Assembly: GCA_019752045.1 (NCBI GenBank)
Contig: JAIEMP010000011.1
Coordinates: 124,001 to 188,000 of the forward strand
DNA length: 64,000 bases
Source of the DNA: Chitinophagaceae bacterium
Lineage (GTDB): Bacteria; Bacteroidota; Bacteroidia; Chitinophagales; Chitinophagaceae
Direction of reading: 5' to 3'
This document shows positions 1 to 64,000 of this stretch, one piece after another. How positions within the stretch are numbered: position 1 is the first letter of the stretch; each line of letters opens with the position of its first letter. Made by a program: the position numbers and the translations under genes. Under the pieces are notes generated by a model. It was not told the DNA's origin and ran no database searches. It was given only the letters and a program-made list of their open reading frames with translations.

Positions 1-1
1 T

Positions 2-391
2 GAAAAGCAGGTTGAAGTATTAAAGGCCTATTACAATACCAATGATGAAATCATCTGGCAGGAGTTGGCCATGTACAAAGTGCCTACTGATATAATTGCT
101 GAACAGGTAAAAGTAGAAAGGCTGTTGAGTCAGCACGGAGCCAAAGCTGTAGTGATACGTAAAGATTATACGGTGTTTGAAGTAGCGGGACAAAGAGAAG
201 AAACAGACAATTTAATTAAAGTATTAGAACCTTACGGTTTAATTGAGTTTGTACGCAGTGCAAGAATTGCCATTATTAAAAGCAGTGATGGCTTTCATAA
301 TAAATTGAAAGAGTTTGAATACAAAGAGCCGGGTGAAGTGGTGATTGAGAATGAGTATTTGAGTGAGAATGAAAAGGTGTTTAGTATGTAG
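2..391 (+). CDS. ilvN: acetolactate synthase small subunit, C-terminal part (5' end outside window)
   Basis: Regulatory subunit of acetohydroxyacid synthase, the first common step of valine, leucine and isoleucine synthesis. The frame is open from the window edge, so only about 129 C-terminal residues are visible. They read EKQVEVLKAYYNT at the edge, then an IlvH/IlvN-type C-terminal ACT-like domain with VERLLSQHGAKAVVIRKDY and LIEFVRSARIAI. It stops 430 bp before ilvC, so it is probably the end of an ilv operon lying to the left. The identity rests on recognition of the family and on the ilvC-ilvA neighbours; confidence is good although the catalytic subunit is not in view. Confidence 0.85.
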   Translation, partial: EKQVEVLKAYYNTNDEIIWQELAMYKVPTDIIAEQVKVERLLSQHGAKAVVIRKDYTVFEVAGQREETDNLIKVLEPYGLIEFVRSARIAIIKSSDGFHNKLKEFEYKEPGEVVIENEYLSENEKVFSM

Positions 392-821
392 GTGGCCCCT
401 CCAAACCTCCCCCGAGGGGAGGCTTTCTAAGGCACAGCCCACGCTATTCAAAGGTGAAGAATAATGTTACGCTATTTAAAAATTTAATAGTCCCGTATGG
501 ACAAAAGCTTTGTATAAAAAATGATAGTGTTCATGAGCGTCACGTAGAGACGCAACCTGGAAGGAAGACTAGAAGTGGATTGGCAATAATTAGAGTGGTT
601 GAAGTGTGTTGAGCAAAGAACAAAACTTGATGTGGTAGTTAAATAGAAAGTATGAGGTATACGGTGCCGTCCTTCTCCTTGGGAGAAGGAAAAGAGGATG
701 AGGTTGATGAATAGAATTCAAAACGTACAGGAGTGCGACGCAACAGTAACTCAATAGATGCTTAGTAGCTGGTAACATAAAAGTAAAAAACAAAAAAAAT
801 AAAAACATAAACGTTTAAACA
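392..821. repeat. ilvN-ilvC gap filled with dispersed repeat modules
   Basis: There is no credible gene here. From about 394 there is a GC-rich palindromic start (CCCCCGAGGGG), followed by AAGGCACAGCCC at 429-440 and CGCTATTC. A second module has TTGATGTGGTAG at 627-638 and then an inverted repeat CCTTCTCC/GGGAGAAGG near 671-689. A third has GAATAGAATT at 709-718 followed by GTACAGGAGTGCGACGCAAC. Related copies of these modules lie at 3608-3830 and 8500-8650 and inside the helicase gene near 62.86 kb. The last 40 bp before ilvC are A-rich and probably hold its 5' leader. Confidence 0.7.
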
Positions 822-2351
822 ATGGCAAATTATTTTAATTCTCTTCCACTTCGTGAACAACTGAACCAATTAGGTGTGTGTGAATTTATGAACCGCAGTG
901 AGTTTGCGGATGGTGTAAACGTCCTTAAAGGAAAAAAGATTGTGATTGTGGGTTGCGGTGCACAGGGTTTAAACCAGGGATTAAACATGCGTGACAGCGG
1001 ATTGGATATTTCTTATGCATTGCGTAATGAAGCAATTGCAGAAAAAAGAGCATCCTGGAAAAATGCAACTGAGAATGGTTTTACTGTTGGTACATATGAA
1101 GAGCTGATTCCTGTGGCGGATCTTGTTTTGAACTTAACACCCGACAAACAACATACATCAGTCATTAAAGCCATCATGCCGTTAATGAAAAAGGGAGCTA
1201 CGCTTTCTTATTCACATGGTTTTAATATTGTAGAAGAAGGAACGCAAATCAGAAAAGATATTACTGTGATTATGGTGGCACCTAAATGTCCGGGTACCGA
1301 AGTACGTGAAGAATACAAGAGAGGATTTGGTGTGCCTACTTTAATAGCAGTGCATCCTGAAAATGATCCGGAAGGAAAAGGGTTGGCGCAGGCAAAAGCT
1401 TATGCTGTTGCAACAGGTGGACACAGAGCAGGTGTTTTGCGTTCTTCTTTTGTGGCTGAAGTGAAAAGTGATTTAATGGGCGAGCAAACCATTTTATGCG
1501 GTGTGTTGCAAACCGGTTCTATTTTATGTTTTGATAAGATGATTGAGAAAGGTATTGAAGCATCATATGCAGCAAAGCTGATACAGTATGGTTGGGAAAC
1601 GATTACTGAAGCATTAAAGCATGGTGGTGTTACTGCCATGATGGACAGATTGAGTAATCCTGCCAAGCTCAAAGCATATGAATTATCAACTGAGTTGAAA
1701 AATATTTTACGTCCGCTTTTTCAAAAACATCAGGATGATATCATGAGTGGTCATTTCTCTAAAACCATGATGGAAGACTGGGCTAATGACGATGTTAATT
1801 TATTAACCTGGCGCAAAGCAACCGGTGAAACAGCATTCGAAAAAACTTCTCCCACAGCTGCACCAATTGCCGAGCAGGAGTTTTTTGATAACGGTTTGCT
1901 AATGGTTGCATTTGTTAGAGCAGGAGTTGAGCTGGCTTTTGAAACCATGGTAGAAGCCGGTATTAAAGAAGAAAGTGCTTACTATGAATCATTACATGAA
2001 ACACCGTTGATTGCAAATACCATTGCACGCAAAAAATTATTTGAAATGAACCGTGTAATTTCTGATACAGCAGAGTATGGTTGCTACCTCTTTGATCATG
2101 CAGCAAAACCTTTGCTGAAAGAGTTTATGACAACTATAGAAACAGATGTTATTGGCTCTGATTTCAACAAAGGAAAAAGTAATGCTGTTGATAACCGTTC
2201 AATCATTGAAGTAAATAAAATCATCCGTAATCATCCCGTAGAAAAAATCGGTGAAAAATTACGTGCTGCAATGACGGAGATGAAGGCGATAACAGGAGAA
2301 AGTGAAAAATCAAAAGTAAAAAGTCAAAAAGTAGAACCCGTTTTAAATTAA
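822..2351 (+). CDS. ilvC: ketol-acid reductoisomerase, long (class II) form
   Basis: NADPH-dependent isomerisation and reduction of acetolactate or acetohydroxybutyrate in the valine/isoleucine pathway; cytoplasmic. At 509 residues it matches the long enterobacterial-type class with a duplicated C-terminal knotted domain rather than the 330-residue class I enzyme. The Rossmann motif [18 protein letters not shown] lies near residues 43-60 and [20 protein letters not shown] near 152-171. The last 17 or so residues ([14 protein letters not shown]) look like an unstructured, Lys/Ser-rich extension. Its TAA stop overlaps the ilvA ATG by one base (TAATG), indicating translational coupling. The ATG follows an A-rich leader without a clear Shine-Dalgarno. 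Confidence 0.95.
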
Positions 2352-3607
2352 TGGATACAGCCACACATATCAAACCGGAGCTTCACTTTCACAAAGCGGC
2401 GCTCAACTTAAAAAAAGTTGTTACAAGAACGGCATTGCAGCTCAATCATAATCTCAGTCGTAAATACAATTGCAATGTGTATTTAAAGCGGGAAGATTTA
2501 CAAGTGGTACGTTCATATAAACTGCGGGGTGCGTATAATATGATGAGCAGTCTTTCGGAAGAGCAACTGCAGAAAGGAGTTGTATGTGCCAGTGCCGGCA
2601 ATCATGCCCAGGGCTTTGCTTACAGTTGTAAAAAACTCAATGCAAAAGGAGTTGTGTTTATGCCGGTGATAACACCCATGCAAAAAATTAATCAGACAAA
2701 AATGTTTGGTGAGCATTTTATTGAAGTGAAACTGGCAGGCGATACGTTTGATGATTGTGCTGTAGCAGCAAAAAGATATACAGAAGAAAACGGGATGACA
2801 TTCATTCCGCCTTTTGATGACTATAAAATTATTGAAGGACAGGGAACAGTTGGACTTGAAATTTTAGAAGAGCTGAGCGATGTCGATTATTTGTTTATTC
2901 CTGTTGGTGGCGGGGGATTAAGTGCAGGTGTTGGAACTTATTTCAAAACTTATTCGCCCAAAACAAAAATCATCGGGCTTGAACCGGAAGGGGCGCCAAG
3001 TATGTTTGAAGCATTAAAAGCAGGGCATCCAGTTACGCTTGAAAGCATTGACCGTTTTGTAGATGGAGCTGCAGTAAAACGGGTAGGTGATATTACATTC
3101 TCTGTCTGCAAAAATGTGCTGGATGATATGCATCTGGTGCCTGAAGGAAAAATTTGTACAACGATATTAAAATTATATAACGAAGATGCCATTGTAACTG
3201 AACCGGCAGGTGCATTGAGCATAGCAGCACTGGACGATTATGCCGATGTGATCAAAGGAAAAAACATTGTGTGCATTATTGGCGGCGGTAATAACGATAT
3301 TGACCGCATGCAGGAAATTAAAGAACGCAGCCTGCAGTATGAAGGATTGAAACATTATTTCCTCATTCGGTTTGCACAAAGGCCCGGTGCTTTGAAAGAA
3401 TTTGTGAATCATGTATTAGGTGAGCATGATGATATTGTACGCTTTGAGTATATGCAGAAGCATAACAAAGAAACAGGTCCGGCATTGGTAGGTGTTGAAT
3501 TGCGAAGTAAAGATGATTATGAAGTACTGATGAATAACCTGAAAAAATACCAGATCAACTTTACGGAGTTAAATAAGAGTGACAATATGTTTGGGTATAT
3601 CGTGTAG
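2351..3607 (+). CDS. ilvA: threonine ammonia-lyase (biosynthetic threonine dehydratase)
   Basis: PLP enzyme converting threonine to 2-oxobutyrate, the committing step to isoleucine. The PLP lysine is visible in SYKLRGAYNMM (K57), the substrate/PLP asparagine in SAGNHAQG, and the phosphate-binding glycine loop in GGGGLSAG. The C-terminal 80 residues (HYFLIRFAQRPGALKEFV) form the single ACT-like regulatory region of the 400-420-residue form, consistent with isoleucine feedback. It is coupled to ilvC through a one-base overlap, so the pair makes isoleucine-pathway enzymes from one message. The stop is followed by dispersed repeat sequence, and no obvious intrinsic terminator is seen. Confidence 0.93.
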   Translation: MDTATHIKPELHFHKAALNLKKVVTRTALQLNHNLSRKYNCNVYLKREDLQVVRSYKLRGAYNMMSSLSEEQLQKGVVCASAGNHAQGFAYSCKKLNAKGVVFMPVITPMQKINQTKMFGEHFIEVKLAGDTFDDCAVAAKRYTEENGMTFIPPFDDYKIIEGQGTVGLEILEELSDVDYLFIPVGGGGLSAGVGTYFKTYSPKTKIIGLEPEGAPSMFEALKAGHPVTLESIDRFVDGAAVKRVGDITFSVCKNVLDDMHLVPEGKICTTILKLYNEDAIVTEPAGALSIAALDDYADVIKGKNIVCIIGGGNNDIDRMQEIKERSLQYEGLKHYFLIRFAQRPGALKEFVNHVLGEHDDIVRFEYMQKHNKETGPALVGVELRSKDDYEVLMNNLKKYQINFTELNKSDNMFGYIV

Positions 3608-3965
3608 AGAGGCGGCCCCCTCTAACTCCCCCCGAGGGGGAGGATGCCACACACAGCCCTTGCTATTCATAGTAGTTTGAAGAAAATCATAGAGGTTGAA
3701 TTTTGTTGATGAAATAACGAAAGTTGATGTGGTAGATAAATAGATTGTAAATGAAATGAAGTACCACTCTTTCCTTTCGGCCTGTCCCGATTTTTTCGGG
3801 AGGGAAAGAGGTGGAGAAAGGGGCCGTGGAAATGAAGTGGAGAAAGGCGCCTGCACTGAACATGTGTTAGTTGAATAATTCGGTAATTTCCGAAACGATT
3901 GCCTGCTGTTGTTATTCAGATATGTATCTGAAAAAATATTTTGTACTAAAACCTGCATATATACG
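3608..3965. repeat. ilvA-gltB gap: second copy of the composite dispersed repeat, plus gltB leader
   Basis: No gene is seen. The stretch repeats the plan of 392-780 in the same order. First comes a palindromic GC-rich part (CCCCCCGAGGGGGAGG at about 3629-3644), then CACAGCCCTTGCTATTCA, then TTGATGTGGTAG at 3724-3735. An inverted repeat CTCTTTCC...GGGAAAGAG surrounds CCCGATTTTTTCGGG. From about 3870 the sequence becomes AT-rich and probably holds the gltB promoter and leader. A longer reading of gltB from a TTG at 3909 is not preferred because the family starts just before the catalytic cysteine. Confidence 0.65.
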
Positions 3966-6900
3966 ATGGAGAGCAATCAAGGTTTATATAATCCCGCATT
4001 TGAACATGATGCCTGTGGCATCGGCTTCGTAGCGAGTATCAAAGGCTACAAATCACATCAGCATATCAGTGATGCATTAACTGTGTTGGAAAACATGGAA
4101 CATCGTGGCGCATGTGGTTGCGAAAATAATACAGGCGATGGTGCTGGTATTATGATTCAAACACCGCATGAATTTTTCTTTGAAGAATGTTTAAAGCTGG
4201 GTGTGCATCTTCCATCGTTTGGAAAGTATGCTGTGGGTGTTTTGTTTTTTCCAAAAGAAATTAAACTTCGTGAAGAGTGCAGAGATATTTTTAATCGTAC
4301 AGCAGAGAAACTGGGGTTGGAAATTTTAACGTACCGGAAAGTGCCGGTAAACCCTGATGGTATTGGCCCAACTGCATTGAGTGTTGAACCTGAAATGGAA
4401 CATGTGTTTATTGCATCGCCCGATCACATTACAAATCCTGATGAATTTGAACGTAAGTTATTTGTTTTGCGGAATCATGCATCACATCTCATCAACAGTA
4501 CAGTAAAGAAAGATGCAATTGGATTTTATATTGCATCACTATCTTATAAAACGATTGTGTACAAAGGACAATTAACCAGCGGACAGGTACGTGGTTATTT
4601 TCCTGATTTAAATAATAAGCGTGTAGTGAGTGCTTTTGGTTTGGTGCACAGCCGCTTTGCTACCAACACATTTCCTTCATGGAAACTGGCACAACCGTTC
4701 CGTTACATTGCACACAATGGTGAGATCAATACATTACAGGGTAATCTCAACTGGTTAAAATCAAGTGAGCACGGATTTACTTCTCCCAACTTCAGCAAAG
4801 AAGAAATGGAGATGTTGTTGCCGATTGTTACAGACGGTCAATCTGATTCTGCCTGTCTGGATAATATGATCGAATTGCTTGCAATGACCGGTCGTAGTTT
4901 ACCACATGTAATGATGATGTTGATTCCTGAAGCTTGGGATGGTAATGATGATATGGATCCTGTGAAGAAAGCATTTTACGAATACCATGCATCCATCATG
5001 GAGCCATGGGATGGACCTGCATCTATTTCGTTTACGGATGGAAAAATGATTGGCGCTACATTAGATCGTAATGGACTTCGCCCTTCCCGTTACTGCATTA
5101 CAACTGATGAACGTGTGGTGATGGCAAGTGAAAGCGGTGTGTTGTGGATTGATCCAAAAACAATTGTGAAGCAGGGCCGTTTGCATCCCGGAAAAATGTT
5201 TGTGGTAGATATGGAGCAGGGGCGCATCATCAGTGATGATGAACTCAAAGCAACCATCTGTTCACAAAAGCCCTATGCAGACTGGTTGAATCAAAATAAA
5301 ATTCGACTCGAAGAATTACCTGAGCCACGTGTAGCGTTTACACATCTCAGTGATGAAAGCATTCATAAATATCAAAAAGCATTTGGTTATTCTACTGAAG
5401 ATATTGATACCATCATCAAGCCAATGGCAATTGATGGTAAAGAACCAATCGGTTCAATGGGAACGGATACTCCATTAGCTGTGCTCAGCGAACAACCGCA
5501 GCATTTAACTTCTTACTTCAAACAATTATTTGCACAGGTAACCAATCCGCCCATTGATCCCATTCGTGAACGCATGGTGATGAGCCTTGCTGCGTTTGTT
5601 GGGAACAATGGAAATTTATTGGTAGAAGATCCCATGCATTGTCATACGGTTGCGTTGAAACATCCGGTGTTAACAAGTACTGAACTGGAGAAAATCAGAA
5701 GTATTGATACAGGAATTTTTCAGGCAAAAACTTTGCAAACCTATTTCCGTGCAGATGGAAAGCCGGGTTCATTGAAAGCAGGTCTTGAACGTTTGTGCAG
5801 ATATGCAGAAGATGCCGTGCATGATGGATTTGAAGTGTTGATTCTTTGCGATCGGGCTGTTGATAGTGATCATGCGGCTATTCCTTCGTTGCTGGCAACT
5901 GCTGCCGTACATCATCATTTGATCCGTAAAGGATTGCGTGGACAAGTAGGTATTGTAGTGGAAGCAGGTGATGTGTGGGAAGTACATCACTTCGCCTGTT
6001 TGATTGCGTTTGGTGCAACAGCCATTAATCCTTACCTCGCAATGGCTTCCATTCGTAACATGAAAGTGAATGGCTCACTCGATACCAAACTTGAGTGGGA
6101 AGTGTTACGGAAGAATTATGTAAAAGCAGTGTGTGATGGCTTGTTGAAAGTATTTTCAAAGATGGGTATCTCCACATTGCAATCGTATCAAGGTGCACAA
6201 ATTTTAGAAATACTTGGTATCAATCAGGATGTGGTTGATAAATATTTTACAGGCGCCACCAGTCGTATACAGGGAATAGGCTTGGAAGAAATTGCAAAAG
6301 AAGCGTTGGTGAAACATTACTTCGCCTTCAGTAAAAAAGATATTCCTGTTGATCGTTTACCTGTTGGTGGTGTGTATCAATGGAAACGTAAAGGTGAGTT
6401 TCATTTGTTCAATCCAACAACCATTCATTTATTGCAATATGCAACAAAGATGAATGACTATGCAACGTTCAAAAAATATTCGAAGCATGTAAACGATCAG
6501 AGTGAACGTGCTGCCACCTTGCGTAGTTTATTTGATTTCAAACGCAATCGTCCTGCTATTACTTTAGATGAAGTAGAACCTGCAGAAAGTATTTACAAGC
6601 GTTTTGCAACGGGTGCTATGAGCTTTGGTTCTATTTCATGGGAAGCACATACAACATTGGCCATTGCTATGAATCGCCTCGGTGGAAAAAGTAATACCGG
6701 TGAAGGTGGTGAAGATGAACGACGTTATGATCGTTTGCCCAATGGCGATAGTATGCGTTCTTCAATTAAGCAGGTGGCGAGTGCAAGGTTTGGTGTAACA
6801 AGTTTATACCTTACTGAAGCCGATGAATTACAAATTAAAATGGCGCAGGGAGCAAAGCCCGGTGAAGGTGGACAATTGCCCGGACATAAAGTAGATGAGT

Positions 6901-8480
6901 GGATCGGTAAAACACGTCACTCAACTCCGGGTGTTGGTTTAATTTCTCCGCCACCTCATCATGATATTTATTCGATTGAAGATTTAGCACAATTAATATT
7001 TGATTTGAAAAATGCAAACCGTACTGCACGTATCAATGTAAAGTTGGTAAGTAAAGCAGGTGTTGGAACCATTGCTGCAGGTGTTGCAAAAGCAAAAGCA
7101 GATGTAGTGTTGATCAGCGGACATGATGGTGGTACAGGTGCATCACCGGTTTCATCCATCAAACATGCCGGTCTTCCATGGGAGCTTGGTTTAGCAGAAG
7201 CACATCAAACATTGGTAAAAAATAAATTGCGTAGTCGTGTGGTGGTGCAAGCCGATGGGCAAATGAAAACCGGTCGTGATATTGCCATTGCTGCATTGTT
7301 GGGTGCCGAAGAATGGGGTGTTGCAACAGCAGCATTGGTGGTTGAAGGTTGTATCATGATGCGCAAGTGTCATTTGAATACCTGTCCTGTTGGAGTTGCT
7401 ACACAAGATCCTGAATTACGTAAACGTTTTACCGGCGATGCAGATCATGTAGTAAACTTCTTCCGCTTTATGGTGCAGGAGTTACGGGAGATCATGGCAG
7501 AACTTGGTTTCAAAACAGTAAATGAAATGATTGGGCAGGTTGATAGTTTGCAGATGCGTGAAAATATCAATCACTGGAAATTCAGCAAGCTTGATCTGTC
7601 GCCCATCTTATACAAAGAACCGGCTGGAGAGTACACGGGTTTGTATTGTACCGAAGAACAGGATCATGGATTAACCGATGTGCTCGATTGGAAATTGTTA
7701 GCCGCTGCAAAACCTGCACTGGAAAATCAGGAAAAAGTAAAAGCCTCTTTTGCTATAAAGAATACAGATCGTACTGTGGGTACCATCTTGTCGAACGAAA
7801 TCACAAAAAAATATCGAGCAGAAGGATTGCCTGCTGATACCATTCATTTCAAATTTACCGGTACTGCCGGACAAAGTTTTGGCGCCTTCAATACAAAAGG
7901 TGTAACACTTGAACTGGAAGGTGATGCCAATGATTATTTTGGGAAAGGGTTGAGTGGTGCACGGTTGATTATTTATCCGCATAAAACGGCTACGTACACA
8001 CCCGAAGAAAATATCATTATTGGTAATGTTGCTTTTTATGGTGCAACAGATGGTGAAGCATTTATTCGTGGGAAAGCAGGTGAACGTTTTGCTGTTCGAA
8101 ACTCCGGTGCCAATGTAGTAGTTGAAAGTGTGGGCGATCATGGTTGCGAATACATGACAGGCGGACGTGTAGTGATATTGGGCGATACCGGCAGAAACTT
8201 TGCTGCGGGTATGAGCGGTGGTATTGCTTATGTGTATGATGTAAAAGGAAAGTTTGCAGGTAATTGCAATAAAGAAATGGTTGACCTTGATCCGGTGAGT
8301 GAGGATGATGTTGCTGAGTTAAAACATATGATCCGCAATCATTACGAATTTACAGGAAGCACTGTTGCCAAATTTGTACTGGATGATTTTGAAAATCAAT
8401 TACAGCATTTTGTAAAAGTTTTTCCTTCTGATTATAAAAAAGCATTGCAAAAAGGCGGCACATTAAAAGCAAAAGTGTAA
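3966..8480 (+). CDS. gltB: glutamate synthase, large (alpha) subunit
   Basis: Transfers the glutamine amide to 2-oxoglutarate, giving two glutamates. The ATG at 3966 gives 1504 residues with Cys17 (HDACGIGF) as the expected N-terminal nucleophile after propeptide removal, so the upstream TTG at 3909 is rejected. Domains in order are class II glutamine amidotransferase (about 17-430), a central linking domain, the FMN/2-oxoglutarate barrel with GAMSFGSISWEAH and GKSNTGEGGED, 3Fe-4S ligands in CIMMRKCHLNTCPVG, and the C-terminal GXGXG beta-helix. It is followed 176 bp later by gltD, so the two subunits are probably co-transcribed. Length and motifs are those of a full, intact bacterial enzyme. 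Confidence 0.96.
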   Translation: MESNQGLYNPAFEHDACGIGFVASIKGYKSHQHISDALTVLENMEHRGACGCENNTGDGAGIMIQTPHEFFFEECLKLGVHLPSFGKYAVGVLFFPKEIKLREECRDIFNRTAEKLGLEILTYRKVPVNPDGIGPTALSVEPEMEHVFIASPDHITNPDEFERKLFVLRNHASHLINSTVKKDAIGFYIASLSYKTIVYKGQLTSGQVRGYFPDLNNKRVVSAFGLVHSRFATNTFPSWKLAQPFRYIAHNGEINTLQGNLNWLKSSEHGFTSPNFSKEEMEMLLPIVTDGQSDSACLDNMIELLAMTGRSLPHVMMMLIPEAWDGNDDMDPVKKAFYEYHASIMEPWDGPASISFTDGKMIGATLDRNGLRPSRYCITTDERVVMASESGVLWIDPKTIVKQGRLHPGKMFVVDMEQGRIISDDELKATICSQKPYADWLNQNKIRLEELPEPRVAFTHLSDESIHKYQKAFGYSTEDIDTIIKPMAIDGKEPIGSMGTDTPLAVLSEQPQHLTSYFKQLFAQVTNPPIDPIRERMVMSLAAFVGNNGNLLVEDPMHCHTVALKHPVLTSTELEKIRSIDTGIFQAKTLQTYFRADGKPGSLKAGLERLCRYAEDAVHDGFEVLILCDRAVDSDHAAIPSLLATAAVHHHLIRKGLRGQVGIVVEAGDVWEVHHFACLIAFGATAINPYLAMASIRNMKVNGSLDTKLEWEVLRKNYVKAVCDGLLKVFSKMGISTLQSYQGAQILEILGINQDVVDKYFTGATSRIQGIGLEEIAKEALVKHYFAFSKKDIPVDRLPVGGVYQWKRKGEFHLFNPTTIHLLQYATKMNDYATFKKYSKHVNDQSERAATLRSLFDFKRNRPAITLDEVEPAESIYKRFATGAMSFGSISWEAHTTLAIAMNRLGGKSNTGEGGEDERRYDRLPNGDSMRSSIKQVASARFGVTSLYLTEADELQIKMAQGAKPGEGGQLPGHKVDEWIGKTRHSTPGVGLISPPPHHDIYSIEDLAQLIFDLKNANRTARINVKLVSKAGVGTIAAGVAKAKADVVLISGHDGGTGASPVSSIKHAGLPWELGLAEAHQTLVKNKLRSRVVVQADGQMKTGRDIAIAALLGAEEWGVATAALVVEGCIMMRKCHLNTCPVGVATQDPELRKRFTGDADHVVNFFRFMVQELREIMAELGFKTVNEMIGQVDSLQMRENINHWKFSKLDLSPILYKEPAGEYTGLYCTEEQDHGLTDVLDWKLLAAAKPALENQEKVKASFAIKNTDRTVGTILSNEITKKYRAEGLPADTIHFKFTGTAGQSFGAFNTKGVTLELEGDANDYFGKGLSGARLIIYPHKTATYTPEENIIIGNVAFYGATDGEAFIRGKAGERFAVRNSGANVVVESVGDHGCEYMTGGRVVILGDTGRNFAAGMSGGIAYVYDVKGKFAGNCNKEMVDLDPVSEDDVAELKHMIRNHYEFTGSTVAKFVLDDFENQLQHFVKVFPSDYKKALQKGGTLKAKV

Positions 8481-8656
8481 AATGTTTATCCCCTCCATAG
8501 ACTGTATCATTGAGGCGGGGGAGTTGAATAGAATTACGAAAGTACAATTGAGTGACACAACCGGTGATGAACAAGAAAATGAAGTTGACAAAATAATTAT
8601 TAACCGCACTCTTTCACGAGAGTGCATAAATGTCCCCCTTCAGGGGCTAGGGGTTT
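8481..8656. repeat. gltB-gltD gap containing a third repeat module
   Basis: GAATAGAATT at 8526-8535 is followed by a GTACAATTGAGTGACACAAC stretch that parallels 709-744. Then come an inverted repeat GCACTCTTTCACGAGAGTGC near 8605-8624 and a GC-rich CCCCCTTCAGGGG palindrome near 8634-8646. The gltD start codon lies about ten bases after the last palindrome, so its upstream leader is repeat-derived. A 60-codon frame across this stretch is not considered a gene. Confidence 0.65.
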
Positions 8657-10165
8657 ATGGGTAAACCAACCGGATTTTTAGAATTTACAAGAGAACTTCC
8701 AAGCAAGCGAAGTGTGGAAGAGCGTGTGGAAGATTACAACGAATTCGTGAATCGTTATTCCGACGAAAAGCTCAACCAGCAAAGTGGACGTTGTATGGAT
8801 TGTGGTGTTCCATTCTGTCACAACGGTTGCCCGCTAGGAAATGTAATTCCTGAATTCAACGATGCAGTGTATCGCAAAGAATGGAAAGAGGCATACGATA
8901 TTCTCTCTTCTACCAATAACTTCCCGGAGTTTACAGGAAGAATTTGTCCTGCTCCTTGTGAAACAGCTTGTGTGCTCGGTATCAATCAACCTGCTATTGC
9001 AATTGAAGAAATTGAAAAACATATCATTGAAATTGCGTTTGATAAAGGTTTTGTGAAAGCAAAAAAAATCAACAAACGAACCGGGAAAAAAGTATCCGTT
9101 GTTGGAAGCGGTCCTGCAGGATTAGCTGCTGCAACACAATTAAATTATGCCGGTCATACAGTAACGGTATTTGAGCGTGATGATCAACCGGGTGGTTTAT
9201 TGCGTTACGGCATTCCTGATTTTAAATTAGAAAAATGGGTAATTGACCGTCGTTTAAAATTAATGGAAGAAGAAGGCATTAGTTTTAAATGCAACTCCAA
9301 TGTTGGTGTAAACGTAAGTGTGAATGATTTGCTGCGGGAATACCATGCCATTGTGTTGGCAGGTGGTTCCACTGTTCCAAGAGATTTGGATGTACCAGGT
9401 AGAGAATTGAAAGGTGTTTATTATGCCATGGAATTCTTAAAGCAACAAAACAAACGCAATGCAGGGATCAATCCATTGGCAAATGCAGTTATTGAAAGTA
9501 ATATTCTTACTGAGCAGGTTTTCGCAACTGATAAAAATGTAGTGGTGATTGGTGGCGGCGATACCGGCAGTGATTGTGTGGGTACAAGCAATCGTCATAA
9601 AGCAAAATCGGTAACACAATTTGAACTGATGCCTATGCCGCCGAAAGACAGAACAACGTTTATGCCCTGGCCAACTTATCCCATGACGTTGAAAACATCT
9701 TCTTCACATGAAGAAGGCGCTGATCGGAAATGGGCTATTGCTACCAAAGAATTTATTGGTGATGAAAACGGAAGCCTCACTGCGTTAAGGATCGTTGACC
9801 TGGAATGGAAGAGCAGTGAAGATGGGCGCCCTTCCTCATTTGTTGAAAGAGAAGGCAGTGAACGCATTATACCTTGTGAGCTTGTTTTACTGGCTATGGG
9901 TTTTGTACACCCGCAATATGTTGGCTTACTTGAGCAGTTGGGAGTGGAGTTAGACGAACGTAAAAATGTAAAAGCCACTGAGAAAGAATATAAAACCAAT
10001 ATTAATAAGGTGTTTGTGGCAGGAGACATTCGCAGAGGTCAGTCGTTGGTAGTATGGGCTATCAGCGAAGGAAGGGAATGTGCCCGAAAGGTGGATGAAT
10101 TTTTAACCGGCTCTTCAATTTTGGAAACAAAGGATCAAACTGCCAGTTTTTCAGCAATCAATTAG
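8657..10165 (+). CDS. gltD: glutamate synthase, small (beta) subunit
   Basis: FAD- and NADPH-binding subunit that feeds electrons to GltB. The N-terminal region carries cysteine clusters for 4Fe-4S centres (CMDCGVPFCHNGCP and CPAPCETACV, residues about 46-106). The FAD dinucleotide fold follows (VVGSGPAGLAAA, about 147-158), then the NADPH fold (VVIGGGDTGSDC) and the C-terminal FAD motif (VFVAGDIRRGQSLVVWAI). At 502 residues it is slightly longer than typical. The ATG at 8657 lies directly downstream of a palindromic repeat. It is followed by a strong intrinsic terminator, so gltB-gltD forms the end of a unit. Confidence 0.95.
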   Translation: MGKPTGFLEFTRELPSKRSVEERVEDYNEFVNRYSDEKLNQQSGRCMDCGVPFCHNGCPLGNVIPEFNDAVYRKEWKEAYDILSSTNNFPEFTGRICPAPCETACVLGINQPAIAIEEIEKHIIEIAFDKGFVKAKKINKRTGKKVSVVGSGPAGLAAATQLNYAGHTVTVFERDDQPGGLLRYGIPDFKLEKWVIDRRLKLMEEEGISFKCNSNVGVNVSVNDLLREYHAIVLAGGSTVPRDLDVPGRELKGVYYAMEFLKQQNKRNAGINPLANAVIESNILTEQVFATDKNVVVIGGGDTGSDCVGTSNRHKAKSVTQFELMPMPPKDRTTFMPWPTYPMTLKTSSSHEEGADRKWAIATKEFIGDENGSLTALRIVDLEWKSSEDGRPSSFVEREGSERIIPCELVLLAMGFVHPQYVGLLEQLGVELDERKNVKATEKEYKTNINKVFVAGDIRRGQSLVVWAISEGRECARKVDEFLTGSSILETKDQTASFSAIN

Positions 10166-10204
10166 AAAGTATATTGTTGGTATTTAATGATGTCCAACTG
10201 AATT

Positions 10205-10251
10205 AAACAGGTGTAAGTAATTTAATATTAAATACTTGCACCTGTTTTTTT
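10205..10251 (+). terminator. intrinsic terminator after gltD
   Basis: Inverted repeat AAACAGGTG/CACCTGTTT, extended by imperfect pairing of TAAGTA with TACTTG around an AT-rich loop, followed by a run of T. It lies 40 bp past the gltD stop and is oriented with gltB-gltD. Confidence 0.9.
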
Positions 10252-10339
10252 AGTGTTATTCAATAAATATTATAAAAATTAAAATGTGAAAAAAACTAAC
10301 CATTTCTATTATTTTTTATATGTATTTTAGTTAAATAAT

Positions 10340-10363
10340 CATTAATTAAAAATTTAATTAATG
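10340..10363. promoter_or_regulatory. perfect AT-only inverted repeat upstream of amt
   Basis: CATTAATTAAA and TTTAATTAATG form 11-bp arms around AA. The site ends 23 bp before the amt ATG, within the promoter or leader region. Position and symmetry suggest a regulator operator, perhaps for nitrogen control. The binding protein is unknown; an AT-rich region could also give such symmetry by chance, though 22 paired bases is long. Confidence 0.5.
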
Positions 10364-10386
10364 TAATCACTTAAAATCGATCGACC

Positions 10387-11793
10387 ATGATTAAAAAAGT
10401 AACTCCAAGACAAATTGCTCCTTTCCTGATTCTGGCAGCCGTTGCTATCGCCTCCCTGTTTATACCGGCTTTACCCAACTTTGAGGATAAAGCCGGTGCC
10501 TATAATCCCGCAGATATTGCGTGGATCATTGTTGCTACTGCACTTGTTTTTTTAATGACACCAGGTCTCGCTTTTTTCTATGGCGGGATGGTGCATCGCA
10601 AAAATGTGATTTCAACCATGATAAAAAGTGTGGTTGCTGCAGGTATTGTTGGTGTGTTATGGGTAGTTGTAGGTTTTAGTCTTGCTTTTGGTGATTCTAT
10701 TGGCGGGGTAATTGGTAACCCGGGTACTTTTTTATTTTTTAAGAACGTGGCTTCGGGTGAGCCCTGGAGTTTAGCACCAACTATTCCGCTTTCATTGTTT
10801 GCGTTGTTTCAAATGATGTTTGCGGTCATTACACCCGGCCTGGTAGTGGGTGCGGTTGCAGAGAGGATCCGCTTTACTTCTTATGTATTGTTTACTGTTC
10901 TGTTTTGTTTATTAGTATATGCTCCCCTTGCACACTGGAGCTGGCATCCAAAAGGTTTTCTTGCTTTAATGGGTGCATGGGATTTTGCCGGTGGTACTGT
11001 AGTACATATTTCTGCCGGTTGCGCTGCTTTAGCGGGTGCTTTGGTATTGAAGCGCAGAAAAGTGCATATGGAAAACAGAGAAATTCCACCTGCCAATGTA
11101 CCGTACGTTTTAATTGGTACCGGTTTACTTTGGTTTGGTTGGTTTGGTTTTAATGCCGGATCTGCACTGGGTGCAAATGCATTGGCCGTATCTGCATTTG
11201 CAACAACAAATACAGCTGCTGCTGCTGCAGGTTTAAGCTGGATGTTTTTTGATGTACTGCGTGGTAAAAAACCTTCTGTACTTGGTTTCTGTATTGGGGC
11301 CGTTGTTGGTCTGGTTGCCATTACACCGGGTGCCGGTTATGTAGGTATACCGCAAAGTATTTTTATTGGTGTATTATCTGCTATCATTTCAAATATTGCC
11401 GTTTATTATAAACAAAAATCAAGACTCGATGATACACTCGATGTATTTCCCTGTCATGGTGTGGGTGGTATTGTAGGTATGTTGTTAACCGGTGTATTTG
11501 CTAATTCAACAGTACATGGTATTGCAGGCGGACCACAAGGTTTATTCTACGGAAACCCTGCTTTCTTTATTACACAGGTGAAAGCATTGGGTGTTGTTGT
11601 TGGTTACAGCTTTACGGTTTCTTTCCTCATCTTTAAATTCATCAATTTTATTTTACCCATGCGTGTAACAGAAGAAGAAGAAGAACTCGGACTGGATGCT
11701 TCTCAACACGACGAAAAATATCTGCAGGGTACTCTGCTGGTATCAAAGAACGGACAAATGAAAGAAGAAGAGGTTGCTGAATCCATTCATTAA
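10387..11793 (+). CDS. amt: ammonium transporter, Amt family
   Basis: Integral membrane channel moving ammonium/ammonia across the inner membrane. The protein has 468 residues, an N-terminal hydrophobic segment, then about eleven membrane spans. Conserved Amt signatures are PGLAFFYGGMV, the histidine-containing GGTVVHISAG segment and DVFPCHGVGGIVG carrying the second channel histidine. The C-terminal tail is polar with a Glu run (RVTEEEEELG). No glnK/PII gene accompanies it; the next gene is a porin, so the pair may take nitrogen compounds across both membranes. It lies just behind gltBD, which would assimilate the ammonium. Confidence 0.95.
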   Translation: MIKKVTPRQIAPFLILAAVAIASLFIPALPNFEDKAGAYNPADIAWIIVATALVFLMTPGLAFFYGGMVHRKNVISTMIKSVVAAGIVGVLWVVVGFSLAFGDSIGGVIGNPGTFLFFKNVASGEPWSLAPTIPLSLFALFQMMFAVITPGLVVGAVAERIRFTSYVLFTVLFCLLVYAPLAHWSWHPKGFLALMGAWDFAGGTVVHISAGCAALAGALVLKRRKVHMENREIPPANVPYVLIGTGLLWFGWFGFNAGSALGANALAVSAFATTNTAAAAAGLSWMFFDVLRGKKPSVLGFCIGAVVGLVAITPGAGYVGIPQSIFIGVLSAIISNIAVYYKQKSRLDDTLDVFPCHGVGGIVGMLLTGVFANSTVHGIAGGPQGLFYGNPAFFITQVKALGVVVGYSFTVSFLIFKFINFILPMRVTEEEEELGLDASQHDEKYLQGTLLVSKNGQMKEEEVAESIH

Positions 11794-11822
11794 TGCACTG
11801 TTTACATTAGAACATAAAAAAA

Positions 11823-11868
11823 GGTACAGCCGGATGATGTGTTGTTGACGCAACACATCGGCTGTACC
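11823..11868 (-). terminator. strong hairpin between amt and porin, with T-run on the - strand
   Basis: GGTACAGCCG and ATGTGTTG, separated by a four-base GATG bulge, pair with CAACACAT plus CGGCTGTACC, giving 18 paired bases. The A-run lies before the hairpin on the + strand (11814-11822), so the terminator geometry fits - strand transcription, although both neighbours are on the + strand. It may instead act as an mRNA processing or stability structure between amt and the porin. Confidence 0.6.
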
Positions 11869-11894
11869 CATATTAACACTTAAAATCTTATACA

Positions 11895-12998
11895 ATGTTA
11901 CGGAAATTATTTGCAACAGGTTTGCTCCTGCAGGCTACGTTTTGTGTTTTCTCTCAGGTAAATTCAACCATCGAAACAATTGTTCCCCCTGCCGATTCAG
12001 TAACGGCAGAAGCTCCGGAAAAAAAGCCGGCGTTGATCATCAGCGGTTCTGCAGATGCTTATTTTAAATATGATTTCAACAAACAGGGATCCAACAGCAA
12101 AACAAGTTTTACCAATTCAAATAATGCATTTGCATTTGGTATGGCCTCCGTTAAACTTGAACATGCTGGGGAAAAAGTAGGCATGGTAGCCGATCTGGGT
12201 TTTGGTACAAGAGCTGCTGAATTTTCTTATAACGATCAGGGAATTCTGGCTGCAGTAAAACAATTGTACATCACTTATTCACCGGTTGCAAATCTGAAAT
12301 TAACTGCCGGTACATGGGCTACGCATGTAGGTTATGAGTTGGTTGATCCGCAACTGAACCGCAACTACAGCATGAGTTATATGTTTACCAACGGACCGTT
12401 CACACATACAGGTATAAAGGCAGATTATACACTTGGTAAAAGCGGTTTCATGATTGGCATCAGTAACCCTACCGATTACCGGTTGTTACCTGCAGGCCAA
12501 ATTGAAAAGAAATTTGTTCTGGCACAATACAGTCTGGCAGTAACGGATGGTATTAAAGTATACGCCAATTATGTGGGGGGTAAAAATCCTGACACATCTA
12601 TCGTAAATCAATTTGATTTAACTGCAGCAATTACAGTAACCAAGAAATTTAATATCGGTTTAAACACAACGGTTAACAGCAGCAAAGCATGGGATGGTGC
12701 AAAAAATGTAGAAGCGAAAAGTTGGTGGGGAGCGGCAGCCTATCTCAACGTAGATCCAACCGAAGTTTTTGGATTAACACTCCGCAGTGAGTTGTTTGAT
12801 GATAAAGCAGGCGTGAAAGGATTTGGTACATCCATTTTTGCCAATACAGTTTCTGCAAATTTCAGAGTAGAAGGATTTACGTTTATTCCTGAATTACGTT
12901 TTGAGAATGCAGGACTTCCCATATACAGTGATGCCAATGCAGTTGTCAATCAAAAGTCGGCTGTAAGCTTTGTACTGGCGGCAGTATACCGGTTTTAA
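11895..12998 (+). CDS. outer-membrane porin-like beta-barrel protein
   Basis: 367 residues with an N-terminal Sec signal peptide (LFATGLLLQATFCVFSQ). A short Pro/Glu-rich linker is followed by alternating beta-strands ending in the terminal aromatic LAAVYRF typical of outer-membrane barrels. It resembles the OmpL-like putative beta-barrel porin-2 family, with motifs such as KQLYITYSP and LTAGTWATHVGYE. Its position 100 bp behind amt, separated by a hairpin, suggests an outer-membrane route for ammonium or small nitrogen compounds. That role is inferred from context only. Confidence 0.75.
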   Translation: MLRKLFATGLLLQATFCVFSQVNSTIETIVPPADSVTAEAPEKKPALIISGSADAYFKYDFNKQGSNSKTSFTNSNNAFAFGMASVKLEHAGEKVGMVADLGFGTRAAEFSYNDQGILAAVKQLYITYSPVANLKLTAGTWATHVGYELVDPQLNRNYSMSYMFTNGPFTHTGIKADYTLGKSGFMIGISNPTDYRLLPAGQIEKKFVLAQYSLAVTDGIKVYANYVGGKNPDTSIVNQFDLTAAITVTKKFNIGLNTTVNSSKAWDGAKNVEAKSWWGAAAYLNVDPTEVFGLTLRSELFDDKAGVKGFGTSIFANTVSANFRVEGFTFIPELRFENAGLPIYSDANAVVNQKSAVSFVLAAVYRF

Positions 12999-13076
12999 AT
13001 ATTTTATAAAAGCCATTTAGTCTCCTTTTTTATATATGGCACGCACACCCGTTTTCGATACGGGAAAGCGATCGAG

Positions 13077-13104
13077 AACCTCTTGTTTTTACAGGAGGTT
13101 TTTT
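13077..13104 (+). terminator. intrinsic terminator after the porin gene
   Basis: AACCTCTTGT pairs with ACAGGAGGTT (one G-T wobble) around a TTTT loop and is followed by six T. It closes the amt-porin unit. Confidence 0.85.
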
Positions 13105-13197
13105 GTTTGATGACTGTTCAGCAAAAAGCTGACTGCTCATCAACCAAAACCTGAGCTGGACATGTTGTACAGTCACCTTGCAGGTGAACAGACAACA

Positions 13198-14328
13198 CTA
13201 CACTGCCGGTTCCTGCTGACTTAAACAATGGAAACTGCCCAGTCCCCAGATGATTTCTGTAGAATCAATACCAACTACCTCACGTTCAGGAAAGCATTGT
13301 TGTATAATCTGTAACGCTTTATCATCTTTTGAAGAACGGAATGTTGGTACAATCACATGAGCGTTTGAAATATAAAAATTAGCATAAGAGCAGGGTAGAC
13401 GTTGCTCTTCATAAATCAATTCATCGGGCATGGGCAGTTCAACAATGTTCAACTGTTTGCCATTGATTAAACGCATTTGCTGCAACTGTTTTAAATTATG
13501 TTTAAGCAATTCATAATTTTCATCGGCTTTGTTTTCTTCAATAACAGTTAATACAGTGTCTTCATTTATAAAACGAACCGTATCATCAATATGCCCATCG
13601 GTATCATCACCCACAATTCCTTCATCAATCCATAGTATCTGATCAACACCATAAAAGTTGATGAGATATTCTTCAATCTGTTGTTGATTCAAACGCGGAT
13701 TCCGGTTCGGATTCAGCAAACAGGCAGTTGAAGTCATTAAAGTTCCGTTACCGTTAAATTCAACAGAGCCACCTTCCATTACAATACCCGGATTGAATAC
13801 AGGGATATTGAAATGCTTACCAATTAATGTCGGCACCACATCATCCAGATCAAAGGGAGGATACTTACCGCCCCATGCATTATAATCCCAGTCAACAATT
13901 ACTTTTTTCTGTTCAGCATTTGGATTGATTAGAAATGCAGGTCCATGATCTCTGCACCATGCATCGTTGGTTGGGTGAAAAAAGAATTCAACTTTGCTCA
14001 GATCAACATCAGCTCTTTGCAAATGAACGAGTGCAAAATTCTTCATCGCTTCATCAGTAACATTAATACGCACCTGCTCACTTAGCGCCAATGTTTTTAC
14101 AAACTGTGCATAATAAGGAAATATGCTGTTGATCTTTCCCGGCCAGGATGCTTCTTTGTGCGGCCATGAAAGCCAGGTGGCTGCATGAGGCGCAAATTCT
14201 GCCGGGAAATAATAGCCAAGTTCTTTAGGAGTAGGAGAGTCATGTAGTCGGAAAGTCGAATAGTCTGGAAGACCGGAAGACGCACCTGTGCTGTTCAGTT
14301 TGTTTGAAGAAAGAAAAAAGTTTTTCAA
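13198..14328 (-). CDS. aguA: agmatine deiminase
   Basis: Hydrolyses agmatine to N-carbamoylputrescine, the substrate of AguB encoded just upstream. Family motifs are YYFPAEFAPHAATWLSWPH, DAWCRDHGPAF, EGGSVEFNGNGT, GHIDDTVRF and the catalytic cysteine C368 in GSFHCLSQQ. There is no ATG before the conserved region; the first plausible start is the TTG at 14326-14328, seven bases after the stop of the four-helix-bundle gene. The first 32 or so residues (STGASSGLPDYSTFRLHDSP) are encoded by a repeat (GTCTTCC.. GACTTTCCGACT) and have no counterpart in the family, suggesting the 5' end was remodelled by an insertion. The enzyme body is intact. Confidence 0.93.
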   Translation of the reverse strand: MKNFFLSSNKLNSTGASSGLPDYSTFRLHDSPTPKELGYYFPAEFAPHAATWLSWPHKEASWPGKINSIFPYYAQFVKTLALSEQVRINVTDEAMKNFALVHLQRADVDLSKVEFFFHPTNDAWCRDHGPAFLINPNAEQKKVIVDWDYNAWGGKYPPFDLDDVVPTLIGKHFNIPVFNPGIVMEGGSVEFNGNGTLMTSTACLLNPNRNPRLNQQQIEEYLINFYGVDQILWIDEGIVGDDTDGHIDDTVRFINEDTVLTVIEENKADENYELLKHNLKQLQQMRLINGKQLNIVELPMPDELIYEEQRLPCSYANFYISNAHVIVPTFRSSKDDKALQIIQQCFPEREVVGIDSTEIIWGLGSFHCLSQQEPAV

Positions 14329-14813
14329 TGATGTATTAATTTAAAGTATTTCTAAGCGCATTTATCATTACTAAAATCTCTTCACACATGCGATATATCT
14401 TTTCAAATTCTTGTTGTGGAATATAGCCACGGCGTTGAGCAATAAAAATACACCCCACTACTTCAATATCTGAACGTAATGCGTATGAGAGGAAACGATT
14501 AAACTCAGGGTTTGTTTGACCTGTTGATCCTTCAGCAATATTCAAGGAAACAGAATCGGCTGCACGTTTTATTTGTGACGTAAGTACATACAGTTCATCT
14601 TTAGGAAATGTCTTTGTAAGTTGATTCACAACATCAGAAAGGTCAAGTGCTTTTTGCCAAACAATCAGCTTTTCAAATTTGAAAGCCATAAATAGTAGTG
14701 TTTAGGTGAGTGAAAATTTTTAAGTAGGAAAGACCGAAAAACAGAAAGTCCGAAAGACAGAAAGAAAAACAGTTGCTTCATATCTCAGAGTGATTCTTCC
14801 GGACTTTCCGACT
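14246..14813. mobile_element. candidate small element: four-helix-bundle gene bounded by inverted repeats
   Basis: AGTCGGAAAGTC at 14246-14257 and its exact reverse complement GACTTTCCGACT at 14802-14813 bracket the four-helix-bundle gene. Around both are further degenerate copies of the same words (CTGGAAGACCGGAAGAC at 14264-14280; GAAAGACCG, GAAAGTCCGAAAGAC near 14729-14760). The left boundary lies inside the aguA reading frame. No transposase is present, so if this is mobile it must be moved in trans. Limits are approximate. Confidence 0.45.
14336..14689 (-). CDS. four-helix-bundle protein of the S23/23S rRNA intervening-sequence family
   Basis: 117 residues, predicted all-helical. It starts MAFKFEKLIVWQKALDLSD, with SQIKRAADSVSLNIAEGS near residues 39-56, the usual signature of this family. 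Members are found in intervening sequences of 23S rRNA genes, as Avd accessory proteins of diversity-generating retroelements, and very often as orphan genes in Bacteroidota; the molecular role of the orphans is unknown. Here it lies between aguB and aguA, interrupts what would be a two-gene operon and is flanked by inverted repeats. No reverse transcriptase or variable repeat is visible nearby. Confidence 0.85.
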   Translation of the reverse strand: MAFKFEKLIVWQKALDLSDVVNQLTKTFPKDELYVLTSQIKRAADSVSLNIAEGSTGQTNPEFNRFLSYALRSDIEVVGCIFIAQRRGYIPQQEFEKIYRMCEEILVMINALRNTLN

Positions 14814-14825
14814 TCTGACTATCGA

Positions 14826-15701
14826 CTAATCCTCGTCAATATACCGTTTGGTTATAGGTTGATACGAATCAATTCTTCTGTCACGTAAAAACGGCCAATG
14901 CGTCCGGTACTGATCTGTTTTTTTGAGATCCAGTTCCTGTACATGCACTTCTTCTTCGTTATGTGTTGCTTTGTATAACAATGTGCCAAACGGATTACTT
15001 ACAAACGAGCCGCCCCAGAATTGCATGGCACCATTCTGTTCTAACCCAACACGATTTACACTCACCACATGAATGCCGTTTGCAATGGCATGACTGCGTT
15101 GCATTGTTTGCCATGCATTGTATTGTTCGGTATTGGTTGCTTCATCTTGTGATGTAGCCCAACCAATGGCTGTAGGATAAAATAAAATTTCTGCACCCAT
15201 CAAAGCAGTGATACGTGCTGCTTCGGGATACCACTGATCCCAACAGATAAGGATACCAATGCTGGCAAATTTTGTTTTGAATATTTTATAACCAAGATCA
15301 CCGGGCGTGAAATAAAATTTTTCGTAATACGCCGGATCATCAGGTATATGCATTTTACGGTACTTGCCAAGGTAGGTTCCATCAGCATCTAACACTGCAG
15401 TGGTATTATGATACAAACCCTGGGTACGTTTTTCAAACAAAGATGCAATGATCACCACACCCAGTTCTTTAGCAACAACACTCAAAGCTTCTGTGGATGG
15501 TCCGGGAATGGCTTCTGCAAGCAGGAAGTTATCATAGTTCTCTTCATCGCAGAAATAAAGCGATGTAAACAGCTCCTGTAAACAAACAATCTGTGCACCC
15601 TTAGCTGCAGCTTCTCTTGTTTTGGCAATGGCCTTTTGCAGATTTTCTTCTTTATTAGCCGTGCAACTCATTTGCACCAAACCTACTTGTACTTTGCTCA
15701 T
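14826..15701 (-). CDS. aguB: N-carbamoylputrescine amidase
   Basis: Nitrilase-superfamily hydrolase converting N-carbamoylputrescine to putrescine, CO2 and ammonia, acting after AguA. The catalytic triad is visible as E43 (CLQELFTSLY), K116 (KYRKMHIPDDP) and C153 (ILICWDQWYPE), all intact. At 291 residues the length is normal. It is transcribed in the same direction as aguA but separated from it by the four-helix-bundle gene and about 135 bp of repeat-rich sequence. The window holds no arginine decarboxylase, so agmatine must come from elsewhere in the genome or from outside. Confidence 0.95.
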   Translation of the reverse strand: MSKVQVGLVQMSCTANKEENLQKAIAKTREAAAKGAQIVCLQELFTSLYFCDEENYDNFLLAEAIPGPSTEALSVVAKELGVVIIASLFEKRTQGLYHNTTAVLDADGTYLGKYRKMHIPDDPAYYEKFYFTPGDLGYKIFKTKFASIGILICWDQWYPEAARITALMGAEILFYPTAIGWATSQDEATNTEQYNAWQTMQRSHAIANGIHVVSVNRVGLEQNGAMQFWGGSFVSNPFGTLLYKATHNEEEVHVQELDLKKTDQYRTHWPFLRDRRIDSYQPITKRYIDED

Positions 15702-15761
15702 AATACTTTTTTAAGACGGGCAAAAATACAGAAATAGTTGGGAGGGAAAATAGTTTGGTGT

Positions 15762-17468
15762 TTAGTTTGATTGATCACTCATTAAAAAAGTTCTTGCTGT
15801 TTCAAGTTCGGGACGTTTAGAATCTTTTGCATTAGCAATAGTTGTCAATTGCCTGTAATATTGAATGGCTTTTTCAGTTTGCTTTAGCTGTTCACTTGCA
15901 ACAGCTGCACCATAAACTGTATTAAAACGGTTTGGTCTTCTCAATAATACTTCTTCATAAGCAGCCAATGCATCATCAGGTTTATGCAGAAGCAGGAACA
16001 TATCAGCCAATAATTCTTTTGCAGGCAATACCTCTCCCGGTGTAACAGGGCTCTTCTCTGTTTTGTCTTCCATGGCTGCGGCTTCTTTCATCAATTGAAT
16101 GGCATCATTGGTTTTTCCTTCTGCATATAAAATCCACGCTTCGCCCGTTTTAATTTGAATCATTACCTGATTGGCTTTATACATATCTTTTTGCTGCAGC
16201 AATTCATTGTGCAAACTGTTGATTGTTTTTAATTCTGTTTTGGCTGATCTAATATCTTTTAAATGAACTGCACCTAACAAACGTGTAAAGTGATGAATTG
16301 ATTTTTGCCATGGAAAATTTTGCCATGCAAAATCAACCGGATGAATTTGCAGCGTTGCTGCTTCATTCCAGCGTTTATTTTCCAGCACATAACGGGATGG
16401 GATAGCTGCATATGCATAGGCCACTTTAAAATTGGCAGGATAAACCTGTTCAATACTTTTTAAATAATCCCATTGCTGTTTAGCCAGATCATTCTGTGCT
16501 TTTTGCAGGTAAGCATAAACCAGATAATCCATACCATGAAGTTCTTCATCCCAATGACCTTTGATGCCGGCTGTTTCTGCATAACATTTTGCCGAGGATG
16601 TAGAAACCAGGTTCGATTGAATACTTTCGTTCCATAAACCAAGTCGGATAAAAATATGCGAAGGCATATGTTGTGCATGTGCCGATGCAGGAGCAATAGA
16701 TGCATATTTTCTGGCAGCAGGTAAACCTAATGCAGCAAGTTCGGGATAATCATAACTATGAATAATGTAATGCACAATGCCGGGATGATTGGGTTCATTG
16801 GGATACAATGCATTTAAAATTTCACCGGCTTTGCGTTGATTGCTGTAGGTTTTATCTGCAGGATCTGCAGAGCCCACCAGCGACAATGCATAAAACACTG
16901 CAGCTTCTTTATCGGCTGAATAAGCAGCATATAATTCCTGTATGGCTTTTGCAAAACGGAGTGTACGTGTTCGGTGATCAACCGTTTTCCATTCTTTATA
17001 AAATGCTGCCATAGCATTGATATAGTCGGTTTCTTTTTTTGATTTTTGGTTTATGGATGCTGCAATTACAATGGCTTTATATCCTTTCTCCAGTTCGGCC
17101 GTTGTTGGTGGCGATGGCCATACCTGATGATAATTACACATGGCAGCTCCCCAGTAAGCCATGGCACATCCGGGTTCCTGATCAATGATTTTTGCAAATA
17201 CTTTTTCTGCTTCATCATATTCAAACGAATGGAGCAAGGCAATGGCCAGATCAAAATCTTTTTGTGTTTCTGCAGAGCAGGAAGTAGAAAACGCAATGGT
17301 CCCCAATTGCTGATCACCGGGGCTGCACAATACAACCGCACCACGCTTCAGGTTCATGTCAATGATGGCTTCTTTGGTAACCGTTGTTGTTTGCTGATTA
17401 CAGGATATCAGCATCATAATCAATAAACAATAGAAGCCGCAGCAAAAACCGTGATTCATTTTTTTCAT
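15762..17468 (-). CDS. TPR-repeat lipoprotein
   Basis: 568 residues. The N-terminus FCCGFYCLLIMMLISCNQ is a lipoprotein signal with the lipid cysteine in LISC. The body is a helical repeat solenoid with TPR-like units such as ALLHSFEYDEAEKVFAKIIDQEPGC, AMAYWGAAMCNYHQ and a C-terminal set around LLHKPDDALAAYEEVLLRRPN. Proteins of this type are common in Bacteroidota and usually described only as tetratricopeptide repeat proteins; no enzymatic motif is seen. It lies 60 bp upstream of aguB in the same direction and may be co-transcribed. Function unknown; likely periplasmic, membrane-anchored. Confidence 0.75.
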   Translation of the reverse strand: MKKMNHGFCCGFYCLLIMMLISCNQQTTTVTKEAIIDMNLKRGAVVLCSPGDQQLGTIAFSTSCSAETQKDFDLAIALLHSFEYDEAEKVFAKIIDQEPGCAMAYWGAAMCNYHQVWPSPPTTAELEKGYKAIVIAASINQKSKKETDYINAMAAFYKEWKTVDHRTRTLRFAKAIQELYAAYSADKEAAVFYALSLVGSADPADKTYSNQRKAGEILNALYPNEPNHPGIVHYIIHSYDYPELAALGLPAARKYASIAPASAHAQHMPSHIFIRLGLWNESIQSNLVSTSSAKCYAETAGIKGHWDEELHGMDYLVYAYLQKAQNDLAKQQWDYLKSIEQVYPANFKVAYAYAAIPSRYVLENKRWNEAATLQIHPVDFAWQNFPWQKSIHHFTRLLGAVHLKDIRSAKTELKTINSLHNELLQQKDMYKANQVMIQIKTGEAWILYAEGKTNDAIQLMKEAAAMEDKTEKSPVTPGEVLPAKELLADMFLLLHKPDDALAAYEEVLLRRPNRFNTVYGAAVASEQLKQTEKAIQYYRQLTTIANAKDSKRPELETARTFLMSDQSN

Positions 17469-17743
17469 AGTTGCCTCTCTTTTAAAGTGAACTGAAAAAA
17501 TGATACGTTAAGTTACTGCATTATTGGCCTTAAGCAAGTTGAAATATAAGTTTGTTGAGTTGTCTGCTGTTTTTGTTTAACAGGGAAATATATCTTTAAG
17601 GTTCATGAATTAGTTCTTACTTAAAAATGTTAACGATTTACTCCGAACGCTATAGAATTACAGGCATATCATACAAACGACTGTTGTCTAAGCCTGCGGC
17701 TTCACAAATGGTTAGACAATTGATGCAACATTTACAGTCATTC

Positions 17744-18172
17744 TTAATACGTGAATACCGGTTTGTTATTTTCACAAACAACGCCTTTTGGTTGCGGAGG
17801 CACAGAGCAATCGGATATCAGTTGATATTTCTGATTGTAAAACAATACTTGGTCTTTGTAGCAGGCGAGTTTTTTCAAAAAGCAGACTTCGTCAACATCC
17901 GATCTGTAAGCAATATATCCATGAGGACCACCACAGGGTTTTGCACCCAAGGGAGCAATTTTCCAGTTATCTGTTTGATTGCAGTTTAAAGAGCCGGAGA
18001 TATTATACAGTTCTTCTGCCAGTTGCTTTAATACCGCATTGTCTTCTTCTTTTGAACTGTTGGCGGTAACAGACAATGAAGATGAGGGGTTACAGGCTGT
18101 ATTTTCTTTTTCACAGCTGCCGGCCATGATGATACAAACGGGAAGTAATACAGACAGAAATAGTCTTTTCAT
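17744..18172 (-). CDS. small cysteine-rich lipoprotein, unknown function
   Basis: The ATG at 18172 gives 142 residues (an in-frame TTG four codons upstream is not preferred). The signal peptide LFLSVLLPVCIIMAGSC ends in a lipobox with cysteine. The mature part contains about seven further cysteines (NTAC, LNCNQT, KPCGGP, VCFLKKLAC, SDCSV, VCENN), suggesting disulfide-stabilised folding outside the cytoplasm. I do not recognise the family. It stands alone between the TPR lipoprotein and a barrel-like protein, all on the - strand, with gaps of about 180-275 bp either side, so it is probably a single-gene unit. Confidence 0.6.
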   Translation of the reverse strand: MKRLFLSVLLPVCIIMAGSCEKENTACNPSSSLSVTANSSKEEDNAVLKQLAEELYNISGSLNCNQTDNWKIAPLGAKPCGGPHGYIAYRSDVDEVCFLKKLACYKDQVLFYNQKYQLISDCSVPPQPKGVVCENNKPVFTY

Positions 18173-18365
18173 TTGAGTGTGCAATTTAGCGATGATAAAC
18201 AGATATTGATAAATTAATCCAGATGCTTTGTTTAATGAATTGACAGTACAGCAAATGAAACCGTTGCACCTGTATCATTTTTTAAGAGAATAGACGGTAC
18301 GGTAAATAAACGGGCTGCAGGATGGGGGGAGTTGTTTTTTTGGATGGGTAGGGTTGGCCTTTAAT

Positions 18366-18911
18366 TTAAAAAATATATGAACACTTAAAATCAATTGCCG
18401 GGAAAACTGTCCCGAAACCATATTCAATATCACTTGCATAGCCAATACCAAACAAGGAATTGAGTGTCCAGTGATGGCCTATTGCCCTCTGTATGCCCCA
18501 ATGAATATTGGTGAGAATGCTGGTTCTGATAATATCTGTTCTGTTATACAAGGGCAAGTTATATTTCAGCCTTGCTCCGAAATAATTTCCTGAATTATAC
18601 TTGGCGGATTTTCCTTTGTTGATTCTTTTTTCAAGGTTGTAATAAAATTTCGGGTTTACAGAAAAATGAAGGGCTGGTTTAAGAAACTGGTATTCTATAA
18701 AACCTTCGGCAATATTATAACCACCTCCAACACCCAGCGATCCATCTGTAGAAAAGTGTTTACCCATACCATGCTCATAAGTAAATCCAATCCCCTGCAG
18801 CCCAAGGTCTGATTTTATGAATGATGATAATTTGGTTTTTGGTGGTGGAGTTTGTGCATTTGCTGTATGAAGTAATCCTGAAACAATCAGTACTAAAATA
18901 ATTTTAATCAT
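18366..18911 (-). CDS. small exported protein, probable outer-membrane beta-barrel
   Basis: 181 residues with a clear Sec signal peptide (IILVLIVSGLLHTANAQ). The mature part is rich in alternating hydrophobic/polar strands and glycine (GSLGVGGGYNIAEGFIEYQF, NYFGARLKYNLPLYN) and ends in an aromatic residue (FKCSYIF), features of a small outer-membrane barrel. No family is recognised. It has no close operon partner; the next gene on its strand is the SDR gene 81 bp upstream in transcription order. Confidence 0.6.
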   Translation of the reverse strand: MIKIILVLIVSGLLHTANAQTPPPKTKLSSFIKSDLGLQGIGFTYEHGMGKHFSTDGSLGVGGGYNIAEGFIEYQFLKPALHFSVNPKFYYNLEKRINKGKSAKYNSGNYFGARLKYNLPLYNRTDIIRTSILTNIHWGIQRAIGHHWTLNSLFGIGYASDIEYGFGTVFPAIDFKCSYIF

Positions 18912-18992
18912 AAAACCTAAGGTTTGTTTTTTGCAAGATGTGCATTGTTGTCAGATACTGCTGCAGCAAATATGAATAAATAGAAGAAACGT

Positions 18993-19754
18993 TTAATGCC
19001 CTTTAATCCAACCACCATCTACCGCCAACGACTGACCTGTAATATAACTTGCACGTTCACTCACTAAAAACGCAGCGGCTGCAGCAAATTCTTCGGGCGT
19101 GCCAAAGCGTTTCATGGGGATGGTTTCTTTTACATTGTTCACGACAGGATTTTTTTCAATCAATCCCTGCAAGCGGTTGGTACTGGTATAACCCGGCATT
19201 AAATTATTAACCGTAATACCATAAGCTGCCACTTCGTTCGATAAACTTTTTACCAATCCTAATAAACTTGTACGTACTGCATTGGATGAAATTAAATTAT
19301 CGGCCGGTTGTTTTACTGCAACTGAAGTAATGGTGAGTATGCGCCCAAAACGGTTTGCTTTCATAGCAGGTAACACTTGCTGTATAATATCTACCGCACT
19401 TAAAAAAAGCAGATTGAAAATATTGTTCCAATCAGTAGTATTGAATTGTTCAAAAGGACCGGCGGCAGGACCGCCTGTATTGGTCACTAAAATATCGATG
19501 GACCCAAATACCGCTACACTTTGAGTCACTAAATTTTTTCGTTGGGCCTCATCTGTTATATCGCATACAACAGACAATACATTTCCCGGCGCCACTGTTT
19601 CTATCTCTGCTTTGGTTGCGGCCAATGCTGCCGCATCGGTGCCGCAAATAATTACGTTGGCACCTTCTTTTGCCAGCTCCATAGCTACAGCTTTACCCAA
19701 ACCTTTACTCGAAGCCAGCACCAGCGCTGTTTTATCTTGTATGCCTAAATCCAT
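18993..19754 (-). CDS. SDR-family oxidoreductase-like protein lacking the usual catalytic Tyr and Lys
   Basis: 253 residues with a short-chain dehydrogenase fold. The nucleotide-binding loop reads ASSKGLGKAVA, then CDITD, TNTGGPAAGP and the serine of TITSVA (S144). Where classical SDRs have Y-x-x-x-K before the LLGLVKSL helix, this protein has S157-N-A-V-R161, so both catalytic Tyr and Lys are replaced. It resembles the 3-oxoacyl-ACP-reductase-like SDR subgroup known to deviate from the tetrad. Activity is therefore uncertain. It lies 20 bp from the cupin gene on the same strand and is probably in one operon with it. Confidence 0.8.
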   Translation of the reverse strand: MDLGIQDKTALVLASSKGLGKAVAMELAKEGANVIICGTDAAALAATKAEIETVAPGNVLSVVCDITDEAQRKNLVTQSVAVFGSIDILVTNTGGPAAGPFEQFNTTDWNNIFNLLFLSAVDIIQQVLPAMKANRFGRILTITSVAVKQPADNLISSNAVRTSLLGLVKSLSNEVAAYGITVNNLMPGYTSTNRLQGLIEKNPVVNNVKETIPMKRFGTPEEFAAAAAFLVSERASYITGQSLAVDGGWIKGH

Positions 19755-19774
19755 TGTAGAATGTTTGGTTGTAC

Positions 19775-20131
19775 TTATTTCCGTAAATAATTATCTGTAC
19801 CGTCAATCCAGTCTTGCCGTGGCGGAGCAAATGTATCCGTTTCTATTACCTTGCCAATCATGAGTGCTTTGTGCCGGCGGTTTGATGGTATAATCATTAC
19901 ATCTCCCGCTGTTAAATCAACACTGTTGGTTTCATCATCATCAAACCAAAAGCGGAGTGTGCCTTCCTGTACTTCTGTTATCTGTTCGTTTTCATGCGAG
20001 TGCCAGGGAACGGTAAAGCCATCTTCAAATTCCATCCGGGCAATCATTATTTTTTCGCCGTGTACAAATTGCCGTTTCATTTTTTCATTTACCTGTTCGG
20101 TGGGGACGTTGTTCCAGTTAATTTTTTGCAT
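19775..20131 (-). CDS. cupin-domain protein
   Basis: 118 residues forming a single cupin beta-barrel. Motif 1 is WHSHENEQITEVQEGTL, with metal-ligand histidines and glutamates, and motif 2 is AGDVMIIPSNRRHKAL. Such small cupins can be metal-dependent enzymes or sensors, and nothing here fixes the substrate. It is encoded between the SDR-like gene (20 bp) and the Bro-N gene (15 bp) on the same strand, so the three are likely co-transcribed. Confidence 0.8.
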   Translation of the reverse strand: MQKINWNNVPTEQVNEKMKRQFVHGEKIMIARMEFEDGFTVPWHSHENEQITEVQEGTLRFWFDDDETNSVDLTAGDVMIIPSNRRHKALMIGKVIETDTFAPPRQDWIDGTDNYLRK

Positions 20132-20146
20132 GTGGGGGAGTTTTAA

Positions 20147-21004
20147 TTATTTTTTAGTCATCTTTTTCTGATCAGTATTTTCGATGCCTAACGCTTTTTT
20201 TGCATTAAGTGCACTTACAACTTTTTTACCTGTTTTAGATTCTAATTCTTTAAGTGCAACCTTTGCTACATGACCGCCTTGGTTGGCTACTTTTTTACTT
20301 TCTTCAAAATCTTTAGGCTTTACTGCCTGTGAAATATCTTTTGTTGAAGCTTCGGCAAGCATATTTAAAATAAGCTCAGTATTGGTCATATTATCACGCA
20401 GGTTTTCTTTTTTTAAGCCTTTCAATACTTTGTATTCTTTGGTTGTTTTACCGGCCCAGGCTTTAGTGATAATATCGGTTAAGGTGGCAAATTGCTGCCC
20501 TTCTTTTAAACCTCTGTTTTTCCATTCTTCTGTCAAATCCTTTCGTATTTCAATACTTTTCAAACGTTGATTGATCCAGCTTTCACTATACCCCAGTTTT
20601 TGATACTGGTCTAATGCCCTGTCTATGCTCAGCTCGGGGTCCTGCATTTCATCTAACCGTTCGCTGGCTACTTGTGCCAGCCAAAGTTTAAAGGGTTCTG
20701 CCTTTGGGGATGGGATAGATTGAATTAACCGGAAAAGCTGCTCTGTATCCGCTACATCTGTTTTATAATATTTACCATCTGACGACTGCATTTTCAGTTG
20801 ACTACAATTTGTAGCCAACTGACTGCCCTCTGCTTTTAGCCTTGTTTTAAGTACACTCCAGTATTTACGGGGATTGGGACTGTTAGTTAATACAGCAATT
20901 ACGTCTATGATAGATATATACCATTTTTCCTCTTCCGCATCCCACACCGTACGCACCTGTTTGTCTTCAAAAATTTGTATGGCTTCTTTTGTATGCATTG
21001 GCAT
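20147..21004 (-). CDS. Bro-N domain protein, antirepressor/DinD-like
   Basis: 285 residues. The N-terminal 110 (VRTVWDAEEEKWYISIIDVI ... YYKTDVADTEQLFRLIQSIP) form a Bro-N DNA-binding domain as in phage antirepressors. The C-terminal half (DNMTNTELILNMLAEASTKD; ANQGGHVAKVALKELESKTG) resembles the DNA-damage-inducible DinD protein. Such orphan genes are common in Bacteroidota chromosomes outside prophages. No phage structural or integrase genes lie near it, so it is not evidence of a prophage here. Role inferred as regulatory or damage-related; not established. Confidence 0.75.
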   Translation of the reverse strand: MPMHTKEAIQIFEDKQVRTVWDAEEEKWYISIIDVIAVLTNSPNPRKYWSVLKTRLKAEGSQLATNCSQLKMQSSDGKYYKTDVADTEQLFRLIQSIPSPKAEPFKLWLAQVASERLDEMQDPELSIDRALDQYQKLGYSESWINQRLKSIEIRKDLTEEWKNRGLKEGQQFATLTDIITKAWAGKTTKEYKVLKGLKKENLRDNMTNTELILNMLAEASTKDISQAVKPKDFEESKKVANQGGHVAKVALKELESKTGKKVVSALNAKKALGIENTDQKKMTKK

Positions 21005-21084
21005 CGGTTATTAGTGGTTGGTAAAGCTACAGAACCACAACATTTTTCTGTAAGCAAATTTACCAACAACGGAAACAGCGGTAA

Positions 21085-21121
21085 GAGCGGCGTGTTCTTT
21101 TCTTTAGGATACCAACAAAGG
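21085..21121. repeat. direct repeat, copy 1 (flanks the Gfo/Idh gene)
   Basis: GAGCGGCGTGTTCTTTTC followed by TTTAGGATACCAACAAAGG; a diverged copy lies at 22617-22652 in the same orientation. The rest of the 300-bp gap 21005-21304 holds no gene that I can recognise. Confidence 0.6.
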
Positions 21122-21304
21122 CGCATGTTCTTGTCCTAACAGTTAAAGTGTTTGCAATTTAGGTACAAGAAGCAAACGCTCATTGCTGTTGTACAATTCT
21201 TGCGCTATCCCTCTGATTATTTAATTATGTAGATACTTGCCATTAGGGGTCTTCAGGTGTCATGATAACTTTTTCAAAACCTTTCCTGTATCAGCAGGTC
21301 GTTC

Positions 21305-22405
21305 CTATTTCAATAGCACTGCTTTTCCTTTTTTTGCAGATAACCTTGCAGCATCAAGTATTTCAATTACAATGAGATTGTTTTCAAGAGAGGAAAGATC
21401 ATAAGGCGGTAAAGTAATCTCTTTTCTAATGACTGCTGCAAAGAATGTAAATGGGTCGTTATAAGGAGATGGTCGTTCAGTTAATCTGTTTTTGCTTTCC
21501 TGAAATCCGTCATAACCCTCCGCTATTCTTACTCTGAGGTCATTTCTGTTATCAGCATAGATCACACCGTTCTTACCATACAGTTCCAGATCTTTTCTGC
21601 CTATTGGCCAATTCCATGATGCCTGAATGGTGGCCTTTGTGTTTTTATAAGTGAGTATAATGGTACACTCGTCATCAACCTTCGGGTTGTTTTCTTTCTG
21701 TAATTGTTGTGTTACCGCTACTACCGATAGGGGCTTTTCTCCATTCAGCATCCAGGTAGCGATATTAACACCATAACACCCGAAGTCAGTGATAGCACCA
21801 CCTCCGTTTTGAACAGGGTCGGTAAGCCATTCTAAAAATTCTTTATTCACGCCTATCTTCAAAGGCCCTTTATGACCATCTCTGATAATCAGTTGACTCA
21901 TGCTGCCAATACGATCACTTTTCAATAGTTCATAAGCAGCATGCACGGTAGGGTACCAGGTTGTTTCATAGTTTGTAAGAAGATGAATGCCGTGTTTCCT
22001 CGCCAGCAATGCCATTTTTTTTGCATGATCCATACTCACCGCCAAGGGTTTTTCAACCATTACATGAATACCTAACGGAGCAAATTTTTCAACGATTTCT
22101 AAATGCTGATAAATTGTACCGAATGCGGCCACAGCTTCCGGTTTTGCTTTTTCAATCAGCTCGTCCATGGAAGCATAAACTAAATCCATCGAAAGACCAT
22201 GCTGTTGAGTATAGCGTTTTGCTAATTCCAGATTGGTTTCCACAATACCTGCAATCACAACATTGCCGTCTGCCGGTCTTCCTAAAATCCAGTGAACATG
22301 GGTATGTGTAAGGCCTATCACACCAATCCTCAATGGTTTGGTTTGCGCCATTGCTGTTGTTGTAAAGAAGCATGTACATACAAGTAAAAGAATAAATAAC
22401 TTCAT
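21305..22405 (-). CDS. exported Gfo/Idh/MocA-family oxidoreductase
   Basis: 366 residues from the ATG at 22405 (an upstream TTG is not needed). An N-terminal Sec signal (LFILLLVCTCFFTTTAMAQ) precedes the nucleotide-binding fold IGVIGLTHTHVHW and the family signature VEKPLAVSMDHAKKMA. The C-terminal substrate-binding domain includes GGGAITDFGCYGVNIATW. Exported members of this family in Bacteroidota are thought to act on sugars in the periplasm with tightly bound NAD(P), but the substrate here is unknown. The gene stands alone and is flanked by two copies of a roughly 36-bp direct repeat. Confidence 0.85.
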   Translation of the reverse strand: MKLFILLLVCTCFFTTTAMAQTKPLRIGVIGLTHTHVHWILGRPADGNVVIAGIVETNLELAKRYTQQHGLSMDLVYASMDELIEKAKPEAVAAFGTIYQHLEIVEKFAPLGIHVMVEKPLAVSMDHAKKMALLARKHGIHLLTNYETTWYPTVHAAYELLKSDRIGSMSQLIIRDGHKGPLKIGVNKEFLEWLTDPVQNGGGAITDFGCYGVNIATWMLNGEKPLSVVAVTQQLQKENNPKVDDECTIILTYKNTKATIQASWNWPIGRKDLELYGKNGVIYADNRNDLRVRIAEGYDGFQESKNRLTERPSPYNDPFTFFAAVIRKEITLPPYDLSSLENNLIVIEILDAARLSAKKGKAVLLK

Positions 22406-22616
22406 AATCAACCTGTTTATGTGTTTACCGGAAAATGATTCACTGCAAAGTCATAAAAAAAACCGTGTTCTTACAGTCGTTTTCTTTTGATGTTGATTGG
22501 CAATGCCAATGTGAACGGCAACATGCCTGGCAATGTCTCCGACACGGGCTCTGCTTATGATGAAGTTAAGAATGAATGATTGAACAGAAAATCTTGCTGC
22601 TGAAAAACACAAGCAA

Positions 22617-22652
22617 GGGCGGCGAGTTTTTTCTTTGGGATATCAACAAAGG
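22617..22652. repeat. direct repeat, copy 2
   Basis: GGGCGGCGAGTTTTTTC followed by TTTGGGATATCAACAAAGG; matches 21085-21121 at most positions. It lies in the gap between the restriction gene and the Gfo/Idh gene; the gap 22406-22707 otherwise has no recognisable gene. Confidence 0.6.
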
Positions 22653-22707
22653 AAAAAAAATTATTACTTTTTTTTACTCAGTTCATGTTACCTGCTGGCC
22701 TTCTCTG

Positions 22708-23577
22708 TCAAAGCAGGTAACCTTTCTGTAAACCGAAGCCGATCCCACCTTCCCAATCTGTCGTAAGATGGGTTCTTACAGTATCAAAAAGATGTTGAAC
22801 AACGTCAACATAAATAGGGTTCTTTTTATAAGTAGCTGCGTATCTATATTCTCTATCCGTATTCTTCTGTTTTCTAAGAATATAGATTTGGTCAACCTTG
22901 AATTTTTTTAAATTAACTTGTTCGGTCAATTTAAGCCATTCAGCAACCACGATATAAATAGCATTTGGGTTTCTGTGTTTTAATTGCTCTGCTGCTGTAG
23001 ATGAACCCTCAAGCATTGTCTTGTCAAGGTACGTTTTACATTCGATAGCAACTGCTGGAATCTGCCATGAGTGTTCTTCAACATCTTTATTTCCCTCACA
23101 ATTCATTTTTGTTTGAATGTTTACGCCTATAATAAAATCATGATCTTTCTTTTCAACTTTAGCATTAGGTTTTGTAACCATTTCTTTGTAAGATGATGAA
23201 TTGAAGAAAATATCTTTGAAAGTATGTGCCTTTCCTAAAATTGCAGACTTTGAAAACTCAAAAACTAAATCACGGAATACATAGAAAATAAATTCTTCTA
23301 ATACAGACGAATGAAGATTTGAACGGGAGTCAAACTTCTCAGCATATTTCTGTTGGTCAATAAATTCTTTATAATCAGCAAACAATTGAACTCTTTGTTG
23401 AATAATATCCATGTCTTTTTCACTTGAATTAGCAAATGGACCTTTTAGTTTTACATTTGCTTTATTCCATTTTGAATATTCAACCCTGATTTCCTTTAGA
23501 AATTTTTTAGCTTCTTTGTCGATGTATTTCTCTGTATGATTTTCTTTTTGAGTTAAATTATCTCCGTGAACAAGCAT
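22708..23577 (-). CDS. type II restriction endonuclease, probably Bpu10I/DdeI-like
   Basis: 289 residues. A PD-(D/E)xK-type core is suggested by DHDFIIGVN followed by VAIECKTYLDKTMLEGSS and NAIYIVVAEW. I associate this arrangement with the Bpu10I family of restriction enzymes from memory of the family, not from a search. Its start overlaps the end of the methyltransferase gene by 25 bp, the classic arrangement of a restriction-modification pair. No second endonuclease subunit is present, unlike the heterodimeric Bpu10I, so a symmetric recognition site is possible. Confidence 0.75.
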   Translation of the reverse strand: MLVHGDNLTQKENHTEKYIDKEAKKFLKEIRVEYSKWNKANVKLKGPFANSSEKDMDIIQQRVQLFADYKEFIDQQKYAEKFDSRSNLHSSVLEEFIFYVFRDLVFEFSKSAILGKAHTFKDIFFNSSSYKEMVTKPNAKVEKKDHDFIIGVNIQTKMNCEGNKDVEEHSWQIPAVAIECKTYLDKTMLEGSSTAAEQLKHRNPNAIYIVVAEWLKLTEQVNLKKFKVDQIYILRKQKNTDREYRYAATYKKNPIYVDVVQHLFDTVRTHLTTDWEGGIGFGLQKGYLL

Positions 23578-24776
23578 TCTTTTTCCGTTTTGGTTAATGA
23601 TAGTTGCGAATATAAATTTAATGCAATTGCTTTTGCTAATAAAGGTGGAACAGCATTTCCAATTTGATTATATTGGCAAAGAAATTTTTCTTCATCTCGC
23701 CCTTCTCTTTGAAGCAATTTGTGGCTGACAACAGTTGGCTTTCCCTTGAAAACGTACCAATCAGGGAATGTTTGAATTCTTGCACCTTCTCTCGGAGTGA
23801 AATTTCTATTTTTATATGGATGAACAAAATTTGCATAAAACGAGGCTGCAATTGTATGACATTGTTTATCAGGAAACATTCTTCTGTTATTTTGGTCATA
23901 AACTTTCTCAGAAAGCTCACCGTTACCATTTCTTTTAATAGGCTTTAAATGTTCAGGTACATCAGAAACAGAGTGTCCCCATGACATAGATGCAAAACGC
24001 TCAACCATTCTTTTTGAGTGCTTCATTGCCACATGGTTATACACTTTATCTGAGTGACCCCTCATTTCTTTTTGAAATTCATTTTTTGGATTTGTTATAT
24101 AATCCATTATTTCACTTCCCTGGCAAGCTTCTGTTTGGGGCAAATCTGATATAGCATCCCAAAGAGTTGGGGTACGTTGCAGGTCATTTCCAAATAATGA
24201 ATAAGAATTAGTTTCAATTGAGTGTGTCGCTTGTGGAAAAGGGTTTTCAAGCTTCTGTTTCGAAGCAATTACGACTAATCTTTTTCGTATTTGCGGTACA
24301 CCAAAGTCTGTTGCACTTAGAATTGTATGGTCAACATTGTAACCTAAGTTTTCGAGTTCGTTTATAATAATATCAATAACGAATTCTTTAGAATGTGTCT
24401 TTGCTTTAATTAAATTAGGAACATTTTCCATGATCATTACTTCAGGTTCAAAAATTTCTCCTAAGCGAATAAATTCTTTAAAGAGTGAATTTCTTGGGTC
24501 TGAAGCATCTCCAGCTTTTCTATTAGCTATTGAATATCCTTGACATGGGGGGCCGCCCAATATAATATCTGGCTTGTCCTGAAATTTATCCAATAAAAAT
24601 TTTTTGTCAAACTGTTGTATATCGCCGACTAAAGTTGTTGCATTTGGGTGATTATATTGGAAAGTGTCGGCTGCCCACTTGTCGAACTCGATGGCTCCAA
24701 TAATATTGAAATGTCCTGAGAGGTCAAAACCTAAACTAAATCCTCCAGCACCCGCAAATGTGTCCAAAACTTTCAT
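23553..24776 (-). CDS. DNA (cytosine-5) methyltransferase of a type II RM system
   Basis: 407 residues. Motif I is LDTFAGAGGFSLGFD, motif IV GGPPCQGYS with the catalytic cysteine C78, motif VI MENVPN, motif VIII QIRKRLVVIAS, and the C-terminal motifs IX-X are NRRMFPDKQCHTIAASF and QIGNAVPPLLAKAIA. All core motifs are intact. It protects the host DNA from the co-encoded endonuclease, whose gene overlaps its 3' end by 25 bp. The pair is more AT-rich than its neighbours, consistent with acquisition by transfer. The recognition sequence cannot be read from the protein. Confidence 0.93.
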   Translation of the reverse strand: MKVLDTFAGAGGFSLGFDLSGHFNIIGAIEFDKWAADTFQYNHPNATTLVGDIQQFDKKFLLDKFQDKPDIILGGPPCQGYSIANRKAGDASDPRNSLFKEFIRLGEIFEPEVMIMENVPNLIKAKTHSKEFVIDIIINELENLGYNVDHTILSATDFGVPQIRKRLVVIASKQKLENPFPQATHSIETNSYSLFGNDLQRTPTLWDAISDLPQTEACQGSEIMDYITNPKNEFQKEMRGHSDKVYNHVAMKHSKRMVERFASMSWGHSVSDVPEHLKPIKRNGNGELSEKVYDQNNRRMFPDKQCHTIAASFYANFVHPYKNRNFTPREGARIQTFPDWYVFKGKPTVVSHKLLQREGRDEEKFLCQYNQIGNAVPPLLAKAIALNLYSQLSLTKTEKECLFTEII

Positions 24777-24964
24777 ATGGTCAAAGATAACAAAAAATGT
24801 AAGCTAAAAACCTTAGCTGAGTGTCGCTCATAGGCTTGCAGGTATAAGGGTAATATAGGCTACTCTCCCAAAAACTATAATGACTATGTACTTGTTGCTC
24901 ACCGCTTATTGTATGTGCTTTTTCAACTTACCTTTCTGCAGTCTGTTTGTTGAACAATACTCAC

Positions 24965-24996
24965 AAAAAATCCGTGCATCATCAGTACACGGATTT
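24965..24996 (-). terminator. intrinsic terminator after ppc
   Basis: AAATCCGTG/CACGGATTT inverted repeat; on the - strand it is followed by a T-run (A65-A70 on the + strand). It lies about 25 bp past the ppc stop. Confidence 0.85.
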
Positions 24997-25019
24997 CAAC
25001 TTCTTTCTAAACAACTCTC

Positions 25020-27563
25020 TTACGCCGAGTTCCTCGCCGCATTAATAATTCCAAACGAGCTGCGGATGATGAGCTTTTCATACACTTCTTTAAAAGCAGT
25101 TGGCATACCGGGTTCGTTCATTTGCCTGCACTTGGCAATAGCGTATTGCTGGATGGTAATGAGCGGCATCACTATCCGCTCACGCATTTGGATGGAAAGC
25201 TGATCAATAGGATAGTTTTCCATGAGCTCTGTTTTGCCACTCAGTTTGAGTACATATTTTTTGGTGAGTTCGTACTCGTTGTAAATCATCTGCCATATAA
25301 CACCATACACGGGATGGTTGGCCAAATGTTCGGTTGCAGGAAAAAAACATTTCTTCATGGCCATTTCACAATTATCCATGAGCGTTTTTATAAACAACGA
25401 ATTTTTATACAGCTCCTTTATTTCTGCAAAACGTCCCTGATCGTCGAGGTCTTTGAGTGCAGTCCCCACACCATAGTAACCGGTTACGTTTTGTTTTAGC
25501 TGGCTCCATGCGCCTACATAGGGAATAGCCCGCAAGTCTTTCAGTTCAATACGTGCCGATGCGCCACGTTTGGTGGGGCGGCTGGCAATATTGGTATCGC
25601 TGTAATATTTCAGCGGACTGGTATCTACGAGGTATTGCATAAAATACGGATGCGTTTTTAAACTTTTATATGCATCAAAGCTTTTTTGCGCCACTTCTAT
25701 AATCAATATCTCTTCGGCTTTGCTGATATTTATTTTTGATGCGCCAAACAAATCGTTACTGATGCCTGCGTTGAGCAGTTGTTCGATGTTAAACTGTGCA
25801 GCATCATGTGTTCCGAAATTTGAACTCACGGTTTGTCCCTGGATGGTTAACTGAATTTCTTTGTTGGAAATATCGTTCCCCATCGAAGCATAAAATTTAT
25901 GTGTTTTACCACCGCCTCTTGCAGGAGGGCCGCCACGTCCATCAAAAAAAACCACCTCCGCATCATATTCTTTAGAGATGCGTGAAAGCTCTTCTTTTGC
26001 TTTGTAAATACTCCAGTTGGCCATGAGGTATCCGCCATCTTTGGTGCCATCGCTAAAGCCAAGCATAATGGTTTGCCGGTTGCCTCTCTGTTGTAAATGT
26101 TGTTTGTAAACAGGGTGCTGATAGAGTTCTTTCATTACTGCAGAAGCGCTTTGTAAATCCTCTACTGTTTCAAACAAAGGCACAATATCAATCTGCATAC
26201 TGTTCTCATCCCATCCGCTGAGGATAAGTAACTGAAATACTTCCATTACATGCTGTGCACTTGTACACTGGCTGATGATGTAACGGTTACATCCTTCTGC
26301 ACCATTGCTCTGCTGAATGATTTTTATTTGCCGCATTACCTGCATGGTATCGTTTACCAGATCGGCAGATGCAGCATTGTCTGTATCTGCAGCATATGAA
26401 GGAAGATATTGTAATGAAAGATCAGGTTGTTCTTTGATCATAGCCGCCAAAACTTTTCCGTGCACAGAACTGTCTTGACGTATATCCAATGTTGCAAAAT
26501 GCAAACCGAATAACTGTACACGGTTAATGAGCTGATCAACTGATTGCTGAAACAATCCATTGTGCTGATGAATCAGTATGCTCCTTATTTCAAACAGTGT
26601 GGCAAGTATTTCTTCTTTGCTGAGGTTGGTGGTATGGCCGGGAATAAAAATATTATCGTATAATTTTTTTTCAAGACCCGCCAGCAGTGTATCCACTCCC
26701 TGAAAGGTTAAACGTCGTTTCAGTTTACGTACATCCAGGTAATAGCATTTAATAATGGAGCCTCGCAGCAACTCGGCAACTTTTACTGTAATATCAGTGG
26801 TTACAAAAGGATTGCCGTCTCTGTCGCCACCGGGCCAAAAGCCCATGCGTATGAGCGGTTGATTAAAATTGATGCCTAACTGCAGTTGATTTTTGATGGA
26901 CGAATAAATTTTTCCGGCGGCTGTATAAAATACATTTTCCAGATACCAGATTAAACTCACCGCTTCATCATACGGTGTAGGTTTTTGTTTTTTGAGAAAA
27001 GCAGTTTTACCTAATTGCTGCAGATAACTGTTGATGAGTGCTGCATTGTTTTCTGCCAGTGCTTTTGACAGATCATGAATGATGCCCAGCACCGAACCGG
27101 GATAAAACTGTGTGGGATGCGCCGTTAATACAAGACGTACACAATAATTCGATAATTTTTCTGCCAGTGCTTCTTCTTTTTGATGTTGCTGCACTTCATT
27201 GAGCAATTGTTTTAGTGTGCCGCTTCCCTGCATATCATTCACTGCACGGAACGATGCATCTTCCAACGCATCAAACAACACAATCTGCCGTTCTACATAT
27301 TGTACAAAACGAAACAGCAGATCAATTTGCTCCTGTTCTTTTTGATAATTGGTGTGCCGTTTAAAAAAGTCGTTCAGAATTTCAACAGGACTCAGCTTGT
27401 GTTTGTAACCATCTTCGCAATTGGTTAACAACAGCGACAGCATGATGCCCGTACGTTCAATACGATGAAAGGGGAGGGATGTAAACAGACTGTTGTACAG
27501 CTGAAATTTGATCCCGACTAAATTCTTAAATTCCTGCAGACCGGCTGCTTGTGATAATGACAT
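25020..27563 (-). CDS. ppc: phosphoenolpyruvate carboxylase
   Basis: Carboxylates PEP to oxaloacetate, refilling the citric acid cycle. The ATG at 27563 is preferred over the GTG at 27599 because AAGGAG lies four bases upstream, an unusually clear Shine-Dalgarno for this window. 847 residues. Conserved catalytic motifs are LVLTAHPTQ (H149), GFWPGGDRDGNPFVT, FFDGRGGPPARGGGKTH and VSSNFGTHDAAQFN; the C-terminus ends RNSA where canonical enzymes end RNTG. It is a single-gene unit with its own terminator. Confidence 0.93.
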   Translation of the reverse strand: MSLSQAAGLQEFKNLVGIKFQLYNSLFTSLPFHRIERTGIMLSLLLTNCEDGYKHKLSPVEILNDFFKRHTNYQKEQEQIDLLFRFVQYVERQIVLFDALEDASFRAVNDMQGSGTLKQLLNEVQQHQKEEALAEKLSNYCVRLVLTAHPTQFYPGSVLGIIHDLSKALAENNAALINSYLQQLGKTAFLKKQKPTPYDEAVSLIWYLENVFYTAAGKIYSSIKNQLQLGINFNQPLIRMGFWPGGDRDGNPFVTTDITVKVAELLRGSIIKCYYLDVRKLKRRLTFQGVDTLLAGLEKKLYDNIFIPGHTTNLSKEEILATLFEIRSILIHQHNGLFQQSVDQLINRVQLFGLHFATLDIRQDSSVHGKVLAAMIKEQPDLSLQYLPSYAADTDNAASADLVNDTMQVMRQIKIIQQSNGAEGCNRYIISQCTSAQHVMEVFQLLILSGWDENSMQIDIVPLFETVEDLQSASAVMKELYQHPVYKQHLQQRGNRQTIMLGFSDGTKDGGYLMANWSIYKAKEELSRISKEYDAEVVFFDGRGGPPARGGGKTHKFYASMGNDISNKEIQLTIQGQTVSSNFGTHDAAQFNIEQLLNAGISNDLFGASKINISKAEEILIIEVAQKSFDAYKSLKTHPYFMQYLVDTSPLKYYSDTNIASRPTKRGASARIELKDLRAIPYVGAWSQLKQNVTGYYGVGTALKDLDDQGRFAEIKELYKNSLFIKTLMDNCEMAMKKCFFPATEHLANHPVYGVIWQMIYNEYELTKKYVLKLSGKTELMENYPIDQLSIQMRERIVMPLITIQQYAIAKCRQMNEPGMPTAFKEVYEKLIIRSSFGIINAARNSA

Positions 27564-27916
27564 AGTACTCCTTATTTTAAAAGCAGGCAACCGTAGCACG
27601 AAAGGTAAAAAGAAATGAAGTGTTCACGAAATTTGTTTGCAGGCAAACGAATGTATGTTTTCTGTGTTATTCTTTTTTGATGGGTGATGTGCAGTTATTT
27701 TCCTTCAATGTTCCCCGTTTTTTTGGTAGAACGGAACAGCAGCGGGGCAGGTTATTCAAATCCGGCTAAAGTTTAAATACGTTTATGATCTATGTAAACT
27801 TATTCTATGAACGATTTAATCTGCCCGCAAATTTACGTGTATGAGTCAGGTGCTGAAATGCATTACCTGCTCATTGCCTGCACGGGAAATCCTGATAATA
27901 ATTAACTGTTGAACGG
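27564..27916. other. intergenic, upstream of ppc
   Basis: 353 bp between the ppc start and the end of the FG-GAP lipoprotein gene. It presumably carries the ppc promoter on the - strand. I see no gene, no strong hairpin and no clear regulatory palindrome. Confidence 0.4.
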
Positions 27917-30900
27917 TTATTTATTTTTTACTGCAAATAATTTCAATGCAGCATTGTTTTGCGATGCTGCAATAACCATACGGTTACCCATGGAGAACTG
28001 CACTACTGTTTTTGCATTGCCCGGAATAAAAATGCCGCTTTCAAGTATGGAAAGTGTTTTAAAGTTTCCTTTGCCATCACCTTTTAATACCAATCCGTTG
28101 CCTGCATCATAACGGCCAATAAACGGATGCATCCCGAATTCATTTCCGCTCAATAAAATATCTGCAGCTCCATCTCCATTAAAATCATTGACAGCAATAC
28201 CGTATACCGGCGACCATTGTGCAGCAGCAGGGAGCGGATGAAATACAAACTCAAAGTTGCCTTTATTTTCAAACCATCCGGTTTCAAATGTATTGGCTGT
28301 TAACCGCAGTTCATTATCACGGTTAAAACTTTTCAGCATGGTTTGCATATCTGTTTTTGCATAGCTGGTATAATCGGGAAATTGTTTTTTAATGGAAGGC
28401 ATTTCTTCGGCCACCTGATCTCTGTAAGCAATGGGGAACTCCTGTTTTGTTCCATGTGCTGTTGCCGGTTTCCAGATACTCAGCAAAGCATCCCAACGGC
28501 TGTTGTTATCGTAATCTTTTGCGTAAACAGTTAACGGTTCGTTCGCTGTACCACTAAAGTATCCGTTTGTGCCGTAATTGCCTGCAACGAGATCCATATC
28601 GCCATCGTTATCTATATCTGCTACAACAATTTTATTCCACCAGCCTTTAAACTGATCGGTTGCTGATGTTTGTTTTACCAGTTTGCCCTCTTCATTTTTA
28701 AAGATGTACATGCCCATCCATTCACCGGTTACAATCAGATCAGTATCCTTGTCTTTATCTATATCCATCCATACAGCATCGGTTATCATACCAAGTTCTT
28801 TCAGTTGGGGTGCAACCGTTTCTGTGACCAATGTAAGTTTGATGTTGCCGTTTTTTGTTTCGTTCCGCAGCAGATAACCACTTTCAGGTTTTGGATATTC
28901 ATTTGGTATCATCCTGCCGCCAACAAACAGATCCTGATCACCATCGTTATCATAATCAGCTGCTGTAACAACACTCTTGCTGGCGTAAATGGCAGGTATC
29001 ATTGAACTGTCGGTAATAAAATTTCCTTTCCCATCATTGATGTACAACCGATCAGCATAGCCAACAAAGCCTTTCATTAATTCATTGCCACCACTTGTTA
29101 TATACACATCAAGGTCTTTGTCGTTATCTGCATCAAACAAACAGATACCGCCATCGTCGGTCATTTTTTTTGCCGATGCCAGTAAGGGTTGTTGTAGAAA
29201 TGTTTGGTTGGGTTGTTGTAAAAAAAGGGTTGCCGGTTGATCGGGATTTCCTCCTGCAATAAGATCGGTTAAACCATCGCCGTTCAAATCGCCTGCTGCC
29301 AGTGCAGGCCCGTATTGTGAAAACTTATGGGGCAGTTGCCGTTGTACATTGAAATCAGAAAAATCAAATTCTTCATGTTTGTACGTAATGCCTGCTTTTG
29401 ATGTGATGTTGGTAAACCAGTTACCTGTTGCAATGAGCGGCGTTTGATCATTCCGCAGAACAGCCGAAGCAGATTCTGAAATAAGCATGGTTTGATTGCT
29501 AACCACATTGCTGAGCACTTCTTTTTTTCCGTTAGGCCAGTTGATCACAATGGAGTCAATAAGCGAAACCGTATCTAATCCAAAATGTAAAATGTTTTCG
29601 ATGCTGCTCATATAACCACGGTAGGGTGTATGCTCGGCCACCTGCATTCCTCCTTTATAATACAGATGCGCAATGGTTCCAATACCATTGATGTTCGATG
29701 TATCACCACGAAAACGGATGCGTAGAAAGTTCTTTTTTTGTGTTTGTTTGTTTTGTTGGTTTTCCAGCAATGTAGCTTCCATGTTGGTATTGTTGATGAC
29801 TACATCCAGATCACCATCTAAATCAAAATCTGCTGTTGCAATACCTGCGGAGTAAGTAGGAAAATCCCAGCCCCATTCTGTTGTTTTATCTGTAAAGGTT
29901 AAGTTGCGGTTGTTTTGATAAATGTAATTGCTGATTTGCACCGGCGGTAATTTTTGCAATACATCCTGAATGGAGTTGCCCTGGTATTGGCTGCGGTAAG
30001 CAATAAAATCTAAATCCGTTACATCTTTGGGTAAACCATTAGTGGTCATTAAATCTTTATATCCATCATTATCTGCATCAACCAGCAATGCAGCCCAGCT
30101 CCAGTCGGTATGCGGTACGCCGGCATAGTATGCTATTTCACTAAAGACGGGTGCAGCAATACTATCGTTCTCTCCAACAACCGGTCCACGGTTTAATTGC
30201 AGTGTATTACGCACTGTTTGATAAGGGAAGCCGAATTTAGCCGAATATAAATACCAGTTGTAATCAACCGGGTTCAACATCATTTTTTGGCGGTAATTGT
30301 CTTCGGGCATCATATCCATTTCAATAATGTCTATCAATCCATCATTATTAATATCACCTGCATCATTACCCATTGCATTTAAGCTGCCGTGTTTAAAATA
30401 TTCTGCATTGCGGTTTGTAAACGTTCCGTTTTTATTATTGATGTAAAGCAGGTTACCGCTTAAGTAATCGTTGCTTACATAAATATCTTTCCAGCCATCG
30501 CTGTTAATATCTAAAATTGAAATACCCAGTCCGTTGCCTTCCCAAGTAATACCTGCTTCCATTGTAACGTTGGTAAAAACGGGTTGCTGCAACTCACTGT
30601 TCCAGTCGTTGCGGTATAAAATATCATTGGTAAAACCGGTGCCGTTTGTTCTTGGCTGGCGGAATGTGTTGGGGAATTCCTGATTGAGATCGTTCACCAC
30701 CAGATACAAATCCAGATCGCCATCATTATCATAATCAAAAAAAGCAGCCATTTGTGTACTTACCGTATCAACCAGTCCGTATTGCGCTGCACTTTCTTTA
30801 AAGCTGGGTATGCCGGTTGATTGATCAATTCCTTTATTCACATAAAGAATATCTTTTTTTAATTCGGCATTTTGCCAGGTGGATGCACATACATACATGT

Positions 30901-31276
30901 CCAGCAGTCCATCATTATTAATATCTACCACACTAACACCACGGCTCCATTTTTTTTCGCCGCTTACGCCGGCAATATCAGTTACATCTTCAAACTTCAT
31001 CTTGCCACGGTTGAGGTATAATTTATTGGGCAGAATAGAAGAAGTAAAATAAATATCGGGCAGACTGTCGTTATTAAAATCGCCGATACCCACACCACCT
31101 CCGTTATAGAGGTATTGATAATTAATCATGTTGAGCATTTCATTTTCCTGCAGCACATTACTGAACGTAATACCACTTTCGGTACTTTTTATTTCACGAA
31201 ACAGGGGTGTGTTTTTTTGTTTGCAGGAAGAAAAGAAAACAATGGCTGTAATGAACGCAGCATAGAATCGGTACAT
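27917..31276 (-). CDS. large FG-GAP/VCBS-repeat lipoprotein with ASPIC/UnbV domain
   Basis: 1119 residues. A lipoprotein signal (FITAIVFFSSCKQ, cysteine about residue 18) is followed by many calcium-binding FG-GAP/VCBS-type repeats (GVGIGDFNNDSLPDIYFTS, VVDINNDGLLDMYVC, TADFDLDGDLDVVINN, AADYDNDGDQDLFVGG). These would fold into one or two beta-propellers. A central ASPIC/UnbV segment (VINWPNGKKEVLSNV) lies near residues 570-600. Proteins of this type are widespread in Bacteroidota and CRTAC1-like; function is unknown, with surface binding or polysaccharide-related roles proposed. It is the largest exported protein in the window and stands alone. Confidence 0.85.
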   Translation of the reverse strand: MYRFYAAFITAIVFFSSCKQKNTPLFREIKSTESGITFSNVLQENEMLNMINYQYLYNGGGVGIGDFNNDSLPDIYFTSSILPNKLYLNRGKMKFEDVTDIAGVSGEKKWSRGVSVVDINNDGLLDMYVCASTWQNAELKKDILYVNKGIDQSTGIPSFKESAAQYGLVDTVSTQMAAFFDYDNDGDLDLYLVVNDLNQEFPNTFRQPRTNGTGFTNDILYRNDWNSELQQPVFTNVTMEAGITWEGNGLGISILDINSDGWKDIYVSNDYLSGNLLYINNKNGTFTNRNAEYFKHGSLNAMGNDAGDINNDGLIDIIEMDMMPEDNYRQKMMLNPVDYNWYLYSAKFGFPYQTVRNTLQLNRGPVVGENDSIAAPVFSEIAYYAGVPHTDWSWAALLVDADNDGYKDLMTTNGLPKDVTDLDFIAYRSQYQGNSIQDVLQKLPPVQISNYIYQNNRNLTFTDKTTEWGWDFPTYSAGIATADFDLDGDLDVVINNTNMEATLLENQQNKQTQKKNFLRIRFRGDTSNINGIGTIAHLYYKGGMQVAEHTPYRGYMSSIENILHFGLDTVSLIDSIVINWPNGKKEVLSNVVSNQTMLISESASAVLRNDQTPLIATGNWFTNITSKAGITYKHEEFDFSDFNVQRQLPHKFSQYGPALAAGDLNGDGLTDLIAGGNPDQPATLFLQQPNQTFLQQPLLASAKKMTDDGGICLFDADNDKDLDVYITSGGNELMKGFVGYADRLYINDGKGNFITDSSMIPAIYASKSVVTAADYDNDGDQDLFVGGRMIPNEYPKPESGYLLRNETKNGNIKLTLVTETVAPQLKELGMITDAVWMDIDKDKDTDLIVTGEWMGMYIFKNEEGKLVKQTSATDQFKGWWNKIVVADIDNDGDMDLVAGNYGTNGYFSGTANEPLTVYAKDYDNNSRWDALLSIWKPATAHGTKQEFPIAYRDQVAEEMPSIKKQFPDYTSYAKTDMQTMLKSFNRDNELRLTANTFETGWFENKGNFEFVFHPLPAAAQWSPVYGIAVNDFNGDGAADILLSGNEFGMHPFIGRYDAGNGLVLKGDGKGNFKTLSILESGIFIPGNAKTVVQFSMGNRMVIAASQNNAALKLFAVKNK

Positions 31277-31335
31277 GTGCTTTATTTAGCTGACTAAATT
31301 AAGGTAAAATGTAAAGCTGAAAACGTTCTATTCTT

Positions 31336-32562
31336 TCAGGTGGTAACAGGAGCGATGTGCTGCTTTTTTTGACCGATGCAGAGTAACAGTAATCCGCCAA
31401 ACATCGCAACTGCAACAGCCAGCAGCAGGTATCCGTTGTATGGTATATTGGTTGACTGCATGGCGGCAATTCCCTGCAGCATCAACAGCACTTCATTACT
31501 GATTGCTGCACATGCAAAAAGCCACAAGCCGGTTTTGGATTGTTTTTTTTCAACTGTGATCAGTTGATGTTGTATGAGAAAGCCCAATAAAAAAAAGGAA
31601 ACAAAAAGCAGCAGCACCAAATGTAAAAATGCAATCACAATGGCCCTGATTCCAAAAGCATAGGTGTTCAGTTCAGGAATTGCAGAGAAAGCCTGCAATA
31701 TAATTTTCAATACAAATGCAGCACAGGCTATCAGCCACAACCATTTTACTTGTGTTGGCAGTTGCAACTGTTTGCGTATTTGCAGAATCATTTTAATCAG
31801 AAAACCTGCAGCAACTAATTGTATCAATGCTGCAGCATCGGCCGCAAGCAACATCCAGCGGGGCAGCCTCATCCACATCATAGATAAGAATAAAGCAGGT
31901 ACAGCAGTGATTATTAATAAAAAAAATCCTCTCTTCACTTGCTGTTGCAATGCAGGTGTAAGCCATTGTTTGATGGATGCAGTAAAAAGGAAAGCTATTG
32001 CAAATAAAAACCAGCCATTGTACTGAAAGTGCAGATAAAAATAAATGGCCCCGAAATAGAAGTCCTGCTGTACGCTTTTCTGCATCATTAAATATGCCAG
32101 TGTAAATGTGCCGAGGGATGAAAGCATGTTCCAGCACAAAGCAGCGTACAGCCATTTCTTTTCATTTGTAAGATGCCTGCTGTTTGCCATCAGTTTAAAC
32201 ACAACAAATGCAAAAACAAAAGAGACCAAAATAGAAATGGTAGAGAAAGCAATGGAAGGCGCTGCATATCCCATCAACGGAAAAGTGAACAACATGCCGT
32301 AACTGCTCCATAGCTGCAGATGCAGTATCATGTTCAGTTGCTTTTTTTGTTTCTCTGTTGGTTGTATAAGATGAATAATACCTATAAACAATACCAGCGA
32401 TACCCAGCCTGCAAATGCAAAATGAGAGTGGGCATGCAGCAAATGTTTCTGATCAAAAAACGGAAGTGGAAATAAAATTTTATAACGCAGTATAACACCC
32501 ACTGCTGCCAGTACAGTAAAGTTGATGATTGCAACGAGTGACCATTTTTGCAGAAACCTCAT
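31336..32562 (-). CDS. polytopic membrane protein, haem-copper-oxidase-subunit-I-like, linked to nos genes
   Basis: 408 residues with about eleven or twelve hydrophobic helices. Histidines in predicted membrane segments (LLHAHSHFAFAGWVSLV near residue 42; FYLHFQYNGWFLFAIA near 185) recall the haem-ligand helices of haem-copper oxidase subunit I, but the protein is shorter and I cannot assign a complete ligand set. It lies next to the Crp/Fnr regulator, on the other side of the regulatory gap from nosZ. A role in electron transfer or NO handling during denitrification is inferred from this position and is uncertain. Confidence 0.6.
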   Translation of the reverse strand: MRFLQKWSLVAIINFTVLAAVGVILRYKILFPLPFFDQKHLLHAHSHFAFAGWVSLVLFIGIIHLIQPTEKQKKQLNMILHLQLWSSYGMLFTFPLMGYAAPSIAFSTISILVSFVFAFVVFKLMANSRHLTNEKKWLYAALCWNMLSSLGTFTLAYLMMQKSVQQDFYFGAIYFYLHFQYNGWFLFAIAFLFTASIKQWLTPALQQQVKRGFFLLIITAVPALFLSMMWMRLPRWMLLAADAAALIQLVAAGFLIKMILQIRKQLQLPTQVKWLWLIACAAFVLKIILQAFSAIPELNTYAFGIRAIVIAFLHLVLLLFVSFFLLGFLIQHQLITVEKKQSKTGLWLFACAAISNEVLLMLQGIAAMQSTNIPYNGYLLLAVAVAMFGGLLLLCIGQKKQHIAPVTT

Positions 32563-32606
32563 ACATCTTATACATTAATTTGGTTGATGGGAGATGTTTT
32601 AAACGA

Positions 32607-33221
32607 TCAGCAATACACTTTTCCTTTTTCAATTTTCAGTACACCTTTTTCCTGCATTTGACGTATAGAACGTATAACGGTTTCAACACGCAGGCCCGTC
32701 ATGTCAGCAATCTGCTGTCGTGTAAGATCTATTTTAAACAGTTCATCTTTTAAAAAACCATTTTCTTTTTTATACTCACGCAATAAAGTTGCTACACGAT
32801 GCAGCGGGCCGTAAGAAGAAATTTCTTTTAAGATCAGTGATTTTGCCCTTAGTCTTTTCGCCAGCATTTGTGTAAATCCGGCATGCAGATGATAATGCTC
32901 TTTCAGCAATTGCAGAAACGATTCTTTGCGTAAACGGATAATGGTGCTTTCTTCATCTGCCACTGCACTTGCAGGATAATTGCCGCCGTCAAACAGAGGA
33001 GGTTCGCCAAAACTTTCTCCGGCTCCAAAAAATCCCTGAATAAATTCTTTCCCGTCTTCATTACAGTTACACATTTTTATCCGTCCGTCAACCACCTGAT
33101 AATAAAAATGCACACGGTCTTCTTCACAAAACAGTACCTGTCCCTTTCTTACATTATGAAAAGTAGCACCCCAGGCCAGCAGGAGATTTACATCAATCAT
33201 GGATAATTCGGTTTTATGCAT
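32607..33221 (-). CDS. Crp/Fnr-family transcription regulator
   Basis: 204 residues. The N-terminal cyclic-nucleotide-binding fold (VRKGQVLFCEEDRVHFYYQV ... GAGESFGEPPLFDG) is followed by a C-terminal winged helix (LTRQQIADMTGLRVETVIRS). The recognition helix contains R-V-E-T-V-I-R, close to the E-x-x-x-R arrangement used by FNR proteins to read TGAT half-sites. There is no N-terminal Fe-S cysteine cluster, so it resembles DNR/NnrR-type NO- or redox-responsive regulators rather than FNR itself. It diverges from the nos operon; a matching palindrome lies 58 bp upstream of its ATG. A second in-frame ATG at 33200 is possible. Confidence 0.88.
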   Translation of the reverse strand: MHKTELSMIDVNLLLAWGATFHNVRKGQVLFCEEDRVHFYYQVVDGRIKMCNCNEDGKEFIQGFFGAGESFGEPPLFDGGNYPASAVADEESTIIRLRKESFLQLLKEHYHLHAGFTQMLAKRLRAKSLILKEISSYGPLHRVATLLREYKKENGFLKDELFKIDLTRQQIADMTGLRVETVIRSIRQMQEKGVLKIEKGKVYC

Positions 33222-33278
33222 TGCAACAGCAAAATAATTCGTGTTAAAAAAATAGCGACTGATGAGTAGTAGTAATAA

Positions 33279-33296
33279 ATATGATTGTAATCATAT
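33279..33296. promoter_or_regulatory. Fnr/Dnr-type palindrome between regulator and nos operon
   Basis: ATATGATT-GT-AATCATAT: eight-base arms, containing the TGAT-N4-ATCA core recognised by Crp/Fnr-type nitrogen-oxide regulators. It lies in the 221-bp gap between the divergent regulator gene and the cytochrome c/nosZ operon, where it could control both. Confidence 0.7.
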
Positions 33297-33442
33297 GCTG
33301 CCGTTGTGAAATCGACTTTTTTGCAGCCGTTATGAAAGATTGCTGTGCAGCCCTGTATGAAAGCTTCTATGCGTTGAGTCATAAAGTTCTTTTTTTTCTC
33401 ACAGTAACGTTGCATAACTGTTTCAAATAAAAATTTAAAAGC

Positions 33443-33925
33443 ATGAAAAAAATTCTGATTGCACTTAGTCTGAGTCTTGTTGCATTATTCTATTCCTGCG
33501 GAGGAAATTCGGCGGAGAGTAAAAATGAAACAACAAGTGAGCAAACCACAACGCCTGCTGATAACGGCAACCCTTCTTATGATCCTGAAAGGGGAGCTGG
33601 AAAATTTACACATGTAGAAGTGAAACCTGAGTTGGATAAAGCAATGGCAGATGCAGGAGTTAATGTGTACGATGTTAAATGTGCAAGCTGTCACAAATTA
33701 ACAGATGAGAAATTAGTTGGCCCGGGATGGAAAGGTGTAACTGCACGCAATAAACCGGAGTGGATCATGAATTTTATTACCAACCCCGATGAAATGCTGA
33801 GCAAAGATCCCAAAGCAATGGCGCAGCTTGAACTGTGTTTGGTGCGTATGCCCAATCAGAATTTAACCGATGATGATGCACGCAATGTGTATGAGTTTAT
33901 GCGTAAAAATGACGGCGTAAAATAA
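33443..33925 (+). CDS. c-type cytochrome lipoprotein of the nos cluster
   Basis: 160 residues. The lipoprotein signal ends in LFYSC (C19), followed by a Ser/Thr/Glu-rich linker. A single class I cytochrome c domain has the haem motif C80-A-S-C83-H84 and a probable methionine ligand in LVRMPNQ (M136). It lies 32 bp before nosZ on the same strand and is the likely periplasmic electron donor to NosZ, as clade II nos clusters often carry their own cytochrome c. The role is inferred from position; the haem-binding motif is directly visible. Confidence 0.88.
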   Translation: MKKILIALSLSLVALFYSCGGNSAESKNETTSEQTTTPADNGNPSYDPERGAGKFTHVEVKPELDKAMADAGVNVYDVKCASCHKLTDEKLVGPGWKGVTARNKPEWIMNFITNPDEMLSKDPKAMAQLELCLVRMPNQNLTDDDARNVYEFMRKNDGVK

Positions 33926-33957
33926 ACAGCAATTCATTAAACCCACAATTATATAGT

Positions 33958-35952
33958 ATGAAATATTCAAAACTAATACTGTTTATCCTGCTGTCAGGAT
34001 CAGTATTGCACATGATGTCCTGTAAACCGAAAGGTGCTTCAGGAGCAGTAGCTACAGGCTCTGCAGAAAAAGCTTATGTAGCGCCCGGTAAGTACGATGA
34101 GTTTTACAATTTTGTATCAGGCGGTTTCAGCGGACAAATGAGTGTATACGGATTGCCGAGTGGCCGTTTGTTTCGTGTCATTCCTGTTTTTTCTGTCGAT
34201 CCGGAAAAAGGATATGGCTACAGCGAAGAAACCAAACCCATGTTAATGACTTCGGGTGGTTTTGTTCCATGGGATGATTTACACCATGTATCTTTTTCAC
34301 AAACCAATGGTGAAATTGACGGACGCTGGGCTTTCGGAAACGGAAATAATACACCACGTGTTGCACGTATTGATTTAAAAACGTTCCGCACATCCGAAAT
34401 ACTTGAGCTGCCCAACAGCGCTGGTAATCACTCATCGCCTTTTATTACAGAGAACTCTGAATACATTGTTGCAGGCACACGTTTCAGTGTACCTGTTGGT
34501 AATAATACAGATGTACCCATTGCATCATACAAACAAAACTTCAAAGGAACCATCAGCTTTATCAGCGTTGGTAAAGAGGGCGAACTGGATATTGCATTTC
34601 AATTGTTGTTACCCGGTGTAAATTTTGATTTAAGCCGTGCAGGGAAAGGTCCAAGTAATGGATGGTTTTTCTTCAGTTGCTATAACAGCGAGCAGGCAAA
34701 TACCTTGCTGGAAGTAAATGCATCGCAAAGAGATAAAGATTTTATTCTTGCTGTTAACTGGAAAAAAGCAGAAGAATATCTCAAAGCAGGTAAAGGAACC
34801 AAACAACAGGTGCGTTACGCTCATAATAAATACAATGAGCAAACACATACTGCTACATCTCAAATTAAAACAGAAGTAACGGTGCTTGACCCTGCTATTT
34901 TAAAAGACATCTGTTATTTTATTCCTTGTCCAAAATCACCACACGGTTGCGATACAGATCCTACCGGTGAATATATTGTGGGCAGTGGTAAACTGGCAGC
35001 ACTTATTCCTGTTTTCTCGTTCAGCAAAATTCAAAAAGCCATTGCAGATAAAACCTATGATGGCGACTTTGGAGGTATTCCTGTAATTAAATACGAAGCT
35101 GCCTTGTATGGTGAAGTGAAAAAGCCCGGCCTCGGGCCATTGCACACCGAGTTTGATGCCAACGGTAACGCCTACACGTCTTTTTTTGTAAGCAGTGAAA
35201 TTGTAAAGTGGAACATTAAAGACCTGAAAGTGTTGGACAGAGTTCCTACTTATTATTCCATCGGTCACTTAAGTATTCCCGGTGGTGATACAAAAAAGCC
35301 ATACGGTAAATATGTGGTGGCGTATAATAAAATTACCAAAGACCGTTATCTGCCTACAGGTCCGGAGTTAACGCAAAGTGCACAGATATTCGATATCAGC
35401 GGAGATAAAATGCAACTGATACTTGATTTTCCAACTATTGGTGAACCGCACTATGCAGGGTCTATGCCGGCCGATCTGATTAAGAAAAACAGTTTAAAGA
35501 TTTATAAAATTGATGAGAACAAACATGCGTATGTCGCCAAAGGAGAAAAAGAAACTAAAGTAGTACGTGAAGGAAATAAAGTACACATTTATGGTACTGC
35601 TATTCGCTCACATTTTGCACCGGATAATATTGAAGGGATTAAAGTAGGTGATGAAGTGTACTTCCATATCACAAACCTGGAACAGGATTGGGATGTGCCA
35701 CATGGCTTTGCTATTAAAGGTGCGCCAACTGCAGAGTTACTGATCATGCCGGGCGAAACACAAACATTGAAATGGATTCCGGAAAAACCAGGGATGTACC
35801 CCATTTACTGTACAGATTTTTGCAGTGCCTTACACCAGGAAATGCAGGGATATGTAAGGGTGTCACCGGCAGGAAGTAATGTGCCGCTTTCATTCAGTTT
35901 AGGTAAGCAGGGTGCAGCAGCAGCCGATACAACAAAACCGGCAGGCAAATAA
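33958..35952 (+). CDS. nosZ: nitrous oxide reductase, clade II (Sec/lipoprotein type)
   Basis: Reduces N2O to N2, the last step of denitrification, at the periplasmic side. 664 residues. The N-terminal signal is a Sec lipoprotein type with C22 (LHMMSC) and lacks the twin-arginine motif of clade I enzymes. CuZ-type histidines begin with DDLHH (H109, H110) in the beta-propeller. The C-terminal cupredoxin domain has the CuA set C618-x3-C622-x3-H626-x2-M629 (CTDFCSALHQEM). A low-complexity Ala/Lys tail ends the protein. It is followed by a 100-bp gap with a hairpin and then the maturation genes. All catalytic ligand motifs that I can check are intact. Confidence 0.95.
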   Translation: MKYSKLILFILLSGSVLHMMSCKPKGASGAVATGSAEKAYVAPGKYDEFYNFVSGGFSGQMSVYGLPSGRLFRVIPVFSVDPEKGYGYSEETKPMLMTSGGFVPWDDLHHVSFSQTNGEIDGRWAFGNGNNTPRVARIDLKTFRTSEILELPNSAGNHSSPFITENSEYIVAGTRFSVPVGNNTDVPIASYKQNFKGTISFISVGKEGELDIAFQLLLPGVNFDLSRAGKGPSNGWFFFSCYNSEQANTLLEVNASQRDKDFILAVNWKKAEEYLKAGKGTKQQVRYAHNKYNEQTHTATSQIKTEVTVLDPAILKDICYFIPCPKSPHGCDTDPTGEYIVGSGKLAALIPVFSFSKIQKAIADKTYDGDFGGIPVIKYEAALYGEVKKPGLGPLHTEFDANGNAYTSFFVSSEIVKWNIKDLKVLDRVPTYYSIGHLSIPGGDTKKPYGKYVVAYNKITKDRYLPTGPELTQSAQIFDISGDKMQLILDFPTIGEPHYAGSMPADLIKKNSLKIYKIDENKHAYVAKGEKETKVVREGNKVHIYGTAIRSHFAPDNIEGIKVGDEVYFHITNLEQDWDVPHGFAIKGAPTAELLIMPGETQTLKWIPEKPGMYPIYCTDFCSALHQEMQGYVRVSPAGSNVPLSFSLGKQGAAAADTTKPAGK

Positions 35953-35973
35953 AGTACAAAGGATAATTATCAC

Positions 35974-36014
35974 AAACAGCCCCGTGCTCCTATGCATGTG
36001 AGGCGGGACTGTTT
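35974..36014 (+). promoter_or_regulatory. intercistronic hairpin between nosZ and the NosL fusion gene
   Basis: AAACAGCCCCGTGCTC pairs imperfectly with GAGGCGGGACTGTTT around a ten-base loop. There is no T-run, so it is more likely an mRNA-stability or partial-attenuation element than a full terminator. It could set a higher level of nosZ than of the downstream maturation genes. Confidence 0.55.
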
Positions 36015-36052
36015 GATTACATCTTATACGGAATGATACAAACTAAAAAAGG

Positions 36053-37066
36053 ATGAATACGCATTTATCACCCATGGCAAGAATTGCATCTCTTATATGT
36101 GCTTTAGGGTTGGCCGTTGTCATTTTTGTTCCCATGTGGCGGATAGATTTAACCGCACCACAATATCCCGAGGGCCTGGGTTTAAAAATTTATCCCAATA
36201 AACTGGCCGGTGATATTGATATCATTAACGGGTTGAATCATTACATAGGTATGGCTAAACTGGAAACCGATGATTTTATAGAGTTTACCATCCTGCCCTA
36301 TATCATTGCAGCATTTTCATTGTTTGGAATCATAACTGCCTTGGTTAACCGCCGTTGGTTTTTTTATGTTTGGATGATGTTGTACATCCTGTTTGGGGTT
36401 ATGGCCATGTTCGATTTTTACAGATGGGAGTATCACTATGGCCACAATCTGGATCCAACAGCAGCCATTGTAGTGCCGGGTATGGCTTATCAGCCGCCAT
36501 TAATTGGCTTTAAACAACTACTCAACTTTGGTGCTTATTCATTTCCAGATGTGGGTGGTTATATATTTATTACTGTAGGGCTGATACTTTTAATGGTTGC
36601 TTTTTTGGAATGGAAAAAAATAAAAGCCATGTACAGACCTGTACATGCAGCAATAGCATTCCTGTTCATTTGCCTGTTGCAAAGTTGTTCCTCCGCACCA
36701 CAATCAATTAATTATGGAAAAGATGTTTGTGAGTTTTGTAAAATGGTTATCAGCGATCATCGTTTTGGTGCCGAACTGATCACAACCAAATACAAAGTAT
36801 ACAAGTTTGATGATACGCATTGTGCAACTTCTTTTTTAACATCCGTTGAATTATCAGGGAAACGGATTGCTGCTGTTTATCTGGCCGATTTTTCACAAAA
36901 AGGAAAACTGGTAAAAGCTGAAGAAAGTTTTTTATTAAAAAGTGCAGATCTGAAAAGTCCAATGGGGGGCAATATTGCAGCATTTGCAAGTGAAGACAGT
37001 ATGAACAGTTTTAAGCAATCCTTTCATGCCACAGTTGTTAAATGGAAAGAAATAAACCTCAAATGA
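36053..37066 (+). CDS. nosL: membrane-domain / NosL fusion protein
   Basis: 337 residues in two parts. Residues 1-190 contain about four hydrophobic spans (ASLICALGLAVVIFVPM, ILPYIIAAFSLFGIITALV, WMMLYILFGVMAMF, IFITVGLILLMVAFL) with a conserved soluble loop between them. Residues 193-337 form a NosL copper chaperone with the C226-E-F-C229-K-M231 motif, which supplies copper to NosZ. Between them is a full lipoprotein-like signal (M193 to C212, FLFICLLQSC), so an originally separate nosL seems to have been joined to the membrane protein. Its stop overlaps the nosD ATG by four bases (ATGA). Confidence 0.85.
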   Translation: MNTHLSPMARIASLICALGLAVVIFVPMWRIDLTAPQYPEGLGLKIYPNKLAGDIDIINGLNHYIGMAKLETDDFIEFTILPYIIAAFSLFGIITALVNRRWFFYVWMMLYILFGVMAMFDFYRWEYHYGHNLDPTAAIVVPGMAYQPPLIGFKQLLNFGAYSFPDVGGYIFITVGLILLMVAFLEWKKIKAMYRPVHAAIAFLFICLLQSCSSAPQSINYGKDVCEFCKMVISDHRFGAELITTKYKVYKFDDTHCATSFLTSVELSGKRIAAVYLADFSQKGKLVKAEESFLLKSADLKSPMGGNIAAFASEDSMNSFKQSFHATVVKWKEINLK

Positions 37067-38295
37067 AAATCTGTATTACCATATTGTTTCTCTTTTTATT
37101 TACAGATGCAACTGCAAAGCTGTGGCGGGTAGGTGCAGGTCAGCAGGAGCTAAGTATCAGGGCAACCATTAATAAAGCAACCGATGGCGATACCATTTTT
37201 ATTTATCCCGGTATGTATAAAGAAGGTCAACTGATTATCACCAAAAAATTATTTCTCAAAGGCATTCAATATCCTGTACTGGATGGAGAACAGAAAGTAG
37301 AGATACTTACTATCCGTTGCGATGGAGTAGTGGTGGAAGGACTTTTTTTTAAACGTTCAGGTCGCAGCAGTTATAATGATATTGCTGCACTGCGCATTGC
37401 AGATTGTCGCAATGTAATTGTACGGAACAACCAATTTGAGTCGGGTTATTTTGGCATTTATTCGCAACATGCAACAGCAGCCATCATTACAGGAAATCGT
37501 TTACAGTCTGATGCAAAAGATGAAGTATCATCAGGCAACGGTATTCATTGCTGGAAGAGCGACAGTATGCACATCAGCAGCAACACTGTAACAGGTTATA
37601 GAGATGGATTGTATTTTGAGTTTGTTACAAACTCATACATAAAAAGCAATACCAGTTATGGAAACGTAAGGTATGGTCTGCATTTTATGTTCTCCGGCAA
37701 TAACAGTTATATCTCCAATGTATTTCGTGATAACGGAGCAGGTGTTGCAGTGATGTATTCAAAAAACATCCGCATACAAAACAATCTGTTTGCAGATAAC
37801 TGGGGAGGGGCAGCCTATGGCATCTTAATGAAAGAAATCACAGACAGCCGGGTTGAAGGCAACCGTTTTCAAAAAAATTCAGTAGGTATTATGCTCGAAG
37901 GCAGTAACCGTATTCAACTCTTCAAAAACGTTTTCTTGCAAAATGGCTGGGCCATTAAAATGCAGGCCAGTTGTATGGATAACAGCATTGAGCAAAATAA
38001 TTTTTATGCCAACTCTTTTGATATGGCTACCAATGGTGAGCTGGTACTGAACAGTTTTAAAAAAAATTACTGGGATAAATACGAAGGATACGATTTAAAC
38101 AGAGATGGTGTGGGCGATGTGCCCTATCATCCTGTTAGTATGTTTTCAATGATGGGTGAACGCAATGCATCCAGTATGATGTTGTTCAGAAGTTTTATTG
38201 TTGGCCTGCTGGATAAAGCAGAAAAAATGCTGCCTGTTCTTACACCTGTTGATCTCAAAGATCATCAGCCACTCATGAAACCGCTAAAACTGTAA
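37063..38295 (+). CDS. nosD: nitrous oxide reductase maturation protein NosD
   Basis: Periplasmic beta-helix protein required with NosF and NosY for building the sulfur-bridged CuZ cluster of NosZ. The ATG at 37063 overlaps the preceding TGA (ATGA) and starts directly with a Sec signal (ICITILFLFLFTDATA), so it is preferred over the ATG at 37042. 410 residues. It contains carbohydrate-binding/CASH-type repeats (NVIVRNNQFESGYFGIYSQ, RIQNNLFADNWGGAAYG, RVEGNRFQKNSVGIMLEGS) typical of right-handed parallel beta-helices. nosF follows after three bases. Confidence 0.93.
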   Translation: MKICITILFLFLFTDATAKLWRVGAGQQELSIRATINKATDGDTIFIYPGMYKEGQLIITKKLFLKGIQYPVLDGEQKVEILTIRCDGVVVEGLFFKRSGRSSYNDIAALRIADCRNVIVRNNQFESGYFGIYSQHATAAIITGNRLQSDAKDEVSSGNGIHCWKSDSMHISSNTVTGYRDGLYFEFVTNSYIKSNTSYGNVRYGLHFMFSGNNSYISNVFRDNGAGVAVMYSKNIRIQNNLFADNWGGAAYGILMKEITDSRVEGNRFQKNSVGIMLEGSNRIQLFKNVFLQNGWAIKMQASCMDNSIEQNNFYANSFDMATNGELVLNSFKKNYWDKYEGYDLNRDGVGDVPYHPVSMFSMMGERNASSMMLFRSFIVGLLDKAEKMLPVLTPVDLKDHQPLMKPLKL

Positions 38296-38298
38296 CGT

Positions 38299-39000
38299 AT
38301 GATTATTGCCAGTAACGTAACCAAAACATTTGGAAAGCTAAAGGCGCTGAATAATGTAAGCGTCAGTTGCAGTAAAGGACAAACCATTGCATTAATAGGT
38401 CCTAACGGCAGTGGTAAAACAACATTAATTAAATCCATGCTGGGTATGGTGGTGCCCGACAGTGGTTTCATCACTTTTGATGAACATAATATTCTGCACA
38501 ACTGGAACTACCGGAGCCGGATAGGTTATATGCCGCAAATTGGCCGTTATCCGGATAACATGCGTATAGGCCAGGTGTTTGAAATGATGAAAGACCTGCG
38601 TAAAAATTCAACTGCCTCAACAGATGAAGAATTGATTACTGCATTTGGCCTGCACAAACTGATGCACAAAAAAATGCAGACACTTAGTGGAGGAACCAGA
38701 CAAAAAGTTAGTGCATCACTCGCCTTTTTATTTGACCCCGATGTGTTGATCCTGGATGAGCCAACTGCCGGACTTGATCCCGTTGCATCTGAAATACTGA
38801 AACAGAAAATGATGCAGGAAAAAGAAAAGGGCAAACTGATTTTAATTACATCGCATATATTAAGTGAACTGGATGATGTGGTGAGCGAAATCATTTATAT
38901 GCAGGACGGACAATTGAAATTTCATAAATCACTTGAACAGTTACAGGAAGATACCGGCCAGCAAAAACTGGCCAAAGCTATTGCACAAATAATGAAATAA
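38299..39000 (+). CDS. nosF: NosF ABC transporter ATPase
   Basis: 233 residues. Walker A is GPNGSGKTTLI, the signature LSGGTRQKVSASLAF and Walker B VLILDEPTAGLDP, all intact. Together with NosY and NosD it forms the ABC complex that supplies a sulfur species or otherwise supports CuZ assembly. It begins three bases after nosD and ends 40 bp before nosY, on the same strand and clearly co-transcribed. The substrate-specific assignment rests on the operon; sequence alone would give only a Cu-processing or ABC-2-type ATPase. Confidence 0.93.
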   Translation: MIIASNVTKTFGKLKALNNVSVSCSKGQTIALIGPNGSGKTTLIKSMLGMVVPDSGFITFDEHNILHNWNYRSRIGYMPQIGRYPDNMRIGQVFEMMKDLRKNSTASTDEELITAFGLHKLMHKKMQTLSGGTRQKVSASLAFLFDPDVLILDEPTAGLDPVASEILKQKMMQEKEKGKLILITSHILSELDDVVSEIIYMQDGQLKFHKSLEQLQEDTGQQKLAKAIAQIMK

Positions 39001-39040
39001 CTCCGGGCTGATAAACAGCTCAGAATAAAAATAGAATCGT

Positions 39041-39811
39041 ATGATGCGGACGATGATTAAATATGTGGTGCTTGATCTCATCAAGAACAGAATTATTCTT
39101 GTGTACACATTTTTTTTGTTGCTGATGTCTCTAGGGATGTTTAGTATGGATGAAAATACCACCAAGGGGATTATGAGCTTAATGAATCTTGTGCTCATCA
39201 TTATTCCGCTGGTGAGTATCATTTTCTCTACCATATATGTGTATAATTCATCCGAATTTATTGAGCTGCTGGCAGCGCAGCCGTTGAAACGAAAATCGCT
39301 GTGGCTCAGTATTTACAGTGGTTTAGCGCTGTCGTTATCGCTGGCATTTATGATCGGTGTTGGTATTCCGGTGTTATTGTTTGATGGTACGCTTACAGGA
39401 TGGGTGCTTGTGTTATCCGGTCTTTTTCAAACAATCATTTTTACCGGTATTGCTTTGCTTGCTGCTGTAAAAACAAGAGACAAAGCAAAAGGAATTGGTG
39501 TGGCTATCTTTCTTTGGTTTTTCTTTACACTTATTTATGATGGGTTGGTGCTGCTGCTCTTATTCCAGTTCAGCGATTATCCCTTAGAGAAACCAATGAT
39601 TGCTTTGAGCATGCTCAATCCGGTAGATTTATCCAGGATATTGATTTTACTAAAACTCGATATTTCGGCACTCATGGGTTATACAGGCGCCGTGTTCAGC
39701 AATTTTTTTGGCAGCGGATTCGGAATGCTGCTTTCTGTCGCTATTTTATTTCTCTGGTCTGCTGTGCCGGTTTGGTTTTCGCTAAAACAATTTCAACAGA
39801 AAGATTTATAA
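39041..39811 (+). CDS. nosY: NosY ABC transporter permease
   Basis: 256 residues with six predicted membrane helices (for example IILVYTFFLLLMSLGMF, LVLIIIPLVSIIFSTIYVY, IAILFLWSAVPVW-like C-terminal segments). It is the membrane partner of NosF in the CuZ assembly complex. The conserved cytoplasmic YVYNSSEFIELLAAQPLKRKS segment near residues 66-88 is typical of NosY/ABC-2 permeases. The cupin gene follows after nine bases, so the unit continues past the maturation genes. Confidence 0.9.
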   Translation: MMRTMIKYVVLDLIKNRIILVYTFFLLLMSLGMFSMDENTTKGIMSLMNLVLIIIPLVSIIFSTIYVYNSSEFIELLAAQPLKRKSLWLSIYSGLALSLSLAFMIGVGIPVLLFDGTLTGWVLVLSGLFQTIIFTGIALLAAVKTRDKAKGIGVAIFLWFFFTLIYDGLVLLLLFQFSDYPLEKPMIALSMLNPVDLSRILILLKLDISALMGYTGAVFSNFFGSGFGMLLSVAILFLWSAVPVWFSLKQFQQKDL

Positions 39812-39820
39812 ACGAATATT

Positions 39821-40111
39821 ATGTATCTCGGAAATATCAATGATCATTTATCAAAAGATCAAACAACAAAAGCAACCATTTATAAAGATGATCGTTTTCA
39901 TGTAATGCTGCTGCATTTACCCGAAGGTGATGAACTGAAACCACATAAATCAAAAACAGATGCCTGTTGCATTGTACAAAAAGGAGAAGTGGAGTTTAAA
40001 CTGGAAGAAGAAATGTACCATTACAGAAAAGGTGATTTATTTTCGTTTAGAGCAGGACAATTACATTCATTAAAAGCCATCACCGATTTCAGCATGCTGA
40101 TCATTAAATAA
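39821..40111 (+). CDS. small cupin protein at the end of the nos operon
   Basis: 96 residues forming one cupin barrel (LLHLPEGDELKPHKSKTDAC, IVQKGEVEFKLEEEMYHYRKGD, FRAGQLHSLKAI). Potential metal ligands are His and Glu/Cys at these motifs, though the first motif has few histidines. It lies between nosY (9 bp) and the truncated haemoglobin gene (6 bp), so it is part of the nitrogen-oxide operon. A sensor or detoxification role is possible but not shown. Confidence 0.8.
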   Translation: MYLGNINDHLSKDQTTKATIYKDDRFHVMLLHLPEGDELKPHKSKTDACCIVQKGEVEFKLEEEMYHYRKGDLFSFRAGQLHSLKAITDFSMLIIK

Positions 40112-40117
40112 ACACAC

Positions 40118-40516
40118 ATGAAAAAAGACATTGAAAACCGAAGCGATATTGAACAGCTCGTAAATACATTTTACGAAAAAGTAAAAAGAGATGAAGTGAT
40201 CGGTGATTTTTTTACCCGTGTAACAGTGATTGACTGGGACAAGCATTTGCCTGTGATGTATGATTTCTGGGAGAATATTATTTTTCATGTGGGCGGTTAC
40301 ACGGGCAACCCCATGAAACATCATGAAGCATTACACCGCAAAGCACCTTTAACAGCTGTACATTTTAACAGCTGGATCCGTTTGTTTAACGAAACCATTG
40401 ATGAACTGTTTACCGGACAAAAAGCAGAGCAGGCCAAACAACGGGCCCTATCTATTGCAACAGTTATGCGTATAAATATTATTGGTTTGCCAAACCAGGA
40501 AGAATCAATTTATTAA
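40118..40516 (+). CDS. group III truncated haemoglobin
   Basis: 132 residues of the truncated 2-on-2 globin type. Helical segments are IEQLVNTFYEKVKRDEVIGDFF, HLPVMYDFWENIIFHVGGYTG and KHHEALHRKAPL (haem-proximal histidine region, residues 68-73), and the last helices are HFNSWIRLFNETIDELF and RALSIATVMRINII. Such proteins bind O2 or NO, and several nitrogen-oxide operons carry them for NO protection. It ends the nos operon at a bidirectional terminator. Confidence 0.9.
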   Translation: MKKDIENRSDIEQLVNTFYEKVKRDEVIGDFFTRVTVIDWDKHLPVMYDFWENIIFHVGGYTGNPMKHHEALHRKAPLTAVHFNSWIRLFNETIDELFTGQKAEQAKQRALSIATVMRINIIGLPNQEESIY

Positions 40517-40522
40517 CAGCAT

Positions 40523-40552
40523 AAAAAAAAGCATCAATCAGATGCTTTTTTT
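40523..40552. terminator. bidirectional terminator, nos operon / fasciclin gene
   Basis: AAAAAAAAGCATC pairs with GATGCTTTTTTT around AATCA. A-run and T-run on both sides allow termination of the + strand nos operon and of the - strand fasciclin gene, which converge here. Confidence 0.9.
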
Positions 40553-40571
40553 ATTTGAGTTATCGAAAGGG

Positions 40572-41129
40572 TTATTTAGCAGGAGCAAGTAATACAGCAT
40601 CAACCACATGTATAATTCCATTGGTTGCAGGTATAGAAGCAACAATGTTGGCACCGTTTACAGTGAGTTTACCATCTTTATTTCCTATTGTAATGTTTTC
40701 TCCACTGGCCATGCCATAAACCATCCCATCGCCCAGCAACGCATCTTTCAACACGCCTACATATACATGGTATTCGAGCACACTGCGGAGTTTATCTTTG
40801 TTTTCAGGTTTCAGTAGATCGGCCAGCACTTCTTTTGGCAGTTTATCAAAAGCTGCATTAACAGGAGCAAATACAGTAAACGGTCCTGCATTACTAATCA
40901 CATCAACATAAGCAGCAGCCTTTAAAGCAGCTACCAGTGTGGTATGATCTTTACTGCCTACAGCAATTTTTACAATGTCTTTTCCTGATTCATCATCCTG
41001 CACGGCCGACTGGCCTGCACCTGTGGTTTGTTCGTCACCTGTTGTAACAGAAGCTCCGGTGGTTTCATCTGCATTGTTACAGGCAGTAAAGCAGAAAAGA
41101 AGCGAAGCAATGAGCGCTAAATTCTTCAT
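40572..41129 (-). CDS. fasciclin (FAS1) domain lipoprotein
   Basis: 185 residues. The lipoprotein signal NLALIASLLFCFTACNN has its lipid cysteine at residue 17. A Thr/Gly/Asp-rich linker leads to one FAS1 domain (DHTTLVAALKAAAYVDVISN, GPFTVFAPVNAAFDKLP, LEYHVYVG, GANIVASIPATNGIIHVVDAVLL). Such domains mediate adhesion-like contacts at the cell surface, but the partner is unknown. It converges on the nos operon through a shared terminator; there is no sign it belongs to it functionally. Confidence 0.9.
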   Translation of the reverse strand: MKNLALIASLLFCFTACNNADETTGASVTTGDEQTTGAGQSAVQDDESGKDIVKIAVGSKDHTTLVAALKAAAYVDVISNAGPFTVFAPVNAAFDKLPKEVLADLLKPENKDKLRSVLEYHVYVGVLKDALLGDGMVYGMASGENITIGNKDGKLTVNGANIVASIPATNGIIHVVDAVLLAPAK

Positions 41130-41262
41130 ATTAAATTCGTTTTTTGTTGAACGGTTTTTTTATTATCAGGATCGAAAATAGAACAGCCTGAACAAGGAAA
41201 CTATGATTGAAATCATAAGTGCCGAACATTTCTTTAACTTGCATTGTTACAATAAAAAAATT

Positions 41263-41439
41263 ATGGGATTTCTCCGCCAGGTAGCCGAATATTTATACAT
41301 CAAAAAGCCTGATCCTTCACGTGAAAAAACGCAGTGGATGAAATACATGCACGGCATTAACCGTATTTCAATTTTCCTGTTTTTGTTTGCGCTGATGGTG
41401 ATTATAACAAGACTGGTTATTTTACCACTGTTCAGATAA
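41263..41439 (+). CDS. small single-span membrane protein, DUF6728-like
   Basis: The ATG at 41263 gives 58 residues (MGFLRQVAEYLYIKKPDPS at the start); an upstream ATG at 41203 would add 20 residues unlike the rest and is not preferred. A conserved-looking WMKYMHGINRISIFLFLF segment leads into one C-terminal membrane helix. It matches my memory of the small DUF6728 family found in Bacteroidota. Function is unknown. It lies between the divergent fasciclin gene and the convergent lpxB gene as a single unit. Confidence 0.65.
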   Translation: MGFLRQVAEYLYIKKPDPSREKTQWMKYMHGINRISIFLFLFALMVIITRLVILPLFR

Positions 41440-41451
41440 CCGTTGCAGGTA

Positions 41452-42567
41452 TCACTTTTTCTGTAAAAATGGTTTGATCAGTTCTGCAGCTGTTGCAGAT
41501 GCATTGCCTCCTGCAGATAAAACAGAAGCTAATTGTTTGTATTGCTGAAGTACCTCTTCACGTTGTGTACTGCCGGGTAATATTTTTTTGAGTTCAGTGA
41601 GCAGATTGGCTGCATTCATTTCATGCTGTATCAATTCTTTCACCACTTCACGGTCCATAATTAAATTCACCAGTGAAATATATTTGATGTTTACCAGCCG
41701 TTTAGCAATCTGGTAACTGATCTCGTTTCCTTTATAACAAACCACCTGCGGTACATGAAACAGGGCCGTTTCAAGTGTGGCCGTGCCCGATGTTACCAGC
41801 GCTGCAGTTGATTGTTGCAGCAATGCATAAGTTTGATTGCTCACTGCAGATACATTGCTGTAGCTGCTGATTAATCCGGTGTAAAACGCCTCTTCAACTC
41901 CCGGCGCCTTTGCAATAACAAACTGATAGTCGGGTAAGGATTGACTGACCTGCAACATCACCGGAAGTTTTTTTAAGATTTCCTGTTTACGGCTGCCCGG
42001 CAATAATGCAATAATGGGTTTTGCATGGGATGGTTGCTGCAATGCCTGTTGCGCTTTTGAACGTGCTACTTCTTCAAGTAACGGATGACCTACATAATGT
42101 ACCTGCCAGTTCCATTTGTTTTGATAATATTCTTTTTCAAACGGAAGAATCACCAGCATCAGATCAATACACTGTTTCATCATCTTTACACGGTTTTCTT
42201 TCCATGCCCATACCTGTGGCGAAATGTAATAGATCACTTTGATCTGTTGTTCCCTGGCCCACTTTGCAATACGTAAATTAAAACCGGGATAATCTATCAG
42301 AATAATTACATCGGGTTTATGTGCAAGAATATCCTCTTTGCAAAACGACAGATTTTTAAAAATGGTGCGGAGGTTGGCAATCACTTCTGCAAAACCCATA
42401 AACGCCAGTTCACGATAATGTTTTACCAAGGTGGCACCTGCCTCCTGCATTTTATCGCCACCCCAGCAACGTATTGTTGCTGAAGTATCTGTTTGATGGA
42501 TGGCTTTGATGAGATTACTTCCATGCAAATCGCCGCTTGCTTCACCTGCTATAATGTAATAGTTCAT
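41452..42567 (-). CDS. lpxB: lipid-A-disaccharide synthase
   Basis: Joins UDP-2,3-diacylglucosamine and lipid X to form the lipid A disaccharide, at the inner membrane face. The ATG at 42567 gives 371 residues, starting MNYYIIAGEASGDLHGSNLI, the highly conserved N-terminus; the TTG at 42600 is therefore rejected. Other family segments are YYISPQVWAWKENRV, LPFEKEYYQ, HYVGHPLLEEV, LPGSRKQEI and VTSGTATLETALFHVPQVVCYK. It shows the cell makes lipid A, consistent with Bacteroidota. It converges on the small membrane protein gene. Confidence 0.93.
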   Translation of the reverse strand: MNYYIIAGEASGDLHGSNLIKAIHQTDTSATIRCWGGDKMQEAGATLVKHYRELAFMGFAEVIANLRTIFKNLSFCKEDILAHKPDVIILIDYPGFNLRIAKWAREQQIKVIYYISPQVWAWKENRVKMMKQCIDLMLVILPFEKEYYQNKWNWQVHYVGHPLLEEVARSKAQQALQQPSHAKPIIALLPGSRKQEILKKLPVMLQVSQSLPDYQFVIAKAPGVEEAFYTGLISSYSNVSAVSNQTYALLQQSTAALVTSGTATLETALFHVPQVVCYKGNEISYQIAKRLVNIKYISLVNLIMDREVVKELIQHEMNAANLLTELKKILPGSTQREEVLQQYKQLASVLSAGGNASATAAELIKPFLQKK

Positions 42568-43036
42568 TGAGATCTGTAAGGATTCTTTTGTATGAAACAA
42601 AGATAATCATCTGCAAACGGTCTTTTAAAGGTTCTGTTTTATAAGTGTAAACCTGCATTTTTAATGCCTGTAACGGCTGTTGGAGATCATGCAATTTTTT
42701 TTCTGGAACCCTTGTGCAGAAAGGGTTTTAAAAAATCGAGTTCCAATTTAAGGTCATAAAAATGATAAAATGATGGTTTGTATCAACTCCAAATCGGGTT
42801 TACTTTTGTCTTGTCATTCGATCAATAACTGTTTCACACAGTTCTACACTCCGGAAGTCAATTGACCCGCCTGCTTGCTCCAGCGATACTTGCACATTGA
42901 AAAAAGAACGTTTTTAAAAACTATTTTAAACTTTTTTGAAACAGCGTTTAGTTGTCTGAAATAAAAACACATTCAGTTGATGAATGCATTCAGACAGTAG
43001 CGTTGCATCAAAGACAAACAATAAAATATCAAACAC
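42568..43036. other. intergenic, no gene found
   Basis: 469 bp between lpxB and the secreted protein gene, which diverge. It contains a short hairpin AACCCTT/AAGGGTT at 42707-42727 with T-rich flanks and a perfect palindrome TGAATGCATTCA at 42981-42992, 45 bp before the next ATG. Nothing else recognised. Confidence 0.5.
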
Positions 43037-43414
43037 ATGAAAAAGACAATGAAAAGTGCAGCAATCGGTTTTTTAACCTTAATAGCATCTGTAACAACGT
43101 TTACGGCTTCAGCTGGTGATCCAGAGTTAAAAGCCGCAGGAAAAAATAAAAATCAACCGGTGTTTCAACTCGATCTCAATAATCATGTAAACAGCAAATT
43201 CATGATCATTGTAAAAGATGAGTTCGGCGTAACCCTTTATCAGGAAGTGGTGACGGGTGTTCAAATTTCCCGCAAGTTTCAACTGAACACCGACGAATTA
43301 GGTGGCGTGGGTATAAATTTTGAAATCATTGATGTAAAAAACGATAAAACATCGGTCTTTCAAATTCAAAACAGTACCCGTATTGTGAATGAAACCTATA
43401 TTGTTAAGAACTGA
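43037..43414 (+). CDS. small secreted protein, unknown
   Basis: 125 residues with a Sec signal peptide (AAIGFLTLIASVTTFTASA). The mature part (FQLDLNNHVNSKFMIIVKDE, QEVVTGVQISRKFQLNTDEL, GGVGINFEIIDVKNDKTSVF) looks like a small beta-sandwich, with alternating strands and a short VKN end. I do not recognise the family. It has its own promoter region and is followed by a very strong terminator, so it is probably a well-expressed single gene. Confidence 0.7.
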   Translation: MKKTMKSAAIGFLTLIASVTTFTASAGDPELKAAGKNKNQPVFQLDLNNHVNSKFMIIVKDEFGVTLYQEVVTGVQISRKFQLNTDELGGVGINFEIIDVKNDKTSVFQIQNSTRIVNETYIVKN

Positions 43415-43443
43415 TTAAGCAGATAAGAGTAATGTAGAAAATG

Positions 43444-43473
43444 AAAGGTTGCCAATTTTGGCAACCTTTTTTT
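43444..43473 (+). terminator. intrinsic terminator
   Basis: AAAGGTTGCCAA/TTGGCAACCTTT: twelve paired bases with a TT centre, followed by further T. It lies 30 bp after the secreted protein gene. Confidence 0.93.
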
Positions 43474-43541
43474 ATCAAACGCTTTCTTAAAAAAGCGAAC
43501 GAGTATTTTATTTTTAGATTCTTTCAGTAGTTTTGCAAGTG

Positions 43542-44393
43542 ATGACTTGCAGGCCACATATTTTATTTGCAGTTACAGTTTTTGGAATACTGTTTTTTAT
43601 ACAGGCAGTTACTGCACAGCCCAAAACTCCCTTTATTGAGCCTGTATCAAATGAGCAGCAGTTTAAAGCAGTCATCTATAACAATCATTCTTTTTTAACT
43701 GCTTATCCGTTTCAATTGCAACAAAATGGTGCTATTACCACAGCAAGCGGATCGCAACAACTTTTTACAGCTGTTGTAAAAAATCATAAACTGCATGGTA
43801 GTTGGCAGAGCTGGTATGTAAACGGACAATTGCTGGATGAAGGAACACTGAAACGGGGCATTCCACACGGCACCTGGAAAGTATGGGATAATGCGGGGCA
43901 TCTCATTGCCATCCGCACATATGATGCAGATCTGTTTCACCGTGTGAAAGATGAGTTGCTGTTAAATCATCCACGGCGCTCACTTTATCCACTCACTGAT
44001 AAATATAAAAAAGAAGGCAGGAGAGTGGCCGGTTATTTAGCAGCGGCCTATTCATTTCAACTGCAGCAAGCACATGTAACAGATAACCTGCAGCAACTGG
44101 TTGAAAAAAATGCAGCACAGGCTCATCCGTATCAACCCGTATTTCAGCAATGTTTGCATCATGGGCTGTATGTAAATTATTATACAAACGGACAGGTAAA
44201 AGATTCAGGTTATTATAAAGCCGGTTTACGTAATGGAGTATGGCTTCACAGCAGAGCCGAGGGAACATGGAAAGGTGCATACAAAAACAGCACACCTGTA
44301 CATGAATGGAAGTTGTACAACACAGCAGGCAAACTCACTTATATTATTTTTTACAACCGCAATGGAAAAGAAGAACGGAGAAAGTATATGTAA
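43542..44393 (+). CDS. exported MORN-like repeat protein
   Basis: The ATG at 43542 gives 283 residues with a Sec signal (ILFAVTVFGILFFIQAVTAQ); the TTG at 43533 is an unneeded extension. The body contains MORN/YwqK-type repeats: HGSWQSWYVNGQLLDEGTL, HGTWKVWDNAGHLIAI, HGLYVNYYTNGQVKDSGYY, NGVWLHSRAEGTWKGAY and VHEWKLYNTAGKLTYI. Such repeats form beta-hairpin sheets; in databases this family is often named YwqK antitoxin, but no toxin gene is adjacent and the signal peptide argues for an envelope location. Function not assigned. Confidence 0.75.
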   Translation: MTCRPHILFAVTVFGILFFIQAVTAQPKTPFIEPVSNEQQFKAVIYNNHSFLTAYPFQLQQNGAITTASGSQQLFTAVVKNHKLHGSWQSWYVNGQLLDEGTLKRGIPHGTWKVWDNAGHLIAIRTYDADLFHRVKDELLLNHPRRSLYPLTDKYKKEGRRVAGYLAAAYSFQLQQAHVTDNLQQLVEKNAAQAHPYQPVFQQCLHHGLYVNYYTNGQVKDSGYYKAGLRNGVWLHSRAEGTWKGAYKNSTPVHEWKLYNTAGKLTYIIFYNRNGKEERRKYM

Positions 44394-44503
44394 ACACTTA
44401 GTTTTTTTTCATCCGAAACGCTTGTATCTGCAAAAAATAAAAATTACTCCACAGTTCATTTCTTCAATTCTGTTTTCAGGTATGTTTGCTGCAAATGAAC
44501 ATT

Positions 44504-45751
44504 ATGAAGATCATCACCTTTTTCATTGCTCTTTTTATGTGTAGTGCAGTATATGCTCAGTCAAACAAATTTGATGCTTATATTATCAAAGCCGGCGCAG
44601 ATACAGTGCGTGGCAAAGCGATTTATTATTACAGCTCCGTTACACCATCCTATATTGAGTTTATGGAGAATGCAGATGTAAAACGGTATTACCCATCAGA
44701 CATTGAAGGTTTTTATATTGAAAACGTTGGCACATTTAAAACAGCCAGCATCAGCTATCATCCGGGTTCGCTGGATATGACCTTGATTCCGGAGGAATAT
44801 GCAGAAGAGGTGATAACACAGCAGGTGTTTCTGGAACTGGTAACAAAAGGAAACTTTAATTTATACCGTTATGAAAAAGAAAGCCGTCGTTATTTTTTTA
44901 TACAAAAGGGCGATGGAGAAATAGAAGAGCTGCTGTATCGTTTAAAAATGAAAAACCGGCAACTGCAGGAAGATAAAAGTTATCAATCGCAGTTAGCAAA
45001 AATCATTGCACTCAATCAACTGCCGCAAACAAGAGCTGCCGGTCTTGAAAATCTGGCCTACGATAAAAAATCACTGGGCGATTTTGTGAGCCGTTTAAAT
45101 GGAACTCAACCCAAAATAAGCAGCAGAAAAACCGAAGGTTTTTATTTTAATGCAGAAGCAGGTGTTGGTGTAAATCTGAATACCTATGCAACCAAAGGCG
45201 ATGTGATTAATGCGCCCATTAATTCAGCTTCGTTTTCTCCTGTTGCTGCTCCATCATTTCATTTGGGGCTTGTCATGTCAAGAGATCCGGAAGTTAGTTT
45301 TGTACGATATGTTGCATCTGCAGGGTATCATCGTAACCGTTTTCAGGGGCGTTCTCAAACTTTAAAACTGCCGGGCTTGTCTTACTACGAGGCCTATGAT
45401 TTTGATCTCAACTTCATTACACTTTCTGCGGGTGCATTTGTGATCATCAGGTCGCAAAGTAAACTGAAGTATTATGTTGGGTTAAAAACAGGTGTTATGA
45501 TCATCAATAACCGTCAGCCCGATACGAAGTTAATTGAAGACCCAAGCGGGAATGTTTATGCTGTTTATAAAAATTATCCTGTTCTAAAAAAGACGGCTGT
45601 ATATGGTTCTGTATTTACAGGAGTTACATACAACCGTTTCAGGATTGAATTGTTTGGTCAAACTCCTGTAGAAATGCATAAAGATTCCAAAGCAAATTTT
45701 TCAACCACCTCTTTTGGCATAACAGGAAAAATTTCTTTACACAAATACTGA
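44504..45751 (+). CDS. exported outer-membrane beta-barrel protein
   Basis: The ATG at 44504 gives 415 residues beginning with the signal IITFFIALFMCSAVYAQ; an in-frame ATG three codons upstream is equally possible. The N-terminal half (FDAYIIKAGADTVRGKAIYY, VKRYYPSDIEGFYIEN) is a small domain common in exported Bacteroidota proteins. The C-terminal half (GFYFNAEAGVGVNLNTYAT, FHLGLVMSRDPEVSFVRYVA, FGITGKISLHKY) looks like an eight- to ten-stranded barrel of the outer-membrane beta-barrel type. No specific role is recognised. Confidence 0.7.
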   Translation: MKIITFFIALFMCSAVYAQSNKFDAYIIKAGADTVRGKAIYYYSSVTPSYIEFMENADVKRYYPSDIEGFYIENVGTFKTASISYHPGSLDMTLIPEEYAEEVITQQVFLELVTKGNFNLYRYEKESRRYFFIQKGDGEIEELLYRLKMKNRQLQEDKSYQSQLAKIIALNQLPQTRAAGLENLAYDKKSLGDFVSRLNGTQPKISSRKTEGFYFNAEAGVGVNLNTYATKGDVINAPINSASFSPVAAPSFHLGLVMSRDPEVSFVRYVASAGYHRNRFQGRSQTLKLPGLSYYEAYDFDLNFITLSAGAFVIIRSQSKLKYYVGLKTGVMIINNRQPDTKLIEDPSGNVYAVYKNYPVLKKTAVYGSVFTGVTYNRFRIELFGQTPVEMHKDSKANFSTTSFGITGKISLHKY

Positions 45752-45757
45752 GAACGG

Positions 45758-46051
45758 TTACATAAAAAACTTTGCATAAAGGATCATCAGCCCGTACATC
45801 ACCGTCATTACAAAAATGCCGATGGCGGTTTTATCCCTTCGGCCGTTAATGAATAATGTAAACAGAATAATGTTGGCAATTAAACAGAGGCTGCCCACTG
45901 CCGTTAGCATGGCCTTGGTTTTAAAAAAGTATTCAACAAATTCGCCAAAGCTGATGGATGGAGTTTTAATGAGGTAGTAAATTACAAGGCCAAGGATAGG
46001 AGCAAGTGCACCCAGTACAATTCCAAAAGGGAGTTTATCGAGTTTAAGCAT
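45758..46051 (-). CDS. small membrane protein coupled to surE
   Basis: The ATG at 46051 gives 97 residues with three hydrophobic segments (FGIVLGALAPILGLVIYYLI, MLTAVGSLCLIANIILFTLFI, IGIFVMTVMYGLMILYAKFF). Its start overlaps the surE stop by one base (TGATG), so it is translated with surE. I do not recognise the family. The gene converges on the barrel protein gene just six bases away. The longer reading that extends into surE is only a frame artefact. Confidence 0.75.
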   Translation of the reverse strand: MLKLDKLPFGIVLGALAPILGLVIYYLIKTPSISFGEFVEYFFKTKAMLTAVGSLCLIANIILFTLFINGRRDKTAIGIFVMTVMYGLMILYAKFFM

Positions 46052-46872
46052 CAGAATTTGAGTTTGGTTTCGAGTTGTTTTTTTAGTTCGTAGTTGGTTA
46101 AGTCGAATTGAACGGGAACAACACTCACAAAATTGTGTTCCAGCGCCCAAACATCGGTATCTTTTCCTTTATCAAAATTTTTAAACTCACCGGTGAGCCA
46201 GTAATATTTTTTTCCGGCAGGATCTTTACGTTCATCAAAATCCTCTACATACTTGGCATAGGCCTGGCGGCAAACCTTTACACCTTTAATTAAGTCTGCA
46301 TTAACCGACGGGATGTTTACATTTAAACAGAGATGGCGGTCTTGTTTTTTGTGGAGAATCTGCTCAACGATAAGTCTTGCATATTTTCTGGCACCTGTAA
46401 AATCGGCTTCCATGCTGTAGTTCAATAACGAAAAACCAATGGACGGAATACTTTCAATACTTGCTTCAATAGCAGCACTCATAGTACCGCTGTAAATAAC
46501 GTTGATGCTGTGGTTTGCTCCGTGATTAATACCGCTTAAGCAAATATCGGGTTTGCGGTGCAGTACTTTATCAACCGCCAGTTTTACACAATCAACCGGT
46601 GTGCCGCTGGTTTGCCAGGTTTCTACACCTTCCATAATATCCAGTTTCTGCATGCGTAAAGGAAAACCAATGGTAATGGCATGGCCCATGCCGCTCTGCG
46701 GTTTATCGGGTGCTACCACCACAACTTTTCCCAGATCTTTTACAGCTTCCACTAAGTTGCGGATGCCCGGTGCGGTTACACCATCATCGTTGGTGATGAG
46801 GATGATGGGTTTTTCTTTAACGGAGCTGTTCTTTTTTATGGTTGATGAGGCTGTTTTTTTTGATGTGGGCAT
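46051..46872 (-). CDS. surE: 5'/3'-nucleotidase SurE
   Basis: Metal-dependent phosphatase acting on nucleoside monophosphates, a stationary-phase survival protein. The ATG at 46872 gives 273 residues; an ATG at 46908 would add 12. A Lys/Ser-rich start leads to the family signature ILITNDDGVTAPG with the metal-binding D-D pair. GMGHAITIG, SGTPVDCVKLA and LSGINHGANHSINVIYSGT follow, the last with the conserved Asn/Gly metal site. It is coupled to a small membrane protein downstream (TGATG). Confidence 0.93.
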   Translation of the reverse strand: MPTSKKTASSTIKKNSSVKEKPIILITNDDGVTAPGIRNLVEAVKDLGKVVVVAPDKPQSGMGHAITIGFPLRMQKLDIMEGVETWQTSGTPVDCVKLAVDKVLHRKPDICLSGINHGANHSINVIYSGTMSAAIEASIESIPSIGFSLLNYSMEADFTGARKYARLIVEQILHKKQDRHLCLNVNIPSVNADLIKGVKVCRQAYAKYVEDFDERKDPAGKKYYWLTGEFKNFDKGKDTDVWALEHNFVSVVPVQFDLTNYELKKQLETKLKF

Positions 46873-47123
46873 ATTGTTTACTTTATTTCTTCCATGGAAG
46901 GGACGCATTTAATACCGGCATTTGTTCTTTGTGGCAACTTCGTTGCGTCGCAATCCTTTCATCGGTTGGTATAAATATTTTGCTTTTGTTTGCAGCCGTA
47001 AAAGTCTGATTATTTGGCGATTTCACAAAATCACAAAAATAGTTCCTTAAGCCATGTATTCATGTTTTACCAAAAGAAGTGAAAGAAGAAATGATTTCAA
47101 AAAATGAGGCAGTTAAGTTCATT

Positions 47124-47343
47124 CATCCCAAAGGTTTGTGATGATTTGCTTTCTGCAGCAGCGAAGCGGAGGACACTGAGACCAAACAGCAACAAAAAGA
47201 TCGAAGTAAATGATGAAGTAGCTTAGTTCTTTAATCCCGAAACTTTGGGATGATTTGCTTTCAACCGCAGCGAAGCGTAGGACACTGAGACCAAACAACA
47301 ACAAAAAATATCGAAGTAAATTATTAAGTAGCTTAGTTCTTTA
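47124..47343. repeat. two tandem split-repeat units next to the CRISPR array
   Basis: Two roughly 110-bp units (47124-47233 and 47233-47343). Each starts with a GATGATTTGCTTTC-type sequence matching the 5' part of the CRISPR repeat and ends with GCTTAGTTCTTTA, matching its 3' part; unit 2 continues TTTAACAAC like the repeat end. Between these ends lie about 68 bp with shared words CAGCGAAGCG, AGGACACTGAGACCAAAC and ATCGAAGTAAAT. ATCCC-AAA and TTTGGGAT arms form a hairpin at the unit junction (47234-47251). The gap 46873-47123 before them holds no gene. Confidence 0.65.
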
Positions 47344-47378
47344 ACAACAGGTTCTTTGCACGGCTGGCTGGTAACACC

Positions 47379-49652
47379 GTTGTGATTTGCTTTCAAATTG
47401 TATTGTAACTTAGTTCTTACACAACAGCACTTGTATTAACAAACCTTCTTGTCTGGTTGTGATTTGCTTTCAAATTGTATTGTAACTTAGTTCTTACACA
47501 ACTTTACAAGATGCTTTATGCGATGCTTGACGTTGTGATTTGCTTTCAAATTGTATTGTAACTTAGTTCTTACACAACAATGAATTATGCAGTATCATTG
47601 CAGGGCATGTTGTGATTTGCTTTCAAATTGTATTGTAACTTAGTTCTTACACAACCATGTCTTTGAATTTTGGTACAATGTAGGAGTTGTGATTTGCTTT
47701 CAAATTGTATTGTAACTTAGTTCTTACACAACGATTGGGATGCAGGTAATGTGGCCCCCGGTGTTGTGATTTGCTTTCAAATTGTATTGTAACTTAGTTC
47801 TTACACAACGAAAAAAGTTCTGAAACCAGCCTTGCGGCGTTGTGATTTGCTTTCAAATTGTATTGTAACTTAGTTCTTACACAACTGTCGTTCATTTCAC
47901 TGCCAAACGGATGCAGTTGTGATTTGCTTTCAAATTGTATTGTAACTTAGTTCTTACACAACTTGTTGTAATTATTTGAACGTGTGGAAACAGTTGTGAT
48001 TTGCTTTCAAATTGTATTGTAACTTAGTTCTTACACAACTAGAGGAATTTGACTAACTGCTTCGTCAAGGTTGTGATTTGCTTTCAAATTGTATTGTAAC
48101 TTAGTTCTTACACAACATAGTAAGATTTTTGAATGTGATTACTTTAGTTGTGATTTGCTTTCAAATTGTATTGTAACTTAGTTCTTACACAACTGATCAG
48201 ATCATTGTAGTTAGTTGCTATTGGTTGTGATTTGCTTTCAAATTGTATTGTAACTTAGTTCTTACACAACTGTTAGTGGGTGGTTCTGGTTGTTGATCTG
48301 TTGTGATTTGCTTTCAAATTGTATTGTAACTTAGTTCTTACACAACTAATTATCATCTCTTATTCTACTATTAGCAGTTGTGATTTGCTTTCAAATTGTA
48401 TTGTAACTTAGTTCTTACACAACATTATTCACAGAGCCATCAGAAACTTTGCTGTTGTGATTTGCTTTCAAATTGTATTGTAACTTAGTTCTTACACAAC
48501 GCCCTCTTTTCGTTCCTGCTTTTGTGCCAGTTGTGATTTGCTTTCAAATTGTATTGTAACTTAGTTCTTACACAACGCCACCCCTGCATACCATAGACCG
48601 GCTGTGGTTGTGATTTGCTTTCAAATTGTATTGTAACTTAGTTCTTACACAACGCTCTGAATTGCTGGGAATAGTTTCCCATTGTTGTGATTTGCTTTCA
48701 AATTGTATTGTAACTTAGTTCTTACACAACGGTCAGCCTGGTTCCAGTGCTCAGGCACAGTTGTGATTTGCTTTCAAATTGTATTGTAACTTAGTTCTTA
48801 CACAACTAAATCTGCAAAACTTAATGTGCAAAAGCAGTTGTGATTTGCTTTCAAATTGTATTGTAACTTAGTTCTTACACAACTCCCACTTTTTGGGCTG
48901 ATAATTGACTTTTGTTGTGATTTGCTTTCAAATTGTATTGTAACTTAGTTCTTACACAACATCTTGTTGAATGTTAAATACTTTGTGAGTGTTGTGATTT
49001 GCTTTCAAATTGTATTGTAACTTAGTTCTTACACAACTTCTTCGAAATCGTCCAAGTCCATGTTCTCGTTGTGATTTGCTTTCAAATTGTATTGTAACTT
49101 AGTTCTTACACAACACTATCCAGCGTAGAACTGCCATGTTGTAGTTGTGATTTGCTTTCAAATTGTATTGTAACTTAATTCTTACACAACTCGGCTCAAA
49201 ATATGTACGTGGTGATATGCGTTGTGATTTGCTTTCAAATTGTATTGTAACTTAGTTCTTACACAACGGTAGGGCTGGAGGATCAGGACGGGCTGAAGTT
49301 GTGATTTGCTTTCAAATTGTATTGTAACTTAGTTCTTACACAACTTTGCAAAAAACAAATGAACTACCTGCACAGTTGTGATTTGCTTTCAAATTGTATT
49401 GTAACTTAGTTCTTACACAACGTAGAACTTTTTATGAAACTTGTTTTTCATGTTGTGATTTGCTTTCAAATTGTATTGTAACTTAGTTCTTACACAACTT
49501 TAAATATAATTGCTTCAATTTGTTTGCTGTTGTGATTTGCTTTCAAATTGTATTGTAACTTAGTTCTTACACAACTAATAGCCATTCCATGCTTAAATCC
49601 GGACAGTTGTGATTTGCTTTCAAATTGTATTGTAACTTAGTTCTTACACAAC
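47379..49652 (+). CRISPR. type II-C CRISPR array, 30 repeats and 29 spacers
   Basis: The repeat is 47 bp, beginning GTTGTGATTTGCTTTC and ending CTTAGTTCTTACACAAC. I counted 30 copies from 47379-47425 to 49606-49652, with 23 spacers of 30 bp and 6 of 29 bp. All copies are identical except the one at 49144-49190, with G to A at 49178. The + strand is the crRNA strand: the tracrRNA anti-repeat complements the first 25 bases of the repeat, and a + strand terminator follows the last repeat. No spacer origin could be tested here. High repeat identity and regular spacing suggest an active or recently active array. Confidence 0.98.
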
Positions 49653-49688
49653 ATGTTTGGCTAAAAGCCTTATCTGCACTGCATTTAG

Positions 49689-49721
49689 GGGTGATTTTAG
49701 GATTAAAAAATCACCCTTTTT
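49689..49721 (+). terminator. terminator of the pre-crRNA transcript
   Basis: GGGTGATTTT/AAAATCACCC hairpin with an AGGATTAA loop, then TTTTT, 37 bp after the last repeat. It supports + strand transcription of the array, opposite to cas2-cas1-cas9. Confidence 0.88.
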
Positions 49722-49828
49722 ACCGCTTTTTTAAATCCTGTTTCTTCGAAATAAGTTGTTCAACAGTGATTTTCTTTGCATGGGTTAAAAATTGTAACCC
49801 GCAGCAAGTCTCACCCAAGAGGGGGATG

Positions 49829-51078
<1,250 letters not shown>

Positions 51079-51150
51079 AGGTAGTTAGGATTTTGGCTTC
51101 AATAAAAACAAAAAAAACTGCATTTTATTGTGTAGCTTTTTAGGAATGTA

Positions 51151-54100
51151 TTAATCTCCTATTTTAATTATCTTACCTAAACAATTTACCCTTACTTTAT
51201 GTGCATTAAAGGATGCAGAACTGAGTTGAATTAATTTTTTCATTTCTCTTGCTTTTTTATCTCGTAAATCTTTAGTTTCTAAATGATGTCTCAAGAAATA
51301 TTGCCCTGGGGCAATATTTTGTATCCTATACAAATGCTTGCTTAATAAATTATACATATTATTCTCTATTGCATTTGAAATGTCTTCAAACGATAAACCA
51401 TATATAAATAATTCATTTTGCTGAAGCGATGTAATCAGCTCCCAATTATCAAGTGGTAGATTATTTTTTACTTCATCACTGCAATCAAATTCAGTATTTA
51501 AAATTTTATCCCAAATATCTACTGGTTTTTTTATTATAACTGGAACCCCTGCAATTTTTCTTTCAATTGCCTCACCAAATGTCACAGCGTTCTCTTGAGT
51601 TGTACCAGCTTTATCTTTATAAATTGCAATATGATGATTATTTCCAGGCTTGATGAAGTCAATTAAGGTAGCACCATCAGGTATTTTTATATTATTTTTT
51701 AGAGGAAAAGTTTGTCCATTTAATGAATAATGAATAGCCTTTACCTTAGTCAAATTTGTTTTACACCGGACAGACTTTATTTGAATGCCTTTTTCTTCGT
51801 TTAACCAAAGGGGTGTTTTAAATGCTTCCTTTACATTATTGTTAAACTGTAATAATCTTTTCTCAACTATACTTCGAACCCCAAAATCAACAATTGAATC
51901 TAGCTTTACTTTTATTTGATCTTTTTCAACAATAATCTTTTCACCCGTTTTCTTGTCTATTTTTTCTTTTGTTTTGACAGTCTCATTGCCATCAAAAAGC
52001 ATCCCTTGTCCAGCTCCTAATTTATATTTTATTACAATTTCTTCACTAAATGAACTATCTCGGTTGTACTGTTTTATCTTTCCATAAATAAAGTCTTCAT
52101 TTAGTTTTCCCCTTGGTGTTAATGTTTCCTGCACCTTTATTACCTCTTTCCCTTTCTTAATATGGTTTATGTTTTTAGTTGCTACTTTTTTCCCCGCCTT
52201 GAAACTTACTAAGATGTTGTCAGTAGCTTCCATGGCATCATTTACAAAACCTTTCCATGGCTCAGGAAAGCGGCGGCCATTTTCTTTTAAATCTCTACGT
52301 GTTTTATATTGTTGATTTAACTGGTTGAGTTTTTGAATAAAAGATTGTTTTGTTAAGGCTACAACTAATGCGTCAATGGCATGGTGCCGGTGATCATCTC
52401 TTTTACTCCAGTTACTGATTACTTCAATTTCATGTGTGCTCCCGTCTTCCCTTTTGATTTTTTTCAGCTCTGTTTGACCTGCAGCTTTATATTTCTCAAA
52501 ATTTAATTGCTGCAATACATTATTAATTCCCCAGTTTTCCCTCAAATAGTCGGTTACGCTGCCACTGGTACTGTACACATTGCGACAGATATTCAATAAC
52601 AAGTTTTTTACTTCACGGGAAATATAGGCGGTATCTCTCATTTGCCTGTTAATAAAGTCGTCGGGAATTTTATCTCCGGGCATTAATAAGTAATTCAGTT
52701 TAGCTCTGCTAATACCTTCCTTTTTATAAAAGTGTTTTTTTACAAACTCTGTGTAGTTATGGAATTCCTGTTCGCCTAAATTTTGTATATAATCAAAAGC
52801 TGTCGTATTGTCTTTATCTGCATTAAATTTCTTTCTTGCAATTGTTTTATTTGAAAAACTATCATCAAAAAACCGGCTCCTTGGGATAATATGTTCGATT
52901 TCATAATCCCCATTGAAAAGTTGATTTAACGAAATTGGTTTAGTTGGCTCATAAGGAGAGACACCACCAAATTCTTCCCAGAGCTTAACTCTTTCAATAT
53001 CACGCCTGCTTACTGTTGCAAAGCCGAGTTCATGGTGTAATCGCTCAGCAATTTTTTGGTGTCTGTCGTTTGTTTTATTATTGCGACTATAAGTATTATT
53101 TCTTTCTTCAGCATTTTGTTTCAACTCTCTTCCTAATTCAACTCTTATTTCATCAGGCTTCCCTAATGTCTCATCTGCAATAATTGCATTTACCAGATTA
53201 ATTACCTGATTTATTATTTTCTCTACAACAGGGTTTCTAAGTGAGTTTTTTGAGTATAATTCTAATTTATCAAGTAGCGGTCTTGACTCGTTTTCACTTA
53301 GAGTTAAATAATCGCTATGCCGATAACCTGCTGCATCACAAGCTTTACTGTAATGCAATCCGTTCATTAGGTGAGGTAATATTTTGCGATAAGCTTTCGT
53401 ACTGATGCCGCCATAACCGGCTTTTGTAAAGTCTAATTTAGCAAGGGCTTTCGCTTGATCTAATGTAAAAGAAAAGTCTTCCTGTAAATTTTTAACCAGG
53501 CTTTCAACTTCTTCAACAGAGTAAAGTAAATGCCACAACCTGTACAAAGGTTCTTTTTCAAAATCGGGCTCAATTACAAATTGTTCTTTTGCTTCACCGG
53601 TTTGTTGGTTGGCAACAAGCTTGCTTTTTTGCAATAAGTTAAATTGAAGCACTTCTTCTCGTTCTCCTTTTAATGCCTTTTTTATAGCAGATACAGTTTT
53701 ATTCCCTTCAAGACTGTCTTTCTTAAGATTGATATAAAAATCTTCCGCTGGTTTTAACCCAAGCATTTTTTTAAGGTTGGTAACAGTTATCTTTTCGTTT
53801 TCATTGAGATATTGAAAAAGTTGTTGTTTTTGTTCAATTGGAATTTCTACAGCAATCCCAGTCTTAGTTTTTATAGAAAGATTATTTATATCCTGCCAAA
53901 CTTTAGCTATTTGAAATAGGGGAGAACTTTTAGGAACAACTTTTGGACGAATAATTTTTGGGTTACCAGTTTCATCTTTTAATATATTGCCTTGCTTATC
54001 TTTTGCAAAAGTCTGTTCAAATCGACAGCTGCTTACAAGTCCCTTTTGACTTTTTAATGGTCTTTGGAAATAAATAATCTTATGAAAAAGCTTTGTATAA

Positions 54101-54801
54101 TTTTCATCCGTTAATATTTCTGGATAATACTCTTTTTGTTTTTCCCATATTTTATTAAACTCAGCTTGATAGCTACTACGTAGAAATATGTTTTCTTTAA
54201 TCCTGAAAAAATGATTTTCTTTCAAGTGGTTGTAAAAAAACTGTCCGATCGTTAAATTAGAATCTTTAATAAATAATTCCCTGTCGTTGATTAAATCTAA
54301 GTAACCTTTCTTTTTAGGGTTCCGTACTTCACCGTCTTTGTCTGTGTTGTTTGATGACTCTGCTTTTTCTTCTTCATTATTTGCTTTACGGTTGCTTTTG
54401 TACCCTCTTTTTTGATTGAGGTGATAAAATATTCTGCCCAGCTCCTCTAAACCAATCTGTGTTTCAATTGCTTTTGCACGCAAGCCATACAATTCTAGTG
54501 AATTAAGTTTAAATAAATCTGCAGTGGGTTGCATGTTTAGTTCGGTAAGTAGTTTTACCAATTTCCATTTGCGCATTTTGTAACGATGTCCGCCTCTGCG
54601 CATCCCTCTTTTTATACGTCTGTTTGCATTTTTACTTATTGCATTACCCTTTGTAAACTCATCACTCTCATCTGAGTTTAATGGAATAATGCGGCTACCC
54701 ATTCGAATAATTGAGTATTGTTCACTTTCATTTTCTGGCTCATGAAGATAGGCCCAGCCAATTGAGCCAACGCCAATATCTAATCCTAGTATTTTTCGCA
54801 T
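51151..54801 (-). CDS. cas9: CRISPR effector nuclease Cas9, type II-C
   Basis: 1216 residues, longer than the usual 1000-1100 of II-C. RuvC-I has D8 in GLDIGVGSIGWA. The Arg-rich bridge helix (RRIKRGMRRGGHRYKMRK, residues 61-78) is followed by the recognition lobe with a charged Asn/Glu/Lys stretch near 140-166. RuvC-II has E555 in EIRVELGREL. The HNH domain has E636-H637 in YEIEHIIPRS and N651. RuvC-III has H806/H807 and D810 in HHAIDALVVA, then the PAM-interacting C-terminal region. All catalytic residues are present, so it should cut both strands. It starts at an ATG and diverges from the tracrRNA gene; cas1-cas2 follow. Confidence 0.97.
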   Translation of the reverse strand: MRKILGLDIGVGSIGWAYLHEPENESEQYSIIRMGSRIIPLNSDESDEFTKGNAISKNANRRIKRGMRRGGHRYKMRKWKLVKLLTELNMQPTADLFKLNSLELYGLRAKAIETQIGLEELGRIFYHLNQKRGYKSNRKANNEEEKAESSNNTDKDGEVRNPKKKGYLDLINDRELFIKDSNLTIGQFFYNHLKENHFFRIKENIFLRSSYQAEFNKIWEKQKEYYPEILTDENYTKLFHKIIYFQRPLKSQKGLVSSCRFEQTFAKDKQGNILKDETGNPKIIRPKVVPKSSPLFQIAKVWQDINNLSIKTKTGIAVEIPIEQKQQLFQYLNENEKITVTNLKKMLGLKPAEDFYINLKKDSLEGNKTVSAIKKALKGEREEVLQFNLLQKSKLVANQQTGEAKEQFVIEPDFEKEPLYRLWHLLYSVEEVESLVKNLQEDFSFTLDQAKALAKLDFTKAGYGGISTKAYRKILPHLMNGLHYSKACDAAGYRHSDYLTLSENESRPLLDKLELYSKNSLRNPVVEKIINQVINLVNAIIADETLGKPDEIRVELGRELKQNAEERNNTYSRNNKTNDRHQKIAERLHHELGFATVSRRDIERVKLWEEFGGVSPYEPTKPISLNQLFNGDYEIEHIIPRSRFFDDSFSNKTIARKKFNADKDNTTAFDYIQNLGEQEFHNYTEFVKKHFYKKEGISRAKLNYLLMPGDKIPDDFINRQMRDTAYISREVKNLLLNICRNVYSTSGSVTDYLRENWGINNVLQQLNFEKYKAAGQTELKKIKREDGSTHEIEVISNWSKRDDHRHHAIDALVVALTKQSFIQKLNQLNQQYKTRRDLKENGRRFPEPWKGFVNDAMEATDNILVSFKAGKKVATKNINHIKKGKEVIKVQETLTPRGKLNEDFIYGKIKQYNRDSSFSEEIVIKYKLGAGQGMLFDGNETVKTKEKIDKKTGEKIIVEKDQIKVKLDSIVDFGVRSIVEKRLLQFNNNVKEAFKTPLWLNEEKGIQIKSVRCKTNLTKVKAIHYSLNGQTFPLKNNIKIPDGATLIDFIKPGNNHHIAIYKDKAGTTQENAVTFGEAIERKIAGVPVIIKKPVDIWDKILNTEFDCSDEVKNNLPLDNWELITSLQQNELFIYGLSFEDISNAIENNMYNLLSKHLYRIQNIAPGQYFLRHHLETKDLRDKKAREMKKLIQLSSASFNAHKVRVNCLGKIIKIGD

Positions 54802-54902
54802 TTAGCAGATGTTTTGGATTGTAATATATATAATTATGATACTCTATGAAAGTCTTGATTAATAAAATATAATTTCAAAGTCTGAAATAATTATATAAAT
54901 TA

Positions 54903-54982
54903 GCAATACAATTCGAAGCAAATCACAATAAGGTTTTACCGTTGTGAAAACATTACAGGTGGCAGAAATGTCGCCTTTTTTT
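54903..54982 (+). ncRNA. tracrRNA
   Basis: The anti-repeat AATACAATTCGAAGCAAATC then ACAATAAGG (54905-54933) is the reverse complement of the first 25 bases of the CRISPR repeat with a small mismatch/bulge region (TTCGAAG against CTTTCAA). A short nexus-like stretch with GTTTTACC and GTTGTGAAAAC follows. The end is an intrinsic terminator: GGTGGC/GTCGCC hairpin (54958-54975, two G-T wobbles) with seven T. It is on the same strand as the array and divergent from cas9, sharing an AT-rich promoter region at 54802-54902. The 5' end is approximate. Confidence 0.9.
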
Positions 54983-55149
54983 ATTCATTTCCCTAACGGT
55001 TATTATGTTTAACTATAATGCGTGGAGCTATTTTCACTATCTGGAAAATGAAAGGAGTACCTGTAAAATCAAAAAAAGTTGGGATAAAATTAAAAATATT
55101 GCTCAAACTAAAATAATTAGTATCTTAGCTCCAATAAAATTAGTATCGT

Positions 55150-55899
55150 ATGGCAATGGCCAATCAAAACATGAAATATCTCCGCAAGTTGCGTGGATTA
55201 ACACAGGATGAGTTTGCTCAAAAAATCGGCATTAAACGTTCGCTCGTTGGTGCCTATGAAGAAGAACGGGCAGAACCCAATTATGAAGTGCTTGAAACCG
55301 TAAGTGACCTATTTAAAGTGAGCATTGATGATTTGCTGCGCAAAGATCTTAGTGAAACGAAGGGCAGCTATTTATCAAAACGCCGGCAAATGAAAATGCT
55401 GGCCGATTTAAATGTCATTCACTTTGTTCCGGTAAAAGCAGCAGCAGGTTACCTCAACGGTTATGCCGATCCTGAATTTTTAGACGAACTCAACACGTTT
55501 ACACTCCCCATGCTTACCAGCGGAAGTTACCGTGCTTTTGAAATTGTGGGAGACAGTATGTTGCCTACACCCAGCGGCAGTGTAATAGTGGCGGAGAAAG
55601 TGAGCAATCTGGATGAAGTAAAAAACAACAACGCCTATATTGTAGTAAGCCGCACCGAAGGCGTGGTGTACAAACGGGTTTTAAAAAGTAACCGCAGTAA
55701 AAATAAACTCACGTTACTCAGTGATAATCCGGCTTATCAGCCTTATCAGGTTAATGCAGAAGATGTGCTGGAGTTCTGGACTGCACAACTGGTGATAGGA
55801 AAAGTGGCGCAGGGCCAGCGTTGGGATGTAACCAATCTGGCTTCAATGGTAAGCAACCTGCAAGACCAGGTGAACAACCTGAAAAAGAAAATGAATTAA
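55150..55899 (+). CDS. XRE-type HTH regulator with S24/LexA-like C-terminal domain
   Basis: 249 residues. The N-terminal Cro/CI-type helix-turn-helix is LRKLRGLTQDEFAQKIGIKR with SLVGAYEEERAEPN (residues 10-43). The C-terminal S24 peptidase-like fold has the serine in EIVGDSMLPTPSG and the lysine in GVVYKRVLKS. A short coiled-coil end (SNLQDQVNNLKKKMN) may help dimerise. Such proteins are often damage- or stress-responsive repressors. It begins about 170 bp after the tracrRNA terminator; whether it touches the CRISPR locus is unknown. Its own strong terminator follows. Confidence 0.88.
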   Translation: MAMANQNMKYLRKLRGLTQDEFAQKIGIKRSLVGAYEEERAEPNYEVLETVSDLFKVSIDDLLRKDLSETKGSYLSKRRQMKMLADLNVIHFVPVKAAAGYLNGYADPEFLDELNTFTLPMLTSGSYRAFEIVGDSMLPTPSGSVIVAEKVSNLDEVKNNNAYIVVSRTEGVVYKRVLKSNRSKNKLTLLSDNPAYQPYQVNAEDVLEFWTAQLVIGKVAQGQRWDVTNLASMVSNLQDQVNNLKKKMN

Positions 55900-55936
55900 T
55901 TGTTTACAGCTCCCTGTTTCACTCAGTGAAAAGCAT

Positions 55937-55977
55937 AAAACCGCTCATACAAATTGAACCGTATGGGCGGTTTTTTT
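55937..55977 (+). terminator. intrinsic terminator after the S24 regulator
   Basis: AAAACCGCTCATAC pairs with GTATGGGCGGTT (one T-G wobble), followed by seven T. It lies 37 bp past the regulator stop and immediately before the next gene. Confidence 0.9.
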
Positions 55978-55997
55978 ATGATAGCTTGCAGCCTCTT

Positions 55998-58457
55998 ATG
56001 AAATGGATTTTAACTTGTTTATGTGTAGGAATGGGTTTGCTTTGTTTTGGAGAAAATCAACCTGAACGTGTACTGCAGGCCAGCAAAGTGGTAAAGGCAC
56101 CTGTTATTGACGGTGTGTTGAACGAAGCGATCTGGCAAACAGCTCCCGTTGCACAAAATTTTACCGTTAACAGTCCCAATTACGGCGAAGCATCTGCACA
56201 TCCAACCAAAGTGTACATTGTATATGATAACTCATCTATTTACATTGGTGCTTATATCTACGACGATCCCGAAAAAGTACGCACACAGTTAACTGCAAGG
56301 GATGGTGAAAGCAGGCAGGATGTGGATTATTTTTCTGTTTTTTTTGATACGTATAATGATGATCAAAATGGTTTCCAGTTTGTAGTAACCAGCCGGAATG
56401 TGCAGAGCGACGGAAGGTTGAGCCCTAACCGGAATTCTCAATTTGGTCCGCCAAGTGATTACAGCTGGGATGCAGTTTGGGAAAGTAAAGTAACGATGCA
56501 GAAAGATGGATGGGTTGTTGAAATGAAGATTCCTTATTATTCACTCCGCTTTGCAAAAAAAGAAAAACAGGACTGGGGGCTCAACTTTCAGCGTTATGTG
56601 CGCCGCAGTAATGAAAGTTCTTACTGGAACAACATCAACCCAAACGAAAATGGATTTGTAAACCAGTTTGGCAAATTGAGTGGCCTGGAAAATCTTGAAC
56701 CGCCGCTTCGTTTATCTTTTCTTCCATACATCACGGCAGGTTACAGAACCACACCCACATCAAAAGGAAGAGTGAATGAATTTTTACGTAACGGTGGTAT
56801 GGATGTTAAGTATGGAGTGAACGAAAGTTTTACGTTAGATATGACACTGATCCCCGACTTTGGTCAGGTGATTTCTGATAATGTCATCAACAATCTTTCT
56901 CCGTTTGAAGTGCAGTTTCAGGAAAACCGGCCATTCTTTACTGAAGGAACAGAGATCTTTAATAAAGCAGGTTTGTTTTATTCAAGAAGAGTGGGAGCCA
57001 CACCATCCGGTTATGATTCGGCACGGAGTAGAGGATCAACAGACAGTACACGTATTATTTCAAACCCCGGGGTTGTACAGTTATTTAATGCCACTAAGTT
57101 TTCGGGACGTACAAAACAAAAAACAGGCATTGGAATATTTAATGCCATCGGTGCACAAATGTTTGGCGAAATTGAAAACATTTATACAAAGCAACGTCAA
57201 CGCATACAAACAGAACCATTCACCAACTACAATCTCATAGTCATTGATCAGGCATTAAAAGGACGCTCATCCATTACATTGACCAATGCCAATGTAACAC
57301 GCAGCGGTGCAGCAAGAGATGCCAACGTAACCGGGCTTGATGTGTTTTTGTTTGATAAAAGTAACCGGCATGGTTTGCAAACAAAATTCGATTACAGTAA
57401 GATTATGGGCTTAAAACCATACGAAGGGTTTAAGAGCATTTTGAGCTTTGGAAAAATAAGCGGAAAAATTCAGTACAACCTGTTGAATAATATTGAGAGC
57501 GATCGTTACGATCCCAACGACCTTGGTATTTTAGGTGCTCCCAATGAAGTTACTACTCAGTTCAGGATGAGTTATAACCAGCTTACACCAACTAAAAAGT
57601 TTAATGCATGGAACGTTGGTTTCAGTGTACGTCATGAAATGCTGTACAAACCGTTTGTGTTTACCAATATCCGCTATGGTGCCAATGCATTCTGGTTCCT
57701 GAAAAATTTCTGGGATGTGAGTGTGGGGCTTGAAACACAACCACTCTGGCAAAAAGATTATTTTGAATTACGTACACCCGGAAAGTTTATGCGTAAAGTA
57801 CCATGGGCTTTTATGCGCATCAACGGAAGTACCGACAGCAGAAAAAAATTATTTGCACGTTTTACATTTGGCCTTGCAGAATCAGTTGATATAAAAAACG
57901 ATGCGTTTATTATCATCCATCCCGGAATCCGTTATCGTTTTGGAGACAGGTTAAGTATGGAAGCCGATTTAAGAATCAACGACGACCGTGGACAATTTGG
58001 ATATGCGTTTTTACGTGAAACCAACGGCGATCCCATAATCGGCCGCAGAAGAAACCGTGATGTAACTACGCTTATCACCGGTATTTATAATTTCACCAGC
58101 CGCATGAACATTACATTGCGTGCAAGACATTACTGGAGCAGGGTAGAGTACAACAGTTTTTATAATGCCGATGCCGGCGGATGGTGGGTGAGCAGAGCAT
58201 TTATACCGGGGCAGGATCAGAATTTTAATGTGTGGAACATGGATGTGTTTTACACCTGGGATTTTAATTACGGCAGCCGTTTTATTATTGGCTGGAAAAA
58301 CTGGCTGGCGAATGATTTTCCGGTTGATGGTGACCGTTATAAAAATTATGTACATAATGCGGGTCGTGTACTCTTATCGCCTAAAGGAAACGAGTTTACT
58401 GCACGGATGATCTTTTTCCTTGATTCACAAAAATTGAAACGAAAGAGAAATCAGTGA
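55998..58457 (+). CDS. DUF5916 outer-membrane protein with N-terminal CBM9-like domain
   Basis: The ATG at 55998 gives 819 residues with a Sec signal (WILTCLCVGMGLLCFGENQ); a reading from 55821 overlaps the previous gene and is rejected. The N-terminal 200 residues (APVIDGVLNEAIWQTAPVAQ ... VYIVYDNSSIYIGAYIYDDP) resemble a carbohydrate-binding family 9 domain. The rest is a large beta-rich region with EVQFQENRPFFTEGTEIF, the DUF5916 signature, and barrel-like strands to the end. Members are surface or outer-membrane proteins of unknown function. It lies 20 bp after a terminator and must have its promoter there or within the upstream gene. Confidence 0.88.
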   Translation: MKWILTCLCVGMGLLCFGENQPERVLQASKVVKAPVIDGVLNEAIWQTAPVAQNFTVNSPNYGEASAHPTKVYIVYDNSSIYIGAYIYDDPEKVRTQLTARDGESRQDVDYFSVFFDTYNDDQNGFQFVVTSRNVQSDGRLSPNRNSQFGPPSDYSWDAVWESKVTMQKDGWVVEMKIPYYSLRFAKKEKQDWGLNFQRYVRRSNESSYWNNINPNENGFVNQFGKLSGLENLEPPLRLSFLPYITAGYRTTPTSKGRVNEFLRNGGMDVKYGVNESFTLDMTLIPDFGQVISDNVINNLSPFEVQFQENRPFFTEGTEIFNKAGLFYSRRVGATPSGYDSARSRGSTDSTRIISNPGVVQLFNATKFSGRTKQKTGIGIFNAIGAQMFGEIENIYTKQRQRIQTEPFTNYNLIVIDQALKGRSSITLTNANVTRSGAARDANVTGLDVFLFDKSNRHGLQTKFDYSKIMGLKPYEGFKSILSFGKISGKIQYNLLNNIESDRYDPNDLGILGAPNEVTTQFRMSYNQLTPTKKFNAWNVGFSVRHEMLYKPFVFTNIRYGANAFWFLKNFWDVSVGLETQPLWQKDYFELRTPGKFMRKVPWAFMRINGSTDSRKKLFARFTFGLAESVDIKNDAFIIIHPGIRYRFGDRLSMEADLRINDDRGQFGYAFLRETNGDPIIGRRRNRDVTTLITGIYNFTSRMNITLRARHYWSRVEYNSFYNADAGGWWVSRAFIPGQDQNFNVWNMDVFYTWDFNYGSRFIIGWKNWLANDFPVDGDRYKNYVHNAGRVLLSPKGNEFTARMIFFLDSQKLKRKRNQ

Positions 58458-58643
58458 TGAGTGATGAGTAATCAGTGATGAGTGTTGAGTAGTGAGTGAT
58501 GAGTAGTGAGTGATGAGTCGTGAGTGGTCGAGTCCTGAGCGGCAGTCGAGTCCTGAGCGGCAGTCGAGTCCTGAGCGGCAGTCGAAGGACGGCCAGTCAA
58601 TCGAGCGCAAGTCGAGATTGACGTGCTTGAACTTTATTTCCCG
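58453..58643. repeat. tandem repeats downstream of the DUF5916 gene
   Basis: First a low-complexity run of GTGATGAGT/AGTGAGTGATGAGT words (58453-58526), then an exact 18-bp unit GTCGAGTCCTGAGCGGCA three times (58527-58580), then degenerate GTCGA words to about 58616. No coding potential is credible. The stretch fills the space between two convergent genes. Confidence 0.85.
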
Positions 58644-59552
58644 TTAACTTAGTTGATAGATTTCTTTCGCCAAACGAAAAGTATTGCAATGTGCTTCTAC
58701 TATCGTTTTAATATCGGGTGAGTAGCCTCCACCCATTGCAACCGTACAGGGTATTTGATGCTGCAGCAAAGCAGAGAATACAATTTCATCCCGTTGTTTA
58801 CAGCCTTCCATACTTACTTTTAGTTTACCGAATTTGTCTGTTGAAAGTATATCTACACCTGAGAGATAAAAAACAAAATCCGGTTTTACTTTTTCAATCA
58901 GCATGTACAAATTGTTTTTCAGCAAAGGGAGGTATTCATTGTCATCTGTTCCATCCATCAATCCAATATCCAGGTCACTGGTTTCTTTATGAAAAGGATA
59001 ATTGTGTGCACCATGCATGCTAAAAGTAAAAACGCTGTTGTTGTTTTCAAATAATTTGGCAGTGCCGTTTCCCTGATGTACGTCCAGATCAACAATGAGA
59101 ATTTGCTTCGCCAATTTTTGTTGCAAGAGATAATTGGAAGCTGTTGCGAAATCATTTAATAAACAAAAACCTTCGCCTCTGTCTGCAAATGCATGATGTG
59201 TACCGCCGGCAATATTCATTGCTACTCCGTTTTCAAATGCAAATCTGCAACAGTCAATAGTTCCTTGTGTAATGATCAGTTCCCGTTCAGTTAGAGCAGG
59301 TGATTGCGGAAAGCCGATGTGACGCTGTTCTTTTGCAGAAAGTGTTTGATGCTTCAGTTTGTTGAGATACTCTTCAGTATGCGTAAGCAAAACAATTTCA
59401 TCTGCACAAACAGTTGGTGCAAAAAGATGATCAGCGGTTATACTTCCTTCGTGTACTAATTGTTCGGGTATTAACTCATACTTCAACATCGGAAAGCGAT
59501 GCCCTTCCGGTAGCGGATGCGCATAAATGGGCGCATGGGCAATATGAAGCAT
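58644..59552 (-). CDS. histone-deacetylase-family (AcuC-like) hydrolase
   Basis: The ATG at 59552 gives 302 residues starting MLHIAHAPIYAHPLPEGHRF, as in the family; the TTG at 59588 is an unneeded extension. Zn-site motifs are intact: GGTHHAFADRGEGFC (active-site histidines), DLDVHQGNGTA (aspartate and histidine ligands) and SGVDILSTDKFGKLKVS (third ligand). It probably removes acetyl or related acyl groups from lysines or small amines; the substrate is unknown. It lies 22 bp downstream of pdeM on the same strand and may share its transcript. Confidence 0.9.
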   Translation of the reverse strand: MLHIAHAPIYAHPLPEGHRFPMLKYELIPEQLVHEGSITADHLFAPTVCADEIVLLTHTEEYLNKLKHQTLSAKEQRHIGFPQSPALTERELIITQGTIDCCRFAFENGVAMNIAGGTHHAFADRGEGFCLLNDFATASNYLLQQKLAKQILIVDLDVHQGNGTAKLFENNNSVFTFSMHGAHNYPFHKETSDLDIGLMDGTDDNEYLPLLKNNLYMLIEKVKPDFVFYLSGVDILSTDKFGKLKVSMEGCKQRDEIVFSALLQHQIPCTVAMGGGYSPDIKTIVEAHCNTFRLAKEIYQLS

Positions 59553-59574
59553 GTTTGAATTGATGGAAGAATGA

Positions 59575-60234
59575 CTATTGAAGTTCAAGGATGGTTTTGT
59601 TTACTATAGCAAATACTTTGTCCCGCTTTTTTGGTTTTACTGTATGCAAACCGGTGAAGCGTCCAAACGCAGGCAACACGGCAAATGTTTCATTAAAATA
59701 AAAACAAGGAAACCGCAGCGATTGTTTACTGATGCCGCTCACCTGCACACCCGGATGCAGATGACCGGAAAATGCATAGCCCGAAGCAGATGGTTTTGCG
59801 TTTGTTACCGGTTCATGTATAAATGTAAAAGGTGCAATACATAATTCCGGTTGATGCACTTCAATCTCATGTTCTTTATACCATGAAAGGTTTAGTATAT
59901 CATGGTTGCCAAGTACAAGATGAATGGGTAAGGAAGAAAGGTCTCTTCTCCATTTTTCAAACAACTGCATTTCTTTATTCATACTGCTGTGAAAAAAATC
60001 ACCCACAACAACTAAACGGTTTGGTTTAAACAATTGTATTTGTGCAAACAACCGCTGCAGGTCTTCTTTAAAAACAGTTTGAGGTATGCCGATTCCTGCT
60101 TTTCTGAAATGCCCGGTTTTGCCAAAGTGAATATCAGAAACAATTAAAGCCTGCTCCTCTTCCCAGTACAAACAACGTTCTGCCGACAGCCAGAGAGTTT
60201 GTTCTTTTAATTTATATGGTACCGGTGGTTGCAT
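59575..60234 (-). CDS. pdeM: ligase-associated DNA damage response endonuclease PdeM
   Basis: 219 residues of the calcineurin-type metallophosphoesterase fold. Metal motifs are in order: SDIHFGKTGHFRKAG, VVGDFFHSS, LGNHD and FSGHLHPGV. This family is linked with ATP-dependent ligase, exonuclease and Lhr-like helicase genes in bacterial repair operons, and the helicase is encoded about 0.7 kb upstream on the same strand. It is probably a DNA repair nuclease, and the role is inferred from the family and the helicase neighbour. No ligase is in view. Confidence 0.9.
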   Translation of the reverse strand: MQPPVPYKLKEQTLWLSAERCLYWEEEQALIVSDIHFGKTGHFRKAGIGIPQTVFKEDLQRLFAQIQLFKPNRLVVVGDFFHSSMNKEMQLFEKWRRDLSSLPIHLVLGNHDILNLSWYKEHEIEVHQPELCIAPFTFIHEPVTNAKPSASGYAFSGHLHPGVQVSGISKQSLRFPCFYFNETFAVLPAFGRFTGLHTVKPKKRDKVFAIVNKTILELQ

Positions 60235-60317
60235 CAGCGCTGCAAATGTAAGTGCAGATCAGGAATAACAGGATGGAACTGTTGCTTCAGTTTATGCAAT
60301 CAGAACAATAGATGGTC

Positions 60318-60347
60318 AAAAAAAACAGCCCCTGAGTGAGGGGCTGT
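60318..60347 (-). terminator. intrinsic terminator after the haem-binding protein gene
   Basis: ACAGCCCC/GGGGCTGT hairpin with TGAGTGA loop; on the - strand it is followed by eight T (A-run at 60318-60325 on the + strand). Confidence 0.9.
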
Positions 60348-60351
60348 GGAA

Positions 60352-60852
60352 TTATTTTTTTTCAGCTGCTTTTGTTTTGTCTGTTTGGTCAGCAGGATCA
60401 GGAGGAGGAAGTGTAGCCAGACTTTCTGCACACCATTTTTTGATGGCTGCTTTTTGTTCTGCATTCAAAATTGTTTTTCGATGAATATAGGTGTAACTCT
60501 CCAGCGGCATTTCACCAGCTGATACTTCTTCTTCTATTTCAACAAATTTTTTGCGCTGTCTTTTTACAGTGTAACTGCCGAACTCAGAAAAATTCAATTC
60601 TTTTTTTCCTTCATCAATATGATCCTGTAACCACCAGGTTACCGGTTGGATGTTAGCATACCATGGGTAGTTGGTGTTGTGACTGTGGCAATCGTAACAG
60701 GAAGTTTTAAGAATAACAGCCACATCATCACTTACGGCAAACTTGCTTGTTATATCATTGGGGAAAGGTCCTGCCGAACTGTTTTGTTTGGGACGGATAA
60801 ATTGTATAACGATAAATGCTGCCAGTAAAACGTATAAAATCTTTTTGATCAT
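60352..60852 (-). CDS. haem-binding domain protein (cytochrome c-like)
   Basis: The ATG at 60852 gives 166 residues; the TTG at 60924 is rejected. An N-terminal signal/anchor (ILYVLLAAFIVIQFI) precedes a domain with the haem motif C-Y-D-C-H (TSCYDCHSHNTNYPWYANIQ), conserved in the Haem_bd family of Bacteroidota. GEMPLESYTYIHRKTILN follows, with a possible axial methionine or histidine. The C-terminus is a Pro/Asp/Lys-rich tail. It is probably periplasmic and involved in electron transfer; the partner is unknown. It lies between the helicase and pdeM genes on the same strand. Confidence 0.85.
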   Translation of the reverse strand: MIKKILYVLLAAFIVIQFIRPKQNSSAGPFPNDITSKFAVSDDVAVILKTSCYDCHSHNTNYPWYANIQPVTWWLQDHIDEGKKELNFSEFGSYTVKRQRKKFVEIEEEVSAGEMPLESYTYIHRKTILNAEQKAAIKKWCAESLATLPPPDPADQTDKTKAAEKK

Positions 60853-60957
60853 GTTGGGTGGTTTTGATAAAAATAGAAAGAATTTTATTTCTGCAATCAC
60901 ATTAATATTTAAATGGAAAAACAACTGAATTTTTTACAGTTGCATTACCGTACCCAA

Positions 60958-63555
60958 TCACCATTTGTTCAGTTGGGCCTGCATTCGCCTGATCCTGTCT
61001 TCCAGCTTTTCACTGGAAAGATTATTGCGGTTTAATCCGTCGGCAATGATGGGAAAGCTGAGCGGAGTAAACCGTTCAGGAAAAGTGAGGATGATCTTAC
61101 TGTTTTGAATCCGTTCAAATGCATTTCGCAATCTCACTTCTTCCATCTGCTGATCAAATACTTCCTGGTAGGCTTGCCGAAGCAATACATTTTTTGAATC
61201 ATATTCACTAAACACATTAAACAGTAAACCGGCAGAGGCTTGCAGATGTCTGGCTTTGGTTCGTTCTCCCGGTGCCGATTGAATAATCAATCCGCCGATC
61301 ACAGCAATATCTCTGAATTTTCTGCGGGCCATTTCAGTTGCATTTACACTGCGTTGTATATCGACTGTGAGTCCGTCCATTGTAAACAATTCGTTTGCAT
61401 TGCTGTCGTCAACAGGTATTGGTTGATCGCACAATAATTCAAATCCATAATCATTCATGGCAATGGAAAATGTAAGCGGAGCAATTTTGCCGATACGATA
61501 AGCAATGATTGCACTCATGGCTTCATGCACCTGCCGGCCTTCGAAAGGGTAGACCAGCAAATGAAATCCATCTTTGCTTTCATGCTGTTCAATCAGCAAC
61601 TCATCATCTTTCGGGATATGCGAAAGTTGTTGTTGCAGATCAAATAGTGCGGAGAGATGTTGCAATTCAGGAACCGGATCGGCCAACGCTTTGTCGTGGT
61701 CTGATGCGATATAATCAACCACATCATTAAATGTTTCTCTTAATTTTTTTCCGAGGTTGGCAGTTAAACTCATTCGTCCGCCGTTCCAGCTGGGCACAAT
61801 GGTTTTTTTAGAAGTTGATTTGCGTACAAAGGCCGTCATGTCTTTAATCTGCACCAGTTCCAGATTTCTTCCCGCCAGTGTAAACGAATCACCCGGATCT
61901 AATCGGCTGATAAAATATTCTTCAATCACTCCAACAAAACCACCGCTGACCATTTTTACTTTCAGCATTACATCACTCACAATGGTGCCGATGTTCATCC
62001 GATGCCGCATGGCTATGCGGCGGTTGGTGATTTTATAGACGCCATTAATCACTTCAATTTTTTTGTAATCATCATATTGCTGCAATGCTTTACCACCTTC
62101 CACTAAAAAACGCAGCACTTCTTCCCATTCATCTTTCAGCAAATCACGGTAGCAATAAGTTGATTTGATTTCTTTAAATATTTCATCGGGCACAAAACCA
62201 TCACCCACAGCCAATGTGTTGAGATATTGTGTGAGCACATCAAAGCAAAGCAGCATAGGTTCTTTACTTTCGATCATGTTTTCTGCAACAGCACTTTTTA
62301 ATGCAGCCGCTTCAACCAGTTCTAATGAATGAGTAGGAAGGAAATAGATTTTACTCACTGCATCGGGGCTATGACCGCTTCGTCCGGCACGTTGTAAAAA
62401 ACGTGCAACACCTTTTGGTGAACCTACCTGTATAACGGTCTCTACCAGACGAAAATCAACACCCAGATCTAATGAAGCGGTACATACCACTGCCTTTAGT
62501 TTAGCCGTATGCAATGCTTCTTCAACCCAGGTTCTTAATTCCTGTTCAATACTTCCATGGTGTAATGCAATGGCGCCGGCCAGTTGCGGTGCATGATTCA
62601 ACAGTTCCTGATACCATCGTTCACTCATACCTCTGGTGTTGATGAAGATGAGCGTGGTAGTACTTTGTTCAATAATGGGAATGACTTTTTCAATCAGTTT
62701 TAAACCAAGATGACCCGCCCATGGATATTTTTCTATTTCATCGGGTAAGATGGATTCAATTTCAATTTGCTTTTTCATCTGGGCCTTAACAATCACTCCG
62801 ACCCCATCCATTGCACCCTCATTAATGTAACTGTGCGAATCATTTTTTTTATTTCGATTAAGCGAGGGCTGTGCCTTGGGTTCTTCCCCTTTGGGGGGGG
62901 TAGTGGGGGCTAGCAACACTTCTTTTGCTTCATCTAAATTGCCGATGGTTGCACTAATACCCCAAATCATTGGCATGCTATTGCTGTTTGCCTGTTGACT
63001 ATTGACTATTCTGCTTATGGCCAGCTCCACCTGCACACCCCGTTTACTTCCAATCAACTCATGCCATTCATCAACCGCAATGATTTTTACGTTACGAAGT
63101 AATTCAATGCTTCCTTTTTGTGCCAGCAGTAAATGCACACTTTCGGGAGTAATGATCAATACTTCGGGCATTTGTTTTTTTTGCCTGGCCCGTTCGGCGT
63201 TGCTGGTATCTCCATTGCGTATGCCAACAGTCCATTTCAGATTAAGGTCGCTAATGACCTCTTCCATCGCCCTGCCAATATCTTTTGCCAATGCCCGCAG
63301 GGGAGTGATCCAGATCAGTTGAAGTCCGTTTTTGATTTTGGTTTGATAACTGGCCGGATGCTCATTAATAAATTGAATCAAGGCACCCAGAAAAACCGAA
63401 AAGGTTTTGCCGCATCCGGTAGGAGCATTGACTAAACCGCTGTTGCCCTGAAGCATCTGTTGCCATGCCTCTTCCTGAAACGCAAAGGGGTGCTGGTTTT
63501 TAGCCGAAAGCCATTCCCGAATAACCTTGTAGCCTACTGAGCTGTGTAATTCCAT
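60958..63555 (-). CDS. ligase-associated DNA damage response DEXH-box helicase (Lhr-like)
   Basis: The ATG at 63555 gives 865 residues (a GTG five codons upstream is unneeded). Motifs in order: Walker A NAPTGCGKTFS, ITPESVHLLL, DEWH in IIAVDEWHEL, SAT in ISATIGN, LIFINTRG and QRAGRSGHSPD. The C-terminal part matches the Lhr-core winged-helix and beta-barrel regions. Between ISATIGNLDEAKEVLL and IVKAQMKKQIEIESILPDEI, about 35-40 residues (PTTPPKGEEPKAQPSLNRNK at its start) are encoded by a copy of the dispersed repeat found near ilvC, inserted in frame. The helicase motifs on either side are intact, so the protein is probably functional. Confidence 0.92.
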   Translation of the reverse strand: MELHSSVGYKVIREWLSAKNQHPFAFQEEAWQQMLQGNSGLVNAPTGCGKTFSVFLGALIQFINEHPASYQTKIKNGLQLIWITPLRALAKDIGRAMEEVISDLNLKWTVGIRNGDTSNAERARQKKQMPEVLIITPESVHLLLAQKGSIELLRNVKIIAVDEWHELIGSKRGVQVELAISRIVNSQQANSNSMPMIWGISATIGNLDEAKEVLLAPTTPPKGEEPKAQPSLNRNKKNDSHSYINEGAMDGVGVIVKAQMKKQIEIESILPDEIEKYPWAGHLGLKLIEKVIPIIEQSTTTLIFINTRGMSERWYQELLNHAPQLAGAIALHHGSIEQELRTWVEEALHTAKLKAVVCTASLDLGVDFRLVETVIQVGSPKGVARFLQRAGRSGHSPDAVSKIYFLPTHSLELVEAAALKSAVAENMIESKEPMLLCFDVLTQYLNTLAVGDGFVPDEIFKEIKSTYCYRDLLKDEWEEVLRFLVEGGKALQQYDDYKKIEVINGVYKITNRRIAMRHRMNIGTIVSDVMLKVKMVSGGFVGVIEEYFISRLDPGDSFTLAGRNLELVQIKDMTAFVRKSTSKKTIVPSWNGGRMSLTANLGKKLRETFNDVVDYIASDHDKALADPVPELQHLSALFDLQQQLSHIPKDDELLIEQHESKDGFHLLVYPFEGRQVHEAMSAIIAYRIGKIAPLTFSIAMNDYGFELLCDQPIPVDDSNANELFTMDGLTVDIQRSVNATEMARRKFRDIAVIGGLIIQSAPGERTKARHLQASAGLLFNVFSEYDSKNVLLRQAYQEVFDQQMEEVRLRNAFERIQNSKIILTFPERFTPLSFPIIADGLNRNNLSSEKLEDRIRRMQAQLNKW
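62803..62925 (-). repeat. dispersed repeat inserted in frame in the helicase gene
   Basis: On the - strand: CCCCCCCC-AAAGGGG palindrome, then AAGGCACAGCCC (complement of 62866-62877) and CGCTTAATCG. This matches 429-450 (AAGGCACAGCCC, CGCTATTC) and 3643-3670. The strings are shared exactly over 12 bp and more loosely around it. The right half, encoding the DSHSYINEGAMDGVG segment, may be part of the same insertion; its limits are not certain. Confidence 0.65.
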
Positions 63556-64000
63556 AGCTGTTGAAACCACGAATGTAAGTGATATGAAGCTGCTGTTTGC
63601 AGGCTAACAAAACAGTTTAAAGCGCCGAAGTTGAAACATTGAAACAAAAAATATTTGTAAAAGAAATTGTAATATAGTTTTATTTGATATACTTTCACTC
63701 TTTGCGATCACAATCGTTTAAATCCGTTTAGCTTTATTTCTCCATTCCTCTGAAACATTCCATTACCTTCTAAGTTGAGCTAAAGATATTTTATATGCAC
63801 TGTTGTTGCTGCAAGCAATGTACTGTTGTATGATGAATCCACTCCTGCAAAAAACCTTCTTAAGCTCCATTCCTGTTAAGCCATCCACATTAAACCACTG
63901 TTTATGCAACAACTGCTTAGCCTGTCCGTTTATCACCGTGCCATACATGCACTTCTGACTCCTTTTTATTTTCTGCTAGAACCTAAAAAAATGCTGCTTC
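63556..64000. other. gap upstream of the helicase gene, no gene supported
   Basis: 445 bp to the window edge. A 61-codon frame on the - strand (63763-63948) has no recognisable features. The promoter of the helicase gene is presumably here. Ligase or exonuclease genes often precede this helicase, but none is visible. Confidence 0.45.

Follow-up and report, generated by a model that had tools for sequence, protein, structure and literature searches.

Among the closest described counterparts of the element reported here are the Rickettsia palindromic elements (RPE) of Ogata and Claverie, short palindromic repeats that reportedly lie in frame in genes likely encoding functional proteins. Inteins and homing endonucleases likewise place a nuclease in frame inside essential genes; their lineages follow the insertion site, and they are present in some genomes and absent from others. 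The cited part of PMC3733652 likewise describes RPE as short palindromic repeats in frame in ORFs of likely functional proteins, assigns them to the CGTC class of repeats, which apparently lacks a dedicated transposase, and does not mention a DUF559 nuclease for them. REP/REPIN systems with their RAYT have hairpins in inverted pairs and a nuclease gene between the units. That some of their copies lie inside ORFs is described in the cited part of PMC3733652. Enterobacterial RU elements are, according to the cited part of PMC2759123, small mobile repeats that keep the frames of annotated genes open, and in case of the Bacteroidota symbiont Cardinium, the cited part of PMC9769881 describes MITEs whose short copies share their ends with a longer form.

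In the window, i.e. the whole 64,000-nt stretch of Chitinophagaceae DNA that was analysed, a DNA repair helicase gene carries an in-frame palindromic insert, which the initial annotation had likened to RPE. This likeness holds in appearance, as the RPE-type trait of in-frame insertion is evident from orthologues that lack the element at the helicase and LeuRS sites and from the scanned host ORFs, which all belong to named families. Beyond appearance, however, the helicase loop seems to have acquired palindromic inserts repeatedly and the element has DUF559-bearing full-length relatives; it further differs from RPE in its sequence and phylum, in its inverted pairs with tag-plus-hairpin ends, in its nuclease-bearing full-length forms, and in that a CGTC tag at one end is not above background (1/77 ends, control 2.7%). 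Unlike inteins, the elements in LeuRS and AcsA showed no splicing domain in the Pfam scan and have inverted palindromic ends of a type that is also dispersed in short copies. RU elements are other repeats from another phylum, and no nuclease-bearing form is mentioned in the cited part of PMC2759123, whereas the Cardinium MITEs derive from the IS982 family and lie mostly in intergenic regions or other mobile elements, less often inactivating genes (cited part of PMC9769881). With regard to MITEs, the DUF559 elements in LeuRS and AcsA, which are candidate autonomous forms, share their end type with short copies of the same genome. Among the matches listed in a search of the open PMC literature without preprints (titles and abstract openings), we found no description of DUF559 with palindromic ends or of in-frame DUF559 insertions.

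The helicase matches the TIGR04121 profile with 1045 bits (cut-off 850), and its frame is uninterrupted throughout, which agrees with the initial annotation (coordinates in Table 1). The spacing from SATI to PWAGH is 82 aa, and the alignment to 5v9x positions the insert between RecA1, aligned up to residue 219, and RecA2, which begins at about residue 293. The insert had been placed at 62803-62925 with 35-40 residues; it spans about 62803-62910, which is some 15 bases less, and adds about 31 residues to the common loop, all borders being approximate. Judged by sequence comparison, these extra residues come from a palindromic element that is dispersed in the genome and is present here as a truncated, decayed copy made of an imperfect left-end palindrome and a tail; a right end was not recognized in the insert. 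The supposition that the same palindromic repeat also fills two gaps of the window was right, but a 12-mer said to be common to both gaps is exact only in the ilvN-ilvC copy: AAGGCACAGCCC occurs at 429-440 (+) and 62866-62877 (-), and the ilvA-gltB copy has CACACAGCCC. With up to one mismatch, the 12-mer occurs at 2 places compared to 0.20 expected, and this number was reached in 1/100 shuffles. Searched by blastn against its own whole genome, the 107-nt insert gave 9 matches at E<=1 including itself, and the strongest of the others are a 46-nt stretch of 80% identity (E 3.1e-5) and a 32-nt stretch of 88% (E 2e-4). The nhmmer E-values, both in Table 1 and in the end scans below, are partly circular, because the copies used to train the models had been picked by regex from this very sequence, with the helicase copy among them. 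As a 62-nt single strand, the helicase copy folds no better than shuffled sequences (z -0.48), and an exceptional folding energy was absent in all five single-stranded copies examined.

Table 1. Features of the helicase gene and of the palindromic element copies in the window
Feature	Position	Strand	Basis
Ligase-associated DNA damage response DEXH box helicase (host gene)	60958..63570	-	TIGR04121 profile match, translation
In-frame insert, APTTPPKGEEPKAQPSLNRNKKNDSHSYINEGAMDG, ~31 residues beyond the common loop	~62803..62910	-	loops of 79 relatives and 11 genus-mates; 5v9x alignment
Decayed left-end palindrome, AGCCCCC...CCCCAAAGGGG	62879..62911	-	nhmmer E 0.0005 (model includes helicase copy); independent blastn matches
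Conserved tail adjoining the left end, AAGGCACAGCCCTCGCTTAATC	62856..62877	-	by-eye comparison with tails of other copies; exact 12-mer
Intergenic copy, left-end palindrome, ilvN-ilvC gap	394..430	+	nhmmer E 4e-5; AAGGCACAGCCC at 429-440
Interior of ilvN-ilvC copy, common to 3671-3749	574..652	+	direct repeat D7, 79 nt, 76%
Intergenic copy, left-end palindrome, ilvA-gltB gap	3614..3647	+	nhmmer E 5e-7
Interior of ilvA-gltB copy	3671..3749	+	direct repeat D7

When up to 2 mismatches are allowed, the palindrome pattern is matched 90+91 times in the genome, compared to 5+8 for the reversed control, where a single palindrome may score on both strands; on this excess, the 12-mer and the blastn matches, a chance resemblance of the insert to the repeat was rejected. 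The element is made of two inverted ends, each with a terminal GCCCCCT-like tag and a subterminal hairpin of the TCCCCC-AAA-GGGGGA type. Most copies found are short and gene-free, about 80-291 bp where both ends were recognized, and their interior is, by eye, a sequence of its own and not a shortened DUF559 gene. End scans by nhmmer, ORF counts and end-pair counts covered 274 kb around pattern matches, and of the ends with a neighbor within 700 bp, 21 pairs are left(+)/right(-), 1 has the opposite order and 4 lie on the same strand; the hairpin units are thus found in inverted pairs. Stem pairs 5-7 covary, with pair 5 being Watson-Crick in 31/33 distinct copies (shuffle mean 17; 18 C-G and 13 T-A). 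This test took the best hairpin with >=4 pairs per end, which 69/77 ends had, and because of this choice pairs 1-4 are true by construction and pairs 5-7 somewhat favored. That the repeat would also reside in other genes, as the initial annotation had expected, is borne out: at least 17 further conserved proteins of this genome carry it in frame. Each of the 20 scanned host ORFs belongs to a named family at <=1e-20, and 17 of these ORFs contain an end at E<=0.05. The counts of ends in ORFs include spurious ORFs. A target-site duplication was not found in the 9 pairs available (shared flank words 4.8, 4.7 when shuffled).

The gap predicted for homologues at the insert is present as well. Among 80 relatives compared, 79 were readable, and in 31 of these the SATI-PWAGH loop has 51 aa (maximum 78 aa); none has the same residues as the insert. 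Within the genus, a 51-aa loop is found in 7/12 readable genomes and two others have their own palindromic insert at the loop, inserts of this kind being present in G008 and G004. This count leaves out G013, which gave no full helicase, and G009, which is the nearest genome, with 97% across the C-terminal part of the helicase, but has a contig end inside the gene. The 51-aa loops in relatives and genus-mates rule out an ancestral segment. A GC hairpin lies in the loops of 5/79 relatives, compared to 8/1580 control windows of the same genes, and in 0/48 loops of up to 55 aa. The helicase tree requires three changes, two of which are forced by well-supported branches, the sister genomes G004 and G005 (100/100) differ at the loop, and the three carriers cluster no more than shuffled labels. 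These comparisons suggest that palindromic inserts entered the loop on more than one occasion; a single gain with later losses would formally still be compatible with the tree.

Full-length forms are found in LeuRS and the acetyl-CoA synthetase AcsA of the same genome, where inverted palindromic ends of the type seen in short copies enclose a Vsr-like DUF559 domain (PF04480, 110-111 bits in the Pfam scan), and both the ends and the nuclease are in the reading frame of the host gene. The LeuRS site holds DUF559 in 3/14 genus genomes, and in the remaining 11 it is 40-43 aa long; L316, a further LeuRS-like locus of G009, did not yield the motif. In 147 family genomes, 62/128 listed DUF559 matches with >=85 bits sit in frames >300 aa, a count in which every listed row is included and two LeuRS frames with two domains count twice, and the host frames are LeuRS, MetH, IcmF, AroC, CinA, MetRS and others. 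Scored as inverted repeats, the flanks of 30/52 inserted and 17/31 stand-alone domains lie above the 99th percentile set by 260 control pairs; these controls were taken from the same loci because different genomes share end types, which makes cross-locus pairs a poor null. In the other 22/52 inserted domains, including all 5 of IcmF and all 6 of MetH site 1, no above-threshold inverted flanks were found within 170 nt.

The inserted domains share E13, W17, R31, Q32, D41, D54, H58 and N86 in 52/52 cases and E52 in 98%, and we take D41, D54, H58 and E52 to be the catalytic residues. Selection on the inserted domains is indicated by these residues and by dN/dS values of 0.11-0.33 in scorable same-site pairs, many of them at dS >1. 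In the DUF559 tree, 51/52 inserted domains fall into one clade (99/90) within which host genes are mixed, and domains also cluster by host site, a pattern compatible with inheritance or homing no less than with transposition. The tree holds 94 of 97 domains, two L198 rows (same place as L169) and one L231 row (41.7 bits) having been dropped, and as these domains were picked partly for long frames, proportions reflect a biased sample. Type-B palindromes away from DUF559 are commoner where DUF559 has type-B ends (median 3 vs 1, p 0.02), and their median is 0 in genomes outside the DUF559-flank examination (p 4e-9). They also occur without a DUF559 match in G052 (27 copies), G058 (15) and G060 (3) and with a partial one in G091 (5), ten genomes with only weak or partial matches being counted as without full DUF559; conversely, G087 (15), G115 (13), G051 (9) and G124 (9) have DUF559 without recognized type-B ends and yet many type-B palindromes. 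Together, the inverted flanks, the invariant active-site-like residues and the presence/absence pattern in the genus support, at the level of sequence, a mobile element.

We think it probable that a mobile element which inserts in frame into proteins, and is mobilized by its DUF559-carrying forms, left a truncated copy in the helicase, and we propose that this copy is a non-autonomous relic whose palindromes were mobilized by DUF559. The nuclease would nick or cut where the end hairpins lie, perhaps while the DNA is single-stranded or forms a cruciform, and would move its own copy as well as short copies in trans. That a DUF559 protein can act on DNA in vivo is indicated by Caulobacter VsrA, which causes DNA damage according to the cited part of PMC12907096. 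Copies that break genes would be lost, and harmless in-frame copies at tolerant surface loops may persist as linkers or extra domains. The helicase copy would have settled in the stretch that joins both RecA domains; its right end would since have been lost, and it may now decay as a tolerated linker. Sequence comparison shows the insertions, the family with its inverted ends and in-frame hosts, the differing palindromes at one loop, the presence/absence pattern in the genus and the conservation of the nuclease. The role of DUF559, the cutting of the ends and the movement in trans are inferred, no movement having been observed.

The strongest competing explanation, which we nevertheless consider unlikely, is that the palindromes are of the REP/REPIN type and owe their spread to a tyrosine transposase (Y1, HUH) associated with REPs, with DUF559 being a passenger or a homing nuclease that landed inside. 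The genome does have 8 Y1 transposase loci, the inverted-pair layout resembles REPINs, palindromes occur without DUF559 in some genomes, and a Bacteroidetes TnpA_REP subclass (2.6) has atypical structures on its flanks, copies of which occur elsewhere (cited part of PMC6006769). However, a loose search over about 1.5 kb, less at contig ends, detected no element end at 7/8 Y1 loci, and the one match at the eighth has 3 substitutions and was taken as chance, so that a RAYT (HUH) gene flanked by the units was not found and the Y1/HUH transposase was rejected as the linked enzyme. DUF559, by contrast, lies between inverted ends in 47/83 cases and is a PD-(D/E)XK nuclease, not a HUH tyrosine enzyme. 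A GTAG tag next to the hairpin is not above background (6/77 ends, control 4.3%), and many copies are in frame in conserved enzymes, which also differs from REP/REPIN.

It is improbable that the hairpins are kept for an RNA or protein function such as mRNA stability, attenuation or linker flexibility, with in-frame positions being adaptive and no by-product of mobility. Although the stem pairing is conserved by covariation and 11/47 ends outside ORFs start no more than a few bases from a stop codon upstream of them, covariation is equally expected if the palindrome is a nuclease substrate, related genomes lack hairpins at the same helicase and LeuRS sites, and in other relatives the helicase loop is occupied by palindromes of a different kind. 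Moreover, neither the window nor the loci L129, L130, L001 and L009 gave an Rfam match at the gathering score, on which a known RNA family or intron was rejected. An intron- or intein-like removal of the inserts after transcription or translation has very little probability: the ~130-150 extra residues of LeuRS and inverted ends that could pair in RNA would suit it, but the inserts keep an open frame that RNA-level removal does not need, Rfam found no intron family at the four loci, and the Pfam scan (E<=1e-5) no intein (Hint) domain in LeuRS or AcsA. Ordinary lengthening of a variable loop with a chance likeness to the repeat is scarcely credible, as the loop does vary from 51 to 78 aa and most long loops lack the GC hairpin, but the blastn matches to other copies, the exact 12-mer and the palindromic inserts of G008 and G004 contradict it.

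Repeats built like the helicase copy enclose a nuclease gene that lies in frame in essential enzymes of many related bacteria, which suggests a mobile element carried along within functional proteins. The chances appear evenly balanced that it represents an undescribed class of Bacteroidota mobile elements, in which a Vsr-like DUF559 lies between inverted tag-plus-hairpin ends that are all read through in frame, and which enters essential enzymes, stays there as a permanent unspliced domain, and in addition seeds short copies, likewise in frame, by which loops of many conserved proteins are remodelled, that of the helicase included. If true, this would provide a candidate enzyme for in-frame palindromic repeats, one class of which apparently has no dedicated transposase (cited part of PMC3733652). 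It would also offer a selfish nuclease a way to persist, fused inside LeuRS, MetRS, MetH or AroC, where its loss by a stop codon or frameshift would be blocked because the host enzyme would be harmed. Such elements would constitute a steady supply of new loops and domains in proteins.

The SATI and PWAGH motifs of the window's ligase-associated helicase are separated by 82 residues; among related helicase loci, 79 of 80 of which have a readable segment between these motifs, the maximum is 78 residues. The extra DNA, which lies between RecA domain 1 and domain 2 (in an alignment with 5v9x, domain 1 ends at residue 219 and domain 2 starts near 293), begins with AGCCCCC...CCCCAAAGGGG, followed by AAGGCACAGCCCTCGCTTAATC. 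Its 12-mer recurs in the ilvN-ilvC gap (429-440), and in a search of the whole own genome the insert matched other copies at E values of 3.1e-5 and 2e-4. Because loop length, shared 12-mer and own-genome matches agree, the initial annotation was right in recognizing a repeat copy inside the helicase gene. Of the borders it had placed at 62803 and 62925, the left one holds approximately and the right one has to be moved inwards. Most likely, the helicase copy is a relic of the element, as no right end is recognized and the outer stem is broken.

Coordinates of the helicase, its insert and the cas genes in the window
Feature	Position	Strand	Basis
Ligase-associated DEXH box helicase	60958-63570	-	TIGR04121, 1045 bits
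In-frame helicase insert	about 62803-62910	-	Loop comparison with relatives
Cas9, type II CRISPR-Cas	51154-54801	-	
Cas1, type II CRISPR-Cas	50173-51078	-	
Cas2, type II CRISPR-Cas	49829-50176	-	

The type II CRISPR-Cas region (47302-54801) includes an array with a 77-bp period. Intergenic short tandem repeats of the AGTGATGAGTAGTG type occur at 58432-58585, together with an 18-base unit, three copies of GTCGAGTCCTGAGCGGCAGTCGA in register.

A gap had been expected in homologues at the insert, and it is indeed found as a 51-residue loop in 31 of the 79 related loci and in seven of the 12 genus genomes (out of 14) that could be compared. Two others have loops of 54 and 56 residues, and three have palindromic inserts, in left-end orientation in this genome and in right-end orientation in the genus-mates G008 (78 residues) and G004 (60 residues). 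Judged by these comparisons, the extra segment is an insertion, and palindromic insertion into this loop probably occurred more than once: the helicase tree requires three changes, two of them forced by well-supported branches, and the sisters G004 and G005 (support 100/100) differ at the loop. One gain with subsequent losses is formally still conceivable, but the inserts are unlike each other in orientation and content. GC-rich hairpins of at least 6 bp occur in 5 of 79 helicase loops of named relatives versus 8 of 1580 windows taken as controls from these genes. One of these five loci, L049, shares coordinates with the G008 locus; ASPMGGGLEG, SFGEGWGEA and ARRGVGGEA are among the peptides encoded at L052, L054 and L084, the latter two having hairpins of a CCTCTCC/GGAGAGG type that is found again among DUF559-associated ends. 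The hairpin of L089, in an alanine-rich stretch, may be unrelated.

Within this 4.16 Mb genome, the palindrome pattern gave 181 matches versus 13 for the reversed control, and the 274 kb fetched around pattern matches contained 108 element ends at E<=1, including 77 at E<=0.05. Each end has an RGCCCCCT-like tag and, after about 5 bases, a hairpin whose loop has 3 bases in 49 of 69 ends and whose stem pairs 5 to 7 remain paired where both sides have changed (pair 5 is Watson-Crick in 31 of 33, with 18 C-G and 13 T-A; shuffle mean 17). Neighboring ends form inverted pairs, with left-right order in 21 cases, the opposite order in one and the same strand in four, and span 80-291 bp, or 460 bp in LeuRS. 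Visual comparison shows a tail of the GCACAGCCC..GCTT type after many left ends and a common interior in longer copies (e.g. 574-652 and 3671-3749). No target-site duplication was seen in nine end pairs, and the folding energies of five single copies were unexceptional. When ORFs of at least 90 aa were considered, 11 of 47 own-genome ends outside ORFs started within a few bases of an upstream stop codon, and some right ends stand, by eye, immediately before a start codon (the copies at 394 and 3614 were among the ends considered); the element therefore can fill a whole intergenic gap.

The repeat was also expected inside other genes, and 61 of the 108 ends lie in ORFs with at least 8 residues on each side, some of these ORFs being spurious. 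Scanned against NCBIfam, 20 of 20 host ORFs gave matches to named families at E values no higher than 1e-20, several of them scoring below the curated cut-off: TrpF, PurH, HemF, ValRS, IspG, a RarA-type ATPase, GcvP, AcsA, LeuRS, AroA, gamma-glutamyltransferase, two PDH-type E1 proteins, adenine deaminase, MtaB, ArgB, relatives of galactarate dehydratase and FadB, a UvrD/PcrA helicase and an ABC transporter. The end reaches E<=0.05 in 17 of them; the three with weaker ends are UvrD (E 0.4), the galactarate-dehydratase relative (0.1) and AroA (0.09). In this genome, ArgB contains three short palindromic ends (E 0.2, 0.06 and 0.01), and in the genus-mate G001 and three other genomes (L203, L199, L212, L221) DUF559 is fused to its N-terminus and has inverted flanks. 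The peptides NPSTGSGQAPLKP and DFDSAQSSDVNPSTSLRT, at the LeuRS N-terminus (L130) and in AroA (L267), may represent a second dispersed in-frame repeat type.

Of five copies of the Vsr-like nuclease domain DUF559 (PF04480) in this genome, those in AcsA and LeuRS are in frame with palindromic ends on both sides. Three of the 14 genus genomes (G000, G009, G006) carry the LeuRS segment, which appears to take the place of about four codons at the site; in the remaining 11, the same motifs enclose 40-43 residues. A second LeuRS loop has short palindromic inserts in G000, G009, G004 and G008 (45 or 38 residues versus 23-26) and holds DUF559 in other genera. Two DUF559 domains at different sites of one LeuRS are seen in G135 (L167) and G026 (L169/L198).

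PF04480 occurs in 76 of 147 genomes of the family (Chitinophagaceae, judged by named relatives) and in 170 of 296 of the phylum, many frames exceeding 1000 aa there too. Among the listed family matches of at least 85 bits (n=128), 62 frames exceed 300 aa, 39 exceed 800 aa and 65 have at most 220 aa. The 94 domains studied comprise 31 stand-alone, four not named, seven N-terminal fusions (ArgB four; ThrB, HisA, nucleotidyltransferase) and 52 inserted ones, whose hosts were named via conserved flanking motifs: LeuRS (18 and 6 at two sites), MetH 8, IcmF 5, AroC 4, CinA 4, MetRS 2, adenine deaminase 2, and AcsA, HsdR and M23 peptidase one each. Except for this genome's AcsA and LeuRS, we take these names from recognized motifs, not from a family scan; by the same kind of motif reading of fetched loci, LeuRS, MetH and subunits of type I restriction systems are among the hosts in the phylum.

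Inverted-repeat scores of 170-nt flanks exceeded the 99th percentile of 260 same-loci control flank pairs in 30 of 52 inserted and 17 of 31 stand-alone domains, in fusions to ArgB (4/4), HisA (1/1), ThrB (0/1) and nucleotidyltransferase (0/1), and in 1 of 4 others; none of five IcmF and six MetH site-1 cases exceeded it with these flanks. Two end types are common, GCCCCCTNNA..CCCCCAAAGGGGG and CCTCACCCC..CCCTCTCCAAAGGAGAGGG. The exact pattern of the first has 10 matches in this genome versus 1 control, and few in other genomes; the second occurs in 48 of the 147 genomes, and its control gave 0 matches across all. At least five second-type copies are found in 18 of 66 genomes with full DUF559 versus 3 of 81 others (p 7e-5), and copies away from DUF559 have a median of 3 in the 25 genomes where DUF559 lies between ends of this type versus 1 in 31 other DUF559 genomes examined (p 0.02); both groups include exceptions. 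G052 and G058 have 27 and 15 exact second-type copies, yet no PF04480 match; their palindromes could have been moved by another mobilizing enzyme or by one since lost.

Across the 52 inserted domains E13, W17, R31, Q32, D41, D54, H58 and N86 (L130 numbering) are invariant and E52 is conserved in 98%. For pairs that share a host site, dN/dS is 0.11 to 0.33, and all scored pairs are below 0.51; these values are rough because many pairs have dS >1. In a tree from a short alignment, with bootstrap not settled, one clade (99/90; 52 rows with L183) takes in 51 of the 52, the HsdR domain lying outside. Its subclades mix AcsA, MetH, CinA, MetRS and adenine deaminase, or AroC with both LeuRS sites, and therefore the element moved between genes; IcmF and CinA domains also group by site.

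The element works like the in-frame palindromes of Rickettsia and resembles REPINs in layout, but their tags (CGTC and GTAG, respectively) show no excess over background at its ends, and no HUH transposase was found linked to it in this genome. Like inteins, it carries a nuclease inside essential proteins, but the splicing domain is absent from the two element-bearing proteins scanned. The class of element as a whole is possibly new. One report describes Caulobacter VsrA, a DUF559 protein, as a Vsr-like PD-(D/E)XK endonuclease and attributes to it the DNA damage response of a mutant (PMC12907096). As far as sequence comparison goes, a dispersed inverted-palindrome family, its in-frame insertion, its repeated use of the same loops, and a conserved nuclease, DUF559, within such ends are established. 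DUF559 would cut or nick at the end hairpins and may thereby mobilize its own copy as well as the short copies.
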